From assembly GCA_945957605.1 (NCBI GenBank), contig CAMFLR010000003.1, positions 434,001 to 498,000 of the forward strand: 64,000 nucleotides of DNA. The letters run 5' to 3'. The notes under the pieces are model-generated. The model was not told where the DNA came from and made no database searches. It was given only the letters and a program-made list of their open reading frames with translations. Position numbers and translations under genes: made by a program. The first letter of the stretch is position 1. Every line of letters begins with the position of its first letter. Origin of the DNA: an uncultured Isosphaeraceae bacterium (GTDB lineage Bacteria; Planctomycetota; Planctomycetia; Isosphaerales; Isosphaeraceae). Below, piece by piece: positions 1 to 64,000 of the stretch.

Positions 1-1
1 G

Positions 2-154
2 CTTACGCTACCTGCGGCCACAGTGCTTGCCGCCGGGCTTTTCTCGCTTGGCGACTTGCTCATCCCTGCCGCGCGGCCATCGCGAGCCGTGGCCAAGTCG
101 CATGACGCTCATGTCGCACGAGTTGTGGTCAACGCTCAAGAAAACGGATTGTAA
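2..154 (+). CDS. C-terminal end of an unidentified protein (5' truncated by window edge)
   Basis: The second plus-strand frame is open from the window edge to a TAA at 152-154 and gives about 50 residues. The first part (LTLPAATVLAAGLFSLGDLL) is hydrophobic enough for a membrane helix or a buried strand. The rest is polar and basic, ending in NAQENGL. No motif identifies it. It would lie upstream of, and on the same strand as, the BlaI gene, separated from it by 160 bp. A chance open frame of this length is possible, so the call rests mainly on the protein-like composition and the intergenic look of what follows. Confidence 0.4.
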   Translation, partial: LTLPAATVLAAGLFSLGDLLIPAARPSRAVAKSHDAHVARVVVNAQENGL

Positions 155-256
155 AATCAGTCGATACCGCTGCGTTTGATAAAAGACGCTGTGTTCTCAT
201 GCGAGTACAGCGCGAATTCACACGCGCTAAATTCGAAAGACAGACTCTTGATCTTG

Positions 257-292
257 CCTACAGTCGTCGGTAGGATTGCCGACATCTGTAGG
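257..292. promoter_or_regulatory. Probable BlaI operator with inverted repeats
   Basis: Just upstream of the BlaI gene are CCTAC (257-261) with GTAGG (270-274), and CCTACAG (257-263) with a perfect inverted copy CTGTAGG (286-292). The core ACATCTGTAG at 282-291 resembles the ACAnnTGTAG-type sites bound by BlaI/MecI repressors. BlaI-family operators normally overlap their own promoter, which fits autoregulation of the blaI-M56 pair. Binding is inferred from the pattern and position only. Confidence 0.5.
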
Positions 293-314
293 TAACAATC
301 CGGAGGGCTGCTCC

Positions 315-710
315 ATGAGCGAACTCGACCCGCCCGCGCTTTCTGATGCTCAGCTTGAGATCATGAATATCGTTTGGTCGCGCGAAGAAGTGACCGTCGC
401 CGAAGTTTGGAAGGAACTGGCCGAGCATCGCACGGTGGCGCGAAACACCGTGCAAACGCTGATGGTCAGGCTTCACGAACGCGGTTGGTTGCACTGTCGC
501 GACGAAGGCCACGCGTTTCGATACAGCGCGGCATTACCTCGACAGGCCACTCTCGGCGCGATGGTGCGCAAGTTCGTGGATACCGCATTCGGCGGCTCGG
601 CCGAAGGTTTGGTGCACGCATTGCTCGATGGCCGTGGAGTATCGAAAGACGAGGCAGAACGGATCCGTGCGCTGATCGATCAGACCCAAAAGCCGAGGAG
701 GTCGCGATGA
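315..710 (+). CDS. BlaI/MecI/CopY-family transcriptional repressor
   Basis: This is a 131-residue winged-helix regulator of the penicillinase-repressor family. Residues about 8-75 form the DNA-binding domain (LSDAQLEIMNIVW, then TVAEVWKEL, then ARNTVQTLMVRLHERGWL). The C-terminal part is the dimerisation region. The start chosen is the ATG at 315 because GGAGGG lies 7 bases before it; an upstream in-frame ATG at 276 lacks this site and would overlap the operator. The TGA overlaps the ATG of the downstream M56 protein (ATGA), so the two are translationally coupled. In this family the membrane metallopeptidase senses a signal and causes loss of the repressor. In planctomycetes the signal is unknown and need not be a beta-lactam. 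Confidence 0.9.
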   Translation: MSELDPPALSDAQLEIMNIVWSREEVTVAEVWKELAEHRTVARNTVQTLMVRLHERGWLHCRDEGHAFRYSAALPRQATLGAMVRKFVDTAFGGSAEGLVHALLDGRGVSKDEAERIRALIDQTQKPRRSR

Positions 711-3700
711 GTTTTCTGGAACGTCTCGACCCTGGAATGCCGGTCGTTTTCAACATCATTTACATTGCGGCGATCGTCGCGATTGTGGTCGCCGCTGCGG
801 AACTGCTGACGATTCTCTTGCGACGCTCGGGCCCGCGTTTGCGCCACGATATTTGGCTCGCGGCCTTGATGATTTGCACGCTAAGCCCCGCGCTGGTGGC
901 TTTGGTCAATCGTGCGGGAATTGTCGTGCTGCCGATCGTTGAGACGACCATCGTGCTTCAGGAACCTCAGCGCGATTTGGTCGATCACAATCCGGCTCAC
1001 ACTCCACAAATTGATGCCCGGCCGGGCGCGTTGCCGTTCGCGGATCCGGCAATCGTGATTGATCGCCCAATCGATGAATCGCCCGTGATTTCGCCTGCTC
1101 CGGCTACGATCGTGACAGAACGAAGTTGGTCACTCGAGTGGTCGCATGTGCGAGGATTCGCCTGTTTGATCTGGTGCGTCGTTGCTGTTTTTCTCGCGCT
1201 GCGATTGGTGGTCGGGTTTATCTCACTTGCACGGCTCAAGCGAACCGCGCGGCCGATTGACTCGGAGATCATCGCGCCACTACTTGGTTCGATTCATCTC
1301 GCACTTGGGTCTCGCACAGCTTTGCCCGAAATGATGACGAGCGACGGCTTGATCGAGGTTCCGATTGCCGCCGGAGTTTGGCGTCCGGTCGTGATTGTGC
1401 CGATCCAATTGATGAACAGTCTTAACAGTGAGCAGTTGCGTGATGTTCTGGTGCACGAATGTGCTCACGCGATGCGCCGCGACGGTCTCGTTGGCTTGCT
1501 CCAGCGGTTGACGACAATCGCGTTCTGGCCGCACCTCATGATCTGGTGGCTGAATCGCCGGCTGGCGGTCACGCGAGAAGAAATATGCGACGAGTACGTG
1601 ATCCATCAGGGGGATGCGACTCGCTACGCCGAGAGCCTGCTGAATCTGGCAGTTCAGATCGGCAATAAACGTCTGCATTCACGACCTGCCCCAGGGATGC
1701 TCGAATCGACTTCCGGCCTCGAACGCCGTGTTATGCGCATTCTCGAACCTCGGAGAACGCCTCTCATGCGACCGAATCGCTGGCTCTCGTTTGCTTCGAC
1801 TTTGCTGCTTTTGGTGCTCGCGTTTCTGGCTGCGGGAGTGAGGCCGGTGGCTCGGGCCACGCCCCAAGCGCCGCAGGCAGGCGCTCAGCCCAAGCCGTTT
1901 CATACGACGGTGAGTGGGACGGTTGTTGATGAAGCGGGTGAACCTGTGGCGGGGGCGAGGGTCGAGGCAATAACCAGTCAGGGGGAAATTGCCACCGCAG
2001 CTCAAAGCAATGCCGATGGTCAGTTCAACGTGAACATCGCCCACGAGGTGCCGGGCAGGTCTGGTGTTCTTAGTCTTCGCGCCTTGCACGGCGATCGACA
2101 GCTTGGCGCGATCGAATTATACCTTTCGGACACACCGCGTACTGCAGCTTCGCGGAAGGAACCGGATCCGCTGCGTTTGGTCATGAAACCAACGCGTCCC
2201 GTGCGCATTCGCGTGGTTGACGGCGATGGGGGTCCGGTATCGGCCGCTACGGTTCTCGTCCAACTCGTTCCTCCGAGCTTGCCGACACCCGCCGGAAAAA
2301 CAGGCGATGACGGAACGGTGAACTACTCTGTCCCGGCCGGACTCAATGTCAAAACGGTGGTGGCTTACAAGCCTAGCGTTGGCTTTGAGTACGTGGAAAT
2401 GAACAAGGCAATGCCGGCGACGGAGTTCAAGCCGCTACCCGACGAGTTGACACTGACCTTCGCGCCCGACTCGGTACAAACGGTGCGATTCCGTGCGGTT
2501 GATCCCGAGAACAAGCCGGTTGCGGGCGCCTATTTCGTCGCCAATCTGTGGAAACCGGGCCGGCTCGATCGGGCCGCAACTTACATCCGCATCGATGACG
2601 GCGTAACCGGGGCCGACGGTATCCAGACGCTGACATTTTTTCCCAAGAAAGGAAAAGCGATCGTCGGCGCAAACGCGAGCACGCCGAAATTGCGGTCTGA
2701 GTCGTTTTACATTGAAAACGACACGAATCTCAATGAAATTCAGACGGCCTCGTTCAAACGATTTGAGAAGCTATCGGGCCTAGTTACCGACGCTTCAGGC
2801 GCTCCCGTCGCTCGTGCCTTCGTAACGGCGCAAGGGTATGTCGCGACGCTACCAAGCGGTCATCTCCGTCAGCAAGCCATTACGGATAAGAACGGCCGCT
2901 ACGAGATGTACATCGCGGCGGATGCTTCCCATCTTATCTTTGCGACGGCTCCTCAACTCGCCTCGGCTCCGGCGAGTAACGTGATCGTACGCGGCGGCGA
3001 GCCTGTGCCCGATGCCAACTTTCATCTAGGGCCTGGCACGAGGGTTCACGGTCAGCTTCCTGCCCGCGACAGAGTTGGATCCGGCGATCCGCGCCCAAAG
3101 TTCTTTCAGACCACAGTGACCGTTCTTGGCCGTGAAATTCCCGAGCCATATCGTCAGCCCAGTCAATCAAAAGCATTGCAGCGCGAGTCGCTGACGTTGG
3201 TACCACCGATCGATGAAAATGGCCGGTATGAGATTACGCTGGCTGCGGGAGATTACAAGTTGGAAGGTTCGCCCGCCGTGGTTCATGTCGATGGGACGGG
3301 TGAACTCGTGCACAATGTTCCACCCGATTCCAATCGTCCTGCCGCCGCCCGGCGCGAAGTCACCGGAACGCTGATCGACGTCAGGCCGGGGACAGGTGGA
3401 AAGCCGCTTGCGGGATTGCGAGTGACGGGATTTTCCTACCGAGCCGCCCAGGGTATGTACCCCAACGCCTTTTACCGTGAACGAAGCGTGATTACAGCCA
3501 CTGACGGACGGTTTTCGATCAATCTGGCTGCGGCGCCGGGGGTGCTCGAGGCACATACTACCGATCAATCACTTGCAGCGCTCGTTGACGTACCGGTAGG
3601 GACAGACAAGGTCGAGCTTCGACTCGCTCCCACGGCCGAAATTACCGGCCGGTTTGTCGATCCCACCGGCCGACCCGTAAGTGGCGTGATCGGTTCGCTT

Positions 3701-3958
3701 CAAATGATTGAAAGCAAACGGGGCGTGCTCGTTGGCAATTATGGCAGAGGGCTGGAGATCGGCCCTGATGGGCGATTCAAGCATATCGGCGTGATCGTAG
3801 GCGAGAAACACGAGATCTGGATGCGCGATCGAGCCGCGCTCACCGCACCGACAAATTCGGCCGACGGGAAACCAGTTGTTGTCAAGACGATCACTCTGGA
3901 TCGACCCGGCGTGCAGGACCTCGGCGACATCGTGTACAAACCGGCCGCCGCACAATAA
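707..3958 (+). CDS. M56-family membrane metallopeptidase (BlaR1-like) with carboxypeptidase-regulatory-like repeats
   Basis: The 1083-residue protein has an N-terminal membrane domain (helices near residues 13-35, 47-65, 150-170) followed by the zinc site HECAH at residues 250-254 and the family's downstream CDE motif (ICDEYVIH). Another membrane helix lies near residue 370. The long extracytoplasmic part contains repeated carboxypeptidase-regulatory-like folds starting with VSGTVVDEAGEPVAGA (about 400), LSGLVTDASGAPVARA (about 688), VTGTLIDV (about 883) and ITGRFVDPTGRPVSG (about 977). Classical BlaR1 ends in a penicillin-binding domain; here it is replaced by these Ig-like repeats, which suggests a different ligand or a wall/envelope contact. 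The gene overlaps the repressor stop codon, so it is its sensor partner. The inferred role is signal-dependent inactivation of the upstream repressor. Confidence 0.88.
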   Translation: MSFLERLDPGMPVVFNIIYIAAIVAIVVAAAELLTILLRRSGPRLRHDIWLAALMICTLSPALVALVNRAGIVVLPIVETTIVLQEPQRDLVDHNPAHTPQIDARPGALPFADPAIVIDRPIDESPVISPAPATIVTERSWSLEWSHVRGFACLIWCVVAVFLALRLVVGFISLARLKRTARPIDSEIIAPLLGSIHLALGSRTALPEMMTSDGLIEVPIAAGVWRPVVIVPIQLMNSLNSEQLRDVLVHECAHAMRRDGLVGLLQRLTTIAFWPHLMIWWLNRRLAVTREEICDEYVIHQGDATRYAESLLNLAVQIGNKRLHSRPAPGMLESTSGLERRVMRILEPRRTPLMRPNRWLSFASTLLLLVLAFLAAGVRPVARATPQAPQAGAQPKPFHTTVSGTVVDEAGEPVAGARVEAITSQGEIATAAQSNADGQFNVNIAHEVPGRSGVLSLRALHGDRQLGAIELYLSDTPRTAASRKEPDPLRLVMKPTRPVRIRVVDGDGGPVSAATVLVQLVPPSLPTPAGKTGDDGTVNYSVPAGLNVKTVVAYKPSVGFEYVEMNKAMPATEFKPLPDELTLTFAPDSVQTVRFRAVDPENKPVAGAYFVANLWKPGRLDRAATYIRIDDGVTGADGIQTLTFFPKKGKAIVGANASTPKLRSESFYIENDTNLNEIQTASFKRFEKLSGLVTDASGAPVARAFVTAQGYVATLPSGHLRQQAITDKNGRYEMYIAADASHLIFATAPQLASAPASNVIVRGGEPVPDANFHLGPGTRVHGQLPARDRVGSGDPRPKFFQTTVTVLGREIPEPYRQPSQSKALQRESLTLVPPIDENGRYEITLAAGDYKLEGSPAVVHVDGTGELVHNVPPDSNRPAAARREVTGTLIDVRPGTGGKPLAGLRVTGFSYRAAQGMYPNAFYRERSVITATDGRFSINLAAAPGVLEAHTTDQSLAALVDVPVGTDKVELRLAPTAEITGRFVDPTGRPVSGVIGSLQMIESKRGVLVGNYGRGLEIGPDGRFKHIGVIVGEKHEIWMRDRAALTAPTNSADGKPVVVKTITLDRPGVQDLGDIVYKPAAAQ

Positions 3959-3991
3959 GCAAACGTCGGCGAAGATGAGGGATAAACAAAG

Positions 3992-4037
3992 TGGGGCAGT
4001 CCAACTCGATTATGAGCTGGACTGCCCCAGGATTTTT
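3992..4037. terminator. Strong hairpin between convergent genes, probable terminator
   Basis: TGGGGCAGTCCA (3992-4003) is followed by its perfect inverted copy at 4018-4029. An inner CTC/GAG pairing continues past one mismatch. On the plus strand it is followed by TTTTT (4033-4037). It sits between the convergent M56 gene and the DUF4340 gene, so it can stop plus-strand transcription, and possibly both. Confidence 0.8.
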
Positions 4038-4064
4038 ATCAACGCATACGTTGATTGCTGCCGA

Positions 4065-5609
4065 TTATCGACCTGCCGGCATCTGATGTGGGTTGAACGG
4101 CAGGCCACCGCCGCCAGCCCCTGGGAATCCACCAGGCAGGCCGGGGAATCCGCCAGGACCGCCGCCTTGGGGAGCTTTCCCCTTATCGCGGAAGAGATTC
4201 GTCCGGTTCAGCGCCAGGCTCTTGAATGCGGCGTCGGGCGTGACGTAGTACCAGCCGGCAAAGCGTTCGGAAAGGTCCTTGACGTGCTTCTCGGCGTCGG
4301 CGATCCGTTTGTCTTCGTCGGCCTTCTTCTTGTCGGCCTTTTCCTTCGCAGCCTTGTCCTGAGCGATGCGCTCGGGCGTGCCGGGCTCGTGGTGGAACAC
4401 ATCGGCGGGAAGGTCGGGAAGCTTGTCGGCCTCGGGATCAACCGGAGGCGGAAGGAGCGTTGGGTCGAACGTGACGGTGACCATCAAATATCGATTCGCC
4501 GAGGCGTCGGGTTTCTTGGGGGCCTCCTTGGCGCCTGGCTTCGCCGGAGCTTCTTCGGGACCACCGGAAAGTGCTTCTTCGGAGCCGACGTAAACCTCGC
4601 CGAACCGGAGCGTGTACTTCGCACCGTCGTCGCAGGAGACAACGATGTCGCCCTGGTTGGAGAGGATGCGGCCGTCACGTGCGGGATAGAAACCGCGGCT
4701 GACGAGCGATTGCAGCGTGGTGCGCGTGACCGTTTTGATATCGCCCGTTGCCTTGAGGTCCTTGCTCAACCCCTCGGGCTTGGGACGCACGCCGACGATC
4801 TTCACATCGCCCAGACCCTGGACGAGGGCGAGCAACTTTTCGGTGTCGAGTTCCTTGCCTGTGGGAACCGTGGCGTTGACGAGAGTCCAGGGTGCATTAC
4901 CGTCTTTGCGGTCGATCGTGAGAACCTCGCCGGCGGTGACGGTTCCTTCGGAAGGATCGACCTTGTGACCGTCGAAGTCGATCTTGCGCACCTTGGTGGT
5001 GTCGATCTTGAGCAGGTTCGTTTCGATCCAGTCGGCAAAGCGCGTCGATAGGTCGATGTTGAGCTTCACGCCGTAGGTCTTCTTGTCGTCGGGGACGCGC
5101 ACGTAACGCATCCCACGGCCTTCCTTCACTTCCTTGCCGATGATGAAGTCGGCCAGCACCTTGTCCGACGCGTCTTTCAGGGTCACGCGTTTGCCGCGTC
5201 CCTTTACCGAGGCCGATTTGGCGTCGAGCGGGTCGATGACGCCGAATTCTTCGTGATCTTCGGCGCGCTGGGAGCGGAGCGTGTCCTTGGTCAGGTCCAT
5301 CACGCTCGTCGCGGTCTTTGTCAGGCGATCCTTGCCGTCGGCCGGGTAGTTGTCGTGCGAGGGGATGCTCCACTTGCCGTCCTTGAGCAGCACCTTGAAC
5401 GGCTTGGCGACGGCAGTGTCGGGGTTGAAGTCGATGACTTCGAGCGTCGTGCAGACGTTGGGGTCGACGAAGCTGGGGAAGAACTTGCCGCCGAGCTCCT
5501 GGAACTCGACATCTTGTCTTGATCGGTCGGGAATCGTGAACGCCGCTGCGCTGGCGAGCGAAACCGCCACGGCAGCGAAGATCAGCGTCTTGATGAGATC
5601 GCGCGACAT
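4065..5609 (-). CDS. DUF4340 domain-containing protein of a Gld-like ABC system
   Basis: The 514-residue protein has one N-terminal membrane helix or signal anchor (IKTLIFAAVAVSLASAAAF) and a DUF4340 body with beta-rich repeats (for example LADFIIGKEVKEGRGMRYVR). Then come an Ala/Lys/Glu/Asp-rich, probably coiled-coil stretch around residues 400-445 and a Gly/Pro-rich tail ending GGGLPFNPHQMPAGR. It is the last gene of the minus-strand order ATPase, GldF/GldG, DUF4340. In many bacteria DUF4340 genes sit in exactly this position next to GldG-like auxiliary proteins, so it probably works outside the membrane with the transporter. The substrate is unknown. GAGGT lies about 10 bases before the ATG. 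Confidence 0.85.
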   Translation of the reverse strand: MSRDLIKTLIFAAVAVSLASAAAFTIPDRSRQDVEFQELGGKFFPSFVDPNVCTTLEVIDFNPDTAVAKPFKVLLKDGKWSIPSHDNYPADGKDRLTKTATSVMDLTKDTLRSQRAEDHEEFGVIDPLDAKSASVKGRGKRVTLKDASDKVLADFIIGKEVKEGRGMRYVRVPDDKKTYGVKLNIDLSTRFADWIETNLLKIDTTKVRKIDFDGHKVDPSEGTVTAGEVLTIDRKDGNAPWTLVNATVPTGKELDTEKLLALVQGLGDVKIVGVRPKPEGLSKDLKATGDIKTVTRTTLQSLVSRGFYPARDGRILSNQGDIVVSCDDGAKYTLRFGEVYVGSEEALSGGPEEAPAKPGAKEAPKKPDASANRYLMVTVTFDPTLLPPPVDPEADKLPDLPADVFHHEPGTPERIAQDKAAKEKADKKKADEDKRIADAEKHVKDLSERFAGWYYVTPDAAFKSLALNRTNLFRDKGKAPQGGGPGGFPGLPGGFPGAGGGGLPFNPHQMPAGR

Positions 5610-5673
5610 ATTGAGATTAACCTCATGAGGATGTGCGTTTTATGAGTAAGCGTACGCTTGCGTGAAAGTGTGA

Positions 5674-8550
5674 TCACGCAAGCCGCTTGGGACTGGCACC
5701 CTGGTTTTCGCGACCGGCACGAACGGCGAGGACGAACAGGCCGAGGATCACCGCCGGCAAGGGAGGCAGGAGCAGGGCGGTCAGCCGGCTATCGCGCTGA
5801 ATGGCGCGAATGTTCATTTCGGTGTCGGCCTTGCTGGCGAGCAGCTTCTTGCGGCGTTCGTCGTCGATCGTGGCCTTTTCGACGTCGAGCCGGCGTTGTT
5901 CGACCGATTCCGAGTTGGCAATCATCACGGCCTTGGTGCGATCGTCGAGGTCGGTCCGCTTGCGCAGGGCTTCGATCTTCTCGTCGAGCCGTTTCTGGGC
6001 GGCGGCGAGTTGATCGGTCGCGGCGTCTTCTGCGGCCTTCGACTCCTTTTGCTGCGAGTCGACGAACGACTTCGTCTTTTCCTCGAGCTTCGTCAGCGTG
6101 CGATGCGCCAGACGACGCTTGCGGAGGTCGATGTACGAATCGTCGCCCGCGAGCACGTCGACGCAATTGAGCACGAACGTAACGTTGTCGAAGTCGAGAT
6201 TCTCGATCTTGCGCCGGCGCAGTTCGAAGAACTGCTCGGAAATCATGTCGAGGTCGGCGATGACAATCGCGTTGATCGACGCGTTCGAAGGAGCTTCCGC
6301 CTTGGCCTTCGCGGCGTCTTCGGCCGGAGACGTTTTGGGAGTTGCGGCCTTGCCCTGAACTCGTGCGGCGAGCGTGTAGGCGATGCCGCTAGCTGAGTGA
6401 GGAGCACTGGGATTGATGCTCATGCCGCCCATCATGGTCGGCGTCACAATACGCGACCAGGGGATCGTACCACCCTGACGCGACGACCTGAGCAGCGGGA
6501 TGAACTCCGGCCCGCCGCTCTTCGCGCGAAGCTGGCCGCCGAACATCATGACGATTTCTTGCAAGCCGGCCGAAGCGGGCTGGCTGCTGTTGAACGCGTC
6601 ATCGCCACCGCCGCCCTTCGCGACGAAAACGATTTCAGGCGGGAGGTCGCGTCCCAGGTTCGGATGCGGCGAATAGGGATCCCAAACGATTTCGCTTGTC
6701 GGCCAGTCGATGCCAAGCAGGTCGAGCAGGGGGCTGAGATCTCCCTTGGGTTCGGGCGGAGGTCCGCCACCAAACTGCCCACCGGGCGATTGCCGCGGCA
6801 ACTCGGGTGAGATTTGCGGGTCGACAAGCGGCAAAGGATCAAGGAAGAGCAACGTTGCCTTGCCTGCCTTCACGTGGGCGATCAGGTTGTCGATTTGCTT
6901 TTGCGTCAGGCTCGAAGGCTGGGCGACGAGCAGAACGTCGAGGTCGGTGGGAATCGGGGTGTCGGCCGAAACTGACGAAACCTCGTACTGCTTCTTCAAC
7001 TCGGAAACGACGGGCCACTCGTTGTTCTGGCCCATCGAGCGGAAGTCGAAACCGCCGAGCAGCTTGGCGTCGGTCTGCAAAACGCCGAGCTTTTTGCGGC
7101 TCGTCTTGGAGACGACGCGAATCGATCGCGCCAGCTCGTATTCGACCGGCAGCCCCTTGTCGAAGAAGGGAACGATCACTTCGTCGAGACCAGACGTGAA
7201 AGCTACGCCGAGGAACACCTCGTCGCGCTCTTGCTTCGCATCTTCAACGCCGACAATCGGCCGCGGTGTTATGCCGTATTTCTTCTCGGCTTCACGCGCT
7301 TCCGCCGAATAAAGCTCGGTCGGAACGAGGTTGAGGCGGATGCTGCCGCGACTCTCGGCCGCGAATTCGCGGAGCTTGTTCAGCAGGTCATCCTTCGTTT
7401 GAACCAGCTCGCGCGGAACAGTCTCGGTGTAATACGCTTCGATGTACACCGGTCGATCTTTTGAGATTTCACCGACCAAACGCAGCGACTCGGGTGAAAG
7501 CCGCGAAAGCCCTTCTTCGCTGATATCCCGGCGCATCGGCAGGTGGCGTGTGATGAGGATATCGACCGAGATGAATGCGATCGCGACAGCGGCGATTCGA
7601 ATGATCGAATGCGCCCAGATCACCCCGCTGCGCTGGCCGCCGGCCCAGTGACGTCGGCCGAGCAGGAAGATGTTCACGTAAAGCATCGTGAACGCGAGCG
7701 TGACAAAGTAGAATACGCCGTCGAGCGGGATGACGCCGGCGGTGAATGAGTCACCAAACTGACGGGGAATGCCGAGCCGTTCGATGGTCGGCTTCCACGC
7801 TTGGGGGACCATTGTCGCGACATAGCCGACGAACACGGGTATCGCCGCGAACACAGCGCCCAGGATGAACGCAACCGTCACGTTCGACGACAGGACCGAG
7901 GCGACGAGGCCGATCGCCGCGATCGCCACGCCCATCAGCCAGTAGCCGAAATAGGTCGCGGCAATTACGCCAGGGTCGGGCGTACCGAGTGTGTAGAGAA
8001 TGCCGACAATGCTCAGTGAGAAGACGAGCGCCGTGGTGTAAATACCGACGGCCGCGAGAAACTTGCCGATCACCACGTCGCTATCGCGGGCTGGGAGGGT
8101 GAGCAGCAGTTCGTCGGTGCCGAGCCGGCGTTCTTCGGCCCAGGTGCTCATCGTGATCGCAGGGATGAAGAAGAGGAGCAAGTACGGCATCAACTGGTTG
8201 AGCGGCGCGAGGTCGGCGAGGTTGTTGGCGAAGAACGTCGGCTGCCAGAATTCGCCCCAGGCGCAAACCAGCACGAACAACGTGATGAACACGTAGCCGG
8301 CAGGATTGCTGAAGTAGCTGAAATAATTGCGCTTGAATACGGCAATAATCGCCGGCAGGCTCAGCGGCGATGTGCCCCAACCGACTCGCTCGGGTTTGAG
8401 AGACACCGATTCGCCGCGCTCCATCGTCGCAACCCCGCCGTATTGGGGCTTTGGGTTGCTCGGTGCGGGCGTGGGAGTAGGCTGCGCGGGTTTTCCCGTA
8501 TTGCTAGCGCTGCCGGAGTTCTTTTTCCGGTTGCGTGAATTCTTTCCCAT
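5674..8550 (-). CDS. Fused ABC-2 permease and GldG-like auxiliary protein
   Basis: This is a two-part protein of about 958 residues. Residues about 45-310 are a six-helix ABC-2/GldF-type permease (SYFSNPAGYVFITLFVLVC, MSTWAEERRLGTDELLLTLP). Another helix follows, then a large extracytoplasmic GldG-like (ABC_transp_aux) domain to about residue 650 with blocks such as RDISEEGLSRLSPESLRL. The C-terminal region has a coiled coil (KRLDEKIEALRKRTD) and ends in a membrane helix (LLPPLPAVILGLFVLAV). In Bacteroidetes GldF and GldG are separate proteins; here one chain does both. The ATG at 8550 was chosen over an upstream GTG at 8559; the site AAGGA is close to either. It forms an operon with the ATPase upstream and DUF4340 downstream. 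Confidence 0.88.
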   Translation of the reverse strand: MGKNSRNRKKNSGSASNTGKPAQPTPTPAPSNPKPQYGGVATMERGESVSLKPERVGWGTSPLSLPAIIAVFKRNYFSYFSNPAGYVFITLFVLVCAWGEFWQPTFFANNLADLAPLNQLMPYLLLFFIPAITMSTWAEERRLGTDELLLTLPARDSDVVIGKFLAAVGIYTTALVFSLSIVGILYTLGTPDPGVIAATYFGYWLMGVAIAAIGLVASVLSSNVTVAFILGAVFAAIPVFVGYVATMVPQAWKPTIERLGIPRQFGDSFTAGVIPLDGVFYFVTLAFTMLYVNIFLLGRRHWAGGQRSGVIWAHSIIRIAAVAIAFISVDILITRHLPMRRDISEEGLSRLSPESLRLVGEISKDRPVYIEAYYTETVPRELVQTKDDLLNKLREFAAESRGSIRLNLVPTELYSAEAREAEKKYGITPRPIVGVEDAKQERDEVFLGVAFTSGLDEVIVPFFDKGLPVEYELARSIRVVSKTSRKKLGVLQTDAKLLGGFDFRSMGQNNEWPVVSELKKQYEVSSVSADTPIPTDLDVLLVAQPSSLTQKQIDNLIAHVKAGKATLLFLDPLPLVDPQISPELPRQSPGGQFGGGPPPEPKGDLSPLLDLLGIDWPTSEIVWDPYSPHPNLGRDLPPEIVFVAKGGGGDDAFNSSQPASAGLQEIVMMFGGQLRAKSGGPEFIPLLRSSRQGGTIPWSRIVTPTMMGGMSINPSAPHSASGIAYTLAARVQGKAATPKTSPAEDAAKAKAEAPSNASINAIVIADLDMISEQFFELRRRKIENLDFDNVTFVLNCVDVLAGDDSYIDLRKRRLAHRTLTKLEEKTKSFVDSQQKESKAAEDAATDQLAAAQKRLDEKIEALRKRTDLDDRTKAVMIANSESVEQRRLDVEKATIDDERRKKLLASKADTEMNIRAIQRDSRLTALLLPPLPAVILGLFVLAVRAGRENQGASPKRLA

Positions 8551-8719
8551 ATCCTTCACTCACTCACTCGTTGGGGGCGAATCCGTTTGGCGGTTTGATC
8601 GGCCGCGGGCGGCATGGCGGGTTACGCTGCGAAGGGTGAACGGCTCGGTCGTGGCCGTTGTGCGAGTCGTCTCGCCTGACATGCCGGTGCGGCAATCACG
8701 GTGTCTCGAGGAATGGGCC

Positions 8720-9448
8720 TCAAACCGGCTCGGCGGTGAGGTGGTGGAACTGCTCTTCGAGCGTGCGACCGCTGGCGAGCATGCCGGCGGGGTCGCCGTC
8801 GTAAACGAGGCGGCCGTCGTGAATAAAGAGCACGCGATGGGCGATCGGCTCAACTTCCTGAAGAATGTGGGTCGAGACCAGGATCGTCTTCGACTTGCCC
8901 AGCTCGCGGATCAGGTTACGAACGCCGCGAATCTGGTTGGGGTCGAGGCCGCTCGTCGGCTCGTCCATGATCAGCACGTCGGGGTCGTGCAGAAGCGCCT
9001 GCGCCATCGAAACGCGCTGGCGATAACCCTTCGAAAGCTTGCCGATCGGCTTCTGGGCGACGCTGTTGAGCGAGCACTGAGAGATGACCGTGTCGATCCG
9101 GTCACGCAGGAAAGACGATGACATGCCGCGCGCTGAGCCGAAGAAGTTGAGCAGGGTCAGCGGCGTCATGTCGGGATAGAGCGGGCCGTTTTCCGGCAGG
9201 TATCCCAGTCGCCGCGCGACTTCGAGGCGATCGGCTTGCACGTCGATTCCGGCGATTTGCGCCGAACCGCTTGTTGGTGCGATGAAGCCTGTGAGCAGGC
9301 GCATCGTTGTGGTTTTGCCTGCGCCGTTGGGTCCAAGAAAGGCCACTACCTGGCCCTGCGGGATCGAAAAACTGACATCCCGCACCGCTCGGAACCGCCC
9401 GAATTGCTTATTGAGGCGCACCGCCTCGATCATGGCCGAATTGGACAT
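8720..9448 (-). CDS. ABC transporter ATP-binding protein (GldA/NatA-like)
   Basis: This is a 242-residue ABC ATPase of the ABC-2 exporter type. The Walker A motif is GPNGAGKTT at about residues 39-47, the signature is LSKGYRQRVSMAQAL, the Walker B with its glutamate is VLIMDEPTSGLDP, and the switch histidine is in VSTHILQEVE. It heads the minus-strand set that continues with the fused permease/auxiliary protein, after a 169-base gap, and the DUF4340 protein. It would power the exporter from the cytoplasmic face. The assignment as an ABC ATPase is certain; the GldA-like subtype follows from its neighbours. Confidence 0.93.
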   Translation of the reverse strand: MSNSAMIEAVRLNKQFGRFRAVRDVSFSIPQGQVVAFLGPNGAGKTTTMRLLTGFIAPTSGSAQIAGIDVQADRLEVARRLGYLPENGPLYPDMTPLTLLNFFGSARGMSSSFLRDRIDTVISQCSLNSVAQKPIGKLSKGYRQRVSMAQALLHDPDVLIMDEPTSGLDPNQIRGVRNLIRELGKSKTILVSTHILQEVEPIAHRVLFIHDGRLVYDGDPAGMLASGRTLEEQFHHLTAEPV

Positions 9449-9615
9449 TCCTACGCGTTCCTATCCATGAATCGATACGTAACTCACCAGAAACGGTAAG
9501 TCGCGCGAGGACCCCACCTCGCGCACGTAACCATCTCCGAAAGCGCTCATTATGCACGGCCGATTTGGTCGATGCAACCGTTAGGACCGGAACCAGTTGC
9601 ATGGATGTTACGATT

Positions 9616-9648
9616 CAAAAAGCCGAGCGGTTCGCGCACGGCTTTTTG
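9616..9648 (-). terminator. Rho-independent terminator
   Basis: A perfect 10-bp inverted repeat, CAAAAAGCCG (9616-9625) with CGGCTTTTTG (9639-9648), lies 14 bases downstream of the minus-strand stop at 9662. Read on the minus strand, the stem ends in a run of five T residues. Confidence 0.85.
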
Positions 9649-9661
9649 ATCGCACGTGTCA

Positions 9662-10531
9662 TCAGGCCGCTTTCTTGGCCGGTTCAGGCTCGGCTGGCTT
9701 CGCAGGAGCCTTGTCTTCCTTGGGCGCAGGCTTTGTCTCGTCCTTGGGCGGCTCGGGTTTCTTTTCTTCCGCCTTCTTGGCGTCCTTGGAGGGTTCTGGC
9801 TTCTTGTCGTCGGCCTTTTTCTCGTCCTTGGCAGCAGCGTCGGAGCGCAGGCGAGGGTAGACGTAGAGCTTGCCGTCCTTGACCTTGATCGAGTCGATCC
9901 GGGCCAAATACTTTCTGTACTCGGGCTTAGTATTGAAGTCTTTTGCGAGATTCTGCTTGCGGAGCTCCTTCATACCTTCATCGGGAATTGCTTGGCCCTT
10001 TACCTTTGCCGAATCGAGTTTTACCTCCAGCAATCCGTCGTCTTGAATTCGCGCGGTGAATGTTCCTTCGGCGTTGAAGAACCGACCCGGGAAACCGACC
10101 AACTCAAGCGGGAACGCAATATCCCCCTGGATCTTATCCCCAACGAAATCGAATGCGATCACACCTTTCCACTCGGGCTGAGTGCTGATGAGCGCATTGA
10201 CTTCCTTCGCAGTAAGCACCATTGGCTCAGTCGGTTCCCCGTCGAGCAGCGACTTATTGAATGCGTCGAACCGATCCTTGAGCGCTTTCAATTCGTCGGG
10301 AGCCAACTCGGCCGTGGCGATCGGCTGCGGCTTGTCTTCGCTGTATTCCTCAACGAATTTGGCAAGGATTCGCATCACGAAGAAGAAGAGAACACCAAGC
10401 AATATCACCACGAGAATCGAGACGATAATTGAGGCCAAACAACCCCAGAACAGGCACCCGCGCTGCTTGCGTGCCGGCTCGAAGGGAGGCATTTCGGATT
10501 CGTTATTGAAGTACTGAATATCTTGAGACAT
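9662..10531 (-). CDS. Membrane-anchored protein with Lys/Pro/Glu/Ala-rich tail, function unknown
   Basis: This 289-residue protein has a short cytoplasmic N-terminus and one strong membrane helix (about residues 26-55, LASIIVSILVVILLGVLFFF). A folded region of about 170 residues follows (IPDEGMKELRKQNLAKDF, KVKDGKLYVYPRLRS). The last 65 residues are a low-complexity run of Lys, Pro, Glu, Asp and Ala that should be extended and disordered. I do not recognise the folded part. It is co-directional with the Ser/Thr kinase gene 73 bp upstream and ends at a clear terminator, so the two are probably co-transcribed. The kinase may act on it, but that is only a guess from position. Confidence 0.75.
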   Translation of the reverse strand: MSQDIQYFNNESEMPPFEPARKQRGCLFWGCLASIIVSILVVILLGVLFFFVMRILAKFVEEYSEDKPQPIATAELAPDELKALKDRFDAFNKSLLDGEPTEPMVLTAKEVNALISTQPEWKGVIAFDFVGDKIQGDIAFPLELVGFPGRFFNAEGTFTARIQDDGLLEVKLDSAKVKGQAIPDEGMKELRKQNLAKDFNTKPEYRKYLARIDSIKVKDGKLYVYPRLRSDAAAKDEKKADDKKPEPSKDAKKAEEKKPEPPKDETKPAPKEDKAPAKPAEPEPAKKAA

Positions 10532-10603
10532 GGCAGATTGACTCAGGTGAGGCTCGGCTCAACGTTGAAACGTGAACGAGGATTCAAGGATATCGTTCGC
10601 GAT

Positions 10604-13048
10604 TTATACAGGATTCTTGGGCCGGAATCGCTTCGAAAGTGCCTGGCTCAGGCCATCGGGTGCTTCGAGACCAGTGTTGAAGAGGGCGTGATTCATCTCG
10701 GCAGCGTCTTCAAAGTTGTTCTGATGCGCGACCGGCGCGTGCCAGAAAATGTATCGCTGAGCATTGCGGAAGTCGCAATATGCGATGCAAAGACTATCGT
10801 CCTGATAGTGCCAGATTGCGACCGTGGGCTTCGAGTTCGACCCAGCCGCTCGAAGCGATGGAGTGAGCAACTCGATTTGCTTGTTCTTCATCCCCTGGAT
10901 CGCCACCTGGCCCGCCGACCGACCGCGAATCGAGGGAATCACCGCGAGTCGATACGGACCGATGGGAACGTGCCGGTGTCCCATGCGGTTATTGGGTGAT
11001 TTCTGAAGGGCGTCGAGTGCTTCTTTCCAGAGGGTGTGCAACTCGCCCAGCGTGAGCCGAACTGGATTCGGATTGGTCAGGCGAACGACCGACTTGTCGC
11101 GTCCGGCGTCGGATTCGATGTCCTGGAAATTCGCCTGGTTTATGTTCACGGCGAGACGACCCGCCGGATCATCGGCGCCGGTTGGCCCGTCGTCAAAAGC
11201 GTCGAGTTCGGGTTCGGAACTGAAGGCGCGGAGTTCGACGTCGAGCGCTTCCACAACTCGCGCGGGAACGACGGTACGCACGACGTGTTCCAGCTTATTG
11301 CCCGCGTCGGGAATGTGCAGCACTTCGCAGAGTCCGTCCCACATCATTTCGGGCCGCGACCGCAACTTGCGCTGCCAACGGGCACGCTCGATGAGCGGAT
11401 ACACCACCTCAGGCCAGAGATCAACACTCCGCGGGTCGCTCCAGGCGCTCGTGGTGGCGTAGCGGAGCACGGCATTGCGGAAGTCGGGACGTTCCTGCCA
11501 GACTTCTGCCACGCGGTTCCAGCGCTCGACCAGTTGGTCATCCACTTCGTCACGCGCTGGGGCGAGCTTTTTCAGGTCGTCGAGAACTTGTGGGAGCAAG
11601 CCGGGGTTGAGCACGCCTCGATCGTCGGTGAGGTGCTCTTTCGCATAATGGCTCGCCTCTTGAAGCTTGCGGCGGATCTCGCGAAACGTTTTGCGTTTCG
11701 CACCGGTGTCGCGGCCCATGAGGTACTTGGCGACCACCACCGGCGAGAGCGCGGGGCGAACTTCGACGCGGCCGTCGAGCATCTCTGCCGCGGACTTGAT
11801 TGCGTCGTCGTCCGCACCTTTGAGCGTGAGCCAGGTCATCGCCAGCATCAGACGAGCGCGGTCGGCATTGAGGGGATCGAGCGGACGTCTCCGCAAAAAT
11901 CCTTTGCGACGCGAGCCACCGAGGAAATATGCGAGATAGTGCCCGGCGAGGTACCGCTCGGGCGCCGTGAGCGTGATCGGAGTCTCGTAAACTTCTTCGA
12001 GCATCTGATCGGCGATTCCGCGCACACCGGTGCGGGCCGCAGACGCGGGCGATGAGCTAGGAGCGACTCCCGCAGGGGCAGCACCGACAAGGTCGCTCGA
12101 CGACGGAGCAGTCTCGGCGCCCTTGGCCGAGATCGGTACAACTTGCGTCGCAAGCGTCATCCCGGGTGCGATTGTGACGCGCGTCGCACGTTCGGTTTCA
12201 TTAGAGGGCGCGGTCGCGACAACAGTGGGAATCGGGTCGGCGACGATCGCGGGCTCGGTCGTGAGAATGTGGCGAATCTCGGCTGCGACTGCCGATCCCG
12301 AAGGCGGGCGGCCTTCGGGAGATTTGGCCATCAGTCGATTGATGAGCGACTCGAGATCGCCCGAAATGATCGGATTCCGGCTTCGCACCGGCTCGGGATC
12401 GGCACCAATGTGGCTGGCGATTACCGAGAATGGCGGACCTGAGAACGGCGGCACTCCGGTCGCAGCTTCATAAAGCATGACGCCGAGGGAATAGAGGTCA
12501 GTGCGATGGTCGAGCCGCTTCCCCTTCGCCTGTTCGGGGCTCATGTAGTGCGGCGTGCCGAGAATCTTGCCCGACTCCTGTGCGGTGTCCATCAACACCG
12601 AGAGGCCGAAGTCGGAAAGCCTTGCGTTGTCTGAACTTGTCATCAGGACGTTGGCGGGTTTTACATCGCGGTGGATCACGCCCTGGTGATGCGCATAATC
12701 GAGAGCGTCCGCCACCTGAGCGATCGTGCGGAGCCGGCCGCCGAGGTCGAATGTTCGAGTCCGTCTAAAAAAGCTCGGACCGTCGACCTCTTCCATCACG
12801 AAGTAATAGAGCCCGTTCGCCTCGCCAAAGTCATACAGGCGAACGATATACTCATGAACAAGCCGCGCAAGGATTTGCGCTTCGAGCCGGATCTTGCGTC
12901 CGACCTCTTCGCCGGTTTGTTCCTTGAGGACTTTGATGGCGACGCTACGGTCGAGAACCAGGTCAGTCGCGCGATAAACGGCCCCCATACCGCCTCGGCC
13001 CAACTCCTTGTCGAGCGAGAATCGTTGGTTGAGGGTAGTCCCGATCAC
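10604..13048 (-). CDS. Ser/Thr protein kinase with large unassigned C-terminal region
   Basis: A eukaryotic-type kinase domain occupies about residues 11-280. The glycine loop is GRGGMG, the lysine is in VAIKVLK, the catalytic loop is HRDVKPANV, the metal site is DFG, and SPE stands where APE is usual. The remaining 530 residues carry an Ala/Ser/Pro linker and a region rich in Arg, Trp and Leu with no motif I know. I see no membrane helix, so it is probably cytoplasmic. The GTG at 13048 was chosen because GGAG lies 6 bases before it and because it gives the planctomycete-typical start IGTTLNQRF; a GTG at 13114 would add 22 unlikely residues. The membrane-anchored gene lies directly downstream. 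Confidence 0.9.
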   Translation of the reverse strand: MIGTTLNQRFSLDKELGRGGMGAVYRATDLVLDRSVAIKVLKEQTGEEVGRKIRLEAQILARLVHEYIVRLYDFGEANGLYYFVMEEVDGPSFFRRTRTFDLGGRLRTIAQVADALDYAHHQGVIHRDVKPANVLMTSSDNARLSDFGLSVLMDTAQESGKILGTPHYMSPEQAKGKRLDHRTDLYSLGVMLYEAATGVPPFSGPPFSVIASHIGADPEPVRSRNPIISGDLESLINRLMAKSPEGRPPSGSAVAAEIRHILTTEPAIVADPIPTVVATAPSNETERATRVTIAPGMTLATQVVPISAKGAETAPSSSDLVGAAPAGVAPSSSPASAARTGVRGIADQMLEEVYETPITLTAPERYLAGHYLAYFLGGSRRKGFLRRRPLDPLNADRARLMLAMTWLTLKGADDDAIKSAAEMLDGRVEVRPALSPVVVAKYLMGRDTGAKRKTFREIRRKLQEASHYAKEHLTDDRGVLNPGLLPQVLDDLKKLAPARDEVDDQLVERWNRVAEVWQERPDFRNAVLRYATTSAWSDPRSVDLWPEVVYPLIERARWQRKLRSRPEMMWDGLCEVLHIPDAGNKLEHVVRTVVPARVVEALDVELRAFSSEPELDAFDDGPTGADDPAGRLAVNINQANFQDIESDAGRDKSVVRLTNPNPVRLTLGELHTLWKEALDALQKSPNNRMGHRHVPIGPYRLAVIPSIRGRSAGQVAIQGMKNKQIELLTPSLRAAGSNSKPTVAIWHYQDDSLCIAYCDFRNAQRYIFWHAPVAHQNNFEDAAEMNHALFNTGLEAPDGLSQALSKRFRPKNPV

Positions 13049-13257
13049 GTGCGACTCCGGTCCTGAAGCAAGAACTGCGCGACCTAATAATGCGAAGGGA
13101 GGCCGCTGTGGCACTCCGCCATCAATGCATCCTCACTATCCTAAAGTCATTGTCGCGTCCCGACAACGACTGGGTGGGCAAGATACGAAAAGCGAAGAGT
13201 GGAGTAGCGGTTTGTCCGGAAAATCCGCGTATCCTCTCGACCTTCCGCGGTCACATT

Positions 13258-14619
13258 TCAATATCGATCGCCTATTTCGACTTCGAGTCGATATCCCGCG
13301 GGAAACGTCTCCCACCAATGTACGCACCACGGGCCGATTGCCGTGAGTCTGGTCGTTTCGACGACCGATCCTTCGGCGATGAATTCTTGTAAGGCTCTTC
13401 GGAAGCCCTCCTCGGACTCGCAGTAGAGGTGCTCCTCGCGGTAATACCGCTTTGTAGCGACGAAGCCATCCTCCCAGCCCGATCCAAGCCATTTCGCACA
13501 GATCAGGCGGTACAGATCCGCGCCGACTGCTGTGAAATCGACCTCGTCCCAACGACTTTCGAGAGGAAGAGCCGTTGGTATCCATTGGCCTGGATTTAAT
13601 GGATCCTCGCGGAGTCCACGTCCGTCTGAGCGAAGTTCCGCCGTCTTCGGGAGAGCCAGGAACTCGGGACTATTTCGAATGAACGAATGAATTTCGTCAA
13701 GCGATTGTTTATCCAGAATTTGGATCCACCCATGACGGAGGCAACCTTCCAGCCCAATCCGCAGATCGTGCTTTCGGCAGCGGAGAGACCGAGGTAACCG
13801 GTAGGCAACAAGATCCTCGACAAAACGCGGGTCAGATTCCATCGCCGATAGGACGTTCCACTCCGCAACAGTGACGTTGTAGTAATTCAGGATTGGATGC
13901 AGTCGTTGCGCGTCTTCCTCGCTCGGCTGGGAGAATGTGAAATGACAACTCTCGGCGAAGCCTGAACTATGACCCTGCCACTTTCGACGTTCCTCGATAT
14001 CGAGTCGGAAGCCTTCGAAAAATCGCCGCCACCATTGAGCACGCCAAGGCCCGACCTGATGGGGACCACTCACCGCAACAACGGCGTCTTGGGTGTTGAT
14101 GGTTTCAAGTTCGGCCACGGCGGCGTGGTGGCTGACGAAATAGCAAGCGGATTTTTCGTGGACGATGTCATGATATGCAAAGGAGTTACGCCGCGCAAAA
14201 CAGCGGTCGTTGATCTTATGCCATAACTCCGCGCCCGTCGTAGTGAAGTCGACCTCGCCCGTTGCCGGGAAGCCGTAAACAGGGCCGAGAATTTTACCTT
14301 CACGAAGTTCGTCGGCGATCTTGATGAGGGTCGATTCATTGATGACCTGCAACCAATCTTTGCGCAGGCAAGAGATTAGTGCGGCCTGGCAATCTTCGGC
14401 GGTGCATTGCACGCCAATGCTGTAATTCTCGTGCGCGGCCCATTTGGGCAGATCGTCCGGTTGAACTGTTATGCCGTAATGGATGACATGAAAAAGCGAT
14501 GCTTCGGCCGAAGCAACACCAAGCGCGTCGAGCACGCTTGCCTCATCGGCGCGGCTGCGCGGGCCGGGAGATTCTTCAGAGTTCAAGACAGGGGCGTGAG
14601 CTAGAGTCGCGCCGATCAT
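13258..14619 (-). CDS. Internally duplicated orphan protein
   Basis: This 453-residue protein is built from two related halves. Half one (about residues 70-200) has the blocks EDCQAALISCLRKDWLQVI, EVDFTTTGAELWHKI and GPWRAQWWRRFFEGFRLDI. Half two (about 280-450) has LRIGLEGCLRHGWIQIL, EVDFTAVGADLYRLI and GPWCVHWWETFPAGYRLEV. The spacing of the blocks is kept, so this is an old tandem duplication. It has no signal peptide or membrane helix. The DDLPKWAAHENY region precedes half one, so the first unit may be longer. I do not recognise the family. It lies upstream of the kinase gene on the same strand, with 209 bp between them. The ATG at 14619 was preferred to a GTG one codon earlier. Confidence 0.8.
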   Translation of the reverse strand: MIGATLAHAPVLNSEESPGPRSRADEASVLDALGVASAEASLFHVIHYGITVQPDDLPKWAAHENYSIGVQCTAEDCQAALISCLRKDWLQVINESTLIKIADELREGKILGPVYGFPATGEVDFTTTGAELWHKINDRCFARRNSFAYHDIVHEKSACYFVSHHAAVAELETINTQDAVVAVSGPHQVGPWRAQWWRRFFEGFRLDIEERRKWQGHSSGFAESCHFTFSQPSEEDAQRLHPILNYYNVTVAEWNVLSAMESDPRFVEDLVAYRLPRSLRCRKHDLRIGLEGCLRHGWIQILDKQSLDEIHSFIRNSPEFLALPKTAELRSDGRGLREDPLNPGQWIPTALPLESRWDEVDFTAVGADLYRLICAKWLGSGWEDGFVATKRYYREEHLYCESEEGFRRALQEFIAEGSVVETTRLTAIGPWCVHWWETFPAGYRLEVEIGDRY

Positions 14620-14759
14620 CACTTCCGTGCGACATGGAAATCATGTTGCGTCGAATTGCAAGACCTCGCTGCTCACAGCCCTCAGAATATCTTCATCGTG
14701 GCCGAAGCTCAAGTACGGCGATTCTTGATTCGACGAAGGTGCCGAAGCGTGCTATCGCG

Positions 14760-16256
14760 TTATGCCAAGATCTCGTGAAGCACCCGCCCGTCGGGAACGA
14801 GGGGCAGGGGACGCCCCAGCCGATCGGTCAGCATCGTTTCGGGGTCGATACCGAGGAGGTGATAGGCCGTCGCGAGCAAATCCTTGGGCGAAACGGCGTT
14901 CTCGGCCGGGTCGGATGCGATTTTGTCCGACTTACCTAGCATCCGCCCACGTGCCACGCCGCCCCCAGCGAGAATTGTCGAATAGCATCGCGCCCAGTGG
15001 TCGCGGCCGCCGTTTTTGCTGCCATCGATCTTGGGCGTGCGGCCGTGTTCGCTCATGACGAGCACCAGCGTTTCGTCGAGCATTCCCCGCTGGTCGAGGT
15101 CGATCAGGAGGGCTGACAGCGTCTGGTCGAGGCCGGGGAGCAACTCGTCCTTCATGCGCGGGAAGTGATCCCAGTGCGTGTCCCAACCGGTGCCCGCGAG
15201 GCCATACTCGTCCCAGAAAACGGTGACGAACCGTCCGCCAGCTTCGACGAGCCGACGCGCTGTGAGTGTCGCCTGGCCGAAGAGGGTCATGCCGTACTGT
15301 TCGCGGAGCGGCATCGGCTCGCGCTTGATTGAAAAAGCTTGCCGCAGCTTTTCGGAGCCGAGCAGCGAGTAGGCCAGGTCGCGATGGCGGCTGATGCCCG
15401 AGCGGTCGGCGCCACGGTCGGCGTCGCGACGCGCATCTTCAAACTGCGCGAGCAAGGTCCGACGACGATTCATGCGGTCGAACGTGAGACTCTCGCCGCT
15501 ATCGACCACCGACGACGGTCGGAAATGACTGTCGGGCGTGATGCCGCGATAGAGCTCAAAGTCTTCCCAGACCTTCTCTTGCAGCGTTTTCTTCGCCTTG
15601 GTCGTCCCCTGGCCCACGAACTCGACCGAGATCGGATCGTACGCTGAGCCGAGGAAGCCGCCGTACGGGCCCGCGCGAGGAACCTCGCCGACTCGATGGC
15701 TGCTGAACGCCCAGGGCAACACCAGGTTGCGCGGGACGTCGGCCACCTTGCCGCCGCTCTGGGCGCGGTCGCAATAGTCGACGACCGACCCCATGAACGG
15801 CCAGTGCATCTGGTCGCGCGGGGTGAGTTCCATCGCGACGTCGATTCGCGGTGTTCCGGTCAAAGCGTACGCAACCCCGTGAATGGGATAGGGATGCGAA
15901 ATCGACCGGATGATCGACGCTTTATCGATGACCTTGGCGATCTTGGGTAGTCCCGAGGCGATGGAAACGCCAGGAACCGACGTCGAAATCGCCTTTCCCA
16001 GCTCGCCGCGAATTCCTTCGGGAGCGTCGGGCTTGGGGTCAAACGTCTCGATCTGACTGGGTGAGCCATACAGAAACAGCAGAATGCACGATTTCGCGCG
16101 GCCAAACGTGCTTTTGCCTGGGCCCGCCGGTGCGGCACTTGTGCTTCGGAACTGATCGAGCCCCACGCCGAGGCCTGCAAGTGACCCGATGCGCAAGAGG
16201 TCGCGGCGGGTGATGCCGTCGCAAAGCGTCTTCGGGTTACCAAGAATGCGGAGCAT
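14760..16256 (-). CDS. DUF1501 domain protein with twin-arginine signal
   Basis: This 498-residue member of the DUF1501 family (sulfatase/alkaline-phosphatase-like fold) is expanded in planctomycetes. It has a Tat signal, TRRDLLRIG, at residues about 16-24 and typical motifs: LFLYGSPSQIETFDPKPDAP, MGSVVDYC, WDTHWDHFPRMKDELLPGLDQ, LVMSEHGRTPK, RDHWARCY. It would be exported folded. These proteins are usually encoded next to DUF1549/DUF1553 cytochrome-like partners, but none is present here. The ATG at 16256 was chosen because GGAGG lies 6 bases upstream and it places the Tat motif correctly. The longest frame would add 60 residues of unlikely sequence. Confidence 0.92.
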   Translation of the reverse strand: MLRILGNPKTLCDGITRRDLLRIGSLAGLGVGLDQFRSTSAAPAGPGKSTFGRAKSCILLFLYGSPSQIETFDPKPDAPEGIRGELGKAISTSVPGVSIASGLPKIAKVIDKASIIRSISHPYPIHGVAYALTGTPRIDVAMELTPRDQMHWPFMGSVVDYCDRAQSGGKVADVPRNLVLPWAFSSHRVGEVPRAGPYGGFLGSAYDPISVEFVGQGTTKAKKTLQEKVWEDFELYRGITPDSHFRPSSVVDSGESLTFDRMNRRRTLLAQFEDARRDADRGADRSGISRHRDLAYSLLGSEKLRQAFSIKREPMPLREQYGMTLFGQATLTARRLVEAGGRFVTVFWDEYGLAGTGWDTHWDHFPRMKDELLPGLDQTLSALLIDLDQRGMLDETLVLVMSEHGRTPKIDGSKNGGRDHWARCYSTILAGGGVARGRMLGKSDKIASDPAENAVSPKDLLATAYHLLGIDPETMLTDRLGRPLPLVPDGRVLHEILA

Positions 16257-16359
16257 GCAAGGCCTCCGCCGGGGGAGCGGTAGGTGGGATGGAACCCAAG
16301 TCAGGTGTGCTGCCCAAGCATACGAGAGTTTTGACCAATGTTCAACAGAAATCGTGACA

Positions 16360-17391
16360 TCAGGGGAGGATAAGCATCGCGTCGCCGTAACTATAGAAGC
16401 GATACTTCTCGCGCACCGCTTCGGCGTAGGCTTCACGCATCAGGTCGACCCCCGCGAGCGCCGAGACGAGCACGAGCAGACTGCTGCGGGGCAGGTGAAA
16501 GTTGGTGATGAGACCGTCGATTGCGTGAAACGTATGGCCGGGCTTGATGTAGATCGAAGTTTCACCCTCGAACTGTGCGAATTGACCGTCCTGAGCCGCG
16601 GTTTCGAGCGTGCGGGCCGACGTCGTGCCAACAGCGATGATTCGTCCGCCGTGAACCCGGGTTGTCGTGAGGCGATCGGCGGTTCGGGTGTCGAGAGAGG
16701 CCCATTCGCTGTGGAGGGTGTGAGCGTCGATGGTCTCCGCCTCGATAGGGCGAAATGTACCGACGCCGACGTGCAAAGTTACATCAACCCGGCCAACGCC
16801 GCGATTCGCCAACTCGCGAAAGACGTCGTCAGTGAAGTGGAGGCCGGCCGTCGGCGCGGCGACGGAGCCATCAATGCTCGCGAAAACGGTTTGATATCGT
16901 GATCGATCGCCCGGACCTTCGACGCCTCGCCGGATATAGGGTGGAAGCGGAACTGTTCCATGGGTTTCGAGCAGCTTGTATGGCTTTTCGGCGCTCAGCG
17001 GCCGCACCAGCCAGTTGCCCGATTCGAGCTTCTCAACCAACTCGATTTCGAGGCCTTGGCCGACGGCAATTCGTTCGCCAACTTGCGGCTTACCACGCGT
17101 TTTCGCCAGGATTTCCCAGAGATTTTCGGGAGTGACGCGTAGAAACAGCCCTTCCCAGGCACCGCCAGTGTCGACGCGTTTACCTGTTAAACGAGCAGGG
17201 ACAACACGCGAATTATTGCGGACGAGGAGATCACCCGCATCCAGAAGCGAGGGAAGTTCGCGAAAGGTGCGATGTTCCCAGGTGCCGGCACCTCGGCGCA
17301 CGACCATCAGGCGCGAGCTATCGCGGGGCTCGACCGGAGTTTGCGCGATGAGCTCATCCGGCAGCGTGAAATTGAACAGGTCGGTTTGCAC
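16360..17391 (-). CDS. queA: S-adenosylmethionine:tRNA ribosyltransferase-isomerase (QueA)
   Basis: QueA moves the ribosyl part of S-adenosylmethionine to preQ1 at the wobble position of tRNA, giving epoxyqueuosine. The 343-residue length is that of the family, with the hallmarks NFTLPDELIAQTPVEPRDSSRLMVV near the N-terminus, VRNNSRVVPARL, PTAGLHFTDDVF, DVTLHVGVGTFRPI, AVGTTSARTLE and NFHLPRSSLLVLVSA. The start is the GTG at 17391, where homology begins (QTDLFNF); the 71 residues upstream in the frame look non-coding and run into the divergent glycosyltransferase gene. No other queuosine gene is in the window. Confidence 0.93.
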   Translation of the reverse strand: MQTDLFNFTLPDELIAQTPVEPRDSSRLMVVRRGAGTWEHRTFRELPSLLDAGDLLVRNNSRVVPARLTGKRVDTGGAWEGLFLRVTPENLWEILAKTRGKPQVGERIAVGQGLEIELVEKLESGNWLVRPLSAEKPYKLLETHGTVPLPPYIRRGVEGPGDRSRYQTVFASIDGSVAAPTAGLHFTDDVFRELANRGVGRVDVTLHVGVGTFRPIEAETIDAHTLHSEWASLDTRTADRLTTTRVHGGRIIAVGTTSARTLETAAQDGQFAQFEGETSIYIKPGHTFHAIDGLITNFHLPRSSLLVLVSALAGVDLMREAYAEAVREKYRFYSYGDAMLILP

Positions 17392-17481
17392 GCACGGGTC
17401 TCGGCGGGCACAATTGAGGCGAATCGGGGACCATTCCCGACAAAAGTCTGAAACACCATAACAACCTGGCGACCTCTTCTG

Positions 17482-18621
17482 TTGCAACCCCTCCTCGAAG
17501 CGTCCCCGTTGCGGATCACCTTTGTGATCACCGACCTCGATACCGGCGGCGCCGAGCGGGCACTCGTGAACCTGGTGACGCGACTCGATCGCACACGCTG
17601 GCAACCTTCTGTCATTTGTTTGGACAAGCCGAGCGATTTGAACGCGCCGCTAGTCGAAGCGGGGATTGAAGTCGTGAATCTGTGCGTTGATCGCCGGCGT
17701 CCGCTTCAGGCGATTTTCAAGCTGGCGCGTGAGTTTCGCAGGTTGCGCCCGCAACTTGTGCAAAGCTTTCTGTTTCACGCCAATCTTGCCTCGCGACTTG
17801 CCGCCGTGTTCGCGGGGCGACCGCCTGTGGTTTGTGGGATACGCGTCGCCGAGCGAGAAAAGGCGTGGCATCTTAAGCTCGATCGCTGGACGAACTTTTT
17901 GACAGTGGGCTCGGTGTGCGTTTCGGAGGGTGTGAAGCGGTTCAGCGAAACGAACGGCGGACTGCCCGCCGCGAAGCTGGTGGTCATTCCCAATGGAATC
18001 GATACTGCGACTTATGATCAATCGGTGAAATTGAAACGCGATGATCTTGGCTTGGCTGATAGTGATGTTGTTGCGCTATTTGTCGGTCGGCTGACGCGTC
18101 AGAAAGATGTGTCGACGTTGTTGAAGGCCTCGGCCGAGGTTGCGCGAGTTGATCCGCGGTTTCATCTTGTGATTGTGGGGGATGGTCCCGATCGCGCGAT
18201 GACTGAAGAACAAGCGTGTGGGCTATTTGATTTGACCGGACGCGTGCACTGGTTGGGACGTCGCGGCGATATTCCCGAACTGCTCGCTTTGAGCGATTAC
18301 TTGGTTTTGCCCTCGCTGTGGGAGGGGATGCCCAACGTGGTCCTCGAAGCGATGGCGGCACGCCGGGCTGTTGTGGCGACGAATGTGGAAGGTAGCGACG
18401 AGCTTGTCATTCCCGGCGAAACAGGATGGCTTGTGCCTGCGGGAGATGCATCGGCTTTGGTGAATGCGATGCGAGAAGCTTGCAACCGGGAGAATTCGCA
18501 TACGCGAGGAGTGGCGGGGCGGGAGCGTATCGAGAAAATGTTTACGATGGATCGAGTTGTTGAAGCTTATGAAGCTGTGTGGACGAGACTGGTGAATGGC
18601 GGAAAGGTAAACGGACGGTGA
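17482..18621 (+). CDS. GT4-family glycosyltransferase
   Basis: This is a 379-residue GT-B fold enzyme. The N-terminal acceptor half begins ITFVITDLDTGGAERALVNL. The C-terminal nucleotide-sugar half has ALFVGRLTRQKDVSTLL, VIVGDGPDR, VHWLGRRGDIPELLALSDYLVLPSLWEGMPNVVLEAMAA (the E-x7-E motif region) and VEGSDELVIPGETGWLV. The family transfers sugars to lipids, polysaccharides or proteins; the acceptor is not predictable. The first possible start is a TTG at 17482, without a good ribosome site. Another TTG at 17509 is equally possible, so the exact start is uncertain. It diverges from queA with about 90 bp between the starts. Confidence 0.9.
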   Translation: MQPLLEASPLRITFVITDLDTGGAERALVNLVTRLDRTRWQPSVICLDKPSDLNAPLVEAGIEVVNLCVDRRRPLQAIFKLAREFRRLRPQLVQSFLFHANLASRLAAVFAGRPPVVCGIRVAEREKAWHLKLDRWTNFLTVGSVCVSEGVKRFSETNGGLPAAKLVVIPNGIDTATYDQSVKLKRDDLGLADSDVVALFVGRLTRQKDVSTLLKASAEVARVDPRFHLVIVGDGPDRAMTEEQACGLFDLTGRVHWLGRRGDIPELLALSDYLVLPSLWEGMPNVVLEAMAARRAVVATNVEGSDELVIPGETGWLVPAGDASALVNAMREACNRENSHTRGVAGRERIEKMFTMDRVVEAYEAVWTRLVNGGKVNGR

Positions 18622-18629
18622 AATTGGCC

Positions 18630-18734
18630 GGGTGGCTGGGGCTGGACTGAGCGGAGCGAGGGAAGCCCCAGGGTTTCACCTTGTATTGCGGCCCTCGCAG
18701 CCATGGGCGCTGGGGTATTCTGCCGCAGCCACCC
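18630..18734. repeat. Long imperfect inverted-repeat element
   Basis: Outer arms GGGTGGCTG (18630-18638) and CAGCCACCC (18726-18734) pair perfectly. Inside them TGGGGCT (18637-18643) pairs with AGCCCCA (18664-18670). It lies between the convergent glycosyltransferase gene and the 116-residue orphan gene. It could be a terminator for both, but its size and GGGGCT-rich nature look more like a dispersed REP/MITE-like element. Copy number in the genome is not visible here. Confidence 0.5.
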
Positions 18735-18746
18735 GTCGCTCTCGAC

Positions 18747-19097
18747 TCAAGTGTGTGAATTAGAGAATCTGGATATCAAGCTTCGACAGGCCTCAAGGCC
18801 ACCAATGCGCTCGGCCCACTCCCGTGCCGTCTGCATCTCCTGTTCCTTCTGAAGGAGTGCATCGGTCGCCCAATTCTCACGTTCAGCCCCGATAGGCAGA
18901 TGGTCGATTTCAGTCTCGATGCAGGCGAATATATTGAAGTCAGGGTCATTCCTGTCGAAGCCGACTCTCGACATGTACTCGTAGATCTTGCAAGATGCGT
19001 CGAGAAGATCGGCATCCCCGTCCAGAACGCTACGGGCCTCGCACAAGATAAGATTCTTGAGCTTCAGCGGATCGGTAGTGTCAGGAAGCTTCCACAT
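18747..19097 (-). CDS. Small orphan protein
   Basis: This 116-residue, mostly helical, acidic protein begins MWKLPDTTDPLKLKNLILCE and contains KIYEYMSRVGFDRNDPDFN and ENWATDALLQKEQEMQTA. It has no signal peptide or membrane helix. I do not recognise the family. Its composition and the absence of a competing frame support real coding. It stands alone between two hairpin-rich elements (18630-18734 and 19240-19279), which is the look of a small cassette. The ribosome site is weak (GAG about 5 bases before the ATG). Confidence 0.65.
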   Translation of the reverse strand: MWKLPDTTDPLKLKNLILCEARSVLDGDADLLDASCKIYEYMSRVGFDRNDPDFNIFACIETEIDHLPIGAERENWATDALLQKEQEMQTAREWAERIGGLEACRSLISRFSNSHT

Positions 19098-19239
19098 ATA
19101 ATCTCATGATCGCATTGGCTCTTCGCGAGTTTTGGGAATCGGCGGGTGCATTAATGCTGAGTTATGCGTGGACGATTTAGGACGGCGGTAGTTCGCCAGA
19201 CGCCAACCGAAACGCCTATGATCTCTCTTATAGATTGAA

Positions 19240-19279
19240 GAACACTGGCACAGCCAGTGGCACCCAAATGCCAGTGTTC
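19240..19279. repeat. Hairpin repeat, REP-like
   Basis: A perfect 11-bp inverted repeat, GAACACTGGCA (19240-19250) with TGCCAGTGTTC (19269-19279), encloses a further partial copy (GCCAGTGGCA). It sits 36 bases downstream of the response-regulator stop codon. It may serve as a terminator or be one copy of a dispersed repeat; there is no T run on the minus strand. Confidence 0.55.
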
Positions 19280-19314
19280 CTGGACAACGGCCTAAGGTCT
19301 TCCGTCTTTGCACC

Positions 19315-20727
19315 TCACCCCTGCTGAAGCTGATTAATCTTGTTGTAAAGCGTCTTGAGGCTGATCCCCAGTTCCTTCGAAGCCGCCGGCTTGTTGCCGT
19401 TATGCTTTTCGAGGATCACCTGGATGTACTTCATTTCCACGTCGCGCAGGGTTGGGCTGCCGTCGGGAACTGCGAAATGAGGACTCGGAATTGCGGACGA
19501 CATGGTGCTCGTGGGTGCACCTAATCCGCTTGAACGCCGGATCGGCACCTGCGTGGGAAGATGTTCGGGCCCAATTGGCATCCCGCCGGAGAGGATCACA
19601 GCACGTTCGATTGCGTTCGCCAACTCGCGAATGTTCCCGGGCCAATCTTGCGCTGTGAGGAATTCGGCCGCTTCGGGGGTAATGCTGGAAGCGACTCGAC
19701 CGTGGCGTGAGGCGTAGCGGGCGAGCATGTGCTGCGCCAGCAGCACGATGTCTGACTTGCGCTCGCGGAGTGATGGCAGGTGAATCTCGAACGTGTTCAT
19801 GCGGAAGAAAAGATCTTCGCGGAACGTGTCGGATTCGATCATCTCGCGCAGGTTGCGGTTCGTCGCGCAGAGCACGCGGACGTCGACCCGGAAGGGATCG
19901 TTTTCGCCGACTCGGCGAATTTCACCTGACTCAAGAAATCGAAGCAGCTTCACCTGAACACTTTTATCGAGCTCGCCGACTTCGTCGAGGAATAGCGTGC
20001 CGCCGTTGGCAACCTCGAACAGTCCCTTGCGATGAGTATCTGCGCCGGTGAAGGCTCCCTTGCGATGACCGAACAATTCGCTTTCGACGAGGTTTTCGGG
20101 CAAGGCGCCGCAATTGACGGGAATGAACGCGTGGCCGGCGCGTCGGCTCTTGTCGTGCAAGTTACGCGCGACAAGTTCCTTGCCGGTCCCTGTTTCGCCG
20201 AGGATCATTACCGAGGCGTCGGTCGGCGCGATCGTTTCGATCAAGCGACGAACTGACTGCATCGGCGGACTTTCGCCCACGATCAGCGGAGTCCCTTCGA
20301 CCGCCTTGAGCCGTGTTTCGAAGGCTGTCGCCTTGTTCGCGAGATCACGCCGTTCGGCGACGCGATTCAAAATCACTTCGAGCTCGGCCCACTTGCATGG
20401 CTTCGTGAGGTAGTCGAACGCACCAAGCCGAAGCGCTTGCACGGCGGTATCAACCGTCGCCTGGCCGGTGAGGATGATCACCTGCGTTTCGGGGCTGAGC
20501 TGGCGAATCTTGCCCAGGACTTCGATTCCCGTAAGTCCAGGCATGCGCAGGTCGAGCAGGGCGACGTCGTACGAGCCCTTCTCGAGCGAGCGAATCGCGG
20601 CCTGCCCGTCGGGACAAACCGTCACTTCGTGACCGAGCCGAGGCAGTTCCATCTGCATCAACTCACGAAGGTGGGCCTCATCGTCCGCGAACAGAATGCG
20701 GAGGCCGCCTTGGGGCTGCTTCTCCAT
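19315..20727 (-). CDS. Sigma-54-dependent response regulator (NtrC family)
   Basis: The 470-residue protein has three domains: a receiver (residues 9-125, acidic pocket DD near 15-16, phospho-acceptor Asp59 in LLDLRMPG, Lys in TKPC), a sigma-54 AAA+ domain (Walker A GETGTGKE, GAFTGAD for sigma-54 contact, arginine-finger region) and a Fis-type helix-turn-helix at the C-terminus (GNKPAASKELGISLKTLYNKI). It activates sigma-54 promoters when phosphorylated. The ATG at 20727 has AGGAG upstream; the longer frame adds 19 residues without support. The histidine kinase gene lies just upstream on the same strand and is its partner. Confidence 0.94.
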   Translation of the reverse strand: MEKQPQGGLRILFADDEAHLRELMQMELPRLGHEVTVCPDGQAAIRSLEKGSYDVALLDLRMPGLTGIEVLGKIRQLSPETQVIILTGQATVDTAVQALRLGAFDYLTKPCKWAELEVILNRVAERRDLANKATAFETRLKAVEGTPLIVGESPPMQSVRRLIETIAPTDASVMILGETGTGKELVARNLHDKSRRAGHAFIPVNCGALPENLVESELFGHRKGAFTGADTHRKGLFEVANGGTLFLDEVGELDKSVQVKLLRFLESGEIRRVGENDPFRVDVRVLCATNRNLREMIESDTFREDLFFRMNTFEIHLPSLRERKSDIVLLAQHMLARYASRHGRVASSITPEAAEFLTAQDWPGNIRELANAIERAVILSGGMPIGPEHLPTQVPIRRSSGLGAPTSTMSSAIPSPHFAVPDGSPTLRDVEMKYIQVILEKHNGNKPAASKELGISLKTLYNKINQLQQG

Positions 20728-20823
20728 CGCTCGTATCTCCTGGCTCGAACACGGGGCACTTGTGCAAATATCTTGGAAAGCCATTCGGCGCGGCGGTTCC
20801 GTCCGTCCGCAGTCGAACGCTTG

Positions 20824-22440
20824 CTAGGCTGCGCGCGTGGGCTTTGAGGCGTTGTCTGAACCTTCGGCCGTTTGATGAACCGGCAGGCGAACAGTGAACG
20901 TTGCTCCCCGTCCTTCGCCGGGGCTGGCGGCGGTAATTTCGCCGTGGTGCTGGCTGACGATGCGATTCGTGATCGACAGGCCGAGGCCCGTTCCCTTGCC
21001 ACCTTTTCGCTTGGTGAAGAACGGCTCGAAGATGTTTTCGAGGATCTCAGGCGCCATGCCACAGCCGTTATCGGCAAACGTCATCTCGGCCTTACCTTCG
21101 GAGTAACGTACGTCGACACGGAGCGAACCGCCCGAGTCCATCGACTCGAGCGCATTGACCACGAGGTTGAGCACGACCTGCTTGATTTCCTGGGCGTCGA
21201 CATCGGCGAAGATCGCATTTCGCGGCTGGAAGACGATCGTTTTGTTGCGGTATTTGCCGATGTGGCGAACCATGTCGACGACGCCTTGAATCAGCGCGAT
21301 GAGGTCGGTACGCACGCGCTGGATGTCGCCAACTCGGGAGAAATCGAGCAGCTTCTCGGTGATCGCCTTGCACCGGAAGGCTTCCTCTTGAATCATGTGA
21401 ACATACTGGCGAATCACCTTGGGATCGCCGCTGTCGCTTGGGTCGAGCAGCGGACGCAGGCGATTCTCCAGAGCTTCCGAGCAAAACGCGATCGACGCGA
21501 GCGGGTTGTTGATCTCGTGGGCGACACCAGCCGCCAGGAAGCCAACGCCGGCGAGCCGTTCAGATCGCACGAGTTGCTTGCTGCGTTCATCGACCTGTTG
21601 TTCAAGATTTGCGTACATCTCGCGGAGGCGTTCGGTCATGTCGTTGAACGCTTCGGCGAGGGCCTGCATCTCGTCGCCGGTATTAAGTTCGATACGGTCA
21701 TCGAACCAGCCGCGAGCGACGCGCTTGACGCCGCGTTCGAGGAGGCGGATCGGGAAGACGATCCAGCGATAGAGTAAGACGGTGAGACCGAAGAGCATCG
21801 CGAGCACGAGCGCGGCCGACGTCCAGACGATGGCGCGGGCGGCTTCGAACCGTGTGCGAGCGTCGGTGAGAATTTCGTAAAAATCGTGGTGCAGCATGTC
21901 GGGAAGTTGCATCACGCGGTGGTTGATGCGATCGATGCGAAGCCGCAGGTCAGCTTTGGGATCGGCATCGGCGCGATGGCGATCGGCGGCGTCGGTGTGG
22001 CTTTTAAGATAGTTGGCGGTGCCGGGCAGGATGTAATGAACATCGCCAGTTGGGTCGAGATCGCTCAGGATCGCCGTGAGGTCGGCGTCGACGTCGAACG
22101 CGAGCGCAGCGGCTTCGCGACCGTCATCGGCGCGATTACCCCGAGTTGTGTTTTTCTTTAGTTCTTCAAAGTACCCATGCAGCGCGACACCCGCGGCGGC
22201 TGCGCGCTTCCGGAGTTCCTCGGTCGAGCTTGGCTCGTTATCGCGCGGGGGTTCCAGACGCACGACTGCTTCGAAGAGCGCCTTCGACCCGCCAAGTTCG
22301 CGCAATTGGTCGACGAGGATCAATATGCTGTTGTGGAACGAGCGGAGCCCGAACATCGAGCCGCCCATGAGGGTGAGCATCATGCCCACAACCAAGGTGA
22401 GCCCCGCGATCAGCTTCACGCGGATTGGCCACTTGGGCAT
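20824..22440 (-). CDS. Membrane sensor histidine kinase
   Basis: This 538-residue kinase has two membrane helices (about 10-30 and 205-228) flanking a helical periplasmic sensor region. HAMP follows, then a HisKA domain with phospho-acceptor His308 (GVAHEINNPLAS), and an HATPase_c domain with VLNLVVNALESM, DNGCGM and GKGTGLGLS. The layout is that of NtrB-like kinases paired with sigma-54 regulators. The ATG at 22440 has GGGAGG upstream. The response regulator follows after 96 bp, so they form an operon. The signal sensed cannot be predicted. Confidence 0.93.
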   Translation of the reverse strand: MPKWPIRVKLIAGLTLVVGMMLTLMGGSMFGLRSFHNSILILVDQLRELGGSKALFEAVVRLEPPRDNEPSSTEELRKRAAAAGVALHGYFEELKKNTTRGNRADDGREAAALAFDVDADLTAILSDLDPTGDVHYILPGTANYLKSHTDAADRHRADADPKADLRLRIDRINHRVMQLPDMLHHDFYEILTDARTRFEAARAIVWTSAALVLAMLFGLTVLLYRWIVFPIRLLERGVKRVARGWFDDRIELNTGDEMQALAEAFNDMTERLREMYANLEQQVDERSKQLVRSERLAGVGFLAAGVAHEINNPLASIAFCSEALENRLRPLLDPSDSGDPKVIRQYVHMIQEEAFRCKAITEKLLDFSRVGDIQRVRTDLIALIQGVVDMVRHIGKYRNKTIVFQPRNAIFADVDAQEIKQVVLNLVVNALESMDSGGSLRVDVRYSEGKAEMTFADNGCGMAPEILENIFEPFFTKRKGGKGTGLGLSITNRIVSQHHGEITAASPGEGRGATFTVRLPVHQTAEGSDNASKPTRAA

Positions 22441-22617
22441 CGCGGACCTCCCTGTCCCGTTCAACGCACATTTTCTGGCGAGTTTTCTCTGGGTGGAGCG
22501 CCCATCCCGGTCGCCCCATCCCTTTCGCCTGGCAACTATATCAGCAGCCGCAAAAGCGACAATGCCGGATTGTAAAGATTTCCTAAAGGTGGGGACGCTT
22601 CTGGGCGAGGGATCGCC

Positions 22618-23682
22618 CTACCAGCGGTCCCGAGTCGACCAGATAAGGTATTTTTCGTTCAAATCAATCTTGTCGAGAGCGTCCCAGTCGGTGATCGCCA
22701 TTGAGATTTGCGCACCTTGTCCAGTCTTGCATTCCGCCCGATTCACTTCGAGGTAATCGCACTTTTCATAGCGATAGGGCGACCACTTCAGCACGATCGG
22801 ACCACAAACAATTTTTCCATCTTCGGGCCGATGATCGGCAGACCGCACAGCCTTTCCCTGACCTTTCAAGACGTTTGCACGCGCGAAGTCGTGAGAGCCA
22901 TCGTTTTGCAAGAACCATTCGTACGCGGCACCTCGATAATCGGACTCGAAAAGTCCTTTTTCTGTGTGTTCGACGAAACGTATGGCGAGGGCCATCGAAC
23001 GAACGCGAAGCACAGCGAAATGACGAAACGAAACCCGGCGTGAGTCAGAGTCAAGGATCTCATTCGCCGAGCCCTGACGGCCCGCAAGCGAGAGCGTGAA
23101 ATTGCAGAGCCGTGTGTAGGCCCCTGGATTGGGAGAGCTGCGCACCACGACGTGGTAGCGACCGTTTTCGGCCCCTTCCATCATGCATGGCTTGCCGTCG
23201 CTAAGGATACGCACCGAGTCGTCGGGCGTTGCCATCGTCCAAAAGCCGGTTTCTTCCGCCAAAGCATCGAGATTCGCCCAATCGGTCGCAGTGAGTGACA
23301 CGGCTTCGACACGAGAAATGACCCAGGGACGTTCCCTGTTGTTTATTTCCGCCAGCCGAAGTTCTGCTCCCTCCGCCGTTTTCGTCACCCGCACAGCAAA
23401 GCCGCCACCAAACGGATAGCCGCGCGAATAGCGATAGGCTGCCGCGTTGCTCTTCTTTGACAACTTGAAGAGAGAGGGCTCATCAAACGCAGCCAGTTCG
23501 TCTTCATAGCCGTCGAGAACGCCGTTTTCCAATTCCGCCGGAAAGTAGGGGAAATCGCCCGGCCCGGCGATATATCCCGAATGACGCCACTGCCAAAACC
23601 ACACAACCACAATCACCACCAGAAACGCAGCGATTGATCGCCGTGGTCGACGAAAGAACTTCCATTGCGGAGTTTGACGCAT
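22618..23682 (-). CDS. Membrane-anchored protein, function unknown
   Basis: This 354-residue protein has a basic N-terminus (RRPRRS) and one membrane helix (AAFLVVIVVVWFWQW, about residues 16-32). The rest, probably outside the cytoplasm, is beta-rich, with blocks such as GGFAVRVTKTAEGAELRLAEI and WVISRVEAVSLTATDWANLDAL. The second part partly echoes this (VNRAECKTGQGAQISMAITDWDALDKID), so the domain may be internally duplicated. No family is recognised. The ATG at 23682 was chosen because GGGAAG precedes it; the longest frame adds 22 residues. It is upstream of and co-directional with the histidine kinase gene, 177 bp away. Confidence 0.75.
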   Translation of the reverse strand: MRQTPQWKFFRRPRRSIAAFLVVIVVVWFWQWRHSGYIAGPGDFPYFPAELENGVLDGYEDELAAFDEPSLFKLSKKSNAAAYRYSRGYPFGGGFAVRVTKTAEGAELRLAEINNRERPWVISRVEAVSLTATDWANLDALAEETGFWTMATPDDSVRILSDGKPCMMEGAENGRYHVVVRSSPNPGAYTRLCNFTLSLAGRQGSANEILDSDSRRVSFRHFAVLRVRSMALAIRFVEHTEKGLFESDYRGAAYEWFLQNDGSHDFARANVLKGQGKAVRSADHRPEDGKIVCGPIVLKWSPYRYEKCDYLEVNRAECKTGQGAQISMAITDWDALDKIDLNEKYLIWSTRDRW

Positions 23683-23819
23683 CGTTACCGCTTCCCATTC
23701 GGCTGATGAGCGCACAGAGCGAGCATACGGCGGCGACAAATCCCTCACAACAAGCTAAATCGACCTCCGTTCACGAAGTCGCGTCACAACCCACTTGCAT
23801 CGAATACTGAACGGGTGTA

Positions 23820-23832
23820 TTGTTCTGAACAA
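23820..23832. promoter_or_regulatory. Palindromic site upstream of the Y-family polymerase gene
   Basis: TTGTTCTGAACAA is a perfect 13-base palindrome around a central T, about 35 bases before the polymerase ATG. The position suits an operator. It does not match a LexA box that I can defend, although a lexA gene lies 6 kb away and Y-family polymerases are often SOS-controlled. Confidence 0.3.
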
Positions 23833-23866
23833 ATGATCGCGATCGGTCTTCTGGGATTGATAGATC

Positions 23867-25072
23867 ATGAACTGGCTTTTCACGGACATGGACGCATTTT
23901 TCGCGTCGGTCGAGCAAATGCTTCGGCCCGAGTTGCGCAAGCGCCCGGTCGCAATCATTCCGACGGAAAGCGACACAACCAGCGTGATCGCCGCCAGCTA
24001 TGAGGCCAAGGCTTTTGGCGTGAAAACCGGAACGCGTGTGTGGGATGCGAAACGAATGTGCCCCGGTATTGTGCTGGTGAAAGCGCGTCCAAGCCTTTAT
24101 GTGAAGATCCACAATGACATTCTGGCAAGTGTCGAGAAATGTGCCCCGATTCATAAGGTCTATTCGATTGACGAATGGAGTGTGCGGCTGCGTGGGATTG
24201 AAAAGAACGAGGCGAATGCGAGGGAGATTGCGCGGCAGATCAAACGACGCATTCTCGACGATTTCGGACCGTGGATGACGTGTTCGGTTGGCATTGCGCC
24301 TTCGCGATTGCTTGCCAAGATCGCCAGCGGACTGGGAAAGCCGAACGGTCTAACCACCTTGTGCGTTGATGAGTTGCCAGGGCGGCTCGAACATTTGCGT
24401 TTGAAAGATTTGTGCGGAATTAGCGACGGGATGATGGCGCGATTCGATCGGCATGGAATCCGGACGATTCGCGACTTGTGGGAATTGACCCGCGACGAAG
24501 CCGTCCGGGTGTGGGGCTCGGTTTCCGGCGCACAGTGGTGGGCGGGATTTCACGGCGACGACGAGCCGGAACTTCCCACCCAGCGCCGGTCGATGAGCCA
24601 TGGAAGCGTGCTCGCGCCTCGAATGCGCGACGATGAATCGGCGCGATGCATTTTAATTCGTCTCACGTGTAAACTCGCCCAGAGACTGAGGCGCAATGGC
24701 TATTGTGCGCGCAGCATGTCGGTCTCAGCGGGCTACGAACGCGCCGGCACGTTCTTCGAGCGCATCGACGTACCGTGCACTAACGACACGCCGACCTTGC
24801 TCCGATTATTCGAGCGAGTCTGGCTCAAACGCGTTTCCAACAAGGGACAAATTCGCAAGGTCGATGTGACCGTTTCAGACCTGGTGCTCGAGTCTCAGGT
24901 GACGCGGTCGCTCTTCGACGAGGTGAACAAACTCCAGCGGCTTTCGCGCGCGGTCGATCAAATCAACCTGCGCTGGGGGGCACAGTCGATCTACTTTGGG
25001 CCGGTCCACGATTATCGCCATCCCATGGAGAACAAAATCGCCTTCGGCCGGATTCCCGAGGAGTGGGATTGA
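23867..25072 (+). CDS. dinB: Y-family DNA polymerase (DinB/Pol IV-like)
   Basis: This 401-residue translesion polymerase has catalytic acidic residues in TDMDAFFASVE (Asp7) and YSIDEW (Asp102, Glu103). It also has the family blocks YEAKAFGVKTGT, CSVGIAPSRLLAKIAS and GLTTL, then a little-finger region with RLTCKLAQRLRRNGYCARS. DinB copies damaged templates with low fidelity. YSIDEW departs from the usual SIDEAYLD, so it may be a divergent branch. The start is the ATG at 23867. Regulation is likely but unproven (see the palindrome upstream). Confidence 0.88.
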   Translation: MNWLFTDMDAFFASVEQMLRPELRKRPVAIIPTESDTTSVIAASYEAKAFGVKTGTRVWDAKRMCPGIVLVKARPSLYVKIHNDILASVEKCAPIHKVYSIDEWSVRLRGIEKNEANAREIARQIKRRILDDFGPWMTCSVGIAPSRLLAKIASGLGKPNGLTTLCVDELPGRLEHLRLKDLCGISDGMMARFDRHGIRTIRDLWELTRDEAVRVWGSVSGAQWWAGFHGDDEPELPTQRRSMSHGSVLAPRMRDDESARCILIRLTCKLAQRLRRNGYCARSMSVSAGYERAGTFFERIDVPCTNDTPTLLRLFERVWLKRVSNKGQIRKVDVTVSDLVLESQVTRSLFDEVNKLQRLSRAVDQINLRWGAQSIYFGPVHDYRHPMENKIAFGRIPEEWD

Positions 25073-25161
25073 GGATGCGAAATTGCGGAAGACCTTGATC
25101 GCCGGGGCTCGATTGGTGATGATCGATGGATCGCCCCTCACACTCGTCAGAGGCACGTCCG

Positions 25162-25662
25162 ATGAATGAGCATGCGCGTCCAGCTCCGTATTCGCGAATG
25201 CACCTGATACTTGGGCTCGCGCTTTTGATTCTGTCGGTCGGGGCGATCGTTGGGAGTCCGAATTTTGGACTCGTGTCGATCATCGTTGGTGCATCAGGGC
25301 TTGTGATTCTCTTTGGTGCGATCAGTGCAGCGGCGGTCGATCTTTATCTCGGAACTCAATGCCCCGTTTGCGGCAACTGGACCATGGCGCGACAGGTGAT
25401 CCAGTCGTTCCACGATCGCTATTATCGTTGCACATCGTGCCACGCTCGCTGCAAACGAGGTTTCTTGCGCGGGTGGGAAGATGCGTCGGGGCCGGAGTAT
25501 GAGATTTATTACGCCCGGAAGCGGCCGGAGAATCCCTGGACCGCGGCGCCACATGTCGATGACGAGGATCTCACGTACTCGAAAACGCACGTCAACCTGC
25601 TGGTCAACAAGAAGCGACGCAACCCGAACGCGCCCGATCAGCACGTCAATCGCCCGAACTAA
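25162..25662 (+). CDS. Two-helix membrane protein with zinc-ribbon-like cysteines
   Basis: This 166-residue protein has two adjoining membrane helices near residues 13-60 (LILGLALLILSVGAIVG, VSIIVGASGLVILFGAISA). A cytoplasmic part follows with CPVCGNW and CTSCHARC, which together make a four-cysteine zinc ribbon. The polar C-terminus ends NAPDQHVNRPN. The ATG at 25162 was preferred because AGAGG precedes it; an ATG at 25126 is the alternative. I do not recognise the family. It follows the polymerase gene by 90 bp on the same strand. Confidence 0.75.
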   Translation: MNEHARPAPYSRMHLILGLALLILSVGAIVGSPNFGLVSIIVGASGLVILFGAISAAAVDLYLGTQCPVCGNWTMARQVIQSFHDRYYRCTSCHARCKRGFLRGWEDASGPEYEIYYARKRPENPWTAAPHVDDEDLTYSKTHVNLLVNKKRRNPNAPDQHVNRPN

Positions 25663-25742
25663 CCGCTGCGATACCTGCCACCGCAATGAGGGTTCGATCC
25701 TTGTCGGGCTGCGTTGAATTCGGATCGATGCTGGAGTCTGCG

Positions 25743-26462
25743 ATGCGTTCCAAGCTGGCCGCCACTTGCCTTTCACTGGTTTCCGTCGTTCTGCTCGCCG
25801 CCGATGCACCGGTATCGCCGCGCCGCCAGGCACAAGAGGCACTCAAGCCGTTCGGTGCATTCGTGGGCGAGTGGAAGGGCACTGGCCAGGTCCGCCCCGG
25901 CAGCACCAAGGGGGCATGGATCGAAACCGATCAGTGGGCGTGGAAGCTTTCGAACGAATCGGCTGCACTTGAACTCAAAGTAGGTAAGGGCAAGTACCTG
26001 CAATCGGCCGTTCTTACGCCTGGGAGGTCGGCGGGGACGTTCGTGCTTGATGCCGTCCTCGCAGATGGAGCGAAGCGGAAGTTTTCCGGCAGCTCCAATG
26101 CAAAGAAGGCACTTGTGCTCTCGGCCGATCCGAAAGGTGCCGAGGGTCTTCAACGACTGACGCTGACTCCGCTACACGATACGCGGTTGCTTGTGTTGTT
26201 TGAGGGCAAGAACGAGGAAGGTGAAGGATTTCACCGCTTGGCGGAGGTCGGACTGACCCGGCAAGGGGTGGCATTTGCCGTCGGTGAGTCGGGGCCGGTT
26301 TGTATCGTGACGGAAGGGCGCGGGACCACGCAGGTGAGCTACAAGGGGAAGACTTATTGGGTTTGTTGCTCGGGCTGCAAAGATCTGTTCAACGAGAATC
26401 CCGAGGCGATTCTTGCCGAGGCGGCTGAAAAAGTTCGCGCGAAGGCGAAGGAAAAGAACTGA
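25743..26462 (+). CDS. Secreted protein with C-terminal YHS/TRASH-like cysteine motif
   Basis: This 239-residue protein has a signal peptide (MRSKLAATCLSLVSVVLLAA). A body of about 170 residues follows (PFGAFVGEWKGTGQVRPG), resembling a lipocalin-like barrel by its strand pattern. The C-terminal segment YKGKTYWVCCSGCKDLFNENP is typical of YHS or heavy-metal TRASH-like domains, with CCSGC as the likely metal site. The ATG at 25743 has TGGAG 8 bases upstream. A similar CC-x-GC segment occurs in the truncated gene at the right end of the window. Confidence 0.78.
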   Translation: MRSKLAATCLSLVSVVLLAADAPVSPRRQAQEALKPFGAFVGEWKGTGQVRPGSTKGAWIETDQWAWKLSNESAALELKVGKGKYLQSAVLTPGRSAGTFVLDAVLADGAKRKFSGSSNAKKALVLSADPKGAEGLQRLTLTPLHDTRLLVLFEGKNEEGEGFHRLAEVGLTRQGVAFAVGESGPVCIVTEGRGTTQVSYKGKTYWVCCSGCKDLFNENPEAILAEAAEKVRAKAKEKN

Positions 26463-26520
26463 CAACTAACAACTGAGAACTGACCGCAAAGGTTGACGGC
26501 GATGGCCGCGGGACGCGAAA

Positions 26521-27504
26521 ATGCCAGCCCCGCGCATTGCTTCGTCCAACCACGCGAGTTTTGATCCCGCTATGTCAGAATCTCGAACGCCGCGACCTCT
26601 CGACGCCATGGGCGTGGCGGGGATGATTCTGTGTTGTGCCCTTTGGGGCGCAAATGCGGTCGCCGTGAAGTACGCCAATGGCGTTGGTGGCCTGCCGCCG
26701 GTCGGCTGCGCTGCGCTGCGATTTTTGCTGTGTCTACCGTTTGTCGCGTGGGGTTGTTTACGCGATGGCGGTGCGGCTGATGTAAAGGTGCCGCGCAAGT
26801 ATTGGTGGTTGCTGCTCGTACACGGCACGCTCGCAGCCATTCAGATTGCTACATATAACTGGGGAACGAGCCACAGCGAGGCGGGGCGCTCGTCGGTTTT
26901 CATCAATGTGCATCCGCTGATTACGGTCCTTCTGGCTTGGTTGCTGCTGGGTGAGCACCTTGGAGGTCGGGGTTGGGTCGGCCTGGGCTGCGCGGTGACG
27001 GGCGTCGCGGTCATCTTACACAGGCAACTCACTACGGGCGGCGGGCTGGAAGGCGACCTCGTCGTGCTGTTCTCAGGCGTTGTTTTTGCGGTGCAAACGA
27101 TCGCGCAGAAACTCACATTTCCGCTGATTCCGCCGCGTGCTTTGCTGTTGATTCAAACCGCGATTGCACTGCCAATCGCGGCGCTGGGCGGATGGTTGAT
27201 CGAAGGCTTTGATGATTATCATTTTACTCTCGCGACGACTCTGGGACTGCTATACCAGGCGTTTGCGGTTTCGGGCGTATGCTTCATCGTTTGGTTTGGC
27301 CTGCTGAACAGATACGAGGCAGGGCGGCTGGCGACCATCGCGTTTTTGACGCCCGTGTTTGGTCTGAGCGCGGCGAACTTGATGCGGGGCGATCCGCTGA
27401 CTCCGCCGATTCTGGTTGGTGGCTGCCTGGTGGGACTGGGGATTTACCTCGTGGCGAGCCGCCGGCCGCCGACTGCTGGCGTCGTCGAGAATTCACGCTC
27501 ATAA
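26521..27504 (+). CDS. EamA/DMT-family transporter
   Basis: This is a roughly 327-residue membrane protein with ten predicted helices in two EamA repeats. Repeat one starts at GVAGMILCCALWGANAVAVKYA and ends near HPLITVLLAWLLLGEHL. Repeat two starts near VVLFSGVVFAVQTIAQKL and ends with TPVFGLSAANLMRGDPLT. The family exports or imports small metabolites such as amino acids; the substrate is not predictable. The start is uncertain: the ATG at 26521 or at 26572 (MSESRTPRPL), both with weak ribosome sites. Confidence 0.88.
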   Translation: MPAPRIASSNHASFDPAMSESRTPRPLDAMGVAGMILCCALWGANAVAVKYANGVGGLPPVGCAALRFLLCLPFVAWGCLRDGGAADVKVPRKYWWLLLVHGTLAAIQIATYNWGTSHSEAGRSSVFINVHPLITVLLAWLLLGEHLGGRGWVGLGCAVTGVAVILHRQLTTGGGLEGDLVVLFSGVVFAVQTIAQKLTFPLIPPRALLLIQTAIALPIAALGGWLIEGFDDYHFTLATTLGLLYQAFAVSGVCFIVWFGLLNRYEAGRLATIAFLTPVFGLSAANLMRGDPLTPPILVGGCLVGLGIYLVASRRPPTAGVVENSRS

Positions 27505-27568
27505 TGTGGCTGCGTGGATCGGTCGCGAGGCATTCGAGTACCAGCAGAACAGACACGGGAGGTCCCCG

Positions 27569-29143
27569 ATGGGAGACTCGCTGCGCCGTCGGACGTTTCT
27601 AACCGCAGCCTCGGCCTCAGCGCTCGGGCTTGGCGCGGGGCTCGGAAGCGTCGACCGGCTGGTGGGCATTACGCCGCTTCGGGCCGACGATCGCGCTGTC
27701 ACGCCTGATATCGTGCAACTCCGGCCCGAGATCGAGCCAGTCGTCCGCTGGATCGAGTCCACACCACGCGCGACGATTTTTGAGAAGGCAGTCGCCGAAC
27801 TCAAAAACGGACTCACGTACCGCCAATTGCTCGCTGGGCTATTCCTCGCGGGGATTCGCAACGTCAAGCCGCGACCGGTGGGATTCAAATTCCACGCCGT
27901 GCTCGTGATGAACTCGGCGCATCTCCTCGGCCAATCCGCCGCGCCCGACGAACAGCTCTTGCCTCTATTCTGGGCGCTCGACAATTTCAAGAACTCGCAA
28001 GCCACCGACGAGCGCGAGGGCGACTGGAAACTGAAGCCGGTCGATGAGTCGCACATTCCCAAGCCGCACGACGCTCGCGCAGCGTTCATCAAAGCGATGG
28101 ACCAGTGGGATTCCGATGCGGCCGATGTCGCTACCGTCGGCCTTGCGCGATCTTGCGGCGCGGCCGAGACGATGGAACTATTCTGGCGTTACGGCATTCG
28201 CGACCAGCGTGATATCGGCCACAAGGCGATCTATGCGATGCAGTGCTGGCGCACGCTGAACACGATCGGCTGGCAACACGCCGAGCCCGTGCTGCGGTCG
28301 CTCGCGTTCGGTTTGCTCGATCTCCAGGGAGACTCCCGGCCCGTCGCCGTCGGACCGTATGACGCCAATCTTCCGCAGCTCGATACGTTCCGCGAAGACT
28401 GGCAAACTGGCAAAAAGGACATGGGAGCGACGCTCGCGCTTCTCGATGTTCTGCGAACGGCCGACGCTGCGCCGGCGTCAAAAGAAGCGCTTCGGGTTGT
28501 CAACTCGGGCGTTTCCCCCGAAAGCGTGTGGGATGCGATTCTTCTCTGCGGCAACGAACTCCTCATTCGCAAGCCGGGAATCGTGGCGATTCATGCGGTC
28601 ACCGCGTCCAACGCGCTTCATTTCATTTACAACAACAGCTCGGATCCAGCAAACCGCAAGCTCGCGCTGATGCAAGCGGCGGGATGGGTTACGGCGTATC
28701 GTGACCGCTCCGGTGGCACGAGCTCACCGGCGAGCAGCACTCCGAAAAAGGGCGCGCCCGCGCAGCCCGCTGGACCGATCAAGATCGATGAGCTTACACC
28801 GCTGGCGTCGACTTTGAACGGTGATGAAAAGGTCGGCGAGATCTTTAACACCATCTCGACCAGCCGCGAAAAAGCCTCCCGGCTTACGCTGAGCTACATC
28901 GACGGCGGTGGCTCGCTCGACAAGATCTTCGCGGCGCAACGGCGAATGATCTTCCACAAGGGGAAGGATAGCCACGACTACAAGTTCGGCGCGGCGATTT
29001 GGGAGGAAGTGCTGCTCGCTTCGGATCCCAAGTGGCAGCGGTTGCTTGCGGCCGCGGCGATGTACAACACGCCGGGCGGCTCAGCGAACGATAGCCCGCT
29101 CATGAACAAGGCACGCGACGCTGTGAAAACTGTGCTGGGGTGA
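27569..29143 (+). CDS. Tat-signal protein of a planctomycete family, function unknown
   Basis: This 524-residue protein begins with a twin-arginine signal (LRRRTFLTAASASALGLGAG), so it is predicted to be exported folded. The mature part is alpha-helical with repeats such as LARSCGAAETMELFWRYG and GHKAIYAMQCWRTLNTIGWQHAEPVLRSL, which suggests a HEAT-like helical solenoid. A low-complexity Ser/Pro/Ala linker lies near residue 400. I have no functional assignment. The ATG at 27569 was chosen because GGGAGG lies 6 bases before it and because it places the Tat motif at the N-terminus. The end is 18 bases from the convergent rnhA. Confidence 0.8.
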   Translation: MGDSLRRRTFLTAASASALGLGAGLGSVDRLVGITPLRADDRAVTPDIVQLRPEIEPVVRWIESTPRATIFEKAVAELKNGLTYRQLLAGLFLAGIRNVKPRPVGFKFHAVLVMNSAHLLGQSAAPDEQLLPLFWALDNFKNSQATDEREGDWKLKPVDESHIPKPHDARAAFIKAMDQWDSDAADVATVGLARSCGAAETMELFWRYGIRDQRDIGHKAIYAMQCWRTLNTIGWQHAEPVLRSLAFGLLDLQGDSRPVAVGPYDANLPQLDTFREDWQTGKKDMGATLALLDVLRTADAAPASKEALRVVNSGVSPESVWDAILLCGNELLIRKPGIVAIHAVTASNALHFIYNNSSDPANRKLALMQAAGWVTAYRDRSGGTSSPASSTPKKGAPAQPAGPIKIDELTPLASTLNGDEKVGEIFNTISTSREKASRLTLSYIDGGGSLDKIFAAQRRMIFHKGKDSHDYKFGAAIWEEVLLASDPKWQRLLAAAAMYNTPGGSANDSPLMNKARDAVKTVLG

Positions 29144-29161
29144 GCGCGTCGTCGACTCGCT

Positions 29162-29641
29162 TTACCAACCGGACTTCAGCGCCTTATAAGCTGCGACCGC
29201 CATGCGGTCGCATGCTTCGTTTTCGGGATGACCATTGTGCCCGAGCACGATCGTCACCTTGACGCGGTGGACCGCCAGCAACTCATCGATCCGCTGCCAG
29301 AGGTCGAGATTCACAACCGGCTTGAACGAGCCTTTTTCCTTGCGGCGCCAGCCTTGCGCCTTCCACTTGGGCATCCATTCGGTGATACCCTTGCCGACAT
29401 ATGTGCTGTCGGTAATTAATTCAACGGAGCAGGGGCGTTTGAGGCTCGATAGCCCCTCGATCGCACCCTGCAATTCCATGCGGTTATTCGTCGTATTCGG
29501 CACTGCACCCGAAGAGTCGCGAGTCTGACCGCTTGCAGGGTGATTCAGAATGTAGGCCCAACCGCCTGGTCCCGGATTTCCGCTACAAGCACCGTCGGTA
29601 AAGAGTCGAACAAAGTCAGCCGGGGCCGGAGCGGACGACAT
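29162..29641 (-). CDS. rnhA: Ribonuclease HI
   Basis: RNase HI cleaves the RNA strand of RNA-DNA hybrids during replication and repair. The 159-residue protein has all four catalytic acids: FTDGACSGNPGPGG, MELQGAIEGL, ITDSTYV and EACDRMA. The flexible-loop histidine (GHNGH) is also present. It has no N-terminal hybrid-binding domain. It lies between the convergent Tat-signal gene and lexA on the same strand, 185 bp downstream of lexA. Confidence 0.95.
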   Translation of the reverse strand: MSSAPAPADFVRLFTDGACSGNPGPGGWAYILNHPASGQTRDSSGAVPNTTNNRMELQGAIEGLSSLKRPCSVELITDSTYVGKGITEWMPKWKAQGWRRKEKGSFKPVVNLDLWQRIDELLAVHRVKVTIVLGHNGHPENEACDRMAVAAYKALKSGW

Positions 29642-29826
29642 GAACTATCACCTGAATGGGACGAACGAACGGACGAGCCTCGTGCGCTAACGCACAAAGG
29701 GAAGCTACCGCTAAGGTGCTACGATCGTCCAGTCCGATTCCTCAGATTACCGGCCGTATACGTGCCAGCTCCCGGACGCTCGCCATCCGCGGTGACGATA
29801 CTGCTCCGGGAGCTGCCTGTTGCGCT

Positions 29827-30435
29827 TCAATATTTTCGCACGACGCCGACGAGAACACCGAGGATCTCAACTTTGTCGCGATAGATCGGCTTCATGGTCT
29901 TGTTCGCCGGCTCCAGGCGAACGCGATTCTTTTCGCGGAAGATCGTCTTGAGCGTCGCTTCTCCCTCGTCGTCACGCACGGCCACGATCTGGCCATCACG
30001 CGCCTGATTCTGACGATGGATGACGACGAAGTCGCCGTCCTGAATGTGAGCATCGATCATCGACTCGCCCGACACCTTCAGGGCGAACTTGTCGGGAGCG
30101 CCTTCCCAGTCGTTAAATGAAAGTTCGTCGTCTTGCTCGATCGCTTCGATCGGTGAACCAGCGGCGATCCGACCGAGCATCGGCACGCCTTGCGTTACCG
30201 GGGCAGCGGTTGGATCTTCGAGAAGCTGAATCGCCCGCGACATATTGGGTTCGCGATGAATCAGCCCCTTCTTCTGAAGCGCCTTTAGATGGCACATCAC
30301 GCCATTCGGGCTCTTGATTTTGAATTCCGTGCCAATTTCCCGAACCGTCGGCCCGTAGCCGCGGCCCTGGATTTTCTCGCGAATAAAACGGTAAATCTCA
30401 CGTTGCCGGGTGGTCAAGTTGTCGAGATCAGCCAT
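29827..30435 (-). CDS. lexA: LexA repressor
   Basis: This is a 202-residue SOS repressor. The N-terminal winged helix (LTTRQREIYRFIREKI, PTVREIGTEFKIKSPNGVMCHLKALQKKG) is followed by the S24 peptidase fold. The cleavage site is Ala-Gly in RIAAGSP, the nucleophilic serine is in VSGESMIDAHI, and the lysine is in GEATLKTIF. On DNA damage RecA promotes self-cleavage. I could not find a convincing LexA box in front of the gene. The Y-family polymerase gene in this window is a natural candidate target. Confidence 0.95.
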   Translation of the reverse strand: MADLDNLTTRQREIYRFIREKIQGRGYGPTVREIGTEFKIKSPNGVMCHLKALQKKGLIHREPNMSRAIQLLEDPTAAPVTQGVPMLGRIAAGSPIEAIEQDDELSFNDWEGAPDKFALKVSGESMIDAHIQDGDFVVIHRQNQARDGQIVAVRDDEGEATLKTIFREKNRVRLEPANKTMKPIYRDKVEILGVLVGVVRKY

Positions 30436-30707
30436 GAGAGTCAGCTCCGAAGTACACCTGGCACCAGAAGATCACGCGGAGGGATCACGCGTTGAGATCA
30501 GTTCATGGAATAGGGCGACAGACGATCACCATCTGTCCCTTTGGCCGCTAATGTACACAAGTCGTCTAGCGCACGCCAGAACATTTTTTGACTGGATGTG
30601 AATCATTTCTCAAAGTCGATAGTGGGAAAAGGGTTTGCGGCGCAGGGACAATCTGTGATACCCCTTAATAACTCAGGTTCAACGGCTGTTGTACAGGTAA
30701 CTTGATC

Positions 30708-31496
30708 ATGTCAAACGCCCGGCGGATTCTCGCAATTCATGCTCATCCCGACGATGTCGAGTTCCAGTGCGCGGGTACACTCGCGCTACTGCGGCAGGCC
30801 GGGCATCATGTGACGATCGCCACGATGACCCCCGGCGATTGCGGCAGCGCCGAGCTTGGCAGCGACGAAATCGCGAGCGTTCGACGTGGCGAAGCCGAAG
30901 CGGCCGCTCGCCTGATCGGTGCGGATTACTTTTGCCTCGAGTTTCGCGATCTGGCGATTTTCGATGATGATGACAGCCGCCGCCGCGTTGTGGAATTCTT
31001 GCGCAAAACGAGGCCGGACATCATCTTAACGGCACCGCCGGTCGACTACATGCCGGATCACGAGGCGACGAGCCGACTGGTGCGTGATGCCTGCTTCGCG
31101 GCCCCCATTCCCAATTACGTAACGCGGCAGTGGGAGCCCGCGCCGCCACTCGAGGCGATTCCAACACTCTATTTCGTCGATGCACTCGAGGGGAACGATC
31201 GCGATGGACGTCCGCACGCCGTCGACTTTTACGTCGACGTCTCGCGCGTCTTCGACACCAAGCGCGAGATGCTCGCCAAGCACGCCAGCCAGCGCGATTG
31301 GTTGCTCAAGCATCATGGGATCGACGAGTATTTGAACAGTCAGAAGGAATGGGGGGCGCACAGGGGGGCGGCCATCGGGGTCGAGCAAGCGGAGGGGTTC
31401 CGCCAGTACCGCGGCCATGCCTATCCGAGCGCGAACCTGCTTCTCGAACTCCTCAGCCAGGATGGGCAGAGCGGTAGCGGTAACTTATTAGCTTGA
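30708..31496 (+). CDS. PIG-L family N-acetylglucosaminyl deacetylase
   Basis: This is a 262-residue zinc-dependent deacetylase of the LmbE/PIG-L/BshB type. The metal and catalytic motif HPDD is in LAIHAHPDDVEFQCAGTLA, and the third metal histidine is in PDHEATSRLVRDA. Members remove the acetyl group from GlcNAc linked to inositol or malate (mycothiol or bacillithiol synthesis) or from other amino sugars. No other thiol-synthesis gene is near, so the substrate is open. The ATG at 30708 was chosen over the TTG at 30702. Confidence 0.9.
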   Translation: MSNARRILAIHAHPDDVEFQCAGTLALLRQAGHHVTIATMTPGDCGSAELGSDEIASVRRGEAEAAARLIGADYFCLEFRDLAIFDDDDSRRRVVEFLRKTRPDIILTAPPVDYMPDHEATSRLVRDACFAAPIPNYVTRQWEPAPPLEAIPTLYFVDALEGNDRDGRPHAVDFYVDVSRVFDTKREMLAKHASQRDWLLKHHGIDEYLNSQKEWGAHRGAAIGVEQAEGFRQYRGHAYPSANLLLELLSQDGQSGSGNLLA

Positions 31497-31503
31497 CAGA
31501 TAG

Positions 31504-32352
31504 TTACGGCGAAACGTAGTCGATGAGTTGGGCGAGCAGCGACCGCAGTTCCTTGCGCTGGACGATGCGGTCGATGAATCCGTGTTCAAGGAGGAATTCG
31601 CTCGTTTGGAACCCCTCGGGGAGTTGCACGCGGACCGTTTGCTGGATGACCTTGGGGCCCGCAAATCCAATCAGCGCCTTGGGTTCGGCGAGAATCATGT
31701 CCCCCAGCGACGCGAAACTCGCCGCAACGCCACCCATCGTCGGGTTGGTAAGCACGCTTATGAAAAGTCCGTTTGCGGCATTGTGGCGGCCGATGGCCTG
31801 AGAGACCTTGGCCATTTGCATCAGGGAGAGAATCCCTTCGTGCATGCGAGCGCCGCCGCCGGAGCCGGAGACGATGATGACGGGAAGGTTCTGGCGAGTG
31901 GCTTCCTCGATGGCCCTCGTCAGCTTCTCGCCGACGACCGAGCCCATGCTGCCCATGATGAACGAGCTGTCGGTCACGCAGAAGACGACGCGGATCCCCT
32001 TGATGAACCCCTGGCCGACGACGGCGGCTTCGTTCAGGCCGGTTCGCTCTTGTTCGGCTTTGACGCGTTCGGGGTAGGGGCGGCGGTCGTTGAATTCGAG
32101 CGGGTCGCCGGGGCGAAGGTCGGCGAACCATTCCTCGAAGGTATCGGCGTCGAGGATCTGGCCGATGCGGTCGGCTGCGCTCACCTGGAAGTGGTGGGAG
32201 CATTCGGGGCAGACGTTGAGGTTCTCGAGCACGAGCTTGCGAAAGAGCGTGGCGCCGCATTCATCGCAGCGCATCCAGACACCCTCGGGCACTCGCTTGG
32301 GTTCAAAATGTCCGTGCCAGGGGTTTTTCGTTCCGCCGCTCTTCCGCGCCAT
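31504..32352 (-). CDS. accD: Acetyl-CoA carboxylase, carboxyltransferase subunit beta
   Basis: AccD, with AccA, transfers carboxyl from biotin to acetyl-CoA in the first step of fatty acid synthesis. The 282-residue protein has the N-terminal four-cysteine zinc ribbon ([17 protein letters not shown]) and the carboxyltransferase blocks [38 protein letters not shown] and [13 protein letters not shown]. The length matches the family. accA is not in the window. It is the last of a long minus-strand run after the sugar-phosphate genes, and converges on the PIG-L gene with 7 bases between stop codons. Confidence 0.96.
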
Positions 32353-32461
32353 GATCAGTCAGACTCCCTTCCCGCTCCATCCCGCCGATGCAGTTCGATT
32401 CGATTCGGAATTATCGAACGGTTGATTTAAGTCTGGGTTGGATGGGTCGTGTCAGTTCAAT

Positions 32462-33046
32462 TCAACTTGCGTCGCCGTTGCGTCCCCACTCGGGAGGGAC
32501 CGTGATTCGTTCGTAGCCGGCCACTGGAACATGATCATCAAGCTGCACCTTGGGGTCGCGTCTCAGGTGCGCGGCGATCAACTGGGCGATCGGCTCGCAG
32601 GCGATCAGTCCAATCACATCGTCGCGGTGTCGCTTGATCATCGGCCGCAAGACCGACTTGATTCGTTCGAGGGCGTGAGTGAAATCCTCTCCCTGGGGAG
32701 GCTGGACGGCAAAAGGATTTTCGAGCCACTCGCGGAAAACCTTGAGGTGCCGGCGGCGAATCTCGTCGATCTGCAAACCCTGCCAAAGACCCTGATCGAG
32801 GTTTCGCAACTCGTCGATCCGGCGCGGGCGAAGACCGAGGGTCTTGCCGATGGTTTCCGCGGTGCGAAAGGCACTCTGGCTGGGGCCGCAGTAAAGGGCC
32901 GACAGTTCGAATTCAACGAGTTTTTCCGCTAGCTCGACAACCTGGGCACGCCCGCCATCACTTAGCGGTACGTCGAGCACGCCCTGAACCCGGTTTTGCT
33001 CGTCATAGACGGTCGCTCCGGGTCGGATGAGGACCACTTGGGTCAT
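32462..33046 (-). CDS. Histidine-phosphatase-fold protein lacking both catalytic histidines
   Basis: This 194-residue protein has the fold signature of the phosphoglycerate-mutase/SixA-like superfamily: VVLIRPGATVYDEQNRVQG at the N-terminus, ALYCGPSQSAFRTAETIG with the conserved Arg, and GLWQGL. In active members the first motif is RHG; here it is RPG (Pro9). The second histidine, normally in a short strand such as VSHGG, is replaced in GLIACEPIAQLI (Cys150-Glu151). It is therefore probably a pseudophosphatase with a binding or regulatory role. The ATG at 33046 is preferred; the longer frame overlaps rpe. It lies between rpe and accD on the same strand. Confidence 0.8.
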   Translation of the reverse strand: MTQVVLIRPGATVYDEQNRVQGVLDVPLSDGGRAQVVELAEKLVEFELSALYCGPSQSAFRTAETIGKTLGLRPRRIDELRNLDQGLWQGLQIDEIRRRHLKVFREWLENPFAVQPPQGEDFTHALERIKSVLRPMIKRHRDDVIGLIACEPIAQLIAAHLRRDPKVQLDDHVPVAGYERITVPPEWGRNGDAS

Positions 33047-33087
33047 TCTTCTGACGGTGGCCCGGCCGACGTGACCGGGCCGCTGCC

Positions 33088-33810
33088 TCAAAGACTCCCG
33101 CGGCGAATTTCCTCGGCCAACTCGGCCAAGGCTGCCGCGTAATTACCATCGGGACGGAAAACACCCGACCCCACGACAAGCTGCGTGGCCCCAGCCGCGA
33201 CAACTTCGGCAGCAGTCGTTTTATTGATGCCACCGTCGATCGAGATCGGCAAATGCGGTCGAGCGGCACGAATCGCGCGAACCTTGGGTAAGACCGTCGG
33301 GTCAAACTTCTGGCCGCCGAATCCGGGCATCACGCTCATGACCAGCACCGCGTCGACCTCGTCGAGATACGGTTCGATCGCTGAGTAGGGCGTGGGGGGA
33401 TTGAGACACAGCGAGGCCCGGCATCCCGCTTCCCGGATCTTGCGAAGCAGGGGGACGGGGTCGGGCAAAACCTCGATGTGAACAATGATGATATCACAGC
33501 CGGCCTTGACGAAATCGTCGAGGTAACGGCCTGGGTCGGACATCATCAAGTGCGTGTCGAACGGAAAGTCGGTGACTTTCCGCCAGTCTGCGGCAACGGG
33601 CGCGCCGTAGCTGAGGTTCGGGACAAAGTGGCCGTCCATGACGTCGAGATGAACGCCAACCGCGCCCGCCGCCTTGAGAGCGTCGAGCTCGGCACCCACC
33701 TTGGCAAAGTTGCAGTTGAGCAACGAAGGCGTGACGAACGGCCGCTTGGCCGAATCCCAAACTTTCAGGCGTTCGGCGCGGGCCGAAGGAGACGATCGAT
33801 CAACGGCCAT
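33088..33810 (-). CDS. rpe: Ribulose-phosphate 3-epimerase
   Basis: Rpe interconverts ribulose 5-phosphate and xylulose 5-phosphate in the pentose phosphate pathway. The 240-residue TIM barrel has the metal and catalytic motifs VTPSLLNCNFAKVG, HLDVMDGHFVPNLSYG, DTHLMMSDPGRYL, VMSVMPGFGGQKF and SIDGGINKTTA. The ATG at 33810 was chosen because a GGAAGAG site precedes it; the longest frame would begin inside the gap after pgk with 26 unlikely residues. It follows pgk on the same strand and precedes the phosphatase-like gene. Confidence 0.95.
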   Translation of the reverse strand: MAVDRSSPSARAERLKVWDSAKRPFVTPSLLNCNFAKVGAELDALKAAGAVGVHLDVMDGHFVPNLSYGAPVAADWRKVTDFPFDTHLMMSDPGRYLDDFVKAGCDIIIVHIEVLPDPVPLLRKIREAGCRASLCLNPPTPYSAIEPYLDEVDAVLVMSVMPGFGGQKFDPTVLPKVRAIRAARPHLPISIDGGINKTTAAEVVAAGATQLVVGSGVFRPDGNYAAALAELAEEIRRGSL

Positions 33811-33888
33811 TCGGTTCTCTTCCCCCAAGCGCCGCGCTTTCCGCAATGCACGGAAGGCGCGGGCCGGAACGAGGCTTCCCCAATCCAA

Positions 33889-35079
33889 TTAACGATCGGG
33901 AATCACACGCAACGAGTTGAACGATTTTCCTTCGAGCGACTCGAGGAACGCGCCGCCACCGGTCGAAACGTGGCTCACCTTTTCGGCATAACCAAACTGC
34001 TCGACCGCCTCGGCCGTCTCGCCGCCGCCGACCACGGTGATCCCAGGCGCGCTTGCGAACGCCTCGGCGATCCCCTTCGTCCCGGCCTGGAACGGCTCGT
34101 CCTCGAACTTGCCCATCGGGCCGTTCCAGATGACCGTGCCGGCCTTGTGGATGATGTCGGTGTACAGCTTGATCGTTTCGGGGCCGATGTCGAGCCCGAA
34201 GAGACCGTCCGGAATGTCAGATCCAGCAACAATTTGCGTCTTCGCACTTGCCTCGATTCCATCGGCGACCAGGTGGTCGACCGGCAGAACGAGCTTGTCG
34301 CCAGCCTTTTCGAGCAGCTTCTTCGCTTCGTCAAGGCGATCGGCTTCCACGCGGCTCTTGCCGGTGTTGTGGCCTTGCGCCTTAAGGAAAGTGTAGGTCA
34401 TGGCACCGCCAACCAGCAGCTTGCTGATCCGCGGTAGAAGATTCTCGATGACGAGGATCTTGTCCGAAACCTTGGCTCCGCCCATGATCGCGACCATCGG
34501 CGGCTTGGGATCGGCCAGAAGTGTATGCAGGATCTGCAGTTCCTTCTCGACGAGGAAGCCAATCGCGCGATCTTCGGGCTTGAACTGCTCGGGGACGGCG
34601 ACCATCGAGGCTTCGTCGCGGTGGCAGGTGCCGAAGGCGTCGTTGACGTAAGCGTCGGCCAGGCCAGCGAGTTGCGCGGCGAAGGCAGGGTCGCCCTTCT
34701 TCTCGCCCTTGTTGAACCGGACGTTCTCCAGGACGAGAATTCCACCCGGCTTGAGGGCGGCGGCACCGGCCTGGGCGGTCGGACCGACGGTGTCGTTGGC
34801 CTTGGCGACGGGACGGCCGATCAGTTCCTGGAGCTTGGCAGCAACTTTATCGAGCTTGAACGGCGCGTCGGTCGCGGGGTCGCCGGTGGGGCGGCCGAGG
34901 TGGCTGACGAGAATCAGCGAGGCGCCATGTTCGAGAGCGTAGTTCAGGGTGGGGAGGGCAGCGCGAATCCGGCGGTCGTCGGAAACCTCGCCATCCTTCG
35001 TCTGCGGAACGTTGAAGTCCACTCGCACCAAGACCTTGCGCCCTTCGAGCGCCAGGTCGCGGATTGTCTGCTTGGCCAA
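33889..35079 (-). CDS. pgk: Phosphoglycerate kinase
   Basis: Pgk moves the acyl phosphate of 1,3-bisphosphoglycerate to ADP in glycolysis. The 396-residue protein has the substrate loop VLVRVDFNVPQ, SHLGRPTG, the Asp/His region ENVRFNKGEKKG, AIMGGAKVSDKI, TVIWNGPMGKFE and the nucleotide-loop TVVGGGETAEAVEQFG. The start codon is TTG at 35079 with AAGGAC upstream, giving the normal N-terminus AKQTIRDL. It lies directly downstream of gap with a hairpin between, the usual glycolytic gene order. Confidence 0.96.
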   Translation of the reverse strand: MAKQTIRDLALEGRKVLVRVDFNVPQTKDGEVSDDRRIRAALPTLNYALEHGASLILVSHLGRPTGDPATDAPFKLDKVAAKLQELIGRPVAKANDTVGPTAQAGAAALKPGGILVLENVRFNKGEKKGDPAFAAQLAGLADAYVNDAFGTCHRDEASMVAVPEQFKPEDRAIGFLVEKELQILHTLLADPKPPMVAIMGGAKVSDKILVIENLLPRISKLLVGGAMTYTFLKAQGHNTGKSRVEADRLDEAKKLLEKAGDKLVLPVDHLVADGIEASAKTQIVAGSDIPDGLFGLDIGPETIKLYTDIIHKAGTVIWNGPMGKFEDEPFQAGTKGIAEAFASAPGITVVGGGETAEAVEQFGYAEKVSHVSTGGGAFLESLEGKSFNSLRVIPDR

Positions 35080-35115
35080 GGGGAAGGTCCTTGAAGAAGG
35101 CCCGTGATTGAAACT

Positions 35116-35147
35116 CGGCCGGGACTGCGCGAAGGCGGTCCCGGCCG
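35116..35147 (-). terminator. Stem-loop between gap and pgk
   Basis: CGGCCGGGAC (35116-35125) and GTCCCGGCCG (35138-35147) form a perfect 10-bp stem with an extra GC/GC pair inside. No clear T run follows on the minus strand, so this may be a weak terminator or an mRNA-stabilising hairpin that sets the ratio of gap to pgk. Confidence 0.5.
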
Positions 35148-35175
35148 TTCGATTTGGCGTTCAGTTGACGTGAAA

Positions 35176-36309
<1,134 letters not shown>

Positions 36310-36352
36310 TTATAGGACCTGCCGGAATCTGGTGTCAACGCACCCAAAGTGG

Positions 36353-36390
36353 AACGCCCCCACTCAGCGCGAACGCTGAGAAGGGGCGTT
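36353..36390. terminator. Nested hairpin downstream of the secreted-protein gene
   Basis: AACGCCCC (36353-36360) pairs with GGGGCGTT (36383-36390), and inside CTCAGCG (36363-36369) pairs with CGCTGAG (36374-36380) around a CGAA loop. It lies 31 bases past the minus-strand stop at 36421 and ahead of gap, so it probably ends the upstream transcript. The T tract is short. Confidence 0.7.
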
Positions 36391-36420
36391 TGGTGATGTT
36401 TCGCAATGTAACGAAAGGAG

Positions 36421-37587
36421 TTACCGCGGTGGGTTGTTGCTCGGCGGAGTCGCAGTATTGGGCGCGTTTACGGGCGCACCAGGGCTCGGCGGTGCAGGAT
36501 TGAGGTATTGCGGATCAATTCGGTTGAAAATCGCCGTCGAAGGCTGGCGAATCTCAGGCTTGGCAGGCGTCGTACCCGGCTCGGGCCGAGGAACGATCTT
36601 GTCGCGGGTCGCGACCATGATCGGATAGAGCGTTTGATACGCCTCGCGCTGGCCGACCGTCTCGGCTGCACCAAAACGGAGATTGTATGTGTGCATGAAC
36701 GCAACGAGATTTCCGGCTGAGGTATCTTTGATTTTTTCCAGCTCAGCCAGAATCGCGTCGACGTTCGGCTTCTCGAGCATTCGGGAAAAGCCAGCAAGCC
36801 CCTTGAGGTAGTTGACTGCTTCTAGATGGTCGGGTTGACGAGTGACCGGAATCGTCTCATTCACGCGACGGTTGAGATCGGAAATCGCCACGCGAACGCG
36901 CCGAACGGTGGTCGGTGAAAGGTCGCCATTCTTGTCCTCTTCGAGTACGTCGTTCATCGCCTTCATATACGCTTGGCGGACGTCGTCGAACTTGGGGTCG
37001 CGCATTGAAGCTGGCCACTGCTTTTCGTCCGAGAGCTGACCGAGCGTGATGGTTATCGCATCGGTTGCGTCGCGGAACGGAATGGCTCGAACGACCTTGG
37101 AATCGATGCGAGCGTTCGCGAATCGTAGATTCGAGCCGCCAAGGACGGCCGGCGAGGAAAGTTGATCGAGAATCGCGTTCAACGCTGCGCCGCTGGTGAT
37201 ATCGGTTTCGGTCGGATTGTCGCGAATCCGCGTGGCAATCTGCTCGGCGTGGGCCTGAGTGGCGTTTACGAGCGCTTGCCGCTTCGCCAATCGCATGTGC
37301 TCTCGCATGTTGGTTTCTTGCTGCGAGAGATACAGGTACTGGTTGATTCCAGCGATCGTGTTCGCGTTGATCGAATCGGCAACCGCAGTGTCGTAATTGT
37401 AGACACCGGCGCCGGCCGCAAACGCACCCATACCGCGGGCGATATCGCCATCGACGGTCGATGTCCAACCGCCGAAGCCATAGCCGCCGTAGCCATTGCC
37501 ATAGGGATAGTAGTACTGAGCGTGAGTTGTCGAGTACGACGCAGCGAGGAGCGCGGTCGAGAACCAAATCCAACGGTGATATTTCAT
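36421..37587 (-). CDS. Secreted protein with Tyr/Gly-rich N-terminus, function unknown
   Basis: This 388-residue protein has a signal peptide (MKYHRWIWFSTALLAASYS, cleavage near THAQ) followed by a short Tyr/Gly run (YYYPYGNGYGGYGFGGW). The rest is helical (YLYLSQQETNMREHMRLAKRQALVNATQAHAEQ) and ends in a Pro/Asn/Ala-rich tail. This fits planctomycete exported proteins of unknown role. The ATG at 37587 has AGGAGTC 8 bases before it. The two FHA genes lie directly upstream on the same strand. Confidence 0.78.
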   Translation of the reverse strand: MKYHRWIWFSTALLAASYSTTHAQYYYPYGNGYGGYGFGGWTSTVDGDIARGMGAFAAGAGVYNYDTAVADSINANTIAGINQYLYLSQQETNMREHMRLAKRQALVNATQAHAEQIATRIRDNPTETDITSGAALNAILDQLSSPAVLGGSNLRFANARIDSKVVRAIPFRDATDAITITLGQLSDEKQWPASMRDPKFDDVRQAYMKAMNDVLEEDKNGDLSPTTVRRVRVAISDLNRRVNETIPVTRQPDHLEAVNYLKGLAGFSRMLEKPNVDAILAELEKIKDTSAGNLVAFMHTYNLRFGAAETVGQREAYQTLYPIMVATRDKIVPRPEPGTTPAKPEIRQPSTAIFNRIDPQYLNPAPPSPGAPVNAPNTATPPSNNPPR

Positions 37588-37725
37588 GGATCGACTCCTG
37601 TGGGGCATCAAAAAAAAGACGTGCAAATTCGACACAGACGCGGGAGTTGCCGGAAAGAATCGGCAAGTCGCGAAGTGTCGAACTGACGCCTTTACTGATG
37701 CAACCCGCATGCCCGGGAGGGCAAA

Positions 37726-38127
37726 TCAGTCGTCGAGCGGGATGAGTTCGTCGAGTTCGTCCATCGTCGTTTGAAAGTTGCCCGCCGGAGGAGCAGGGGG
37801 CGCAGGTGGGGCGGCAGGTATAGGCGCGGGACTGCCTACGATTTCAAAACGATAGATGAATTGTGCGATTGCAATTTCATCGCCAGGCTTGAGCGCAACT
37901 TCGTCAATCGGGCGGCCATTGACGAGCACGCCGTGGCGACTGCCGAGATCGCGAATGAAAATCCTGTCGTACGCCTGCGCAAGGCAGCAGTGCCGACGCG
38001 AAACCTGTGGCGAGTTGATCCTGATATCGCACTCAGGATGCCGGCCGATCAGTGCGACGGGACGCAGGAGCGAGATGACAGGAGCCTGTGGCCCGCTTAC
38101 AGAGATTGGGACGAGTCGGGCCGACAT
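37726..38127 (-). CDS. FHA-domain protein (second of an overlapping pair)
   Basis: The 133-residue protein is essentially one forkhead-associated domain, with VALIGRHPECDIRI, VSRRHCCL and DLGSRHGVLVNG in order; the GRH, SRRH and N residues that read phosphothreonine are present. It ends in a Pro/Ala linker and an acidic tail (MDELDELIPLDD). FHA domains bind phosphothreonine peptides, so it should report on Ser/Thr kinases such as the one in this window. The start ATG lies inside the upstream FHA gene (31-bp overlap), so the two are translationally coupled. Confidence 0.9.
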   Translation of the reverse strand: MSARLVPISVSGPQAPVISLLRPVALIGRHPECDIRINSPQVSRRHCCLAQAYDRIFIRDLGSRHGVLVNGRPIDEVALKPGDEIAIAQFIYRFEIVGSPAPIPAAPPAPPAPPAGNFQTTMDELDELIPLDD

Positions 38128-38699
38128 ACCGCGGGAGCCTCCGACTCACCTGAACTCGGATCCATTTTAACGATCACTTGAATGCGATACTTATCAGCCA
38201 TTCCGGCGGGAAGATGCTCGCGCAAGGCGTCCATGAGCGGTTGTTCGAGTTGCATCGGCGGCGGCGGGACCGGAGCCATCGCCGCGCCGCTCGCGAGAAG
38301 TGGCGGCAGCACACTCCCATTGCCCGAATTACTCTGCCTTACGAGCGGGTTGAGAAGCGCAGCGTGCGCGCCTAACTCATTGCCGCCGCCGGGGTCGACA
38401 AGCGTCTTGTCGTTGGGCGAATCCTTATCGAGCCGGTAACGAATATGCGCAATCGATAGCTCATCACCGGCTTTCAGTCGGCCGATTTCGACCCGCTGGC
38501 CGTTGATGCGAATGCCATTCGTGCTACCGAGGTCTCGAACCACGACCTCGCCGTTATCGAGGGTCATGCAACAATGGTGGCGCGAGACTCGCAGAGAGTC
38601 GAGCCGCGCATCGCACTGGGGATGACGGCCAACGACGACCATCGTCCGATCCAGCGGAATGTCAGCCCCTTCGTCCAAGGCCACCAGTCGCGCGGACAT
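38097..38699 (-). CDS. FHA-domain protein (first of an overlapping pair)
   Basis: The 200-residue protein has an N-terminal FHA domain: MVVVGRHPQCDARL, VSRHHCCM and RDLGSTNGIRINGQRV. A C-terminal stretch includes an Ala/Pro-rich linker and PLMDALREHLPAGMADKYRIQV. It is a paralogue of the downstream gene (same order of motifs and SARLV start) but carries an extra C-terminal region. The ATG at 38699 was preferred to a TTG one codon earlier. The pair probably arose by tandem duplication. Confidence 0.9.
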   Translation of the reverse strand: MSARLVALDEGADIPLDRTMVVVGRHPQCDARLDSLRVSRHHCCMTLDNGEVVVRDLGSTNGIRINGQRVEIGRLKAGDELSIAHIRYRLDKDSPNDKTLVDPGGGNELGAHAALLNPLVRQSNSGNGSVLPPLLASGAAMAPVPPPPMQLEQPLMDALREHLPAGMADKYRIQVIVKMDPSSGESEAPAVCRPDSSQSL

Positions 38700-39070
38700 C
38701 AAGGCACGTCCTCACAAGTAAGGATTAACCCGTTCTGCCTTGCATGAACCGTCGTCTCAACCCTCAAGGAGCAGAGCAGCAATCGCCATGCCCATTCTGC
38801 GCCGGCTTCGCCAGGTCGCCAAAACGGAGCGATCGTCAATTCAAGGAAACTCTACCCTGCAACCGGGGAGGATGCAATTCTTAAAAGTGCACTCTCCGGA
38901 AACCCGTCATGAGCGTCGCCATCGAGCGGTGTGGGGAGAAGTGAAGCCACCAACCCGCGGTACGACAGAAACTTCGACCGCCGGGCACCACCGCTCACCT
39001 CTTGATTGTAGGAACACGACGGACAATTGGCGAGACTTCATCGGCCTTTTTTTGCAAAAGCGGCCGCCGG
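38700..39070. other. Intergenic region with nothing recognised
   Basis: About 370 bp between the methyltransferase and FHA genes. Open frames here have composition unlike the neighbouring proteins. Near 39037-39065 there is GGCC, a run of seven T, GCAAAAG and GGCC, a weak hairpin that could end the methyltransferase transcript. A promoter for the FHA pair must lie at the left end. Confidence 0.5.
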
Positions 39071-40558
39071 CTATTCTTCAGCGACGTAATCAGGGCAATG
39101 GTCGCACGCCATCGCTTCATTCTTCCCAAGTTTCCCAAGTGCAAGATGTAGCGTTTCTGCCTTGGGATCGTCGGCCTTGAGCGTCGAGATCGTGCACACG
39201 CCGTGAATTTCGCACGCCCTGACCCACCTGCGCGGGCAGGCACAATCGAGCCGGTCCTTGATCGCACCTAAATGCGTGCAATCGACGTTTTCCCGCGGGT
39301 TCGGCGCTTCAAGCAAAAGATAAGCGCGATTTGTCATTCCGAGCCAGCGTCCGACCTTCATCTGGCGATTGTCGTCTCCGAGCGGCGTGTCCTTCAGCTC
39401 GGCCTCGATCTCACCAATTGTCTTTTTGCCGTCTACGCGTAAAAAGGCCTGATGAGATTTGAAGTCGAGTTCCCCCAAAGCACCATTGACGGCGCGATAG
39501 GTGACATACCCTCGCCGAAGCGCTGGATCGGCCGCAAGCTTCGCCGGAGCGCCGAGATTGGTGTAGTGCGGGACGAGGCTCTCGAAATCACCGTGCTCAA
39601 GATCGTCGGGCCAGGCGGGGATGTGAGGCTCGAAATCGGTCTGGCAGGCGTAGACGAAATACGAGTCAGGATGCAGGTTGATATCGAGCGCGTCGCGAAG
39701 CATCGCCAGGTTCGATTCGGGCAATTTACCGATTCGCTCCATGAATGCGGGCGGCAGCGAAGGCAGGAACACCCGCTCTGGCCGCCAGGCGCCGCGATCG
39801 TGCACCAGCAAAACGCGCAGCCCCGCGCCTTCGATGAGTCGCGTCACATCCTCATACGTGCCGGTCTGATCGGCGTCGTTGAAATACGTCGCTGCGAATT
39901 GCTCGCGAGTCGGCGGCTCGACGCCATGTCGCGCTGCGTCGTAACGGCGAATGGGATGATCGTTGCGCAGGGTCTGTAGCAGTTCAAGGCCGGCCTCGAC
40001 GCGCGTGGCCGTATCGGCATCGGGACCGACGATCGCCTCGACCGCTCGCTGCATCTGGCGAACGGCCAACCGCCCGGTAGCACTTGGCAAGGTGGCAAGC
40101 AGGAGGCCATCGGGTGCAAGCGCGGCCTTGAGATTCGTCAAAATTGCCGCGTTGTCGCCGCCATTGCCAAGCACCATGCGGGCGACAATGAAGTCGTACT
40201 TCCCCAGCGATTCGGGCAGCGCCTGTTCGAGGTTGTGCTCGTCGAAGCAAACCACCGTCGAGCCGGCCGCTTCCGCGCGACTGCGAGCGATCTCGAGCGA
40301 TTTGGGAGAGAAGTCGACACCGAGCACGGTCGAGCCCGGGTTGAGCTGAGCGAGGCTCAGAGTGGTGACACCCGTGCCGCAACCGGCGTCGAGAATGCGA
40401 ATCCCTTCGCTCTTGCGAAATGTGTATTTGTATCGATGCCAGGCCCAGGCGAAGTGCAGAGCGTCGTCCATTTGCTCAAGCGGCCCTTGCGTCACCGGCA
40501 GAACGCTCGGCGACGGGTCGGGAAAGGCTTCGTAATGCGCTTTAACGTCGCGGGCCAT
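39071..40558 (-). CDS. SAM-dependent methyltransferase with C-terminal Cys-containing extension
   Basis: This 495-residue protein has a class I methyltransferase domain in the first half (ILDAGCGTGVTTLSLAQ at 55-71, LGVDFSPKSLEIARSRAEAAG, DFIVARMVLGNGGD). Between about residues 280 and 420 is a helical region with a winged-helix-like strip (LDFKSHQAFLRVDGKKTIGEIEAEL). The last 70 residues carry several cysteines (DCACPRRW, ACEIHGVC, ACDHCPDY) that could bind a metal. The acceptor is not predictable. It has AGGAGAG before the ATG and follows the epimerase gene on the same strand. Confidence 0.87.
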   Translation of the reverse strand: MARDVKAHYEAFPDPSPSVLPVTQGPLEQMDDALHFAWAWHRYKYTFRKSEGIRILDAGCGTGVTTLSLAQLNPGSTVLGVDFSPKSLEIARSRAEAAGSTVVCFDEHNLEQALPESLGKYDFIVARMVLGNGGDNAAILTNLKAALAPDGLLLATLPSATGRLAVRQMQRAVEAIVGPDADTATRVEAGLELLQTLRNDHPIRRYDAARHGVEPPTREQFAATYFNDADQTGTYEDVTRLIEGAGLRVLLVHDRGAWRPERVFLPSLPPAFMERIGKLPESNLAMLRDALDINLHPDSYFVYACQTDFEPHIPAWPDDLEHGDFESLVPHYTNLGAPAKLAADPALRRGYVTYRAVNGALGELDFKSHQAFLRVDGKKTIGEIEAELKDTPLGDDNRQMKVGRWLGMTNRAYLLLEAPNPRENVDCTHLGAIKDRLDCACPRRWVRACEIHGVCTISTLKADDPKAETLHLALGKLGKNEAMACDHCPDYVAEE

Positions 40559-40588
40559 AACGTGCTCTCCTGGCCGAACTGGGCCAAC

Positions 40589-41641
40589 TCATTTCAGGAC
40601 CATTGTTTCGGATCGGGCAACAGAATGCGACCGGGCATTTCCCGCGTCGATCTGACCCGTCTCGCGCAGCCACGTCACTGCGTCGATCAGCGATTCGCGC
40701 ACGGGGCGCGGTACGAGTTCCAATTCGCTCAGGCTGCGTGAGGCATCGAAGTGCATCGTCCTACGAGTTAGCCGCACGCCAGTGATCGTCGCCTTCGGCG
40801 TTTTGCCGCTGACGTGATCGGACCAGAACTCGCTGAACACCGCCACGAGCAAACCGACAGGATAGGGCACCCGCCACTTTGGCACAGGTACACCTGTTTG
40901 TTCTGAAAGAATGCTCAGTAGTTCGACGAGTGTGAGATTCTCACCGCCGAGCAAATATCGGCGACCTGGCCGGCCGCGTTCCATTGTGCGGATCAAACCT
41001 TCGGCAACGTCGCGGACGTCGATCAGGTTGAGCGTGCAATCCATCCGCGCAGGAAGCTTGCCGAGGCAAAAATCGCGAATCAAACGCGTCGGCGGCGAAC
41101 AACCGTAATCACCTGGACCAACCGGCATCGTTGGATTGGCAACAACAATCGGCCAGCCGTTTCGGGCCCGTTCCATCGCCTCGTTTTCGGCGAGCAGTTT
41201 CGAGAGACAATACGGGCCGACGGCATCGGAAAGCGCGATCTCGACATCTTCCGAAATCGGCCCCGTGGCTCGGGCGCAAGTGAGGATACTCTCCGTGCTG
41301 GTATGAAGGATGCGCTCTGCGCCGGCATTTTTCGCAGCTTCGAGGACGTTGATCGTCCCCTGGTGATTTACGGCGGCGAAGTCACGGCGATCGCGGACCC
41401 AGAGATTAGGATTCGCCGCGAGATGATAGACGCGCGTCGCACCAATGAATGCGGTATCCAACGCGGCGCGATCGCGAATATCGGCGAAATGAACTTCAAC
41501 ACTGGGCAAATCACGAATGTGGTCGACCTTTGCACCGGGCCGTTCGACAACGCGCACACGTTCGCCGCGCTGGCTCAAAAGCGCAACGAGATGGCTGCCG
41601 ATGAATCCCGCACCGCCTGTGACAATCGTTAATGCGTCCAT
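40589..41641 (-). CDS. NAD-dependent epimerase/dehydratase (HpnA-like SDR)
   Basis: This 350-residue extended SDR has a nucleotide-binding start (LTIVTGGAGFIGSHLVALL), TRVYHLAANPNLW, the Ser of STES, the YCLSK active site and LNLIDVRDVAEGLI. The overall pattern resembles hopanoid-associated sugar epimerase and dihydroflavonol-reductase-like enzymes. The sugar or sterol-like substrate is not certain. The ATG at 41641 has GGAGAG upstream. It sits between a GT39-like membrane protein and the methyltransferase, all on the minus strand, so the three may work on one lipid-linked sugar or polyprenyl product. Confidence 0.85.
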   Translation of the reverse strand: MDALTIVTGGAGFIGSHLVALLSQRGERVRVVERPGAKVDHIRDLPSVEVHFADIRDRAALDTAFIGATRVYHLAANPNLWVRDRRDFAAVNHQGTINVLEAAKNAGAERILHTSTESILTCARATGPISEDVEIALSDAVGPYCLSKLLAENEAMERARNGWPIVVANPTMPVGPGDYGCSPPTRLIRDFCLGKLPARMDCTLNLIDVRDVAEGLIRTMERGRPGRRYLLGGENLTLVELLSILSEQTGVPVPKWRVPYPVGLLVAVFSEFWSDHVSGKTPKATITGVRLTRRTMHFDASRSLSELELVPRPVRESLIDAVTWLRETGQIDAGNARSHSVARSETMVLK

Positions 41642-41662
41642 GCGACTCTCCACATCGGTGCG

Positions 41663-43810
41663 TTACTTTGCAGGAAGTACAGTGAAGAGTTGCTGCCGCG
41701 CGGTATCAGGTTCCTTGCCAAAACCGCGTGGCTCCGAGAGAACACCTGCTCGCATGAGCCGCTCGAATCGCGCAGGGGTGACATAATCGGTGAAGCCATA
41801 GTTGCCGGGTGAGCGATAACGTTCGATTTCATTCCAATCGACATAGATATGCGTGATCCCTCGCCGCTGCAACTCTGCGCGAACCTCTTCTGGCGAGCGG
41901 TCTCTGTCGATTCCTTCAAACGTCTCGTGATCGAATACCGTGTTATAGACCACCGGACGCGCGATGTGGAAGACGGCCGCCTGGCCGACGAGCAACGGTT
42001 TCGCACCTGGAGGCAATTCGGCATCGATCCGGGCGAGCGGCGGATTCAGCATGCGCGGGACGCCAGAGCGCATGACATTCAAATCACCGGTCCACTCATT
42101 CAAGCCGGCGAGGGGGGTCGAGCAATCGGCAAAGTTCGCCGCGATCGACAGGCTGAGAATGTAAACGAGAATCGCCGTCCAGACTGTCGATCGCATCCAG
42201 TCGGCACCAAGCCCCGCAAGCACGGCCAGGCCGGGCAATAACGGGAGCCAGAAGCGATCGAGCCGGTGTGTGAGTAGCCACCAGGTGAGGAAAAGATAAG
42301 CGACGTATGCCGCAATCCAACCGGCGATGCGCTTCGACCCGCGTCTCAGAAACGCGAGCGGCACGAGCGCGGCGATGGCAGGCGATTGCCAGTCGGACCG
42401 GCCGGCGACGTCGATCAACGAGTCGAAAAATGCACGGACCTGAATCGGCCGGCGGCCGTGCGCATTTTCCCACTTCGCCTCGCGAGCGGGCGTCCAGTCG
42501 CGGCCGCCGAACACCTTGTAACCGAGCGGATAAACCGGATTACCAGTGTCGATGACGTTCTTGATAAGCCACGGACCGATGAAGACGGCGACACCGAGAC
42601 AGAAAGCAATTATCGGTCGTAACGAGCGATCTCTGCGAGCGGCAGCAAGCGCGACGAGACCGAAGGGAATGACCGCCGAGATCAACGCGGGATACTTGAT
42701 CGCCATCGCGCCGCCGGCGAGCAAACCAATCGCGGCGAACACTCGATTCTTGATTTCAGGTGCGGCATTCCAGGCCAGGCCGGCGATTGCAACGAGCGCC
42801 GCGTGATAGAAGCAGAGCGGTCCTTCGACATAGGGCAGTGAAGCGAGCCGGTAAACCCAGGGCGTGGTGAGATAGACGACTGTTGCCACCCACGCCGCAC
42901 GTGTCGAGCCCCATCGGCTGGCCGCGAGCCAGATTGCCGCCCCCGTCATCGGCGCGAACGAAGCGACGAGCAACTGTCCCACAAGCGCACCGCGCCACCA
43001 ATCGTTCAGGAGATGCATCGCCGTGAGATGGAGCATCTCGATATTGAACGGCATGCTCGTATAAACATTATGCGGCAAGAACGAGATGCGGCCGTTCTGG
43101 AAGTATTCGCGGGGCCCTTCGAGGTGGTATTCGATCGCGTCAAAGTCGATCGTCGGCAGCATCGACGACAGCGACATTGCGATGAGGAACGGCCCCACCA
43201 CGAGGATTAATCCAAGTATGGCATTCCAGGGCGGTATCGATTCGTATTGCCGCGATTTGATCTTCGATCGGTCGCGAATCATGGCGACGATTTCGCCCGC
43301 GATCGGCATGAACAATCCGATTCGAACCAGCCCGGGTGAAAGCAACCCGAGCCGACCAAGAATGAGGGCGATTACGCCGACGCCGCTCATGCCCAGGCCG
43401 TAGGACAAGACAAAACGCGCAAGCGGCGTATCCCACTTGCGGAGCTTGAGCACGCGCAGAATGAGACCACCCAGCGCAACTGCAGCAGCAATGATCAAAC
43501 CGGCAGCGAGCACAATCGGCAGCCGTTGCGGCAGGTTGCCGAAGTGGCTCATTTCTTGCCAGGCCAGGCCAAGAAACGATTGTTTCCAGGTGACCTCGGG
43601 GACGACTTCTGGGAAGAATCGCCACAACAAATAGCTGCGTGTGATCCCGCCCTGGGCATTGGGGAGCGGCTGTTCCAAGATCCAATACAGCCACACCGCC
43701 TCAAAAAGGGCGATTGCGGCCAGCAGGCCGTAGACTTCCGGAGCCAGGGTTTTTCTGGCGGGAGCCGCCGCGGCAGGACTGGGCTTCAAAGCTGTGGTCC
43801 GATCGACCAA
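41663..43810 (-). CDS. GT39/ArnT-like membrane glycosyltransferase
   Basis: This 715-residue protein has about 12 membrane helices and long loops. The first extracytoplasmic loop holds the conserved acidic pattern of the GT-C superfamily (DFDAIEYHLEGPREYFQNG). Family members move sugars from lipid carriers to acceptors at the outer face of the membrane. The start is uncertain: the only early codon is a TTG at 43810, which overlaps the end of the UxaA-type gene by 25 bp. The downstream epimerase begins 22 bases after its stop. Confidence 0.83.
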   Translation of the reverse strand: MVDRTTALKPSPAAAAPARKTLAPEVYGLLAAIALFEAVWLYWILEQPLPNAQGGITRSYLLWRFFPEVVPEVTWKQSFLGLAWQEMSHFGNLPQRLPIVLAAGLIIAAAVALGGLILRVLKLRKWDTPLARFVLSYGLGMSGVGVIALILGRLGLLSPGLVRIGLFMPIAGEIVAMIRDRSKIKSRQYESIPPWNAILGLILVVGPFLIAMSLSSMLPTIDFDAIEYHLEGPREYFQNGRISFLPHNVYTSMPFNIEMLHLTAMHLLNDWWRGALVGQLLVASFAPMTGAAIWLAASRWGSTRAAWVATVVYLTTPWVYRLASLPYVEGPLCFYHAALVAIAGLAWNAAPEIKNRVFAAIGLLAGGAMAIKYPALISAVIPFGLVALAAARRDRSLRPIIAFCLGVAVFIGPWLIKNVIDTGNPVYPLGYKVFGGRDWTPAREAKWENAHGRRPIQVRAFFDSLIDVAGRSDWQSPAIAALVPLAFLRRGSKRIAGWIAAYVAYLFLTWWLLTHRLDRFWLPLLPGLAVLAGLGADWMRSTVWTAILVYILSLSIAANFADCSTPLAGLNEWTGDLNVMRSGVPRMLNPPLARIDAELPPGAKPLLVGQAAVFHIARPVVYNTVFDHETFEGIDRDRSPEEVRAELQRRGITHIYVDWNEIERYRSPGNYGFTDYVTPARFERLMRAGVLSEPRGFGKEPDTARQQLFTVLPAK

Positions 43811-45357
43811 GGGGCGAACTCATCCTCGCCAATGCCCGTGCCTTCGCTCTTGGTCCGCGTGCCGCTGGCAACGTCGATGACCAACTCAAACAGCCGCCGG
43901 CCAGCCGATTCGACCGATTCCGACTCCAAAATCGTGCCGGCGTTCATGTCCATGTCGTCGATCATCCGGTCGTACATCGGGGTGTTGGTGGCGACTTTGA
44001 TGCACGGCGTCGGCTTCAAGCCCAACACGCTTCCACGACCGGTTGTGAAGATGAGCACGTTCGCACCCGAAGCGACGAGGCCCGTCGTGCAAATCGGATC
44101 GTAGCCTGGGGTGTCCATGAAGTGCAGGCCGGCCTGATCGATGCGCTCGCCGAAGTCGACCACGTCGACCATCGGCGTTTTTCCGGCTTTCGCTAAGGCG
44201 CCGAGCGACTTCTCGTAGATCGTCGTCAGTCCGCCTTCCTTGTTACCGGGCGATGGGTTGTTGTTGATCTCGCCGTTGAAGATCCCGGCGTACCATTCCC
44301 ACCACTTGATCTTGTTGACGAGCTTCTCGCCGACCTCACGCGAAACGGCTCGTCGGGTGAGCAGGTGCTCAGCACCGTAAATTTCGGAGGTTTCGCCCAG
44401 CACAGAGGCGCCGCCGTGGGCGATCAAGAGGTCCGACGCGACGCCGCACGCGGGATTGGCCGTAACGCCCGAATTGCCGTCCGAGCCGCCGCATTCCATC
44501 GCCAGCAGAATTTTGGAAACGGGCTGCGTGCTCCGCTTCCACTCATTCGCGCCGGGCATCAGCTTCATGACGGCTTCGACACCGGCCTCGACCGTCTTGC
44601 TGATGCCGCCCTGTTCTTGAATGTTCAAAACGCTGGGGCGGGGCGGATCGGCCGATTTCGCGGACGATCCGTTGCTGCCGATCGGCACCAGTTGGTGGGT
44701 TTCGACCAAGTGTTGCGCGTAAGTGACTTCGCAACCGAGACCAACGATCACATACGCTGCGACGTTTGGATGTCGCGCGAATCCGGCCAGGACGCGTTCG
44801 ATGATCTGGTGATCTTGCCCGTTGAACGGAATGCCGCAGCCGACCTTGTGCGTGAGCGCGAACACACCGTCGACATTCGGGAAATCTTTCTTCCAGGCGC
44901 CGTCACGAAAGCGGTCGGCGATGAATCGCGAGGTCCCGGCAGAACAGTTCACCGTACTGATGACGGCGATGTAGTTACGCGTGCCGACGCGGCCATCGGG
45001 TCTAAGAAAGCCCTCGAATGTCCGCAGTTCGGGGGACATATCAACGACGGGAATATCGGAGGCGTAAGCGTAGTCGCGGTCGAAGAGGTCGGCGCGGGTG
45101 TTCTGGACGTGAACCCACGAACCGGCCGCGATGGGCTTCGATGCGAAGCCGATCACCTGGCCGTACTTGAGAATCGGCTCACCCTCGGCGATGTCGCGCA
45201 GGGCGACTTTATGGCCGAGTTTGATCGGCTCGCGAACTTCGACGGGGCTTGCACCCAGGTCGAGCACGAACCCAGCCGGAATCGGCCGAGCGGCGACCGC
45301 CACGTTATCTTCCGCTCGCAACAACACCGCGCGACGTTCTTCGGCCGCCGTTGACAT
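43786..45357 (-). CDS. UxaA-family dehydratase (altronate/galactarate type)
   Basis: This 523-residue protein fuses an N-terminal SAF-like region (VREPIKLGHKVALRDIAEGEPILKYGQVIG) to the main UxaA/GarD domain (RPDGRVGTRNYIAVISTVNCSAGTSR, MECGGSDGNSGVTANPA, FTTGRGSVLGLKP). Such enzymes remove water from sugar acids such as altronate or galactarate, with iron or another metal. The exact sugar acid cannot be read from sequence. The divergent neighbour is a DUF4432 aldose-epimerase-like gene, so both may serve hexuronate use under shared control of the 232-bp spacer. Confidence 0.88.
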   Translation of the reverse strand: MSTAAEERRAVLLRAEDNVAVAARPIPAGFVLDLGASPVEVREPIKLGHKVALRDIAEGEPILKYGQVIGFASKPIAAGSWVHVQNTRADLFDRDYAYASDIPVVDMSPELRTFEGFLRPDGRVGTRNYIAVISTVNCSAGTSRFIADRFRDGAWKKDFPNVDGVFALTHKVGCGIPFNGQDHQIIERVLAGFARHPNVAAYVIVGLGCEVTYAQHLVETHQLVPIGSNGSSAKSADPPRPSVLNIQEQGGISKTVEAGVEAVMKLMPGANEWKRSTQPVSKILLAMECGGSDGNSGVTANPACGVASDLLIAHGGASVLGETSEIYGAEHLLTRRAVSREVGEKLVNKIKWWEWYAGIFNGEINNNPSPGNKEGGLTTIYEKSLGALAKAGKTPMVDVVDFGERIDQAGLHFMDTPGYDPICTTGLVASGANVLIFTTGRGSVLGLKPTPCIKVATNTPMYDRMIDDMDMNAGTILESESVESAGRRLFELVIDVASGTRTKSEGTGIGEDEFAPWSIGPQL

Positions 45358-45589
45358 GGATCGAACCGTCCCATCTCTACGAAATCGGGCAGGCTGGCGA
45401 ATTCACCGACGAACGCGAGCGATTGCCTCAAACGCAAGTGTAAAGGCTATCGGGAAACTTGGGAAGCCGACAGCGGGGATCGGCGGGTGCTGGACCCGGC
45501 AAGGCGGGGCGTTTATGCTTGCCGCCGACTGACGCGTCCCTGGTCGCGCGACGCGTTTTCCTCTCTGCGATTCGATGGGCGAGGTTGGC

Positions 45590-46777
45590 ATGGCATCGTA
45601 TGTTCTCACCGACGTGGCGAACGATCTCTGGGTCGAGAGTTTTTCCCTCTCGTCGAACGACGTCGGTGGCGGCGCGACCCCCTGGTCGGTCACAAAGCGG
45701 GCCCTCAAGGGCGGCCGGCGCGATGGCGTCGACCTCGTTCGGCTCGATAACGGTGCGTTTTCGATCGATATCGTCCCTACGCGCGGCATGAGCCTGCGAC
45801 AAGGGCACTACAACGGCAACCGCGTCGGCTGGACGTCTGCCGTCACCGACGGCCCGGTGAACCCCAAGTTCGTCAACCTGCAAAATTGGGGCGGACTGGG
45901 CTGGCTCGAAGGTTACGACGAGATGCTCGTGCGTTGCGGCCTGGAAAACATGGGCTCGCCCTACCAGGAGACGGCGACCAGCGCCGACGGCACGTCCCGC
46001 GACATTCTTTACGGCCTGCACGGCAAGATCGGCAACATCCCCGCGCACAAGGTCGCGGTCCATTTCGACCCCAAGACGTCGGAAATCACCGTCGAAGGTG
46101 AAGTGGACGAATCGAAACCATTCGCGCCTCAGATTCGTCTCGCGACGAAGCTGACGACCACGCCAGGCTCGAACAAGATTCACGTTCGCGATGAATATAT
46201 CAACCTGCGTGAATCGCCCAGCGAAATGCAGGTGCTCTATCACTGGAACTTCGGCACGCCCTACCTCGAAGCCGGTGCAAAGGTGATCGCTCCGTTCAAG
46301 ACGGTGCTTCCGCGCGATGCCCGGGCGCAGGCCGACTTGGACACCTTTGACACCTATCGCGCCCCCGAAGCCGGATATGCCGAGCAGGTCTATTTCTTCG
46401 AACTTTACGGCGAAGAAAAGGGCGGACGCACGATCGCCATGCTCAAGGGGACCAAGGGTGACAAGGCGGTGGTCCTGCGGTTCTCGATCGAGGCCCTGCC
46501 GGCATTCACCGTTTGGAAGAACACTGCGGGATTGAAGGAAGGCTATGTGACGGGGCTCGAACCGTCGACGAGCTATCCCAACGCCAAGCCGTTCGAGAAG
46601 GCACGGAACCGCGTGCTGACCTTACCGCCGGGCGGGTCGCACGTGGTGGAAACCACGCTTGAACTTTTGAGCAGTTCGGAAAGCGTGGCGAGTGTCGAGG
46701 CCGAGATCAAGTCGCTGCAAAGGGCGGCGGCGGTGATTCACAAGAAGCCGGTGGAACCGTTCGCTCCCGAGGCTTGA
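45590..46777 (+). CDS. DUF4432 aldose-epimerase-like protein
   Basis: This 395-residue protein belongs to the DUF4432 family, a relative of galactose mutarotase (aldose 1-epimerase) by fold. Typical parts are DIVPTRGMSLRQGHYNG, GWLEGYDEMLVRCGLENMG, LYGLHGKIGNIP and LYHWNFGTPYLEAGAKVIAP. The likely reaction is anomer interconversion or binding of a sugar. The ATG at 45590 has GAGGTT upstream; an ATG at 45575 is the longer option. Its TGA overlaps the start of the next membrane protein gene (TTGA). Confidence 0.88.
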   Translation: MASYVLTDVANDLWVESFSLSSNDVGGGATPWSVTKRALKGGRRDGVDLVRLDNGAFSIDIVPTRGMSLRQGHYNGNRVGWTSAVTDGPVNPKFVNLQNWGGLGWLEGYDEMLVRCGLENMGSPYQETATSADGTSRDILYGLHGKIGNIPAHKVAVHFDPKTSEITVEGEVDESKPFAPQIRLATKLTTTPGSNKIHVRDEYINLRESPSEMQVLYHWNFGTPYLEAGAKVIAPFKTVLPRDARAQADLDTFDTYRAPEAGYAEQVYFFELYGEEKGGRTIAMLKGTKGDKAVVLRFSIEALPAFTVWKNTAGLKEGYVTGLEPSTSYPNAKPFEKARNRVLTLPPGGSHVVETTLELLSSSESVASVEAEIKSLQRAAAVIHKKPVEPFAPEA

Positions 46778-48222
46778 TCCCGTTGCGAGCCAAAACGTGG
46801 CGATTCTGGACGAGCGTGGCCGCCGCGGCGGTTGCGCTCGTCGCGCTTTTACTATCGACCGACTTGCACGCACCGCCACGGTATGACGGCGCCGGCTACT
46901 CCGTGCTCGCGCTTGCGATCAAGAGCGGCAAGGGGTACCGAGAAATCGCCGTGCCGGTCGAGCGTCCTCACGGCCATTTTCCGCCTGCTTATCCGCTTGT
47001 ACTCGCCGGACTCTGGACGATCACCGGCCGATCGGTCGAGGCCGCGCACTGGCTTTCGATCGCCTGCACGACGCTTGCCGTTTGGCTGGCTATACGCTGG
47101 TTTTTCCAAGTCGAACGAAGGTGGGTGGCGATCCCGCTCGGCTTCGCTCTGGCGATGAATTGGACGTGGCTCGCGAACGGCGGGGTGATACAGTCAGAGC
47201 CGCTGTTCCTTTTGCTCAGCATGCTCGCCCTGAATTTGGCGGGGCGACGAGGTGTCTGGGCAAGCGCAATTATTGGATTGATTCTCGGACTCGCGATTCT
47301 CACGCGGCATGTCGGCGTCTGCCTGGCGGCGGCTGTCATTTTTTATGAAATTGTGAATAAACGATGGCGTGATGGCTTGATTACAGCTTTCGTTTGCGGA
47401 CTTGTTATTTTGCCGTGGATTTTATGGCTGGCGAGTCTCGAAGGCCGCACGCAGGCCGGATTGTTTCAGCGAGATGGATTGCTCCAGTTGATTGCTGGCC
47501 AAACCCTCTTTTACGCGAGGCGCATTCCTGATGCCCTTGCCGGTCCGTTTGTCGAAGTGGCGACAGTATTCCTCAAATCGCGCGTGCTAGGAACCGTCGC
47601 GACGACGGGTGCAATCGCGGTCACAAGTGTGATTCTGTTGGGATACTTCAATATGATGCGAACGAGGCGACAACGTCTCGCGGGACTAGCCGCCTTGTTC
47701 ACGCTAACTTTACTACTCGTCTGGCCGTTCACTGAGGCGGGACGATTTCTCGTGCCGCTGGTGCCGTTGCTGTTGCTCGGTGCCGTTGAAGGGGCCCGAT
47801 TTATTGGCAAACGATCACGTATCGCCTGGTTGTTGTTGATTGTGGCCATTCCTTATCCCATGTATTCGCTGGCATCCGGTCGAGCATCGGCCGCGAGGCA
47901 CACGCACGATGAATTTGACGCCGCCTGTGGCTGGATCGCGCGCGAAGCCAAGCAAGATGGTCCTGTAATGACGCGTCATCCTGGTGAAGTTTTTTGGCAA
48001 ACGGGTCGCAAGGGAATCGAACCGGCGACGAATAACGTTCATGAACTGCTCAAAGAGATTGAAGACCAGAACGTGGCTTACTTGCTCGTCGATCCCGAAC
48101 GATTTGCCAACGCACCTGAAACTCCGCTGGCGCGATTGGTCCGCGAGTGCCCCGAACGGTTCGTGCGAACTCGCGAGGGTACGGTCGAAGTGTATGCGGT
48201 GAAGCGGGATCAAAATCGCTGA
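46774..48222 (+). CDS. GT39-like polytopic membrane protein
   Basis: This 482-residue protein has 9-11 membrane helices. The first loop carries the GT-C-type acidic motif in PPRYDGAGYSVLALAIKSGKGY, and the C-terminal part is a short extracytoplasmic domain. It is probably a lipid-linked sugar transferase like the other two GT39-like proteins here, but of a divergent type. The start is a TTG (46774) overlapping the previous stop, with GAGG before it. The stop is 44 bases before the first Y-RNA-like element. Confidence 0.8.
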   Translation: MIPLRAKTWRFWTSVAAAAVALVALLLSTDLHAPPRYDGAGYSVLALAIKSGKGYREIAVPVERPHGHFPPAYPLVLAGLWTITGRSVEAAHWLSIACTTLAVWLAIRWFFQVERRWVAIPLGFALAMNWTWLANGGVIQSEPLFLLLSMLALNLAGRRGVWASAIIGLILGLAILTRHVGVCLAAAVIFYEIVNKRWRDGLITAFVCGLVILPWILWLASLEGRTQAGLFQRDGLLQLIAGQTLFYARRIPDALAGPFVEVATVFLKSRVLGTVATTGAIAVTSVILLGYFNMMRTRRQRLAGLAALFTLTLLLVWPFTEAGRFLVPLVPLLLLGAVEGARFIGKRSRIAWLLLIVAIPYPMYSLASGRASAARHTHDEFDAACGWIAREAKQDGPVMTRHPGEVFWQTGRKGIEPATNNVHELLKEIEDQNVAYLLVDPERFANAPETPLARLVRECPERFVRTREGTVEVYAVKRDQNR

Positions 48223-48266
48223 AATTGTCGCGAACCTTAAAATGGGTTCTCGAATCAAATCATGCT

Positions 48267-48401
48267 GGAGGGTGGTGCAGGTCAGGGTTACTTACATTAA
48301 GGATGTCGAGGTCGCGGGTTCGAGTCCCGCCCGGTGGATTGACCCGCCGGTAGCTCAGCGGATAGAGCGCGAAACGTACCTTGGTCGCTACTTCCCCCTC
48401 C
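48267..48401 (+). ncRNA. YrlA-type Y RNA, copy 1 (permuted tRNA-like)
   Basis: Terminal strands GGAGGG (48267-48272) and CCCTCC (48396-48401) pair over 6 bp. A second helix TGGTG/CGCTA follows, with CTTCC left unpaired on the 3' side. Inside is a tRNA-like core in permuted order: T-arm (stem GCGGG/CCCGC at 48314-48330 with loop TTCGAGT), acceptor-like stem CCGGTGG (48331-48337) with CCGCCGG (48344-48350) closed by a 6-base loop, and D-arm GCTC/GAGC (48353-48368) with GG in its loop. This is the arrangement described for bacterial YrlA RNAs, which bind the Rsr protein. rsr lies 1 kb downstream. The tRNA parts could also be read linearly as one interrupted tRNA with copy 2, but the copy-specific outer stems favour the Y RNA reading. 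Confidence 0.8.
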
Positions 48402-48413
48402 GCTTGATCCATC

Positions 48414-48546
48414 GTGCGGTGGTGTAGGCAAGGGTTACTTATTAGGGATCAGGAGGTCGCGGGTTCGAATCCCGTCCGGTGGGGCAACTCGCCGGTAGCT
48501 CAGCGGTAGAGCATCTGAATGGTCCTTTGTCGCCTCTTCCCCGCAC
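48414..48546 (+). ncRNA. YrlA-type Y RNA, copy 2 (permuted tRNA-like)
   Basis: This tandem copy starts 13 bases after copy 1. The outer stem is GTGCGG (48414-48419) with CCGCAC (48541-48546). Its sequence differs from copy 1 while pairing is kept, which is compensatory change. The inner helix is GGTG/CGCC with the same unpaired CTTCC. The T-arm is GCGGG/CCCGT (48459-48475) with loop TTCGAAT, the acceptor-like stem is CCGGTGG (48476-48482) with CTCGCCGG (48488-48495), and the D-arm is GCTC/GAGC with GG in its loop. Strictly shared with copy 1 are GGTTACTTA and GAGGTCGCGGGTTCGA in the 5' half and GGTAGCTCAGCGG and GTCGC in the 3' half. A T run follows at once, so transcription probably ends here and copy 1 would need processing. 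Confidence 0.8.
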
Positions 48547-48554
48547 GGTTTTTT
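48541..48554 (+). terminator. T tract ending the Y RNA transcript
   Basis: The 3' strand of the copy 2 outer stem (CCGCAC) is followed by GG and six T residues (48549-48554). With the long-range stem this resembles an intrinsic terminator for plus-strand transcription. Confidence 0.55.
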
Positions 48555-48555
48555 C

Positions 48556-48597
48556 GGGCACGGTGGTGCTGGATTCAAGTCCCACGCGAGCCTCTTA
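48556..48597 (+). other. Degenerate third tRNA-like or Y RNA fragment
   Basis: GGTGGTG (48562-48568), as at the 5' end of both Y RNA copies, is followed shortly by a T-loop-like GGATTCAAGTCC and GCGAG. There is no D-arm after it. CTCGC at 48488-48492 could pair with GCGAG at 48585-48589. It looks like a truncated third copy, but chance cannot be excluded. Confidence 0.3.
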
Positions 48598-49323
48598 TTC
48601 GATGCCGAGGAGCTGGCAGGTGTCTTCGTAACTGCCTTCGAGATCGAGCGTCACGGCTCGATCCGGCTCAAACCAGAGCGGCAGCGCTGGGAGAGGTTGG
48701 CCCACTACCACGGGATAAGCCCAGGCGTCGAAACGGTTGCGATGCCCGTTTGTGCGAGTTCGGCAACTCGTCGCATACAACGACGGCGGTTCCACGCCTA
48801 GCGTTGGATCAGTTACACCAAGTTCACCAAGAAGTTCCGCATACAGGTTTCCATTGCGATTCGTAACGACATCCACAATGGCTACGCTCACATTCCGTTG
48901 CAGCAGCGCGGAGCACTTCGCCACGAATGCGAGACGATGCTCCGCCCGATCCTTGTTGCCGGGGCTGACAAACTCAACCGCGGCGACCAATCTTTTTTCG
49001 CGTCCCACATCGTAGATCAAGACTTCGTATTCGTGTTGATCGGCAATATCAATGTCCGCGGACACCGTGGGTTCCGTGATGGTTTGCGCCACTGTTGCCA
49101 TGCCAGAATTCGCGTCGTTGGTGTCGGCAGCACGGTTTTCGTGCTCGAAGGCAGCGATATCAAGTTCAAAGAATTGACCCATGCGTGCGCGCGGTTCGGC
49201 AATATATCCCGGTGGGAGCAAGCGGCGGACTCGCCCGACCAGCATGCTGGGCCAGGTGCCATGAAAACCTTCCCATCCGAAGGTACGTGAGATCGGTGGA
49301 TGAAAATGATCGCGCAGCGGCAT
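48595..49323 (-). CDS. DUF4058-like family protein
   Basis: This 242-residue protein begins PLRDHFHPPISRTFGWEGFHGTWPSML, as in planctomycete DUF4058-like proteins, and contains FFELDIAAFEH, AAVEFVSPGNKD and a C-terminal LPALPLWFEPDRAVTLDLEGSYEDTC. The VEFVSPGNK strip resembles a nuclease-type (PD-(D/E)XK-like) core, but catalytic function is not established. The ATG at 49323 has GGAGGG 6 bases before it. It lies on the opposite strand between the Y RNAs and rsr, so it is probably not part of that unit. Its stop falls at the edge of the Y RNA fragment. Confidence 0.8.
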   Translation of the reverse strand: MPLRDHFHPPISRTFGWEGFHGTWPSMLVGRVRRLLPPGYIAEPRARMGQFFELDIAAFEHENRAADTNDANSGMATVAQTITEPTVSADIDIADQHEYEVLIYDVGREKRLVAAVEFVSPGNKDRAEHRLAFVAKCSALLQRNVSVAIVDVVTNRNGNLYAELLGELGVTDPTLGVEPPSLYATSCRTRTNGHRNRFDAWAYPVVVGQPLPALPLWFEPDRAVTLDLEGSYEDTCQLLGIE

Positions 49324-49407
49324 CGACAACCCTCCAGGTCGTTATTTTACCACGTCGAGTTTTGTTTTCGGATGATGTTCTCGATTTGCAGATTGTGAGT
49401 GTGTGCC

Positions 49408-50706
49408 GTGGCTACGTTGAATCGAAAAATGAAGATCACCACGCATGAGGGCGCAACGGCTTCGCACATAGGCGCGATCGCGCAACTCGAGCGCTCAGTG
49501 ATGTCGTGCTTGCTCTGGGAAGACGAGTTTTACGAGAGCGGCCAGACGATCGCCCAGCGCATCGGCGAGCTTGTGCGCCAGGTCCCCGCGGCGGACGCCG
49601 TACGCGTGGCCGTGCAGGCGAAGGAAGAGATGGGCCTGCGTCACATGCCGCTTTTGCTTGCTCGTGAGTTGATGCGCACGAAGGAAGGCCGCGCTCAGGC
49701 GAAGGAACTCTTCCCGCGCGTGATCGTGCGTCCCGACGACATCACCGAGTTTCTGGCGATCTACTGGAAGAACAACAAGGACGAGCCCTTGGCGAAGCAA
49801 GTCAAGCGCTGGCTCGGCCACTCGTTCCGCCAGTTCGATGAGTATCGCCTCGCCAAGTACAACGGCGGTCAGAAAGCGGTGAAGTTGCGCGACGCGATCC
49901 GCATCCTGCGGCCCAAGCCCAGCGACGCCGCTCAGGCCGAGTTGTGGCGCAAGCTGGTGAAAGGTGAACTTGCAACACCCGATACCTGGGAAGTCGAGCT
50001 TTCCAAGGGCGGCGACAAGAAGGCGTCGTGGACACGGCTTTTGAATCAGAAGAAGCTCGGCGGCCTGGCGATGCTCCGCAACGTCCGAAATATGACGCAG
50101 GCTGACGTCAAGCCGAAATTGATTCGCGAAGGCTTGCAGAACATCAAGGCCGGCAAGCTTCTGCCGATCAACTTCATCGCGTCGGCGCGGCACAACGCGC
50201 AGTTCGAATCGGAGCTGGAAGCCAAGTTCTACGAATGCTTTGCGGAACGTACCAAACTTGCGGGCGAGACGATCATACTCATCGACGTGTCGGGTTCGAT
50301 GGACGCGAAGCTGTCGCAGAAGTCGGAAATGACTCGGATGGACGTGGCGTGCGCGCTGGCAATGATTGGACGGGAGATGTTCAAGAATCTCCGCATCTTC
50401 ACGTTCTCAAATCATTGCGTTGAAGTGCCGGGCCGTCGCGGTTTTGCGCTTCGCGATGCGGTAATCAAGTCGCAAGCGCATGGCGGGACGATGCTCGGAG
50501 AATCGTTGAAGGAACTGCCGAAGTGTGATCGGCTAATCGTCATTACTGACGAGCAAAGCCACGATACCGTACCGCAAATGAAGGGGTATCTGATCAACGT
50601 CGCATCGGCCAAGAACGGCGTTGGTTACGGCCAGTGGATACACATCGACGGCTGGTCGGACAAGGTGCTCGACTACATCGCGCGATACGAAGCATCACAA
50701 GCGTAA
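49408..50706 (+). CDS. rsr: TROVE/vWA-domain protein, Ro60 orthologue (Rsr)
   Basis: This 432-residue member of the Ro60/Rsr family binds Y RNAs and misfolded RNA. The TROVE domain (residues about 10-280) is a helical ring with THEGATASHIGAIAQLERSV, CLLWEDEFYESG, GLRHMPLLLARELM, WGLGHSF-like WLGHSFRQFDEYRLAKYN and ALMLRN-like AMLRNVRNMT. The vWA domain follows with the metal-ion site DVSGSMD (Asp293, Ser295, Ser297) and ITDEQ. It is followed by a clear terminator. Candidate starts are GTG at 49408 (family-like ATLNRKMK), GTG at 49399 and ATG at 49429; none has a strong ribosome site. Two Y-RNA-like elements are encoded about 0.9 kb upstream. RtcB, often linked to this system, is not in the window. 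Confidence 0.93.
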   Translation: MATLNRKMKITTHEGATASHIGAIAQLERSVMSCLLWEDEFYESGQTIAQRIGELVRQVPAADAVRVAVQAKEEMGLRHMPLLLARELMRTKEGRAQAKELFPRVIVRPDDITEFLAIYWKNNKDEPLAKQVKRWLGHSFRQFDEYRLAKYNGGQKAVKLRDAIRILRPKPSDAAQAELWRKLVKGELATPDTWEVELSKGGDKKASWTRLLNQKKLGGLAMLRNVRNMTQADVKPKLIREGLQNIKAGKLLPINFIASARHNAQFESELEAKFYECFAERTKLAGETIILIDVSGSMDAKLSQKSEMTRMDVACALAMIGREMFKNLRIFTFSNHCVEVPGRRGFALRDAVIKSQAHGGTMLGESLKELPKCDRLIVITDEQSHDTVPQMKGYLINVASAKNGVGYGQWIHIDGWSDKVLDYIARYEASQA

Positions 50707-50711
50707 CGAAG

Positions 50712-50744
50712 GACGGACGAGCCACTTGGCCCGCCCGTCTTTTT
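50712..50744 (+). terminator. Rho-independent terminator of rsr
   Basis: GACGG, CG and GCC (from 50712) pair with GGC, CG and CCGTC (to 50739) across symmetric single mismatches around an ACTT loop, followed by TTTTT (50740-50744). It lies 6 bases past the rsr stop and close to the glpK stop on the other strand. Confidence 0.8.
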
Positions 50745-50749
50745 CGTTC

Positions 50750-52252
50750 TTACGCTGGAGCATAATGAGTCTTCACTGATTCGACCGCACGTCGCCAGTG
50801 CGCCAATTTGCTCGAACGCCAATCAGCATTTTCCTTCGAATCAAACGTGTGGCTTCCCGCCTTGAGCAGGTCAGCAGCTGCTTGAGGCGTGGGGAACAGA
50901 CCAACGCCTAACCCCGCAAGAACCGCGGCGCCGAGCGCAGTCGATTCAGTTTGCGGGCTGCGGCGAATGGGAAGGCCGAGTAAGTTCGCCTGGAATTGCA
51001 AGAACGGATCCGACCGCCCCATGCCGCCGTCGACTCGCAGGTCCGCCAAGGGCTCGGGCAGATCGGCGTTGATCGCGTCGATAAGGTCGGCGACTTGATA
51101 GGCTACGCCTTCGAGCGTCGCGCGGGCGAGGTCGGCGATCGAGGTCGATCGGGTCAGGCCGAAAATCGTTCCACGTGCGTTGGGATCCCAGTGTGGCGCA
51201 CCGAGACCCGTCAGTGCCGGCACGAAGACGACTTCGGAATTAGGATCGGCCTGAAGCGAAAGGGGATCGATTTCGGGCGCGGCTCCGACGGCTTTCAATC
51301 CATCGCGGAACCACTGAACAGCCGCACCGGCGACGAATACACTCCCTTCGAGCGCATATTGCGCGGGACCGTCACCCAAGGTCGCCGCGAGCGTCGTCAC
51401 CAGACCGCCGGTCGACGGAATAATCTGGCTTCCGGTATGAGCCAACAAAAACGCGCCGGTGCCGTAGGTGCACTTGGCTTGACCGGCGGTCAAACACCCC
51501 TGGCCGACGAGCGACGCTTGCTGGTCGCCCGCGACTCCGGTGATTGGCAGGCCGTCGGGGAGGTAGGATAACCCCCTGGTTCGCCCAAATTCTCCGGAGC
51601 TCGGCAAGATTTTCGGCAATATCCCGCGCGGGACTGCGAAGAAATCGCAGAGGTCATCGGCCCAGTCGAGTGTGCGGAGATCCATCAGCAGCGTGCGTGA
51701 GGCGTTGGTCGCATCGGTGACGTGCTGAGAGCCGCCGGTAAGGTGCCACAGCAGTAGGCTATCGACGGTTCCCGCCGCGAGTTTGCCGCTGTTGGCTACG
51801 TCCCGGGCTCCTGGCGTGTTGTCGAGCAACCAGGCGATTTTCGTGGCGGAAAAGTAGGGGTCGAGAACGAGTCCGGTCCGCTCGGAAACCCAGCTTCGCT
51901 TGTCGCGGTGGGCTTCGCAAAACGGCGCGGTGCGACGATCTTGCCAGACGAGTGCCGGGCCAATCGCCTTGCCGGTTTCGCGATCCCAGATGATTGTGGT
52001 TTCGCGTTGATTGGTCAGGCCAAGCGCGGCGATTCGGTCAGAACCGAGGCCCGCTTTGGCGAGTGCGTGAGTTACCAGCGGGCCAACCCATTCGACGAGT
52101 GCGGCCGGGTCGTGTTCTACCCAACCGGGGTTGGGGTAAGTCGGCGGAATTTCGTGCTGATCCTGAGCGATGGGCTGGAGGTTGCGATCATACACAACGA
52201 CTCGGGTGCTTGTGGTGCCCTGGTCGATGACGAGCAGATGGTCGCGAGCCAT
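50750..52252 (-). CDS. glpK: Glycerol kinase
   Basis: GlpK phosphorylates glycerol to glycerol 3-phosphate with ATP. The 500-residue FGGY kinase matches the family length and has LLVIDQGTTSTRVVVYD, LGLTNQRETTIIWDRETG, LVWQDRRT, FSATKIAWLLDN, GVAGDQQASLVGQGC and CTYGTGAFLLAHTG. The ATG at 52252 has GGAGG upstream; the longer frame adds 27 unlikely residues. No glycerol facilitator or glycerol-3-phosphate dehydrogenase is next to it. Confidence 0.96.
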   Translation of the reverse strand: MARDHLLVIDQGTTSTRVVVYDRNLQPIAQDQHEIPPTYPNPGWVEHDPAALVEWVGPLVTHALAKAGLGSDRIAALGLTNQRETTIIWDRETGKAIGPALVWQDRRTAPFCEAHRDKRSWVSERTGLVLDPYFSATKIAWLLDNTPGARDVANSGKLAAGTVDSLLLWHLTGGSQHVTDATNASRTLLMDLRTLDWADDLCDFFAVPRGILPKILPSSGEFGRTRGLSYLPDGLPITGVAGDQQASLVGQGCLTAGQAKCTYGTGAFLLAHTGSQIIPSTGGLVTTLAATLGDGPAQYALEGSVFVAGAAVQWFRDGLKAVGAAPEIDPLSLQADPNSEVVFVPALTGLGAPHWDPNARGTIFGLTRSTSIADLARATLEGVAYQVADLIDAINADLPEPLADLRVDGGMGRSDPFLQFQANLLGLPIRRSPQTESTALGAAVLAGLGVGLFPTPQAAADLLKAGSHTFDSKENADWRSSKLAHWRRAVESVKTHYAPA

Positions 52253-52405
52253 ACGCTCGCCTCCTTCCGAAAGCTCGGGACAGTTTCGCACGATTGAGAT
52301 AGATTGAGAGATCGGAACCGATCGTCCGGGCATCCTATCAGGTTGGCTGGCGGATTGCCTCGGGGCGGTCGAGTTTCTTGCGAGCCTTCTTTGGAGTGCA
52401 AGTCG

Positions 52406-52828
52406 ATGAGCGTGTTGATCATTCCCGTCCTGGGGATTTTACTGCCGATCGTCATCGTGCCGATGGCTTTGCTCGCAAAATTCAAAACCAAGCAGCGCGA
52501 GCTCGAGCACGCCGAGCGCATGCGGGCTCTCGACATGGGACGCACACTGCCGCAAGACGAACCCTGGACCTCGCCAGGAAAGATGGCGATGGCGCTTGTG
52601 GCCGGCGTACCGACGATTGCGATGGGCGTCGCCTGGATGACGACATTGCAAACCGGCTATCACGAGGATGTTTGGATGGCGTGCATGGCCGTCTCGGTCA
52701 CGGCGATCATCAGTGGCTCTGTTCTGGCGTTCAAGCACTTCTTCGGCGCCCGCCAGACGACGGAACATTTCTACGCCAAGCCGCACGTCGATCCCGAGAC
52801 CGCGGACTTCTACGCCAATCACGTGTGA
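52406..52828 (+). CDS. Small membrane protein, unknown
   Basis: This 140-residue protein has three membrane helices: VLIIPVLGILLPIVIVPMAL at the N-terminus, then MALVAGVPTIAMGVAWM and MACMAVSVTAIISGSVLAF. Between the first two is a charged helix (KTKQRELEHAERMRALDMG). The pattern resembles small planctomycete membrane proteins of unknown role. The ATG at 52406 has GGAGTG 9 bases upstream. It is likely in an operon with the next gene, 51 bp downstream. Confidence 0.75.
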   Translation: MSVLIIPVLGILLPIVIVPMALLAKFKTKQRELEHAERMRALDMGRTLPQDEPWTSPGKMAMALVAGVPTIAMGVAWMTTLQTGYHEDVWMACMAVSVTAIISGSVLAFKHFFGARQTTEHFYAKPHVDPETADFYANHV

Positions 52829-52879
52829 GTCTATGTGCTGATCATCGTGCAAAATTCATGAATCGGGCAGGTCAAGATC

Positions 52880-53320
52880 ATGGCACACGCAGCGATCAGC
52901 TACCGCGCGTTATTCGCCTTCGCCGCGACGGCGTTTTTCTTGTACCACTTCGTCAGAATCTGTTTTTCCAGGCGGCGGTTTTCGCTCAAGCAACGCGGAT
53001 TCAAACTGCCTGAATTCGCGCGACCGAGTTATCCTCCACGCACCGGACGCGTGGTCATTCCCTTTTATTGCCTTGCGCTCGGCGTGTTCATGCCGGTGTT
53101 GCTTGTGACCATGGCCGAGAGCTTCAGTCGATACGGCAACGGACCACTGATCTGGCAATGCGTCACGATGATTTCGATGGTGGCGATTCTGTGCTCAGCA
53201 TTTGTCGCCGTGAAAACGTTTGCAACTCGTGATTCATACCGCCCTCGCGAGACCGACGCGATCGCCAAGCCGCAACCGGTCGATGACTTCGACTTCGCGG
53301 GCCGGTTTGACGACCGTTGA
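52880..53320 (+). CDS. Small membrane protein, unknown
   Basis: This 146-residue protein has an N-terminal helix (LFAFAATAFFLYHFVRICF), then a basic loop, and two more helices (IPFYCLALGVFMPVLLVTM and CVTMISMVAILCSAFVAV). The polar tail ends DDFDFAGRFDDR. No family is recognised. The last 87 bases overlap the convergent GT39-like gene on the other strand. The tail is protein-like in both, so the overlap appears real. Confidence 0.65.
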   Translation: MAHAAISYRALFAFAATAFFLYHFVRICFSRRRFSLKQRGFKLPEFARPSYPPRTGRVVIPFYCLALGVFMPVLLVTMAESFSRYGNGPLIWQCVTMISMVAILCSAFVAVKTFATRDSYRPRETDAIAKPQPVDDFDFAGRFDDR

Positions 53321-54595
53321 AAACCGCGTCAGCCCCAGCCCGGCCGCAAGTGCGAAGAGTGGCTCGATTGGGATGTGGAATCGCGATGAGACGATTGTGA
53401 GCGTGTGAAACGCCGCGATCAGGGCGATCGCGAGCAAAATCGGCGAGAGTTTGCGGCGTTGGCTCGCACGGCAGAATAAGAAGCCGGCCAACGCTGCGAT
53501 CGTGAGGCCCAAATGGCTCGCGCGATAAAGTGTGCTACGCGTCTTGGGATTGGTTTCGTCAAACAAAAAGAAGTAACGCAGCCGTCGCAGGCAGAGCGTC
53601 ATGTATCGGCCCGGTTGCTTGCCGAGTTCGAATAACGAACGGCGGAATAGAATGCGCGATCGCTCTGGCTCGGAAACTACGCGCAAGATGCGATAGTCGG
53701 CGGCCGTGAGTGCGATGTCGTCGAGATAGCCCGCCTCGTGACGTGCGGCCCAGAGCGATTCGTTGAGACTGCGAAGGCTATCACCCCGAGCGGCCAGCTT
53801 GCGTTCGACCGACGCGCGAACAACCTTGTCGGTCCCTTCGCTGAGGTCGCAGTTGCCTTGCCAGAAGGCATAGCCGAACGTGCTTTTCACAAACACCAGT
53901 TCGTGATGCACGGCGTAGTTGCGAGCAATCCACGGCGCGACGACCAGCACGGATGTCGCGGCTAAAGAGGCGATGGGGCGAATCGCAGGGCGGAATCCGT
54001 TGCAATTACGGGCAATGAGCCATGCCGCGCTCAGAGCGACGAGACCGAGAATCGGATCGGTGAGGACGAGCAGTCCCAGTAGAAATCCCACGCCGCAAGC
54101 TTGCCGAATCGTTCGTGCCTCCGCCGCATGCGCCAGCGACGCAACCAGCAAAGCGCACGCAAGCGGAGCCACTTGAATATGAGTGCTCGCGTACACGAGC
54201 GTGGGGTGAAGCGCGGCGATCAGGCCAGCGACGATCACCGCCACGCGATGCCCCGGCGCAATGGCCCGCGCCAGCCGCATCACTTCGAGCACCATCCAAC
54301 CGCCGAGCAGCGATTGGCCGAGTTCCAAGATCAGCAATGAATTGGGAGTGCCAACGCCACCAATCGCATAAGCCGCGGCGACGAGAAAGGGATAAATCGG
54401 AGCTTGCTGCGAGGTTGGTCCGAATGCGCCCAGGAACATTACCGAAAAGCCCTTCCCTGCAAGCAGGTTGGCGGCAATTTCGCCATGTTCGTAAGTGCTA
54501 TGCGGTATGAGATGGCTCTGCAACACGAGCACCGCAACCACGCGTGCGATCACGGCGAGCATGACGATGAGCCAGGTCCAGCGGCGGTCGGACAT
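53234..54595 (-). CDS. GT39-like membrane glycosyltransferase
   Basis: This 453-residue protein has 9-10 membrane helices. The first is LIVMLAVIARVVAVLVL, and a first-loop motif with STYEHGEIAANLLAGKGFSVMF follows. Further helices carry short extracytoplasmic loops; TPNSLLILELGQSLLGGWMVLEVMRLA and GLLVLTDPILGLVALSAAWL are typical of PMT/ArnT-like proteins. The catalytic Asp of the first loop is Glu here (YEHGE), so activity is not certain. The ATG at 54595 was chosen as the first start next to the first helix. The 3' end overlaps the convergent small gene by 87 bp. Confidence 0.82.
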   Translation of the reverse strand: MSDRRWTWLIVMLAVIARVVAVLVLQSHLIPHSTYEHGEIAANLLAGKGFSVMFLGAFGPTSQQAPIYPFLVAAAYAIGGVGTPNSLLILELGQSLLGGWMVLEVMRLARAIAPGHRVAVIVAGLIAALHPTLVYASTHIQVAPLACALLVASLAHAAEARTIRQACGVGFLLGLLVLTDPILGLVALSAAWLIARNCNGFRPAIRPIASLAATSVLVVAPWIARNYAVHHELVFVKSTFGYAFWQGNCDLSEGTDKVVRASVERKLAARGDSLRSLNESLWAARHEAGYLDDIALTAADYRILRVVSEPERSRILFRRSLFELGKQPGRYMTLCLRRLRYFFLFDETNPKTRSTLYRASHLGLTIAALAGFLFCRASQRRKLSPILLAIALIAAFHTLTIVSSRFHIPIEPLFALAAGLGLTRFSTVVKPAREVEVIDRLRLGDRVGLARAV

Positions 54596-54768
54596 CCCTG
54601 TTCCTTCCTGCGAGTAGTCGCAGCCGAAATTCGCCGGGATTTTGGCCGCAAACGGCGGTTTTGGCAACCCAAACCGCGTCGGCCGTTGGCTTGCTAGCTC
54701 CGCTGGTCTATCTTCAAAGGCCTCAAGTGGTTCGATCCGGCCCGTCGCGGTTTTTGAGGAGGTTTTCC

Positions 54769-55494
54769 ATGCTGATCTGCCTGACCCTTTGGCTCACAGC
54801 CCTTGCTGCGCCCGACGATAAACCCGAGGCAACCAGTTCGGCGATTTGCCGGCATGTGAAAACCGGTCCAACCATCGACGGCAAGCTCGACGACGCGTGC
54901 TGGAAGGAAGCCACCATCATCAACAAGTTTCCCGCGTTCTGGGCCGGCAAACCTTCGACCGACAGCACGCAGGCCCGGCTCATTTGGGACGACGAGGCGC
55001 TTTATTTCTCGGCGACCATGACAGACAAGGAGTTGCGCGCATTCGGCACCAAGCGGAACGACCATTTATGGAATGGTGACGTCTTCGAGCTCTTCTTCAA
55101 GCCGTCGACGCAAGCTCCGGCCTATTATGAGTTTCAGGTGAATCCCCGATCGGTGATCTTGGAGATTCCTTTCCCCAAACGCGGCTATTCGTTCGAAGAA
55201 CTCGCCGCGAAACCGCCATTAGGAATGATGGCGGTCGCCGTCGTCGACGGCACGCTCGACCAACCGGGTGACACCGATCATAGCTGGACCGTCGAAGGGA
55301 GAATCCCCTGGAGCCTCTTCGAGCCGACGGGCGGACGTCCCAAGTTGGGCGACGTATGGTCTTTCGCCCTTTGCCGTTATGACTACGGTCCCGAAGGCAC
55401 GAAGCCGGTGCTCTCAAGCTCCGCGCCGCTGACGCAAGGGAGCTTCCACCGCTATGAGGACTATGGCGCGCTCAAATTCGAGGGCGGGCGGTAA
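54769..55494 (+). CDS. Secreted CBM9-like protein
   Basis: This 241-residue protein has a short signal peptide (MLICLTLWLTALAAPDD) and a carbohydrate-binding-family-9-like domain: PTIDGKLDDACWKEA, AFWAGKPSTDSTQARLIWDDEALYFSATMTDKEL, WNGDVFELFFKPS, YYEFQVNPRSVILEI and RIPWSLFEP. It is a stand-alone binding domain without a catalytic partner, probably recognising sugar chains or small glycosides outside the cell. GAGGAGG lies 6 bases before the ATG. Confidence 0.88.
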   Translation: MLICLTLWLTALAAPDDKPEATSSAICRHVKTGPTIDGKLDDACWKEATIINKFPAFWAGKPSTDSTQARLIWDDEALYFSATMTDKELRAFGTKRNDHLWNGDVFELFFKPSTQAPAYYEFQVNPRSVILEIPFPKRGYSFEELAAKPPLGMMAVAVVDGTLDQPGDTDHSWTVEGRIPWSLFEPTGGRPKLGDVWSFALCRYDYGPEGTKPVLSSSAPLTQGSFHRYEDYGALKFEGGR

Positions 55495-55496
55495 GG

Positions 55497-56120
55497 TCAG
55501 ACGGCGGGTCCGGCGGTGCGGCGGCGTTTGGCGACGAGGTCACTGACTGCGCAGGTCGAACAGCCGCCGTGACCGCCTTCGGATGATCCGCAGCCGCCAC
55601 CGTTCGAGCCACAACTACCGTCTGAGCTGCAACTTCCGCAACCGTGGTCCGCATCGCTGTGATCGTCGACCGGTTCGTCGTCGCTCACGTCATTGCCGAC
55701 CGGCTCGAACACGAAGAGCACGCCGCACGACTGCCGGAGCAGGCCGATGAGGCCGCTCACGTCGAGCTGGTGTGGCCCGAAGTAGTAGAGCACGGCGCGT
55801 TCGCCATCGAGCAGTGGTTCGACGTCGATCGGCTCGATCGGCCAGACGCCGTCTTCAAAAATCTTCCGGCAGGCGTCGAAGCGGCTGTTGCGGGTCGCTT
55901 CGAGCTCGCTTGCGCGGGTCAGGTCTTGTTCTGTGGCGGCTCGCAGAATTTTGGGGTGCGTTGACGTCGAATCGTCTGGCGCGGGTGCGACGACGCGTCC
56001 CAGCTCGACGCCTCGGTTCGACTCGACGACGACCATCTGGCCGAAGGGAAGTTCAGGCGTTTCGGCTGTGAAGCGGCCGATGTGCCGCATCTGTCCGTAT
56101 TCGACGTGGTAAGCAGTCAT
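55497..56120 (-). CDS. PSP1-domain protein with Cys-rich C-terminal tail
   Basis: This 207-residue protein has a PSP1/YaaT-type domain: YHVEYGQMRHIGRF, VVVESNRGVELGRVV, TRASELEATRNSRFDACRKIF, VLYYFGPHQLDVSGLIGLLRQSCG. The tail of 45 residues is rich in Gly, Ser, Asp and Cys (CGSCSS, CGSNGGGCGSS, GGCSTC), with eight or so cysteines that could hold metal. YaaT in Bacillus acts with competence and RNase-Y partners. The ATG at 56120 gives the family-like start TAYHVEYG; the longer frame adds 47 residues. It is divergent from the P-type ATPase, with the starts 165 bp apart. Confidence 0.82.
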   Translation of the reverse strand: MTAYHVEYGQMRHIGRFTAETPELPFGQMVVVESNRGVELGRVVAPAPDDSTSTHPKILRAATEQDLTRASELEATRNSRFDACRKIFEDGVWPIEPIDVEPLLDGERAVLYYFGPHQLDVSGLIGLLRQSCGVLFVFEPVGNDVSDDEPVDDHSDADHGCGSCSSDGSCGSNGGGCGSSEGGHGGCSTCAVSDLVAKRRRTAGPAV

Positions 56121-56284
56121 GCGCAGAGCGTCTCCGGGGCGAATTTGCGAATTCATTAGACGCGTTTGGTCGAGCCCTGGCAAGTCGAACGACACGAGCC
56201 GGCGTTCTCGCATGCGGCTTTGCGGCATATAATTCGAATACAGGCGTAGTCCAGGGATCACAACGCCGTCGAGGAGCAGGCCGG

Positions 56285-58408
56285 ATGTCGCGAGCGAGCT
56301 GCACGCTGAAAGTGGCGGAACTCGACTGTCCTACCGAAGCGAAGGCGCTTCAAGCCGCGCTCGACGGGATGGACGGCGTCATTCAAAGCGATTTCGATCT
56401 GATCCACGGCACCGCGACGATTCATTACGACTCCGAAGCCACGCTTCCAAGTGCAATCGTCCGACGCGCCGTGGCCCGCACCGGATATAAAATCAATCTG
56501 ATTGATGAGTCCCCCAACAACGAATCGCCACCGGAAGCCAATCCCTGGATTCTCGTGGGGATCTCGGGCGTTTTGCTGGCCCTTGGTATGGCCGCCGGCT
56601 GGCTGCATTTTAATCGCTGGATTTCGCTCATCTGTTTCGTCGGCGCCGTTGCGGCTGGAGCAATCGAGCTCTTCCCGCAAGCAATTCGCTCTGCGATGCG
56701 TCGGCAGCTTGATATTCATGTGCTCATGACAATGGCCGTTCTGGGAGCCGTTGCGCTGGGCCAGTGGGATGAGGCGGCAACCGTCGCGTTTCTGTTCGGA
56801 CTTTCCGAAGCGCTCGAAGCCCTCAGCGTTTCCCGAGCCCGCGTCGCGATTCGGTCGCTGCTCGAAATCGAACCCAACACCGCCGAGTTGCTCGAAAACG
56901 ATGGATCGGTTCGAACGGTCGACCCCCAAACATTGCGAGTGGACAATCGCGTTCGCGTGCGAGCGGGGACGCGGATTCCGATTGATGGCCAGGTGACGGC
57001 GGGACGGTCGAATGTCGATCAAAAAGCAATCACGGGTGAATCGACGCCGGTTTCACGCGAAGTGGGCGACTCGGTTTTCGCCGGCACGATCAATGGTGAT
57101 GGAGCACTCGAAGTTGTTGCGACCGCCGAGCTGGGCGACAGCCTCATTTCGCGGATCATCGAACGCGTTCGCGCCGCACAATCAAGCCGGACGCCAATCG
57201 AGCAATCCATCGACCGATTCGCGACGATTTACACGCCGCTCGTTGTGGTTTTTGCCCTCGCGGTTGCACTCGGTGGGCCGGCCGCGAGCGTGGCCATCAA
57301 TGGCTCGGCCGACTGGCCCAGTTGGTTCCAGCGGGCGCTTGTCGTGCTGGTAGTCGCGTGCCCATGTGCTCTGGTTATTGCGACGCCAGTTGCGGTCGCC
57401 AGTGCGCTCGCATCGGCTGCGCGTCGCGGAGTGCTTGTGAAGGGCGGACAGTTTCTCGAAGAGTTCGGCCGCCTTCGCGTGCTGGCGTTCGACAAAACCG
57501 GCACGCTCACGGCGGGCATGCCCGAGGTGGTTGAGGTCGTCCCCGAGAATTCGCCGAGCGACGACTTGCTGCGCATCGCCGCGGCGCTGGGAGAGCAGGG
57601 GGGACACGTTCTCGGTAAGGCAATTTCGCGACACGCTCGCTCGCTGAGTCTCGACGTTCCAACCGCAGACAGCTATGCGGCCGTGCCCGGCCTTGGTGCG
57701 ACCGGTCGCATTAATTCAAATGAATATCATATCGGCAGCCATCGCTACCTCGATGAAGCAGGGCTTTGCCCGCCCGATTTTCACCTGCGCATGGGTCATG
57801 CCGAATCATCGCTCGGTACGGCGGTTGCGGTGACTGGCGCGAGCGGCCCGCTCGGTTACATCCGCCTCGCCGATCACCCTCGTCCCGAAGCGGCACGCGT
57901 GCTTTCAGAGTTGAGCGAGCTTGGTGTTCAAACGTTGATGCTCACCGGTGACAATCCTTCGGCGGCTGATGCTGTCGGTCGCGCGATCGGTCTCTCCGAC
58001 CTTCGCGCCGGCCTCTTGCCGGCCGACAAGGCGACAATGATCACCGACCTCATCGCCAACCGCGGCTCGACCGGCATGGTGGGCGACGGCGTGAACGACG
58101 CCCCCGCACTCGCGGCGGCTCGGGTATCGGTCGCACTCGGCGGGGTAAGCAGTCCGGCGGCAATCGAAACGGCCGACGTCGTGCTGATGGCCGATGATTT
58201 GAGTCAGATCCCCTGGCTCGTTCGCCACTCGCGCCGGACGCTGAGCCGGATTCGGCAGAACATCACGCTGGCCTTGGTGACGAAGGCGATTGTTATTGTC
58301 CTGGCGCTGTTCAATCTCGCGACGCTCTGGATGGCGATTCTTGCAGACGTGGGAACCACTTTGGTTGTGACGGCGAACGCGTTACGATTGCTCAAGTCCG
58401 CCCGATGA
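56285..58408 (+). CDS. Heavy-metal P-type ATPase (Zn/Cd/Pb/Co type)
   Basis: This is a 707-residue P1B ATPase. The N-terminal HMA-like domain (LKVAELDCPTEAKALQAAL) has only one of the usual two cysteines (DCPTE). The membrane core has the CPC motif at 359-361 (VACPCALVIATPVA). The phosphorylated Asp403 is in DKTGTLT, and TGES, MLTGDN and MVGDGVNDAPAL are present. CPC with the DCPTEA N-terminus is seen in zinc- and cadmium-exporting members. It should pump metal out of the cytoplasm. GAGGAG lies before the ATG. The divergent neighbour is the PSP1 protein with a metal-binding-like tail. Confidence 0.93.
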   Translation: MSRASCTLKVAELDCPTEAKALQAALDGMDGVIQSDFDLIHGTATIHYDSEATLPSAIVRRAVARTGYKINLIDESPNNESPPEANPWILVGISGVLLALGMAAGWLHFNRWISLICFVGAVAAGAIELFPQAIRSAMRRQLDIHVLMTMAVLGAVALGQWDEAATVAFLFGLSEALEALSVSRARVAIRSLLEIEPNTAELLENDGSVRTVDPQTLRVDNRVRVRAGTRIPIDGQVTAGRSNVDQKAITGESTPVSREVGDSVFAGTINGDGALEVVATAELGDSLISRIIERVRAAQSSRTPIEQSIDRFATIYTPLVVVFALAVALGGPAASVAINGSADWPSWFQRALVVLVVACPCALVIATPVAVASALASAARRGVLVKGGQFLEEFGRLRVLAFDKTGTLTAGMPEVVEVVPENSPSDDLLRIAAALGEQGGHVLGKAISRHARSLSLDVPTADSYAAVPGLGATGRINSNEYHIGSHRYLDEAGLCPPDFHLRMGHAESSLGTAVAVTGASGPLGYIRLADHPRPEAARVLSELSELGVQTLMLTGDNPSAADAVGRAIGLSDLRAGLLPADKATMITDLIANRGSTGMVGDGVNDAPALAAARVSVALGGVSSPAAIETADVVLMADDLSQIPWLVRHSRRTLSRIRQNITLALVTKAIVIVLALFNLATLWMAILADVGTTLVVTANALRLLKSAR

Positions 58409-58803
58409 GGATTTCGACACCTCGTCAGGTGTATTTACGGGTTCTTGTTTCAGCCAGCGCATGATATACGCAATCGATGGTTCGTGAAAAAACGTCTCGC
58501 GTAGCCTTTCCATCCCGGCATTTGTGGGATAACTCCGCGCCTTTCGGCCGACGCTCGAGCATCGACGATGGCGGCCTGGGCGCGCAGGGATAACGGCTCG
58601 GCGTAGGGCCAAAACGCGTTCTCATCGAGTTTTGGATGAGTTGTTATCGCGTCAGTTTAGATGCTTGCGCCGCCGGATAGTTCCAGGAATTCGCGATTGC
58701 CTTTGTAACGAGCGTGCAGGTCGGTCGGCGATTGATCAATGTGGAAATTAATCTTTTGCGTTTTGATGTGATTGATTGAAGAATTTCGACAGGAGTCAAT
58801 TCT
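58382..58803 (-). pseudogene. Decayed gene with in-frame stop and frameshift
   Basis: On the minus strand a protein-like frame runs from 58803: it includes FHIDQSPTDLHARYKGNRE and FLELSGGASI, meets TAA at 58657-58659, and continues in the same frame as DAITTHPKLDENAFWPYAEP, LSLRAQAAIVDARASAERRG and VIPQMPG. Near 58505-58520 the coherent sequence shifts frame to MERLRETFFHEPSIAYIMRW and LKQEPVNTPDEVSKSS, ending at 58382 after overlapping the ATPase stop. The pieces join into one protein of about 130 residues or more, with no start codon seen. I do not recognise it. This fits gene decay; sequencing errors could also cause it. Confidence 0.5.
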
Positions 58804-58813
58804 TTAGCGGCCG

Positions 58814-58994
58814 TCAGAACTTCCAGTTGTTCATCGAGGCGTCTGCAATGGTTTGAGCCCCATCATAGAAAACGTTGCCCGTGGACTGAGTGCTGATCCA
58901 ACCCCGGACTGGCACCGCTCTGGTGATGAGAATGGCCTCCCGCGCAACCACAAATGGTCGTCATCATCAGAATGATCGCTCCGAGTCGAGTCAT
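58814..58994 (-). pseudogene. Small lipoprotein, frameshifted at a G4 tract
   Basis: From the ATG at 58994 (GAGGAG upstream) the frame gives MTRLGAIILMMTTICGCAGG, a lipoprotein signal with the lipobox ICGC, then HSHHQSGASP, and stops at 58863. Removing one G from the GGGG at 58902-58905 (CCCC on the plus strand) joins it to GWISTQSTGNVFYDGAQ and TIADASMNNWKF, ending at 58814-58816, a smooth 59-residue protein. As written, the product is 43 residues. It may be a pseudogene, a phase-variable tract or an assembly error. It is too short to give a family. Confidence 0.5.
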
Positions 58995-59216
58995 GAGTCT
59001 CTCCTCGTCGAACGTGAAAAAATGCTCCAGTGCGGCAACATAGGTGAGAGTAGGTGATCTGTCAATCTCAGGAAGATATGGGCCTCACGCAGGATGATGG
59101 TGTCAATTGAGCGGGAAAGGATGAGCTTTATTCCCGATTCGCATGTGCTAGTTTGATACTGTATCCGTCGCGCTCGAGTTGCGGTGATTTTCTTTTTCTT
59201 AGGGCAAGGTACAAGT

Positions 59217-59759
59217 GTGATAACGATTGCTGTCGGTGAATACTATCTCGGCATATCTGACGGCGAAGTACCGGATATCTACGGATCCTACTTGGAACAT
59301 GCCCAGGTTGTCGAAGAGTTCGATCAATCCGCGACTTGCGAAAATCAGAGCAAGAGATTTGTCGTCACGGTCGGTCGCCGTCAAGAATGGCCGATTCTGA
59401 TCGTGACGCAGAACTCGGTACAGGCGGGTATGCTTCCACCTGGCATTCTGCTCGTCCCCGAAACGCACCTTCTGCTCATCGGTGCTGGCGAAAGGCTCTT
59501 GTGTTATCGTCTGGATGTACCTTCGAGGCTCTGGGAGGACACGGCCGATTGCGGCTTCTGGGGTTGGGCGAGATTCGGTGACTATATTTTGATGTCAGCC
59601 GAAGTTGAACTGGCGGCATGGAGTATCCAGGGACAGAAGCTTTGGTCAACCTTTGTCGAGCCACCTTATACTTTCAAGGTTGAACGGGGAATCGTCGTCA
59701 CGGAAGTGATGGGGGATGAGCAGAGTTTTCCAATCAATACTGGCCCGGTGAGTCGTTAG
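59217..59759 (+). CDS. Conserved-type hypothetical protein
   Basis: This 180-residue soluble protein has motifs VPETHLLLIGAGERLLCYRLD, RLWEDTADCGFWGWARFGDYILMSAEVELAAW and GQKLWSTFVEPP. They resemble a family of single-domain proteins of unknown role found in actinobacteria and planctomycetes, with propeller-like strand repeats. The GTG at 59217 has AAGG about 8 bases upstream; a GTG at 59184 gives a longer hydrophobic N-terminus and is the alternative. It stands alone on the plus strand, and the neighbours on the right are minus-strand genes. Confidence 0.7.
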   Translation: MITIAVGEYYLGISDGEVPDIYGSYLEHAQVVEEFDQSATCENQSKRFVVTVGRRQEWPILIVTQNSVQAGMLPPGILLVPETHLLLIGAGERLLCYRLDVPSRLWEDTADCGFWGWARFGDYILMSAEVELAAWSIQGQKLWSTFVEPPYTFKVERGIVVTEVMGDEQSFPINTGPVSR

Positions 59760-59774
59760 GGCCGATTCAGTTCA

Positions 59775-60449
59775 CTAATGCCAGATGCCTGTGACGAATC
59801 TGGTGCAACCCGCAGCAATAAAATAAGTGATGATTATCGATGGAAACGCAATGCCGAATGCAGTCCATCGCCGACCTTTAAGAAGCACGATTCCCGCCAC
59901 GGCATGAATCAACTGAAGCCAGAGCAGCGGAGCAATCGAATCGGTAGACCAGGTTCCAAGATCAGCGACAAGCTTCAGGTACATGAAATAAATAGCGACG
60001 ATCACAATCCCAGTAGGCGCCACGAAAGCGGTCTGCAACCAGGCTCGAAAGAACCGCGGGCCTGATCGATCCCACGGGCCGGGTTCGACGGCGCTGTCGG
60101 GATGCAGCCTTTCCGCACGGATCACGAAGAAGAGGCAGACGGCACCGGCATAGAGGATCGTCAAGAATATCGATTCGGCGGAAAGCGATCGGAAGTAGGT
60201 GAGACGTTGCTCCTGATGATCCAATTGCTTCGCGATGCTTTCATCGATCCGCGTCTTGTATGCGGCGGCAGTTTTTTCCTGTTTTGATTTCAACGCGTCT
60301 TGATAGTTCCATTGCCATTGCTCTCGCTGCGATCGGCTGATTGTGATTTGCCTGTTGTGCTTTGTCTGCTCGACGGTCTGGATCAGGATCAACCAGACCG
60401 CGGTGATCGCCACGAAAATCAGAATCGCTCGGACTCGGAAACGATTCAT
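59775..60449 (-). CDS. Four-helix membrane protein, unknown
   Basis: This 224-residue protein begins with a membrane helix (AILIFVAITAVWLILIQTV). A charged helix about 50 residues long (KHNRQITISRSQREQWQWNY, then EQEKTAAAY-like KQEKTAAAYKTRIDES) is probably a coiled coil. Further helices are ESIFLTILYAGAVCLFFVI, AFVAPTGIVIVAIYFMYLKL, and two near the C-terminus. No family is recognised. It is 36 bp downstream of the next minus-strand gene and probably in one unit with it. Confidence 0.7.
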   Translation of the reverse strand: MNRFRVRAILIFVAITAVWLILIQTVEQTKHNRQITISRSQREQWQWNYQDALKSKQEKTAAAYKTRIDESIAKQLDHQEQRLTYFRSLSAESIFLTILYAGAVCLFFVIRAERLHPDSAVEPGPWDRSGPRFFRAWLQTAFVAPTGIVIVAIYFMYLKLVADLGTWSTDSIAPLLWLQLIHAVAGIVLLKGRRWTAFGIAFPSIIITYFIAAGCTRFVTGIWH

Positions 60450-60485
60450 GTGACGTGGACCTCATTCACGTTGATGCAATTGTCT

Positions 60486-60947
60486 CTAGCGGGCAGGACA
60501 GGGGATGTCGATCTCTCTTAAGAATCCGAGGACCGCGGCTCTTCCGGCTTTCGGTAAATCGTAGATCTCCGAGCCCGTGTGCTGAACCAAATCACATTCA
60601 AAGCAAATCTCAATCGTGAATTCCTCGCCGTTTGCGGATCTGGCAACAATTCGGTGTCGTGGTACGAAACAGAGCTCCAATACGAGTCGATACCACTTGG
60701 GAACAATCGACGGGAGAATCTTGAGCAACGTCGCCCGCTCCGCCGCGGTCAGCTCGTGCTTCTTCTTGGGGTTTTTTGGATCGTCGAATTCTTCAACTCG
60801 TACCGTCTGAGCCGATCCGATTTCCCTTAAAATCTGTTCCCGGCGCGTCCGCTCGACATAACCTGGCAGAAGGGCACAAGTGAGTCCAGGAAGAAGAACA
60901 AATACAGCAGCCAAAACCAGAATTCGACGCAGCCACTTCTTTTTCAT
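60486..60947 (-). CDS. Membrane-anchored small protein, unknown
   Basis: This 153-residue protein has an N-terminal signal anchor (MKKKWLRRILVLAAVFVLLPGL). A mixed alpha/beta domain follows with KKKHELTAAERATLLKIL, KWYRLVLELCFVPRHRIVAR, FTIEICFECDLV and GSEIYDLPKAGRAAVLGFLREID. It has no known motif. It precedes the four-helix membrane gene on the same strand, so the two may act together at the membrane. Confidence 0.7.
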   Translation of the reverse strand: MKKKWLRRILVLAAVFVLLPGLTCALLPGYVERTRREQILREIGSAQTVRVEEFDDPKNPKKKHELTAAERATLLKILPSIVPKWYRLVLELCFVPRHRIVARSANGEEFTIEICFECDLVQHTGSEIYDLPKAGRAAVLGFLREIDIPCPAR

Positions 60948-61001
60948 AGGTCAATCAACATCGACATCAATGTGGAAGATTGCAAATGTCTACTATGATA
61001 C

Positions 61002-61039
61002 AAAAAGAGCCGCGAGAGAACATCGGTTCTCCCGCGGCT
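61002..61039 (-). terminator. Rho-independent terminator of glutamine synthetase
   Basis: AGCCGCG (61008-61014) and CGCGGCT (61033-61039) frame GAGAAC/GTTCTC around an ATCG loop, a stem of 13 pairs with one mismatch. On the minus strand the stem is followed by CTCTTTTTG, a T run. It lies 60 bases past the stop at 61099. Confidence 0.85.
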
Positions 61040-61098
61040 TGCGTTCGTCCGAAGATATCAACGCCAACCCGGGGGTTAAGCGTTGACATTTTCTCGCA

Positions 61099-63282
<2,184 letters not shown>

Positions 63283-63832
63283 GTGTGATCAGGCTCCAGA
63301 CGAAGGGATTTGGGGAACGTGAAGACACTTGCTCCCCTGGGTTGAAACACGAAGAACCGGGTCGGTCCGGCCGAATGTCGGTTTCGTTGCCAGGGAAAAT
63401 AGACAGGGTACGCGGAGTCCGGGAAGGCTGGTCGTTGGCAGGGCGGACCTCGGGCGACTGAGATGTGGCGCGACGGCTGGCGACCCGCTCGCCGTTCCAC
63501 GCGCGTATGCGGAACGTGCGGCGAACAGCCCGTGGACCGGCCGCGATACTCGCCACACCGACGCGACGTTTTCCGGGGGAGAGCCGGGGAGCGGAGCGCG
63601 CTATTCCAACGTCATTGATGAATGCCGAGGGAGAGCCGCGTCCTCAGTCGCTAGACGAGGGAGCACCGGTCCAGGTGAACCGACAGGGCAAGCCCAGAGG
63701 CATTCGGGCACCCCATCGTCCCTTTCTCGCTGTCGGAGGTGCATGATAACGAAATTGCCTCCCCGACACCAGTACCCGCTGGGGGTAACTGCGTCGAGGA
63801 GGCGAGTGAGGCACTCTTGTGTGGCGATTTAA
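63283..63832. other. Intergenic region upstream of glnN
   Basis: About 550 bp without a gene I can support. Open frames exist on both strands, but they overlap each other and have Arg/Pro/Ser-rich, non-coding composition. I looked for RNase P RNA, tmRNA and SRP RNA signatures and found none. It must contain the glnN promoter, but no sigma-54 or sigma-70 box stands out. Confidence 0.5.
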
Positions 63833-64000
63833 TTACTTTTTGCCGAGTTTAGCGAGCGTACCGGCCGGATCCTTCTCTGCGTCCTTCACACAACCCTTGC
63901 AGCAAAGGAAGACGGTCTGACCGTTGAGTACGACCTTCACCGGCATGCCCATCTCACCAAGATTGTCGTTGCCGATCGGGCAGGTCATCTGGGCGAGCGC
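63833..64000 (-). CDS. C-terminal end of a Cys-rich YHS/TRASH-like protein (5' truncated by window edge)
   Basis: The minus-strand frame is open from the window edge to a TAA at 63833-63835 and gives 55 residues. It contains MTCPIGNDNLGEMGMPVKVV and NGQTVFLCCKGCVKDAEKDP, ending LAKLGKK. The paired CPIG and CCKGC motifs are typical of small planctomycete proteins or domains of the YHS/TRASH class thought to bind metals. It resembles the tail of the secreted protein at 25743-26462. The main part of the gene lies beyond the window. Confidence 0.75.
   Translation of the reverse strand, partial: ALAQMTCPIGNDNLGEMGMPVKVVLNGQTVFLCCKGCVKDAEKDPAGTLAKLGKK

Follow-up and report, generated by a model that had tools for sequence, protein, structure and literature searches.

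Tandem YrlA-type Y RNAs with covarying stems upstream of a TROVE/Ro60 gene in an Isosphaeraceae bacterium, one of them of a widespread form with a predicted anticodon arm

The window, meaning the whole 64,000-nucleotide stretch of DNA analysed here, very probably carries a YrlA-type tandem array before rsr, with two members intact and a third probably reduced to a stump. Judged by their sequence, both intact elements are true bacterial Y RNAs of the YrlA type that precede a TROVE/Ro60 gene, and copy 1 is predicted to belong to a widespread form with an anticodon arm, which recurs in several phyla of bacteria and on about 60 viral contigs. This anticodon-arm form is a more interesting result than the original finding, which concerned the differing stems of the two copies. 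The predicted features are given below in window coordinates.

48230-48238, plus strand: conserved promoter-like element GCGAACCTT, 37 nt ahead of the first stem
48267-48401, plus strand: Y RNA copy 1, matching RF02553 with 43.4 bits at 48284-48401
48267-48272 and 48396-48401, plus strand: terminal stem P1 of copy 1, GGAGGG and its partner CCCTCC
48280-48287 and 48379-48386, plus strand: inner helix P2 of copy 1, GGTCAGGG and its partner CCTTGGTC
48292-48308, plus strand: anticodon-arm-like hairpin of copy 1, UUACA-UUAAGGA-UGUCG, with 4 of 5 stem pairs formed
48314-48330, plus strand: T arm of copy 1
48331-48350, plus strand: acceptor-like hairpin of copy 1, closed by a loop
48351-48368, plus strand: D arm of copy 1, preceded by positions 8-9
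48387-48395, plus strand: 3' side of the internal loop of copy 1, GCTACTTCC, the last CC of which probably pairs with GG at 48274-48275
48413-48547, plus strand: Y RNA copy 2, matching RF02553 with 43.2 bits at 48431-48539
48413-48419 and 48541-48547, plus strand: terminal stem P1 of copy 2, CGTGCGG and its partner CCGCACG
48427-48434 and 48524-48531, plus strand: inner helix P2 of copy 2, GGCAAGGG and its partner CCTTTGTC
48459-48475, 48476-48495 and 48496-48512, plus strand: T arm, acceptor-like hairpin and D arm of copy 2, without a separate anticodon arm
48555-48592, plus strand: what is probably left of a third Y RNA copy, with start motif and T arm only
48595-49329, minus strand: DUF4058 gene between the Y RNA array and rsr (PF13267, E 1.6e-8)
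49399-50706, plus strand: rsr, encoding a TROVE/Ro60-type protein of 435 aa (PF05731, 58.7 bits, cut-off 23)

An Rfam search gave E values of about 2e-8 with RF02553 (YrlA, bacterial Y RNA) for copies 1 and 2. The gathering score of 69 bits was reached by neither copy, nor by any of the planctomycete rsr-linked copies scored (best 60.4), and the elements are therefore named YrlA-type Y RNAs and not RF02553 members. T, D and acceptor arms are present in the permuted order of the YrlA-type domain, the 5' and 3' ends are joined by P1, and each copy has a predicted length of 135 nt, the size range taken for the type being about 90-150 nt. A model built from 11 anticodon-arm copies, the one of locus L054 included, and called R1, scored copy 1 at 141.5 bits (48265-48403), the copy 1 sequence having been used in building it, and copy 2, which lay outside the building set, at 113.6 bits (48412-48548). 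Single-sequence folding gave z-scores of -1.07 for copy 1, too weak to serve as proof by itself, and -2.70 for copy 2. The TROVE domain of Rsr lies above the Pfam cut-off, the Ro60 vWA domain PF25045 scored 22.5 bits (cut-off 27.7), and the rsr product is 73-77% identical among relatives within the family. The sequence-only reading had taken the two elements for Y RNAs adjoining a Ro60-type gene, and these scores bear it out. The third-copy remnant aligned locally with copy 3 of locus L065 with a score of 33, the best of 300 shuffles reaching 29; several relatives have a more complete copy as its counterpart.

That the locus consists of degenerate tandem tRNA genes instead of Y RNAs is very improbable. 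The order of T arm followed by D arm arises also from two adjacent tRNA genes, and because of this RF02553 does match tandem tRNA-Arg genes, namely at G000:C16 and in relatives without rsr. No tRNA gene was however called by ARAGORN within the 64-kb window, the terminal stem, UGGUG, P2 and CUUCC are all present with covarying stems, and relatives too have these RNAs before rsr. Both copies lack the open acceptor end of a tRNA gene, the acceptor stem being closed by a loop. A near-identical parent tRNA gene was not found for the modules of the window; there was one 31-nt match of 90% inside a tRNA-His gene. RF02553 also matched at a third site in the genome; this match and most of those in rsr-free relatives were dropped as Y RNA candidates, ARAGORN having identified them as tandem tRNA-Arg genes.

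The pairing of the stems was assessed in 42 extracted copies, of which the 31 with equal spacing form alignment A2. In these 31 copies P1 was paired in 97.3% with double-sided change in 6/6 pairs, and P2 in 95.6% with double-sided change in 7/8 pairs; together, 96.3% of the cells were paired and 13/14 pairs changed on both sides. The inner helix that covaries reads GGUCAGGG/CCUUGGUC in copy 1; in copy 2 it reads GGCAAGGG/CCUUUGUC. The joint covariation score of 0.605, against 0.171 for shuffled alignments, was reached in none of 500 shuffles, and pairing fell to 49-66% when the partners were slid by 1-3 columns. When halves were exchanged between copies 1 and 2, 11-12 of the 14 pairs formed, against 14/14 with their own halves. 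Copy boundaries and 3' partners had been located partly by fitting pairing, which favours P1 and P2, and this is covered by a control with refitting: over the 42 copies, true halves averaged 13.38 pairs, whereas 5' halves dealt elsewhere and refitted averaged 10.76 (maximum 11.38 in 2000 deals). The terminal-stem pairing is thus under selection.

The observation from which the analysis started was real in its main part, and selection on pairing holds, although two of its details were wrong and its evolutionary story was too recent. The terminal stems of the two copies do differ in sequence while both are perfectly paired, TGGTG does follow the 5' strand, and CGCTA-CTTCC (copy 1) and CGCCT-CTTCC (copy 2) do precede the 3' strand. 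Loss of outer-stem pairing in relatives, the result that had been named as fatal to the idea, was seen in none of the intact copies of 13 planctomycete loci, and the proposed comparison with related planctomycete Y RNAs showed covariation not only of P1 but also of the deeper P2, which had been overlooked. The selection on structure that had been read from the two copies is supported for the outer stems; the inner helix then named, GGUG/CGYY, adds no evidence of covariation. This helix was 95% paired over the 31 copies, and it never changes on both sides because its 5' strand GGUG is invariant; it was rejected as a covarying helix, and the change from G-U to G-C that had been called compensatory is one-sided. 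CTTCC, described as unpaired, is present in both copies, but its CC is probably paired with GG: the consensus fold pairs the invariant GG of columns 10-11 with CC of columns 45-46 across a bulged U, and copy 2 folded by itself gives the same pairs. With invariant bases, covariation cannot decide between GG-CC and GGUG/CGYY. The constancy of the internal loop would fit a protein site.

The differences between the stems had further been explained as compensatory changes following a duplication in the source genome, which finds no support in the related loci. GGAGGG/CCCUCC is the copy 1 stem in 8/8 related loci and GUGCGG/CCGCAC or a variant of it the copy 2 stem in 7/8, copy 2 of L068 being different, and since these stems are common to related genomes they are old, position-specific marks and did not diverge in the source genome. 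Recent duplication was rejected, the copies resembling their counterparts elsewhere (core identity 0.81 and 0.86) more than each other (0.72). Compensatory replacement does occur at the level of counterparts, as in copy 2 of L062, where GUGCGG/CCGCAC has become GCGCGG/CCGCGC. The mean duplex energy of P1 was -12.5 kcal/mol within a copy and -5.7 kcal/mol with other copies of the same array, a gap that fits stems keeping the copies from cross-pairing but falls short of proof; the idea of misfolding prevention is weakened because stems differ across genomes as well (mean -6.5 kcal/mol between copies of different genomes).

Beyond the source genome, rsr occurs in 7 genomes of the family, in 6 further ones of the class (1 broken) and in other phyla, and at least two such RNAs stand before rsr in 12 planctomycete genomes besides the source genome. 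The planctomycete arrays comprise two to about five tandem RNAs on a shared base, which on the 5' side runs from UGGUGCA over an 8-nt helix strand to UUACUU, and on the 3' side from the partner helix over GYCUCUUCC to the terminal stem. Between the base strands most copies hold a tRNA-like module of about 70-100 nt, and mini copies only 15-22 nt. Such mini Y RNAs, about 65-73 nt long and lacking the tRNA-like domain, were seen in L066, L068, L070, L072, L073, L074 and L054; copy 2 of L066 is such a mini copy at a place where other genomes have a full module. Copy 2 of L065 and copy 1 of L068 share nearly the same tRNA-like module at different array positions, as if modules had been exchanged between copies. 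Upstream, GCGAACC was found at -36 or -37 from the start of the copy 1 stem in 8/8 loci of the Isosphaeraceae type. A CTC-type motif lies about 17 nt downstream of GCGAACCTT, and the two together resemble a putative promoter of the extracytoplasmic-function sigma type. The DUF4058 gene at 48595-49329 is the single match of its kind genome-wide, the relatives inspected have no room for a similar gene between the array and rsr, and rsr may with this intervening gene have lost a promoter shared with the Y array.

Each RNA would thus be read as a position-specific P1, a near-invariant internal loop (UGGUGCA/GYCUCUUCC), a covarying P2, UUACUU and the tRNA-like module. As the alignments show, double-sided change has kept P1 and P2 paired, the internal loop hardly varies, and the predicted tRNA-like module differs between copies and is missing in some. 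The base of P1, loop and P2 would be the dock for the Rsr ring, docking itself being taken from published work, the distinct P1 stems may help neighbours in one transcript to fold apart, and the tRNA-like module would be the effector end that shows a tRNA look-alike to other proteins. To this the form of copy 1 adds a predicted anticodon arm; copy 2 has the Rfam form, its Y stem running into the position of the anticodon stem.

Copy 1 and 11 other copies have a hairpin where a tRNA would have its anticodon arm, immediately ahead of the variable loop and T arm. In these 12 copies its three inner pairs formed in 36/36 cells in six combinations, and the 7-nt loop had U33 in 12/12; for the whole fold (helices of P1, P2, T, acceptor and D, and the arm) 96.2% was paired in 11 copies. 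In terms of structure the form is, by this prediction, a tRNA whose chain is broken between positions of about 26 and 27; the Y stem joins at this break, and the acceptor end is closed. When the module was rotated back, ARAGORN called tRNAs, e.g. Asn(GUU), Gly(UCC) and Lys(UUU). Model R1 found Y RNAs in 20/20 rsr loci from other phyla, most of them carrying the arm, with best scores per locus of 61-127 bits in the rsr loci of Acidobacteriota, Alphaproteobacteria, Desulfobacterales, Opitutia and Gemmatimonadetes. Further R1 matches of 59-98 bits in other planctomycetes (L078-L090), nearly all without an overlapping tRNA gene, had weak or no similarity to the TROVE protein of the window nearby, and belong either to other rsr types or to stand-alone Y RNAs. 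A DNA pattern for the arm, with U33 and parts of the stem fixed and positions 34-38 free, was matched by 94 viral contigs, about 60 of which R1 confirmed as Y RNA loci; a TROVE-like gene was present in 61 viral loci. Phage records label parts of these Y RNAs as tRNA-Gln (L201:1525-1592), tRNA-Ser (L206:1266-1340) and tRNA-Thr (L211:1310-1377), labels that agree with the loop triplets CUG, GCU and UGU. About seven Y RNAs stand in a row before the TROVE gene of CcrColossus and CcrPW (L201, L202), the loop pattern occurring in one.

The triplet 34-36 was the most variable part of the loop, position 37 being A or G in 56 and position 38 A in 53 of 57 viral loops. Among 83 loops, G36 accompanied G37 in 18/20 as against 1/63 (P 5e-15), and 51 of the 83 had the exact sequence of a real tRNA loop in the data, where 37.9 were expected and 5000 re-deals of the triplets gave 47 at most. 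A36 was rarer in the Y RNA loops (6/83) than in the tRNAs of the data (57/316). Four pairs of RNAs, few in number and chosen after the fact, share 95% identity or more outside the loop, and in these the triplet differed at 7 of 12 positions against 17 of 528 other positions (Fisher 9e-8); the pairs include the Caulobacter phages CcrColossus and CcrPW and two planctomycetes (L073, L074). In the Xanthomonas phages Olaya and 10KY502B, 17 non-loop sites differ, nearly all of them in the tRNA-like domain, and the rsr DNA is 97% identical, so that the Y base and rsr were kept and much of the tRNA-like domain exchanged. We read the anticodon-arm form as a circularly permuted mimic of a whole tRNA with a swappable anticodon. 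That many Ro60-linked Y RNAs of bacteria and phages are such complete mimics, with the anticodon diversifying and the rest constant, and that they lend the Ro-Y particle a tRNA identity that can be exchanged, its simplest use being that of a decoy or bait against anticodon nucleases, is a tentative proposal that we hold at somewhat less than even weight.

Two accounts of the arm bear on this proposal. By the one, a doubtful but credible alternative, the tRNA-like domain is only a tether for PNPase or a gate of Rsr and the anticodon loop a free end without a role, its triplet varying because only the shape of the arm counts or because tRNA genes serve as the source of copied modules. A Y RNA does tether PNPase to Rsr (reviewed in PMC8394870), and module swapping is evident both in Olaya and 10KY502B and between L065 copy 2 and L068 copy 1; drift of a free loop would however not preserve the coupling of positions 36 and 37, and relaxation alone hardly explains changed triplets in RNAs with only 2-6 of 132 other positions changed. 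By the other, which extends the explanation of the window given at the outset and is compatible with it, the Y RNA bound to Rsr presents a tRNA-like anticodon loop as a decoy to anticodon nucleases, so that real tRNAs are spared or repair is recruited, and a change of the threatening nuclease brings a swap of the anticodon. The variability of the triplet, its replacement between otherwise near-identical RNAs and the tRNA rules followed by the loops all speak for this, and through the tRNA-valid, exchangeable anticodon the decoy idea gains in likelihood and can be tested; taken as a whole it is still rather unlikely. Hughes et al. 2020 (PMC7790460) raised the possibility that an anticodon nuclease is competitively inhibited by the tRNA-like domain of YrlA, but in Salmonella fragments of YrlA were undetected, hence it was uncut by the RecA-dependent nuclease (PMC7790460). 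Nuclease binding to these RNAs is something that we infer, and RtcB is encoded elsewhere in the same genome. The loop of the window, UUAAGGA with A34, is also unusual for a bacterial tRNA, and copy 1 may have drifted.

YrlA, the bacterial Y RNA of RF02553, is reportedly the subject of Chen et al. 2014, Wang et al. 2018 and PDB 6CU1. Its tRNA-like domain has been likened to D, T and acceptor arms (PMC8394870) and described as a circular permutation of tRNA (PMC11472068). The RNAs of the window are like YrlA in the nearby Ro60/Rsr gene, the terminal stem and the permuted tRNA-like domain of T arm, closed acceptor stem and D arm. They are unlike it in scoring 43 bits against a cut-off of 69, in the planctomycete arrays with position-specific terminal stems and mini copies lacking the tRNA-like domain, and in the separate anticodon arm of copy 1, which is absent from the Rfam model and from the summary in PMC8394870. 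Text searches of the literature gave no mention of an anticodon arm in Y RNAs, although Chen 2014, Wang 2018 and Sim and Wolin 2018 may have one. With tmRNA and other tRNA mimics the Y RNAs would share a tRNA-like fold and a role beyond ordinary decoding, but unlike tmRNA they are without a reading frame of their own and are linked to rsr. The terminal helix with a one-nucleotide 5' bulge before the internal loop presumably resembles the vertebrate Ro-binding helix; vertebrate Y RNAs are, to our knowledge, without a tRNA-like domain. In circularly permuted tRNA genes the parts are joined into working tRNAs. The Y RNAs have tRNA parts in rotated order as these genes do (PMC3978253), but their acceptor end is a closed hairpin, and the whole tRNA-like part is embedded in a Y stem.

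If the proposal is true, a fixed Ro-docking base combined with a fast-changing, tRNA-valid anticodon would give bacterial Y RNAs a role beyond the tethering of an exonuclease and supply a specific, testable reason for their likeness to tRNA: where tRNA cleavage is a matter of conflict, they would imitate particular tRNAs. Some tRNA genes annotated in phages would then turn out to be Y RNAs, and searches for this class of RNA would have a better model.
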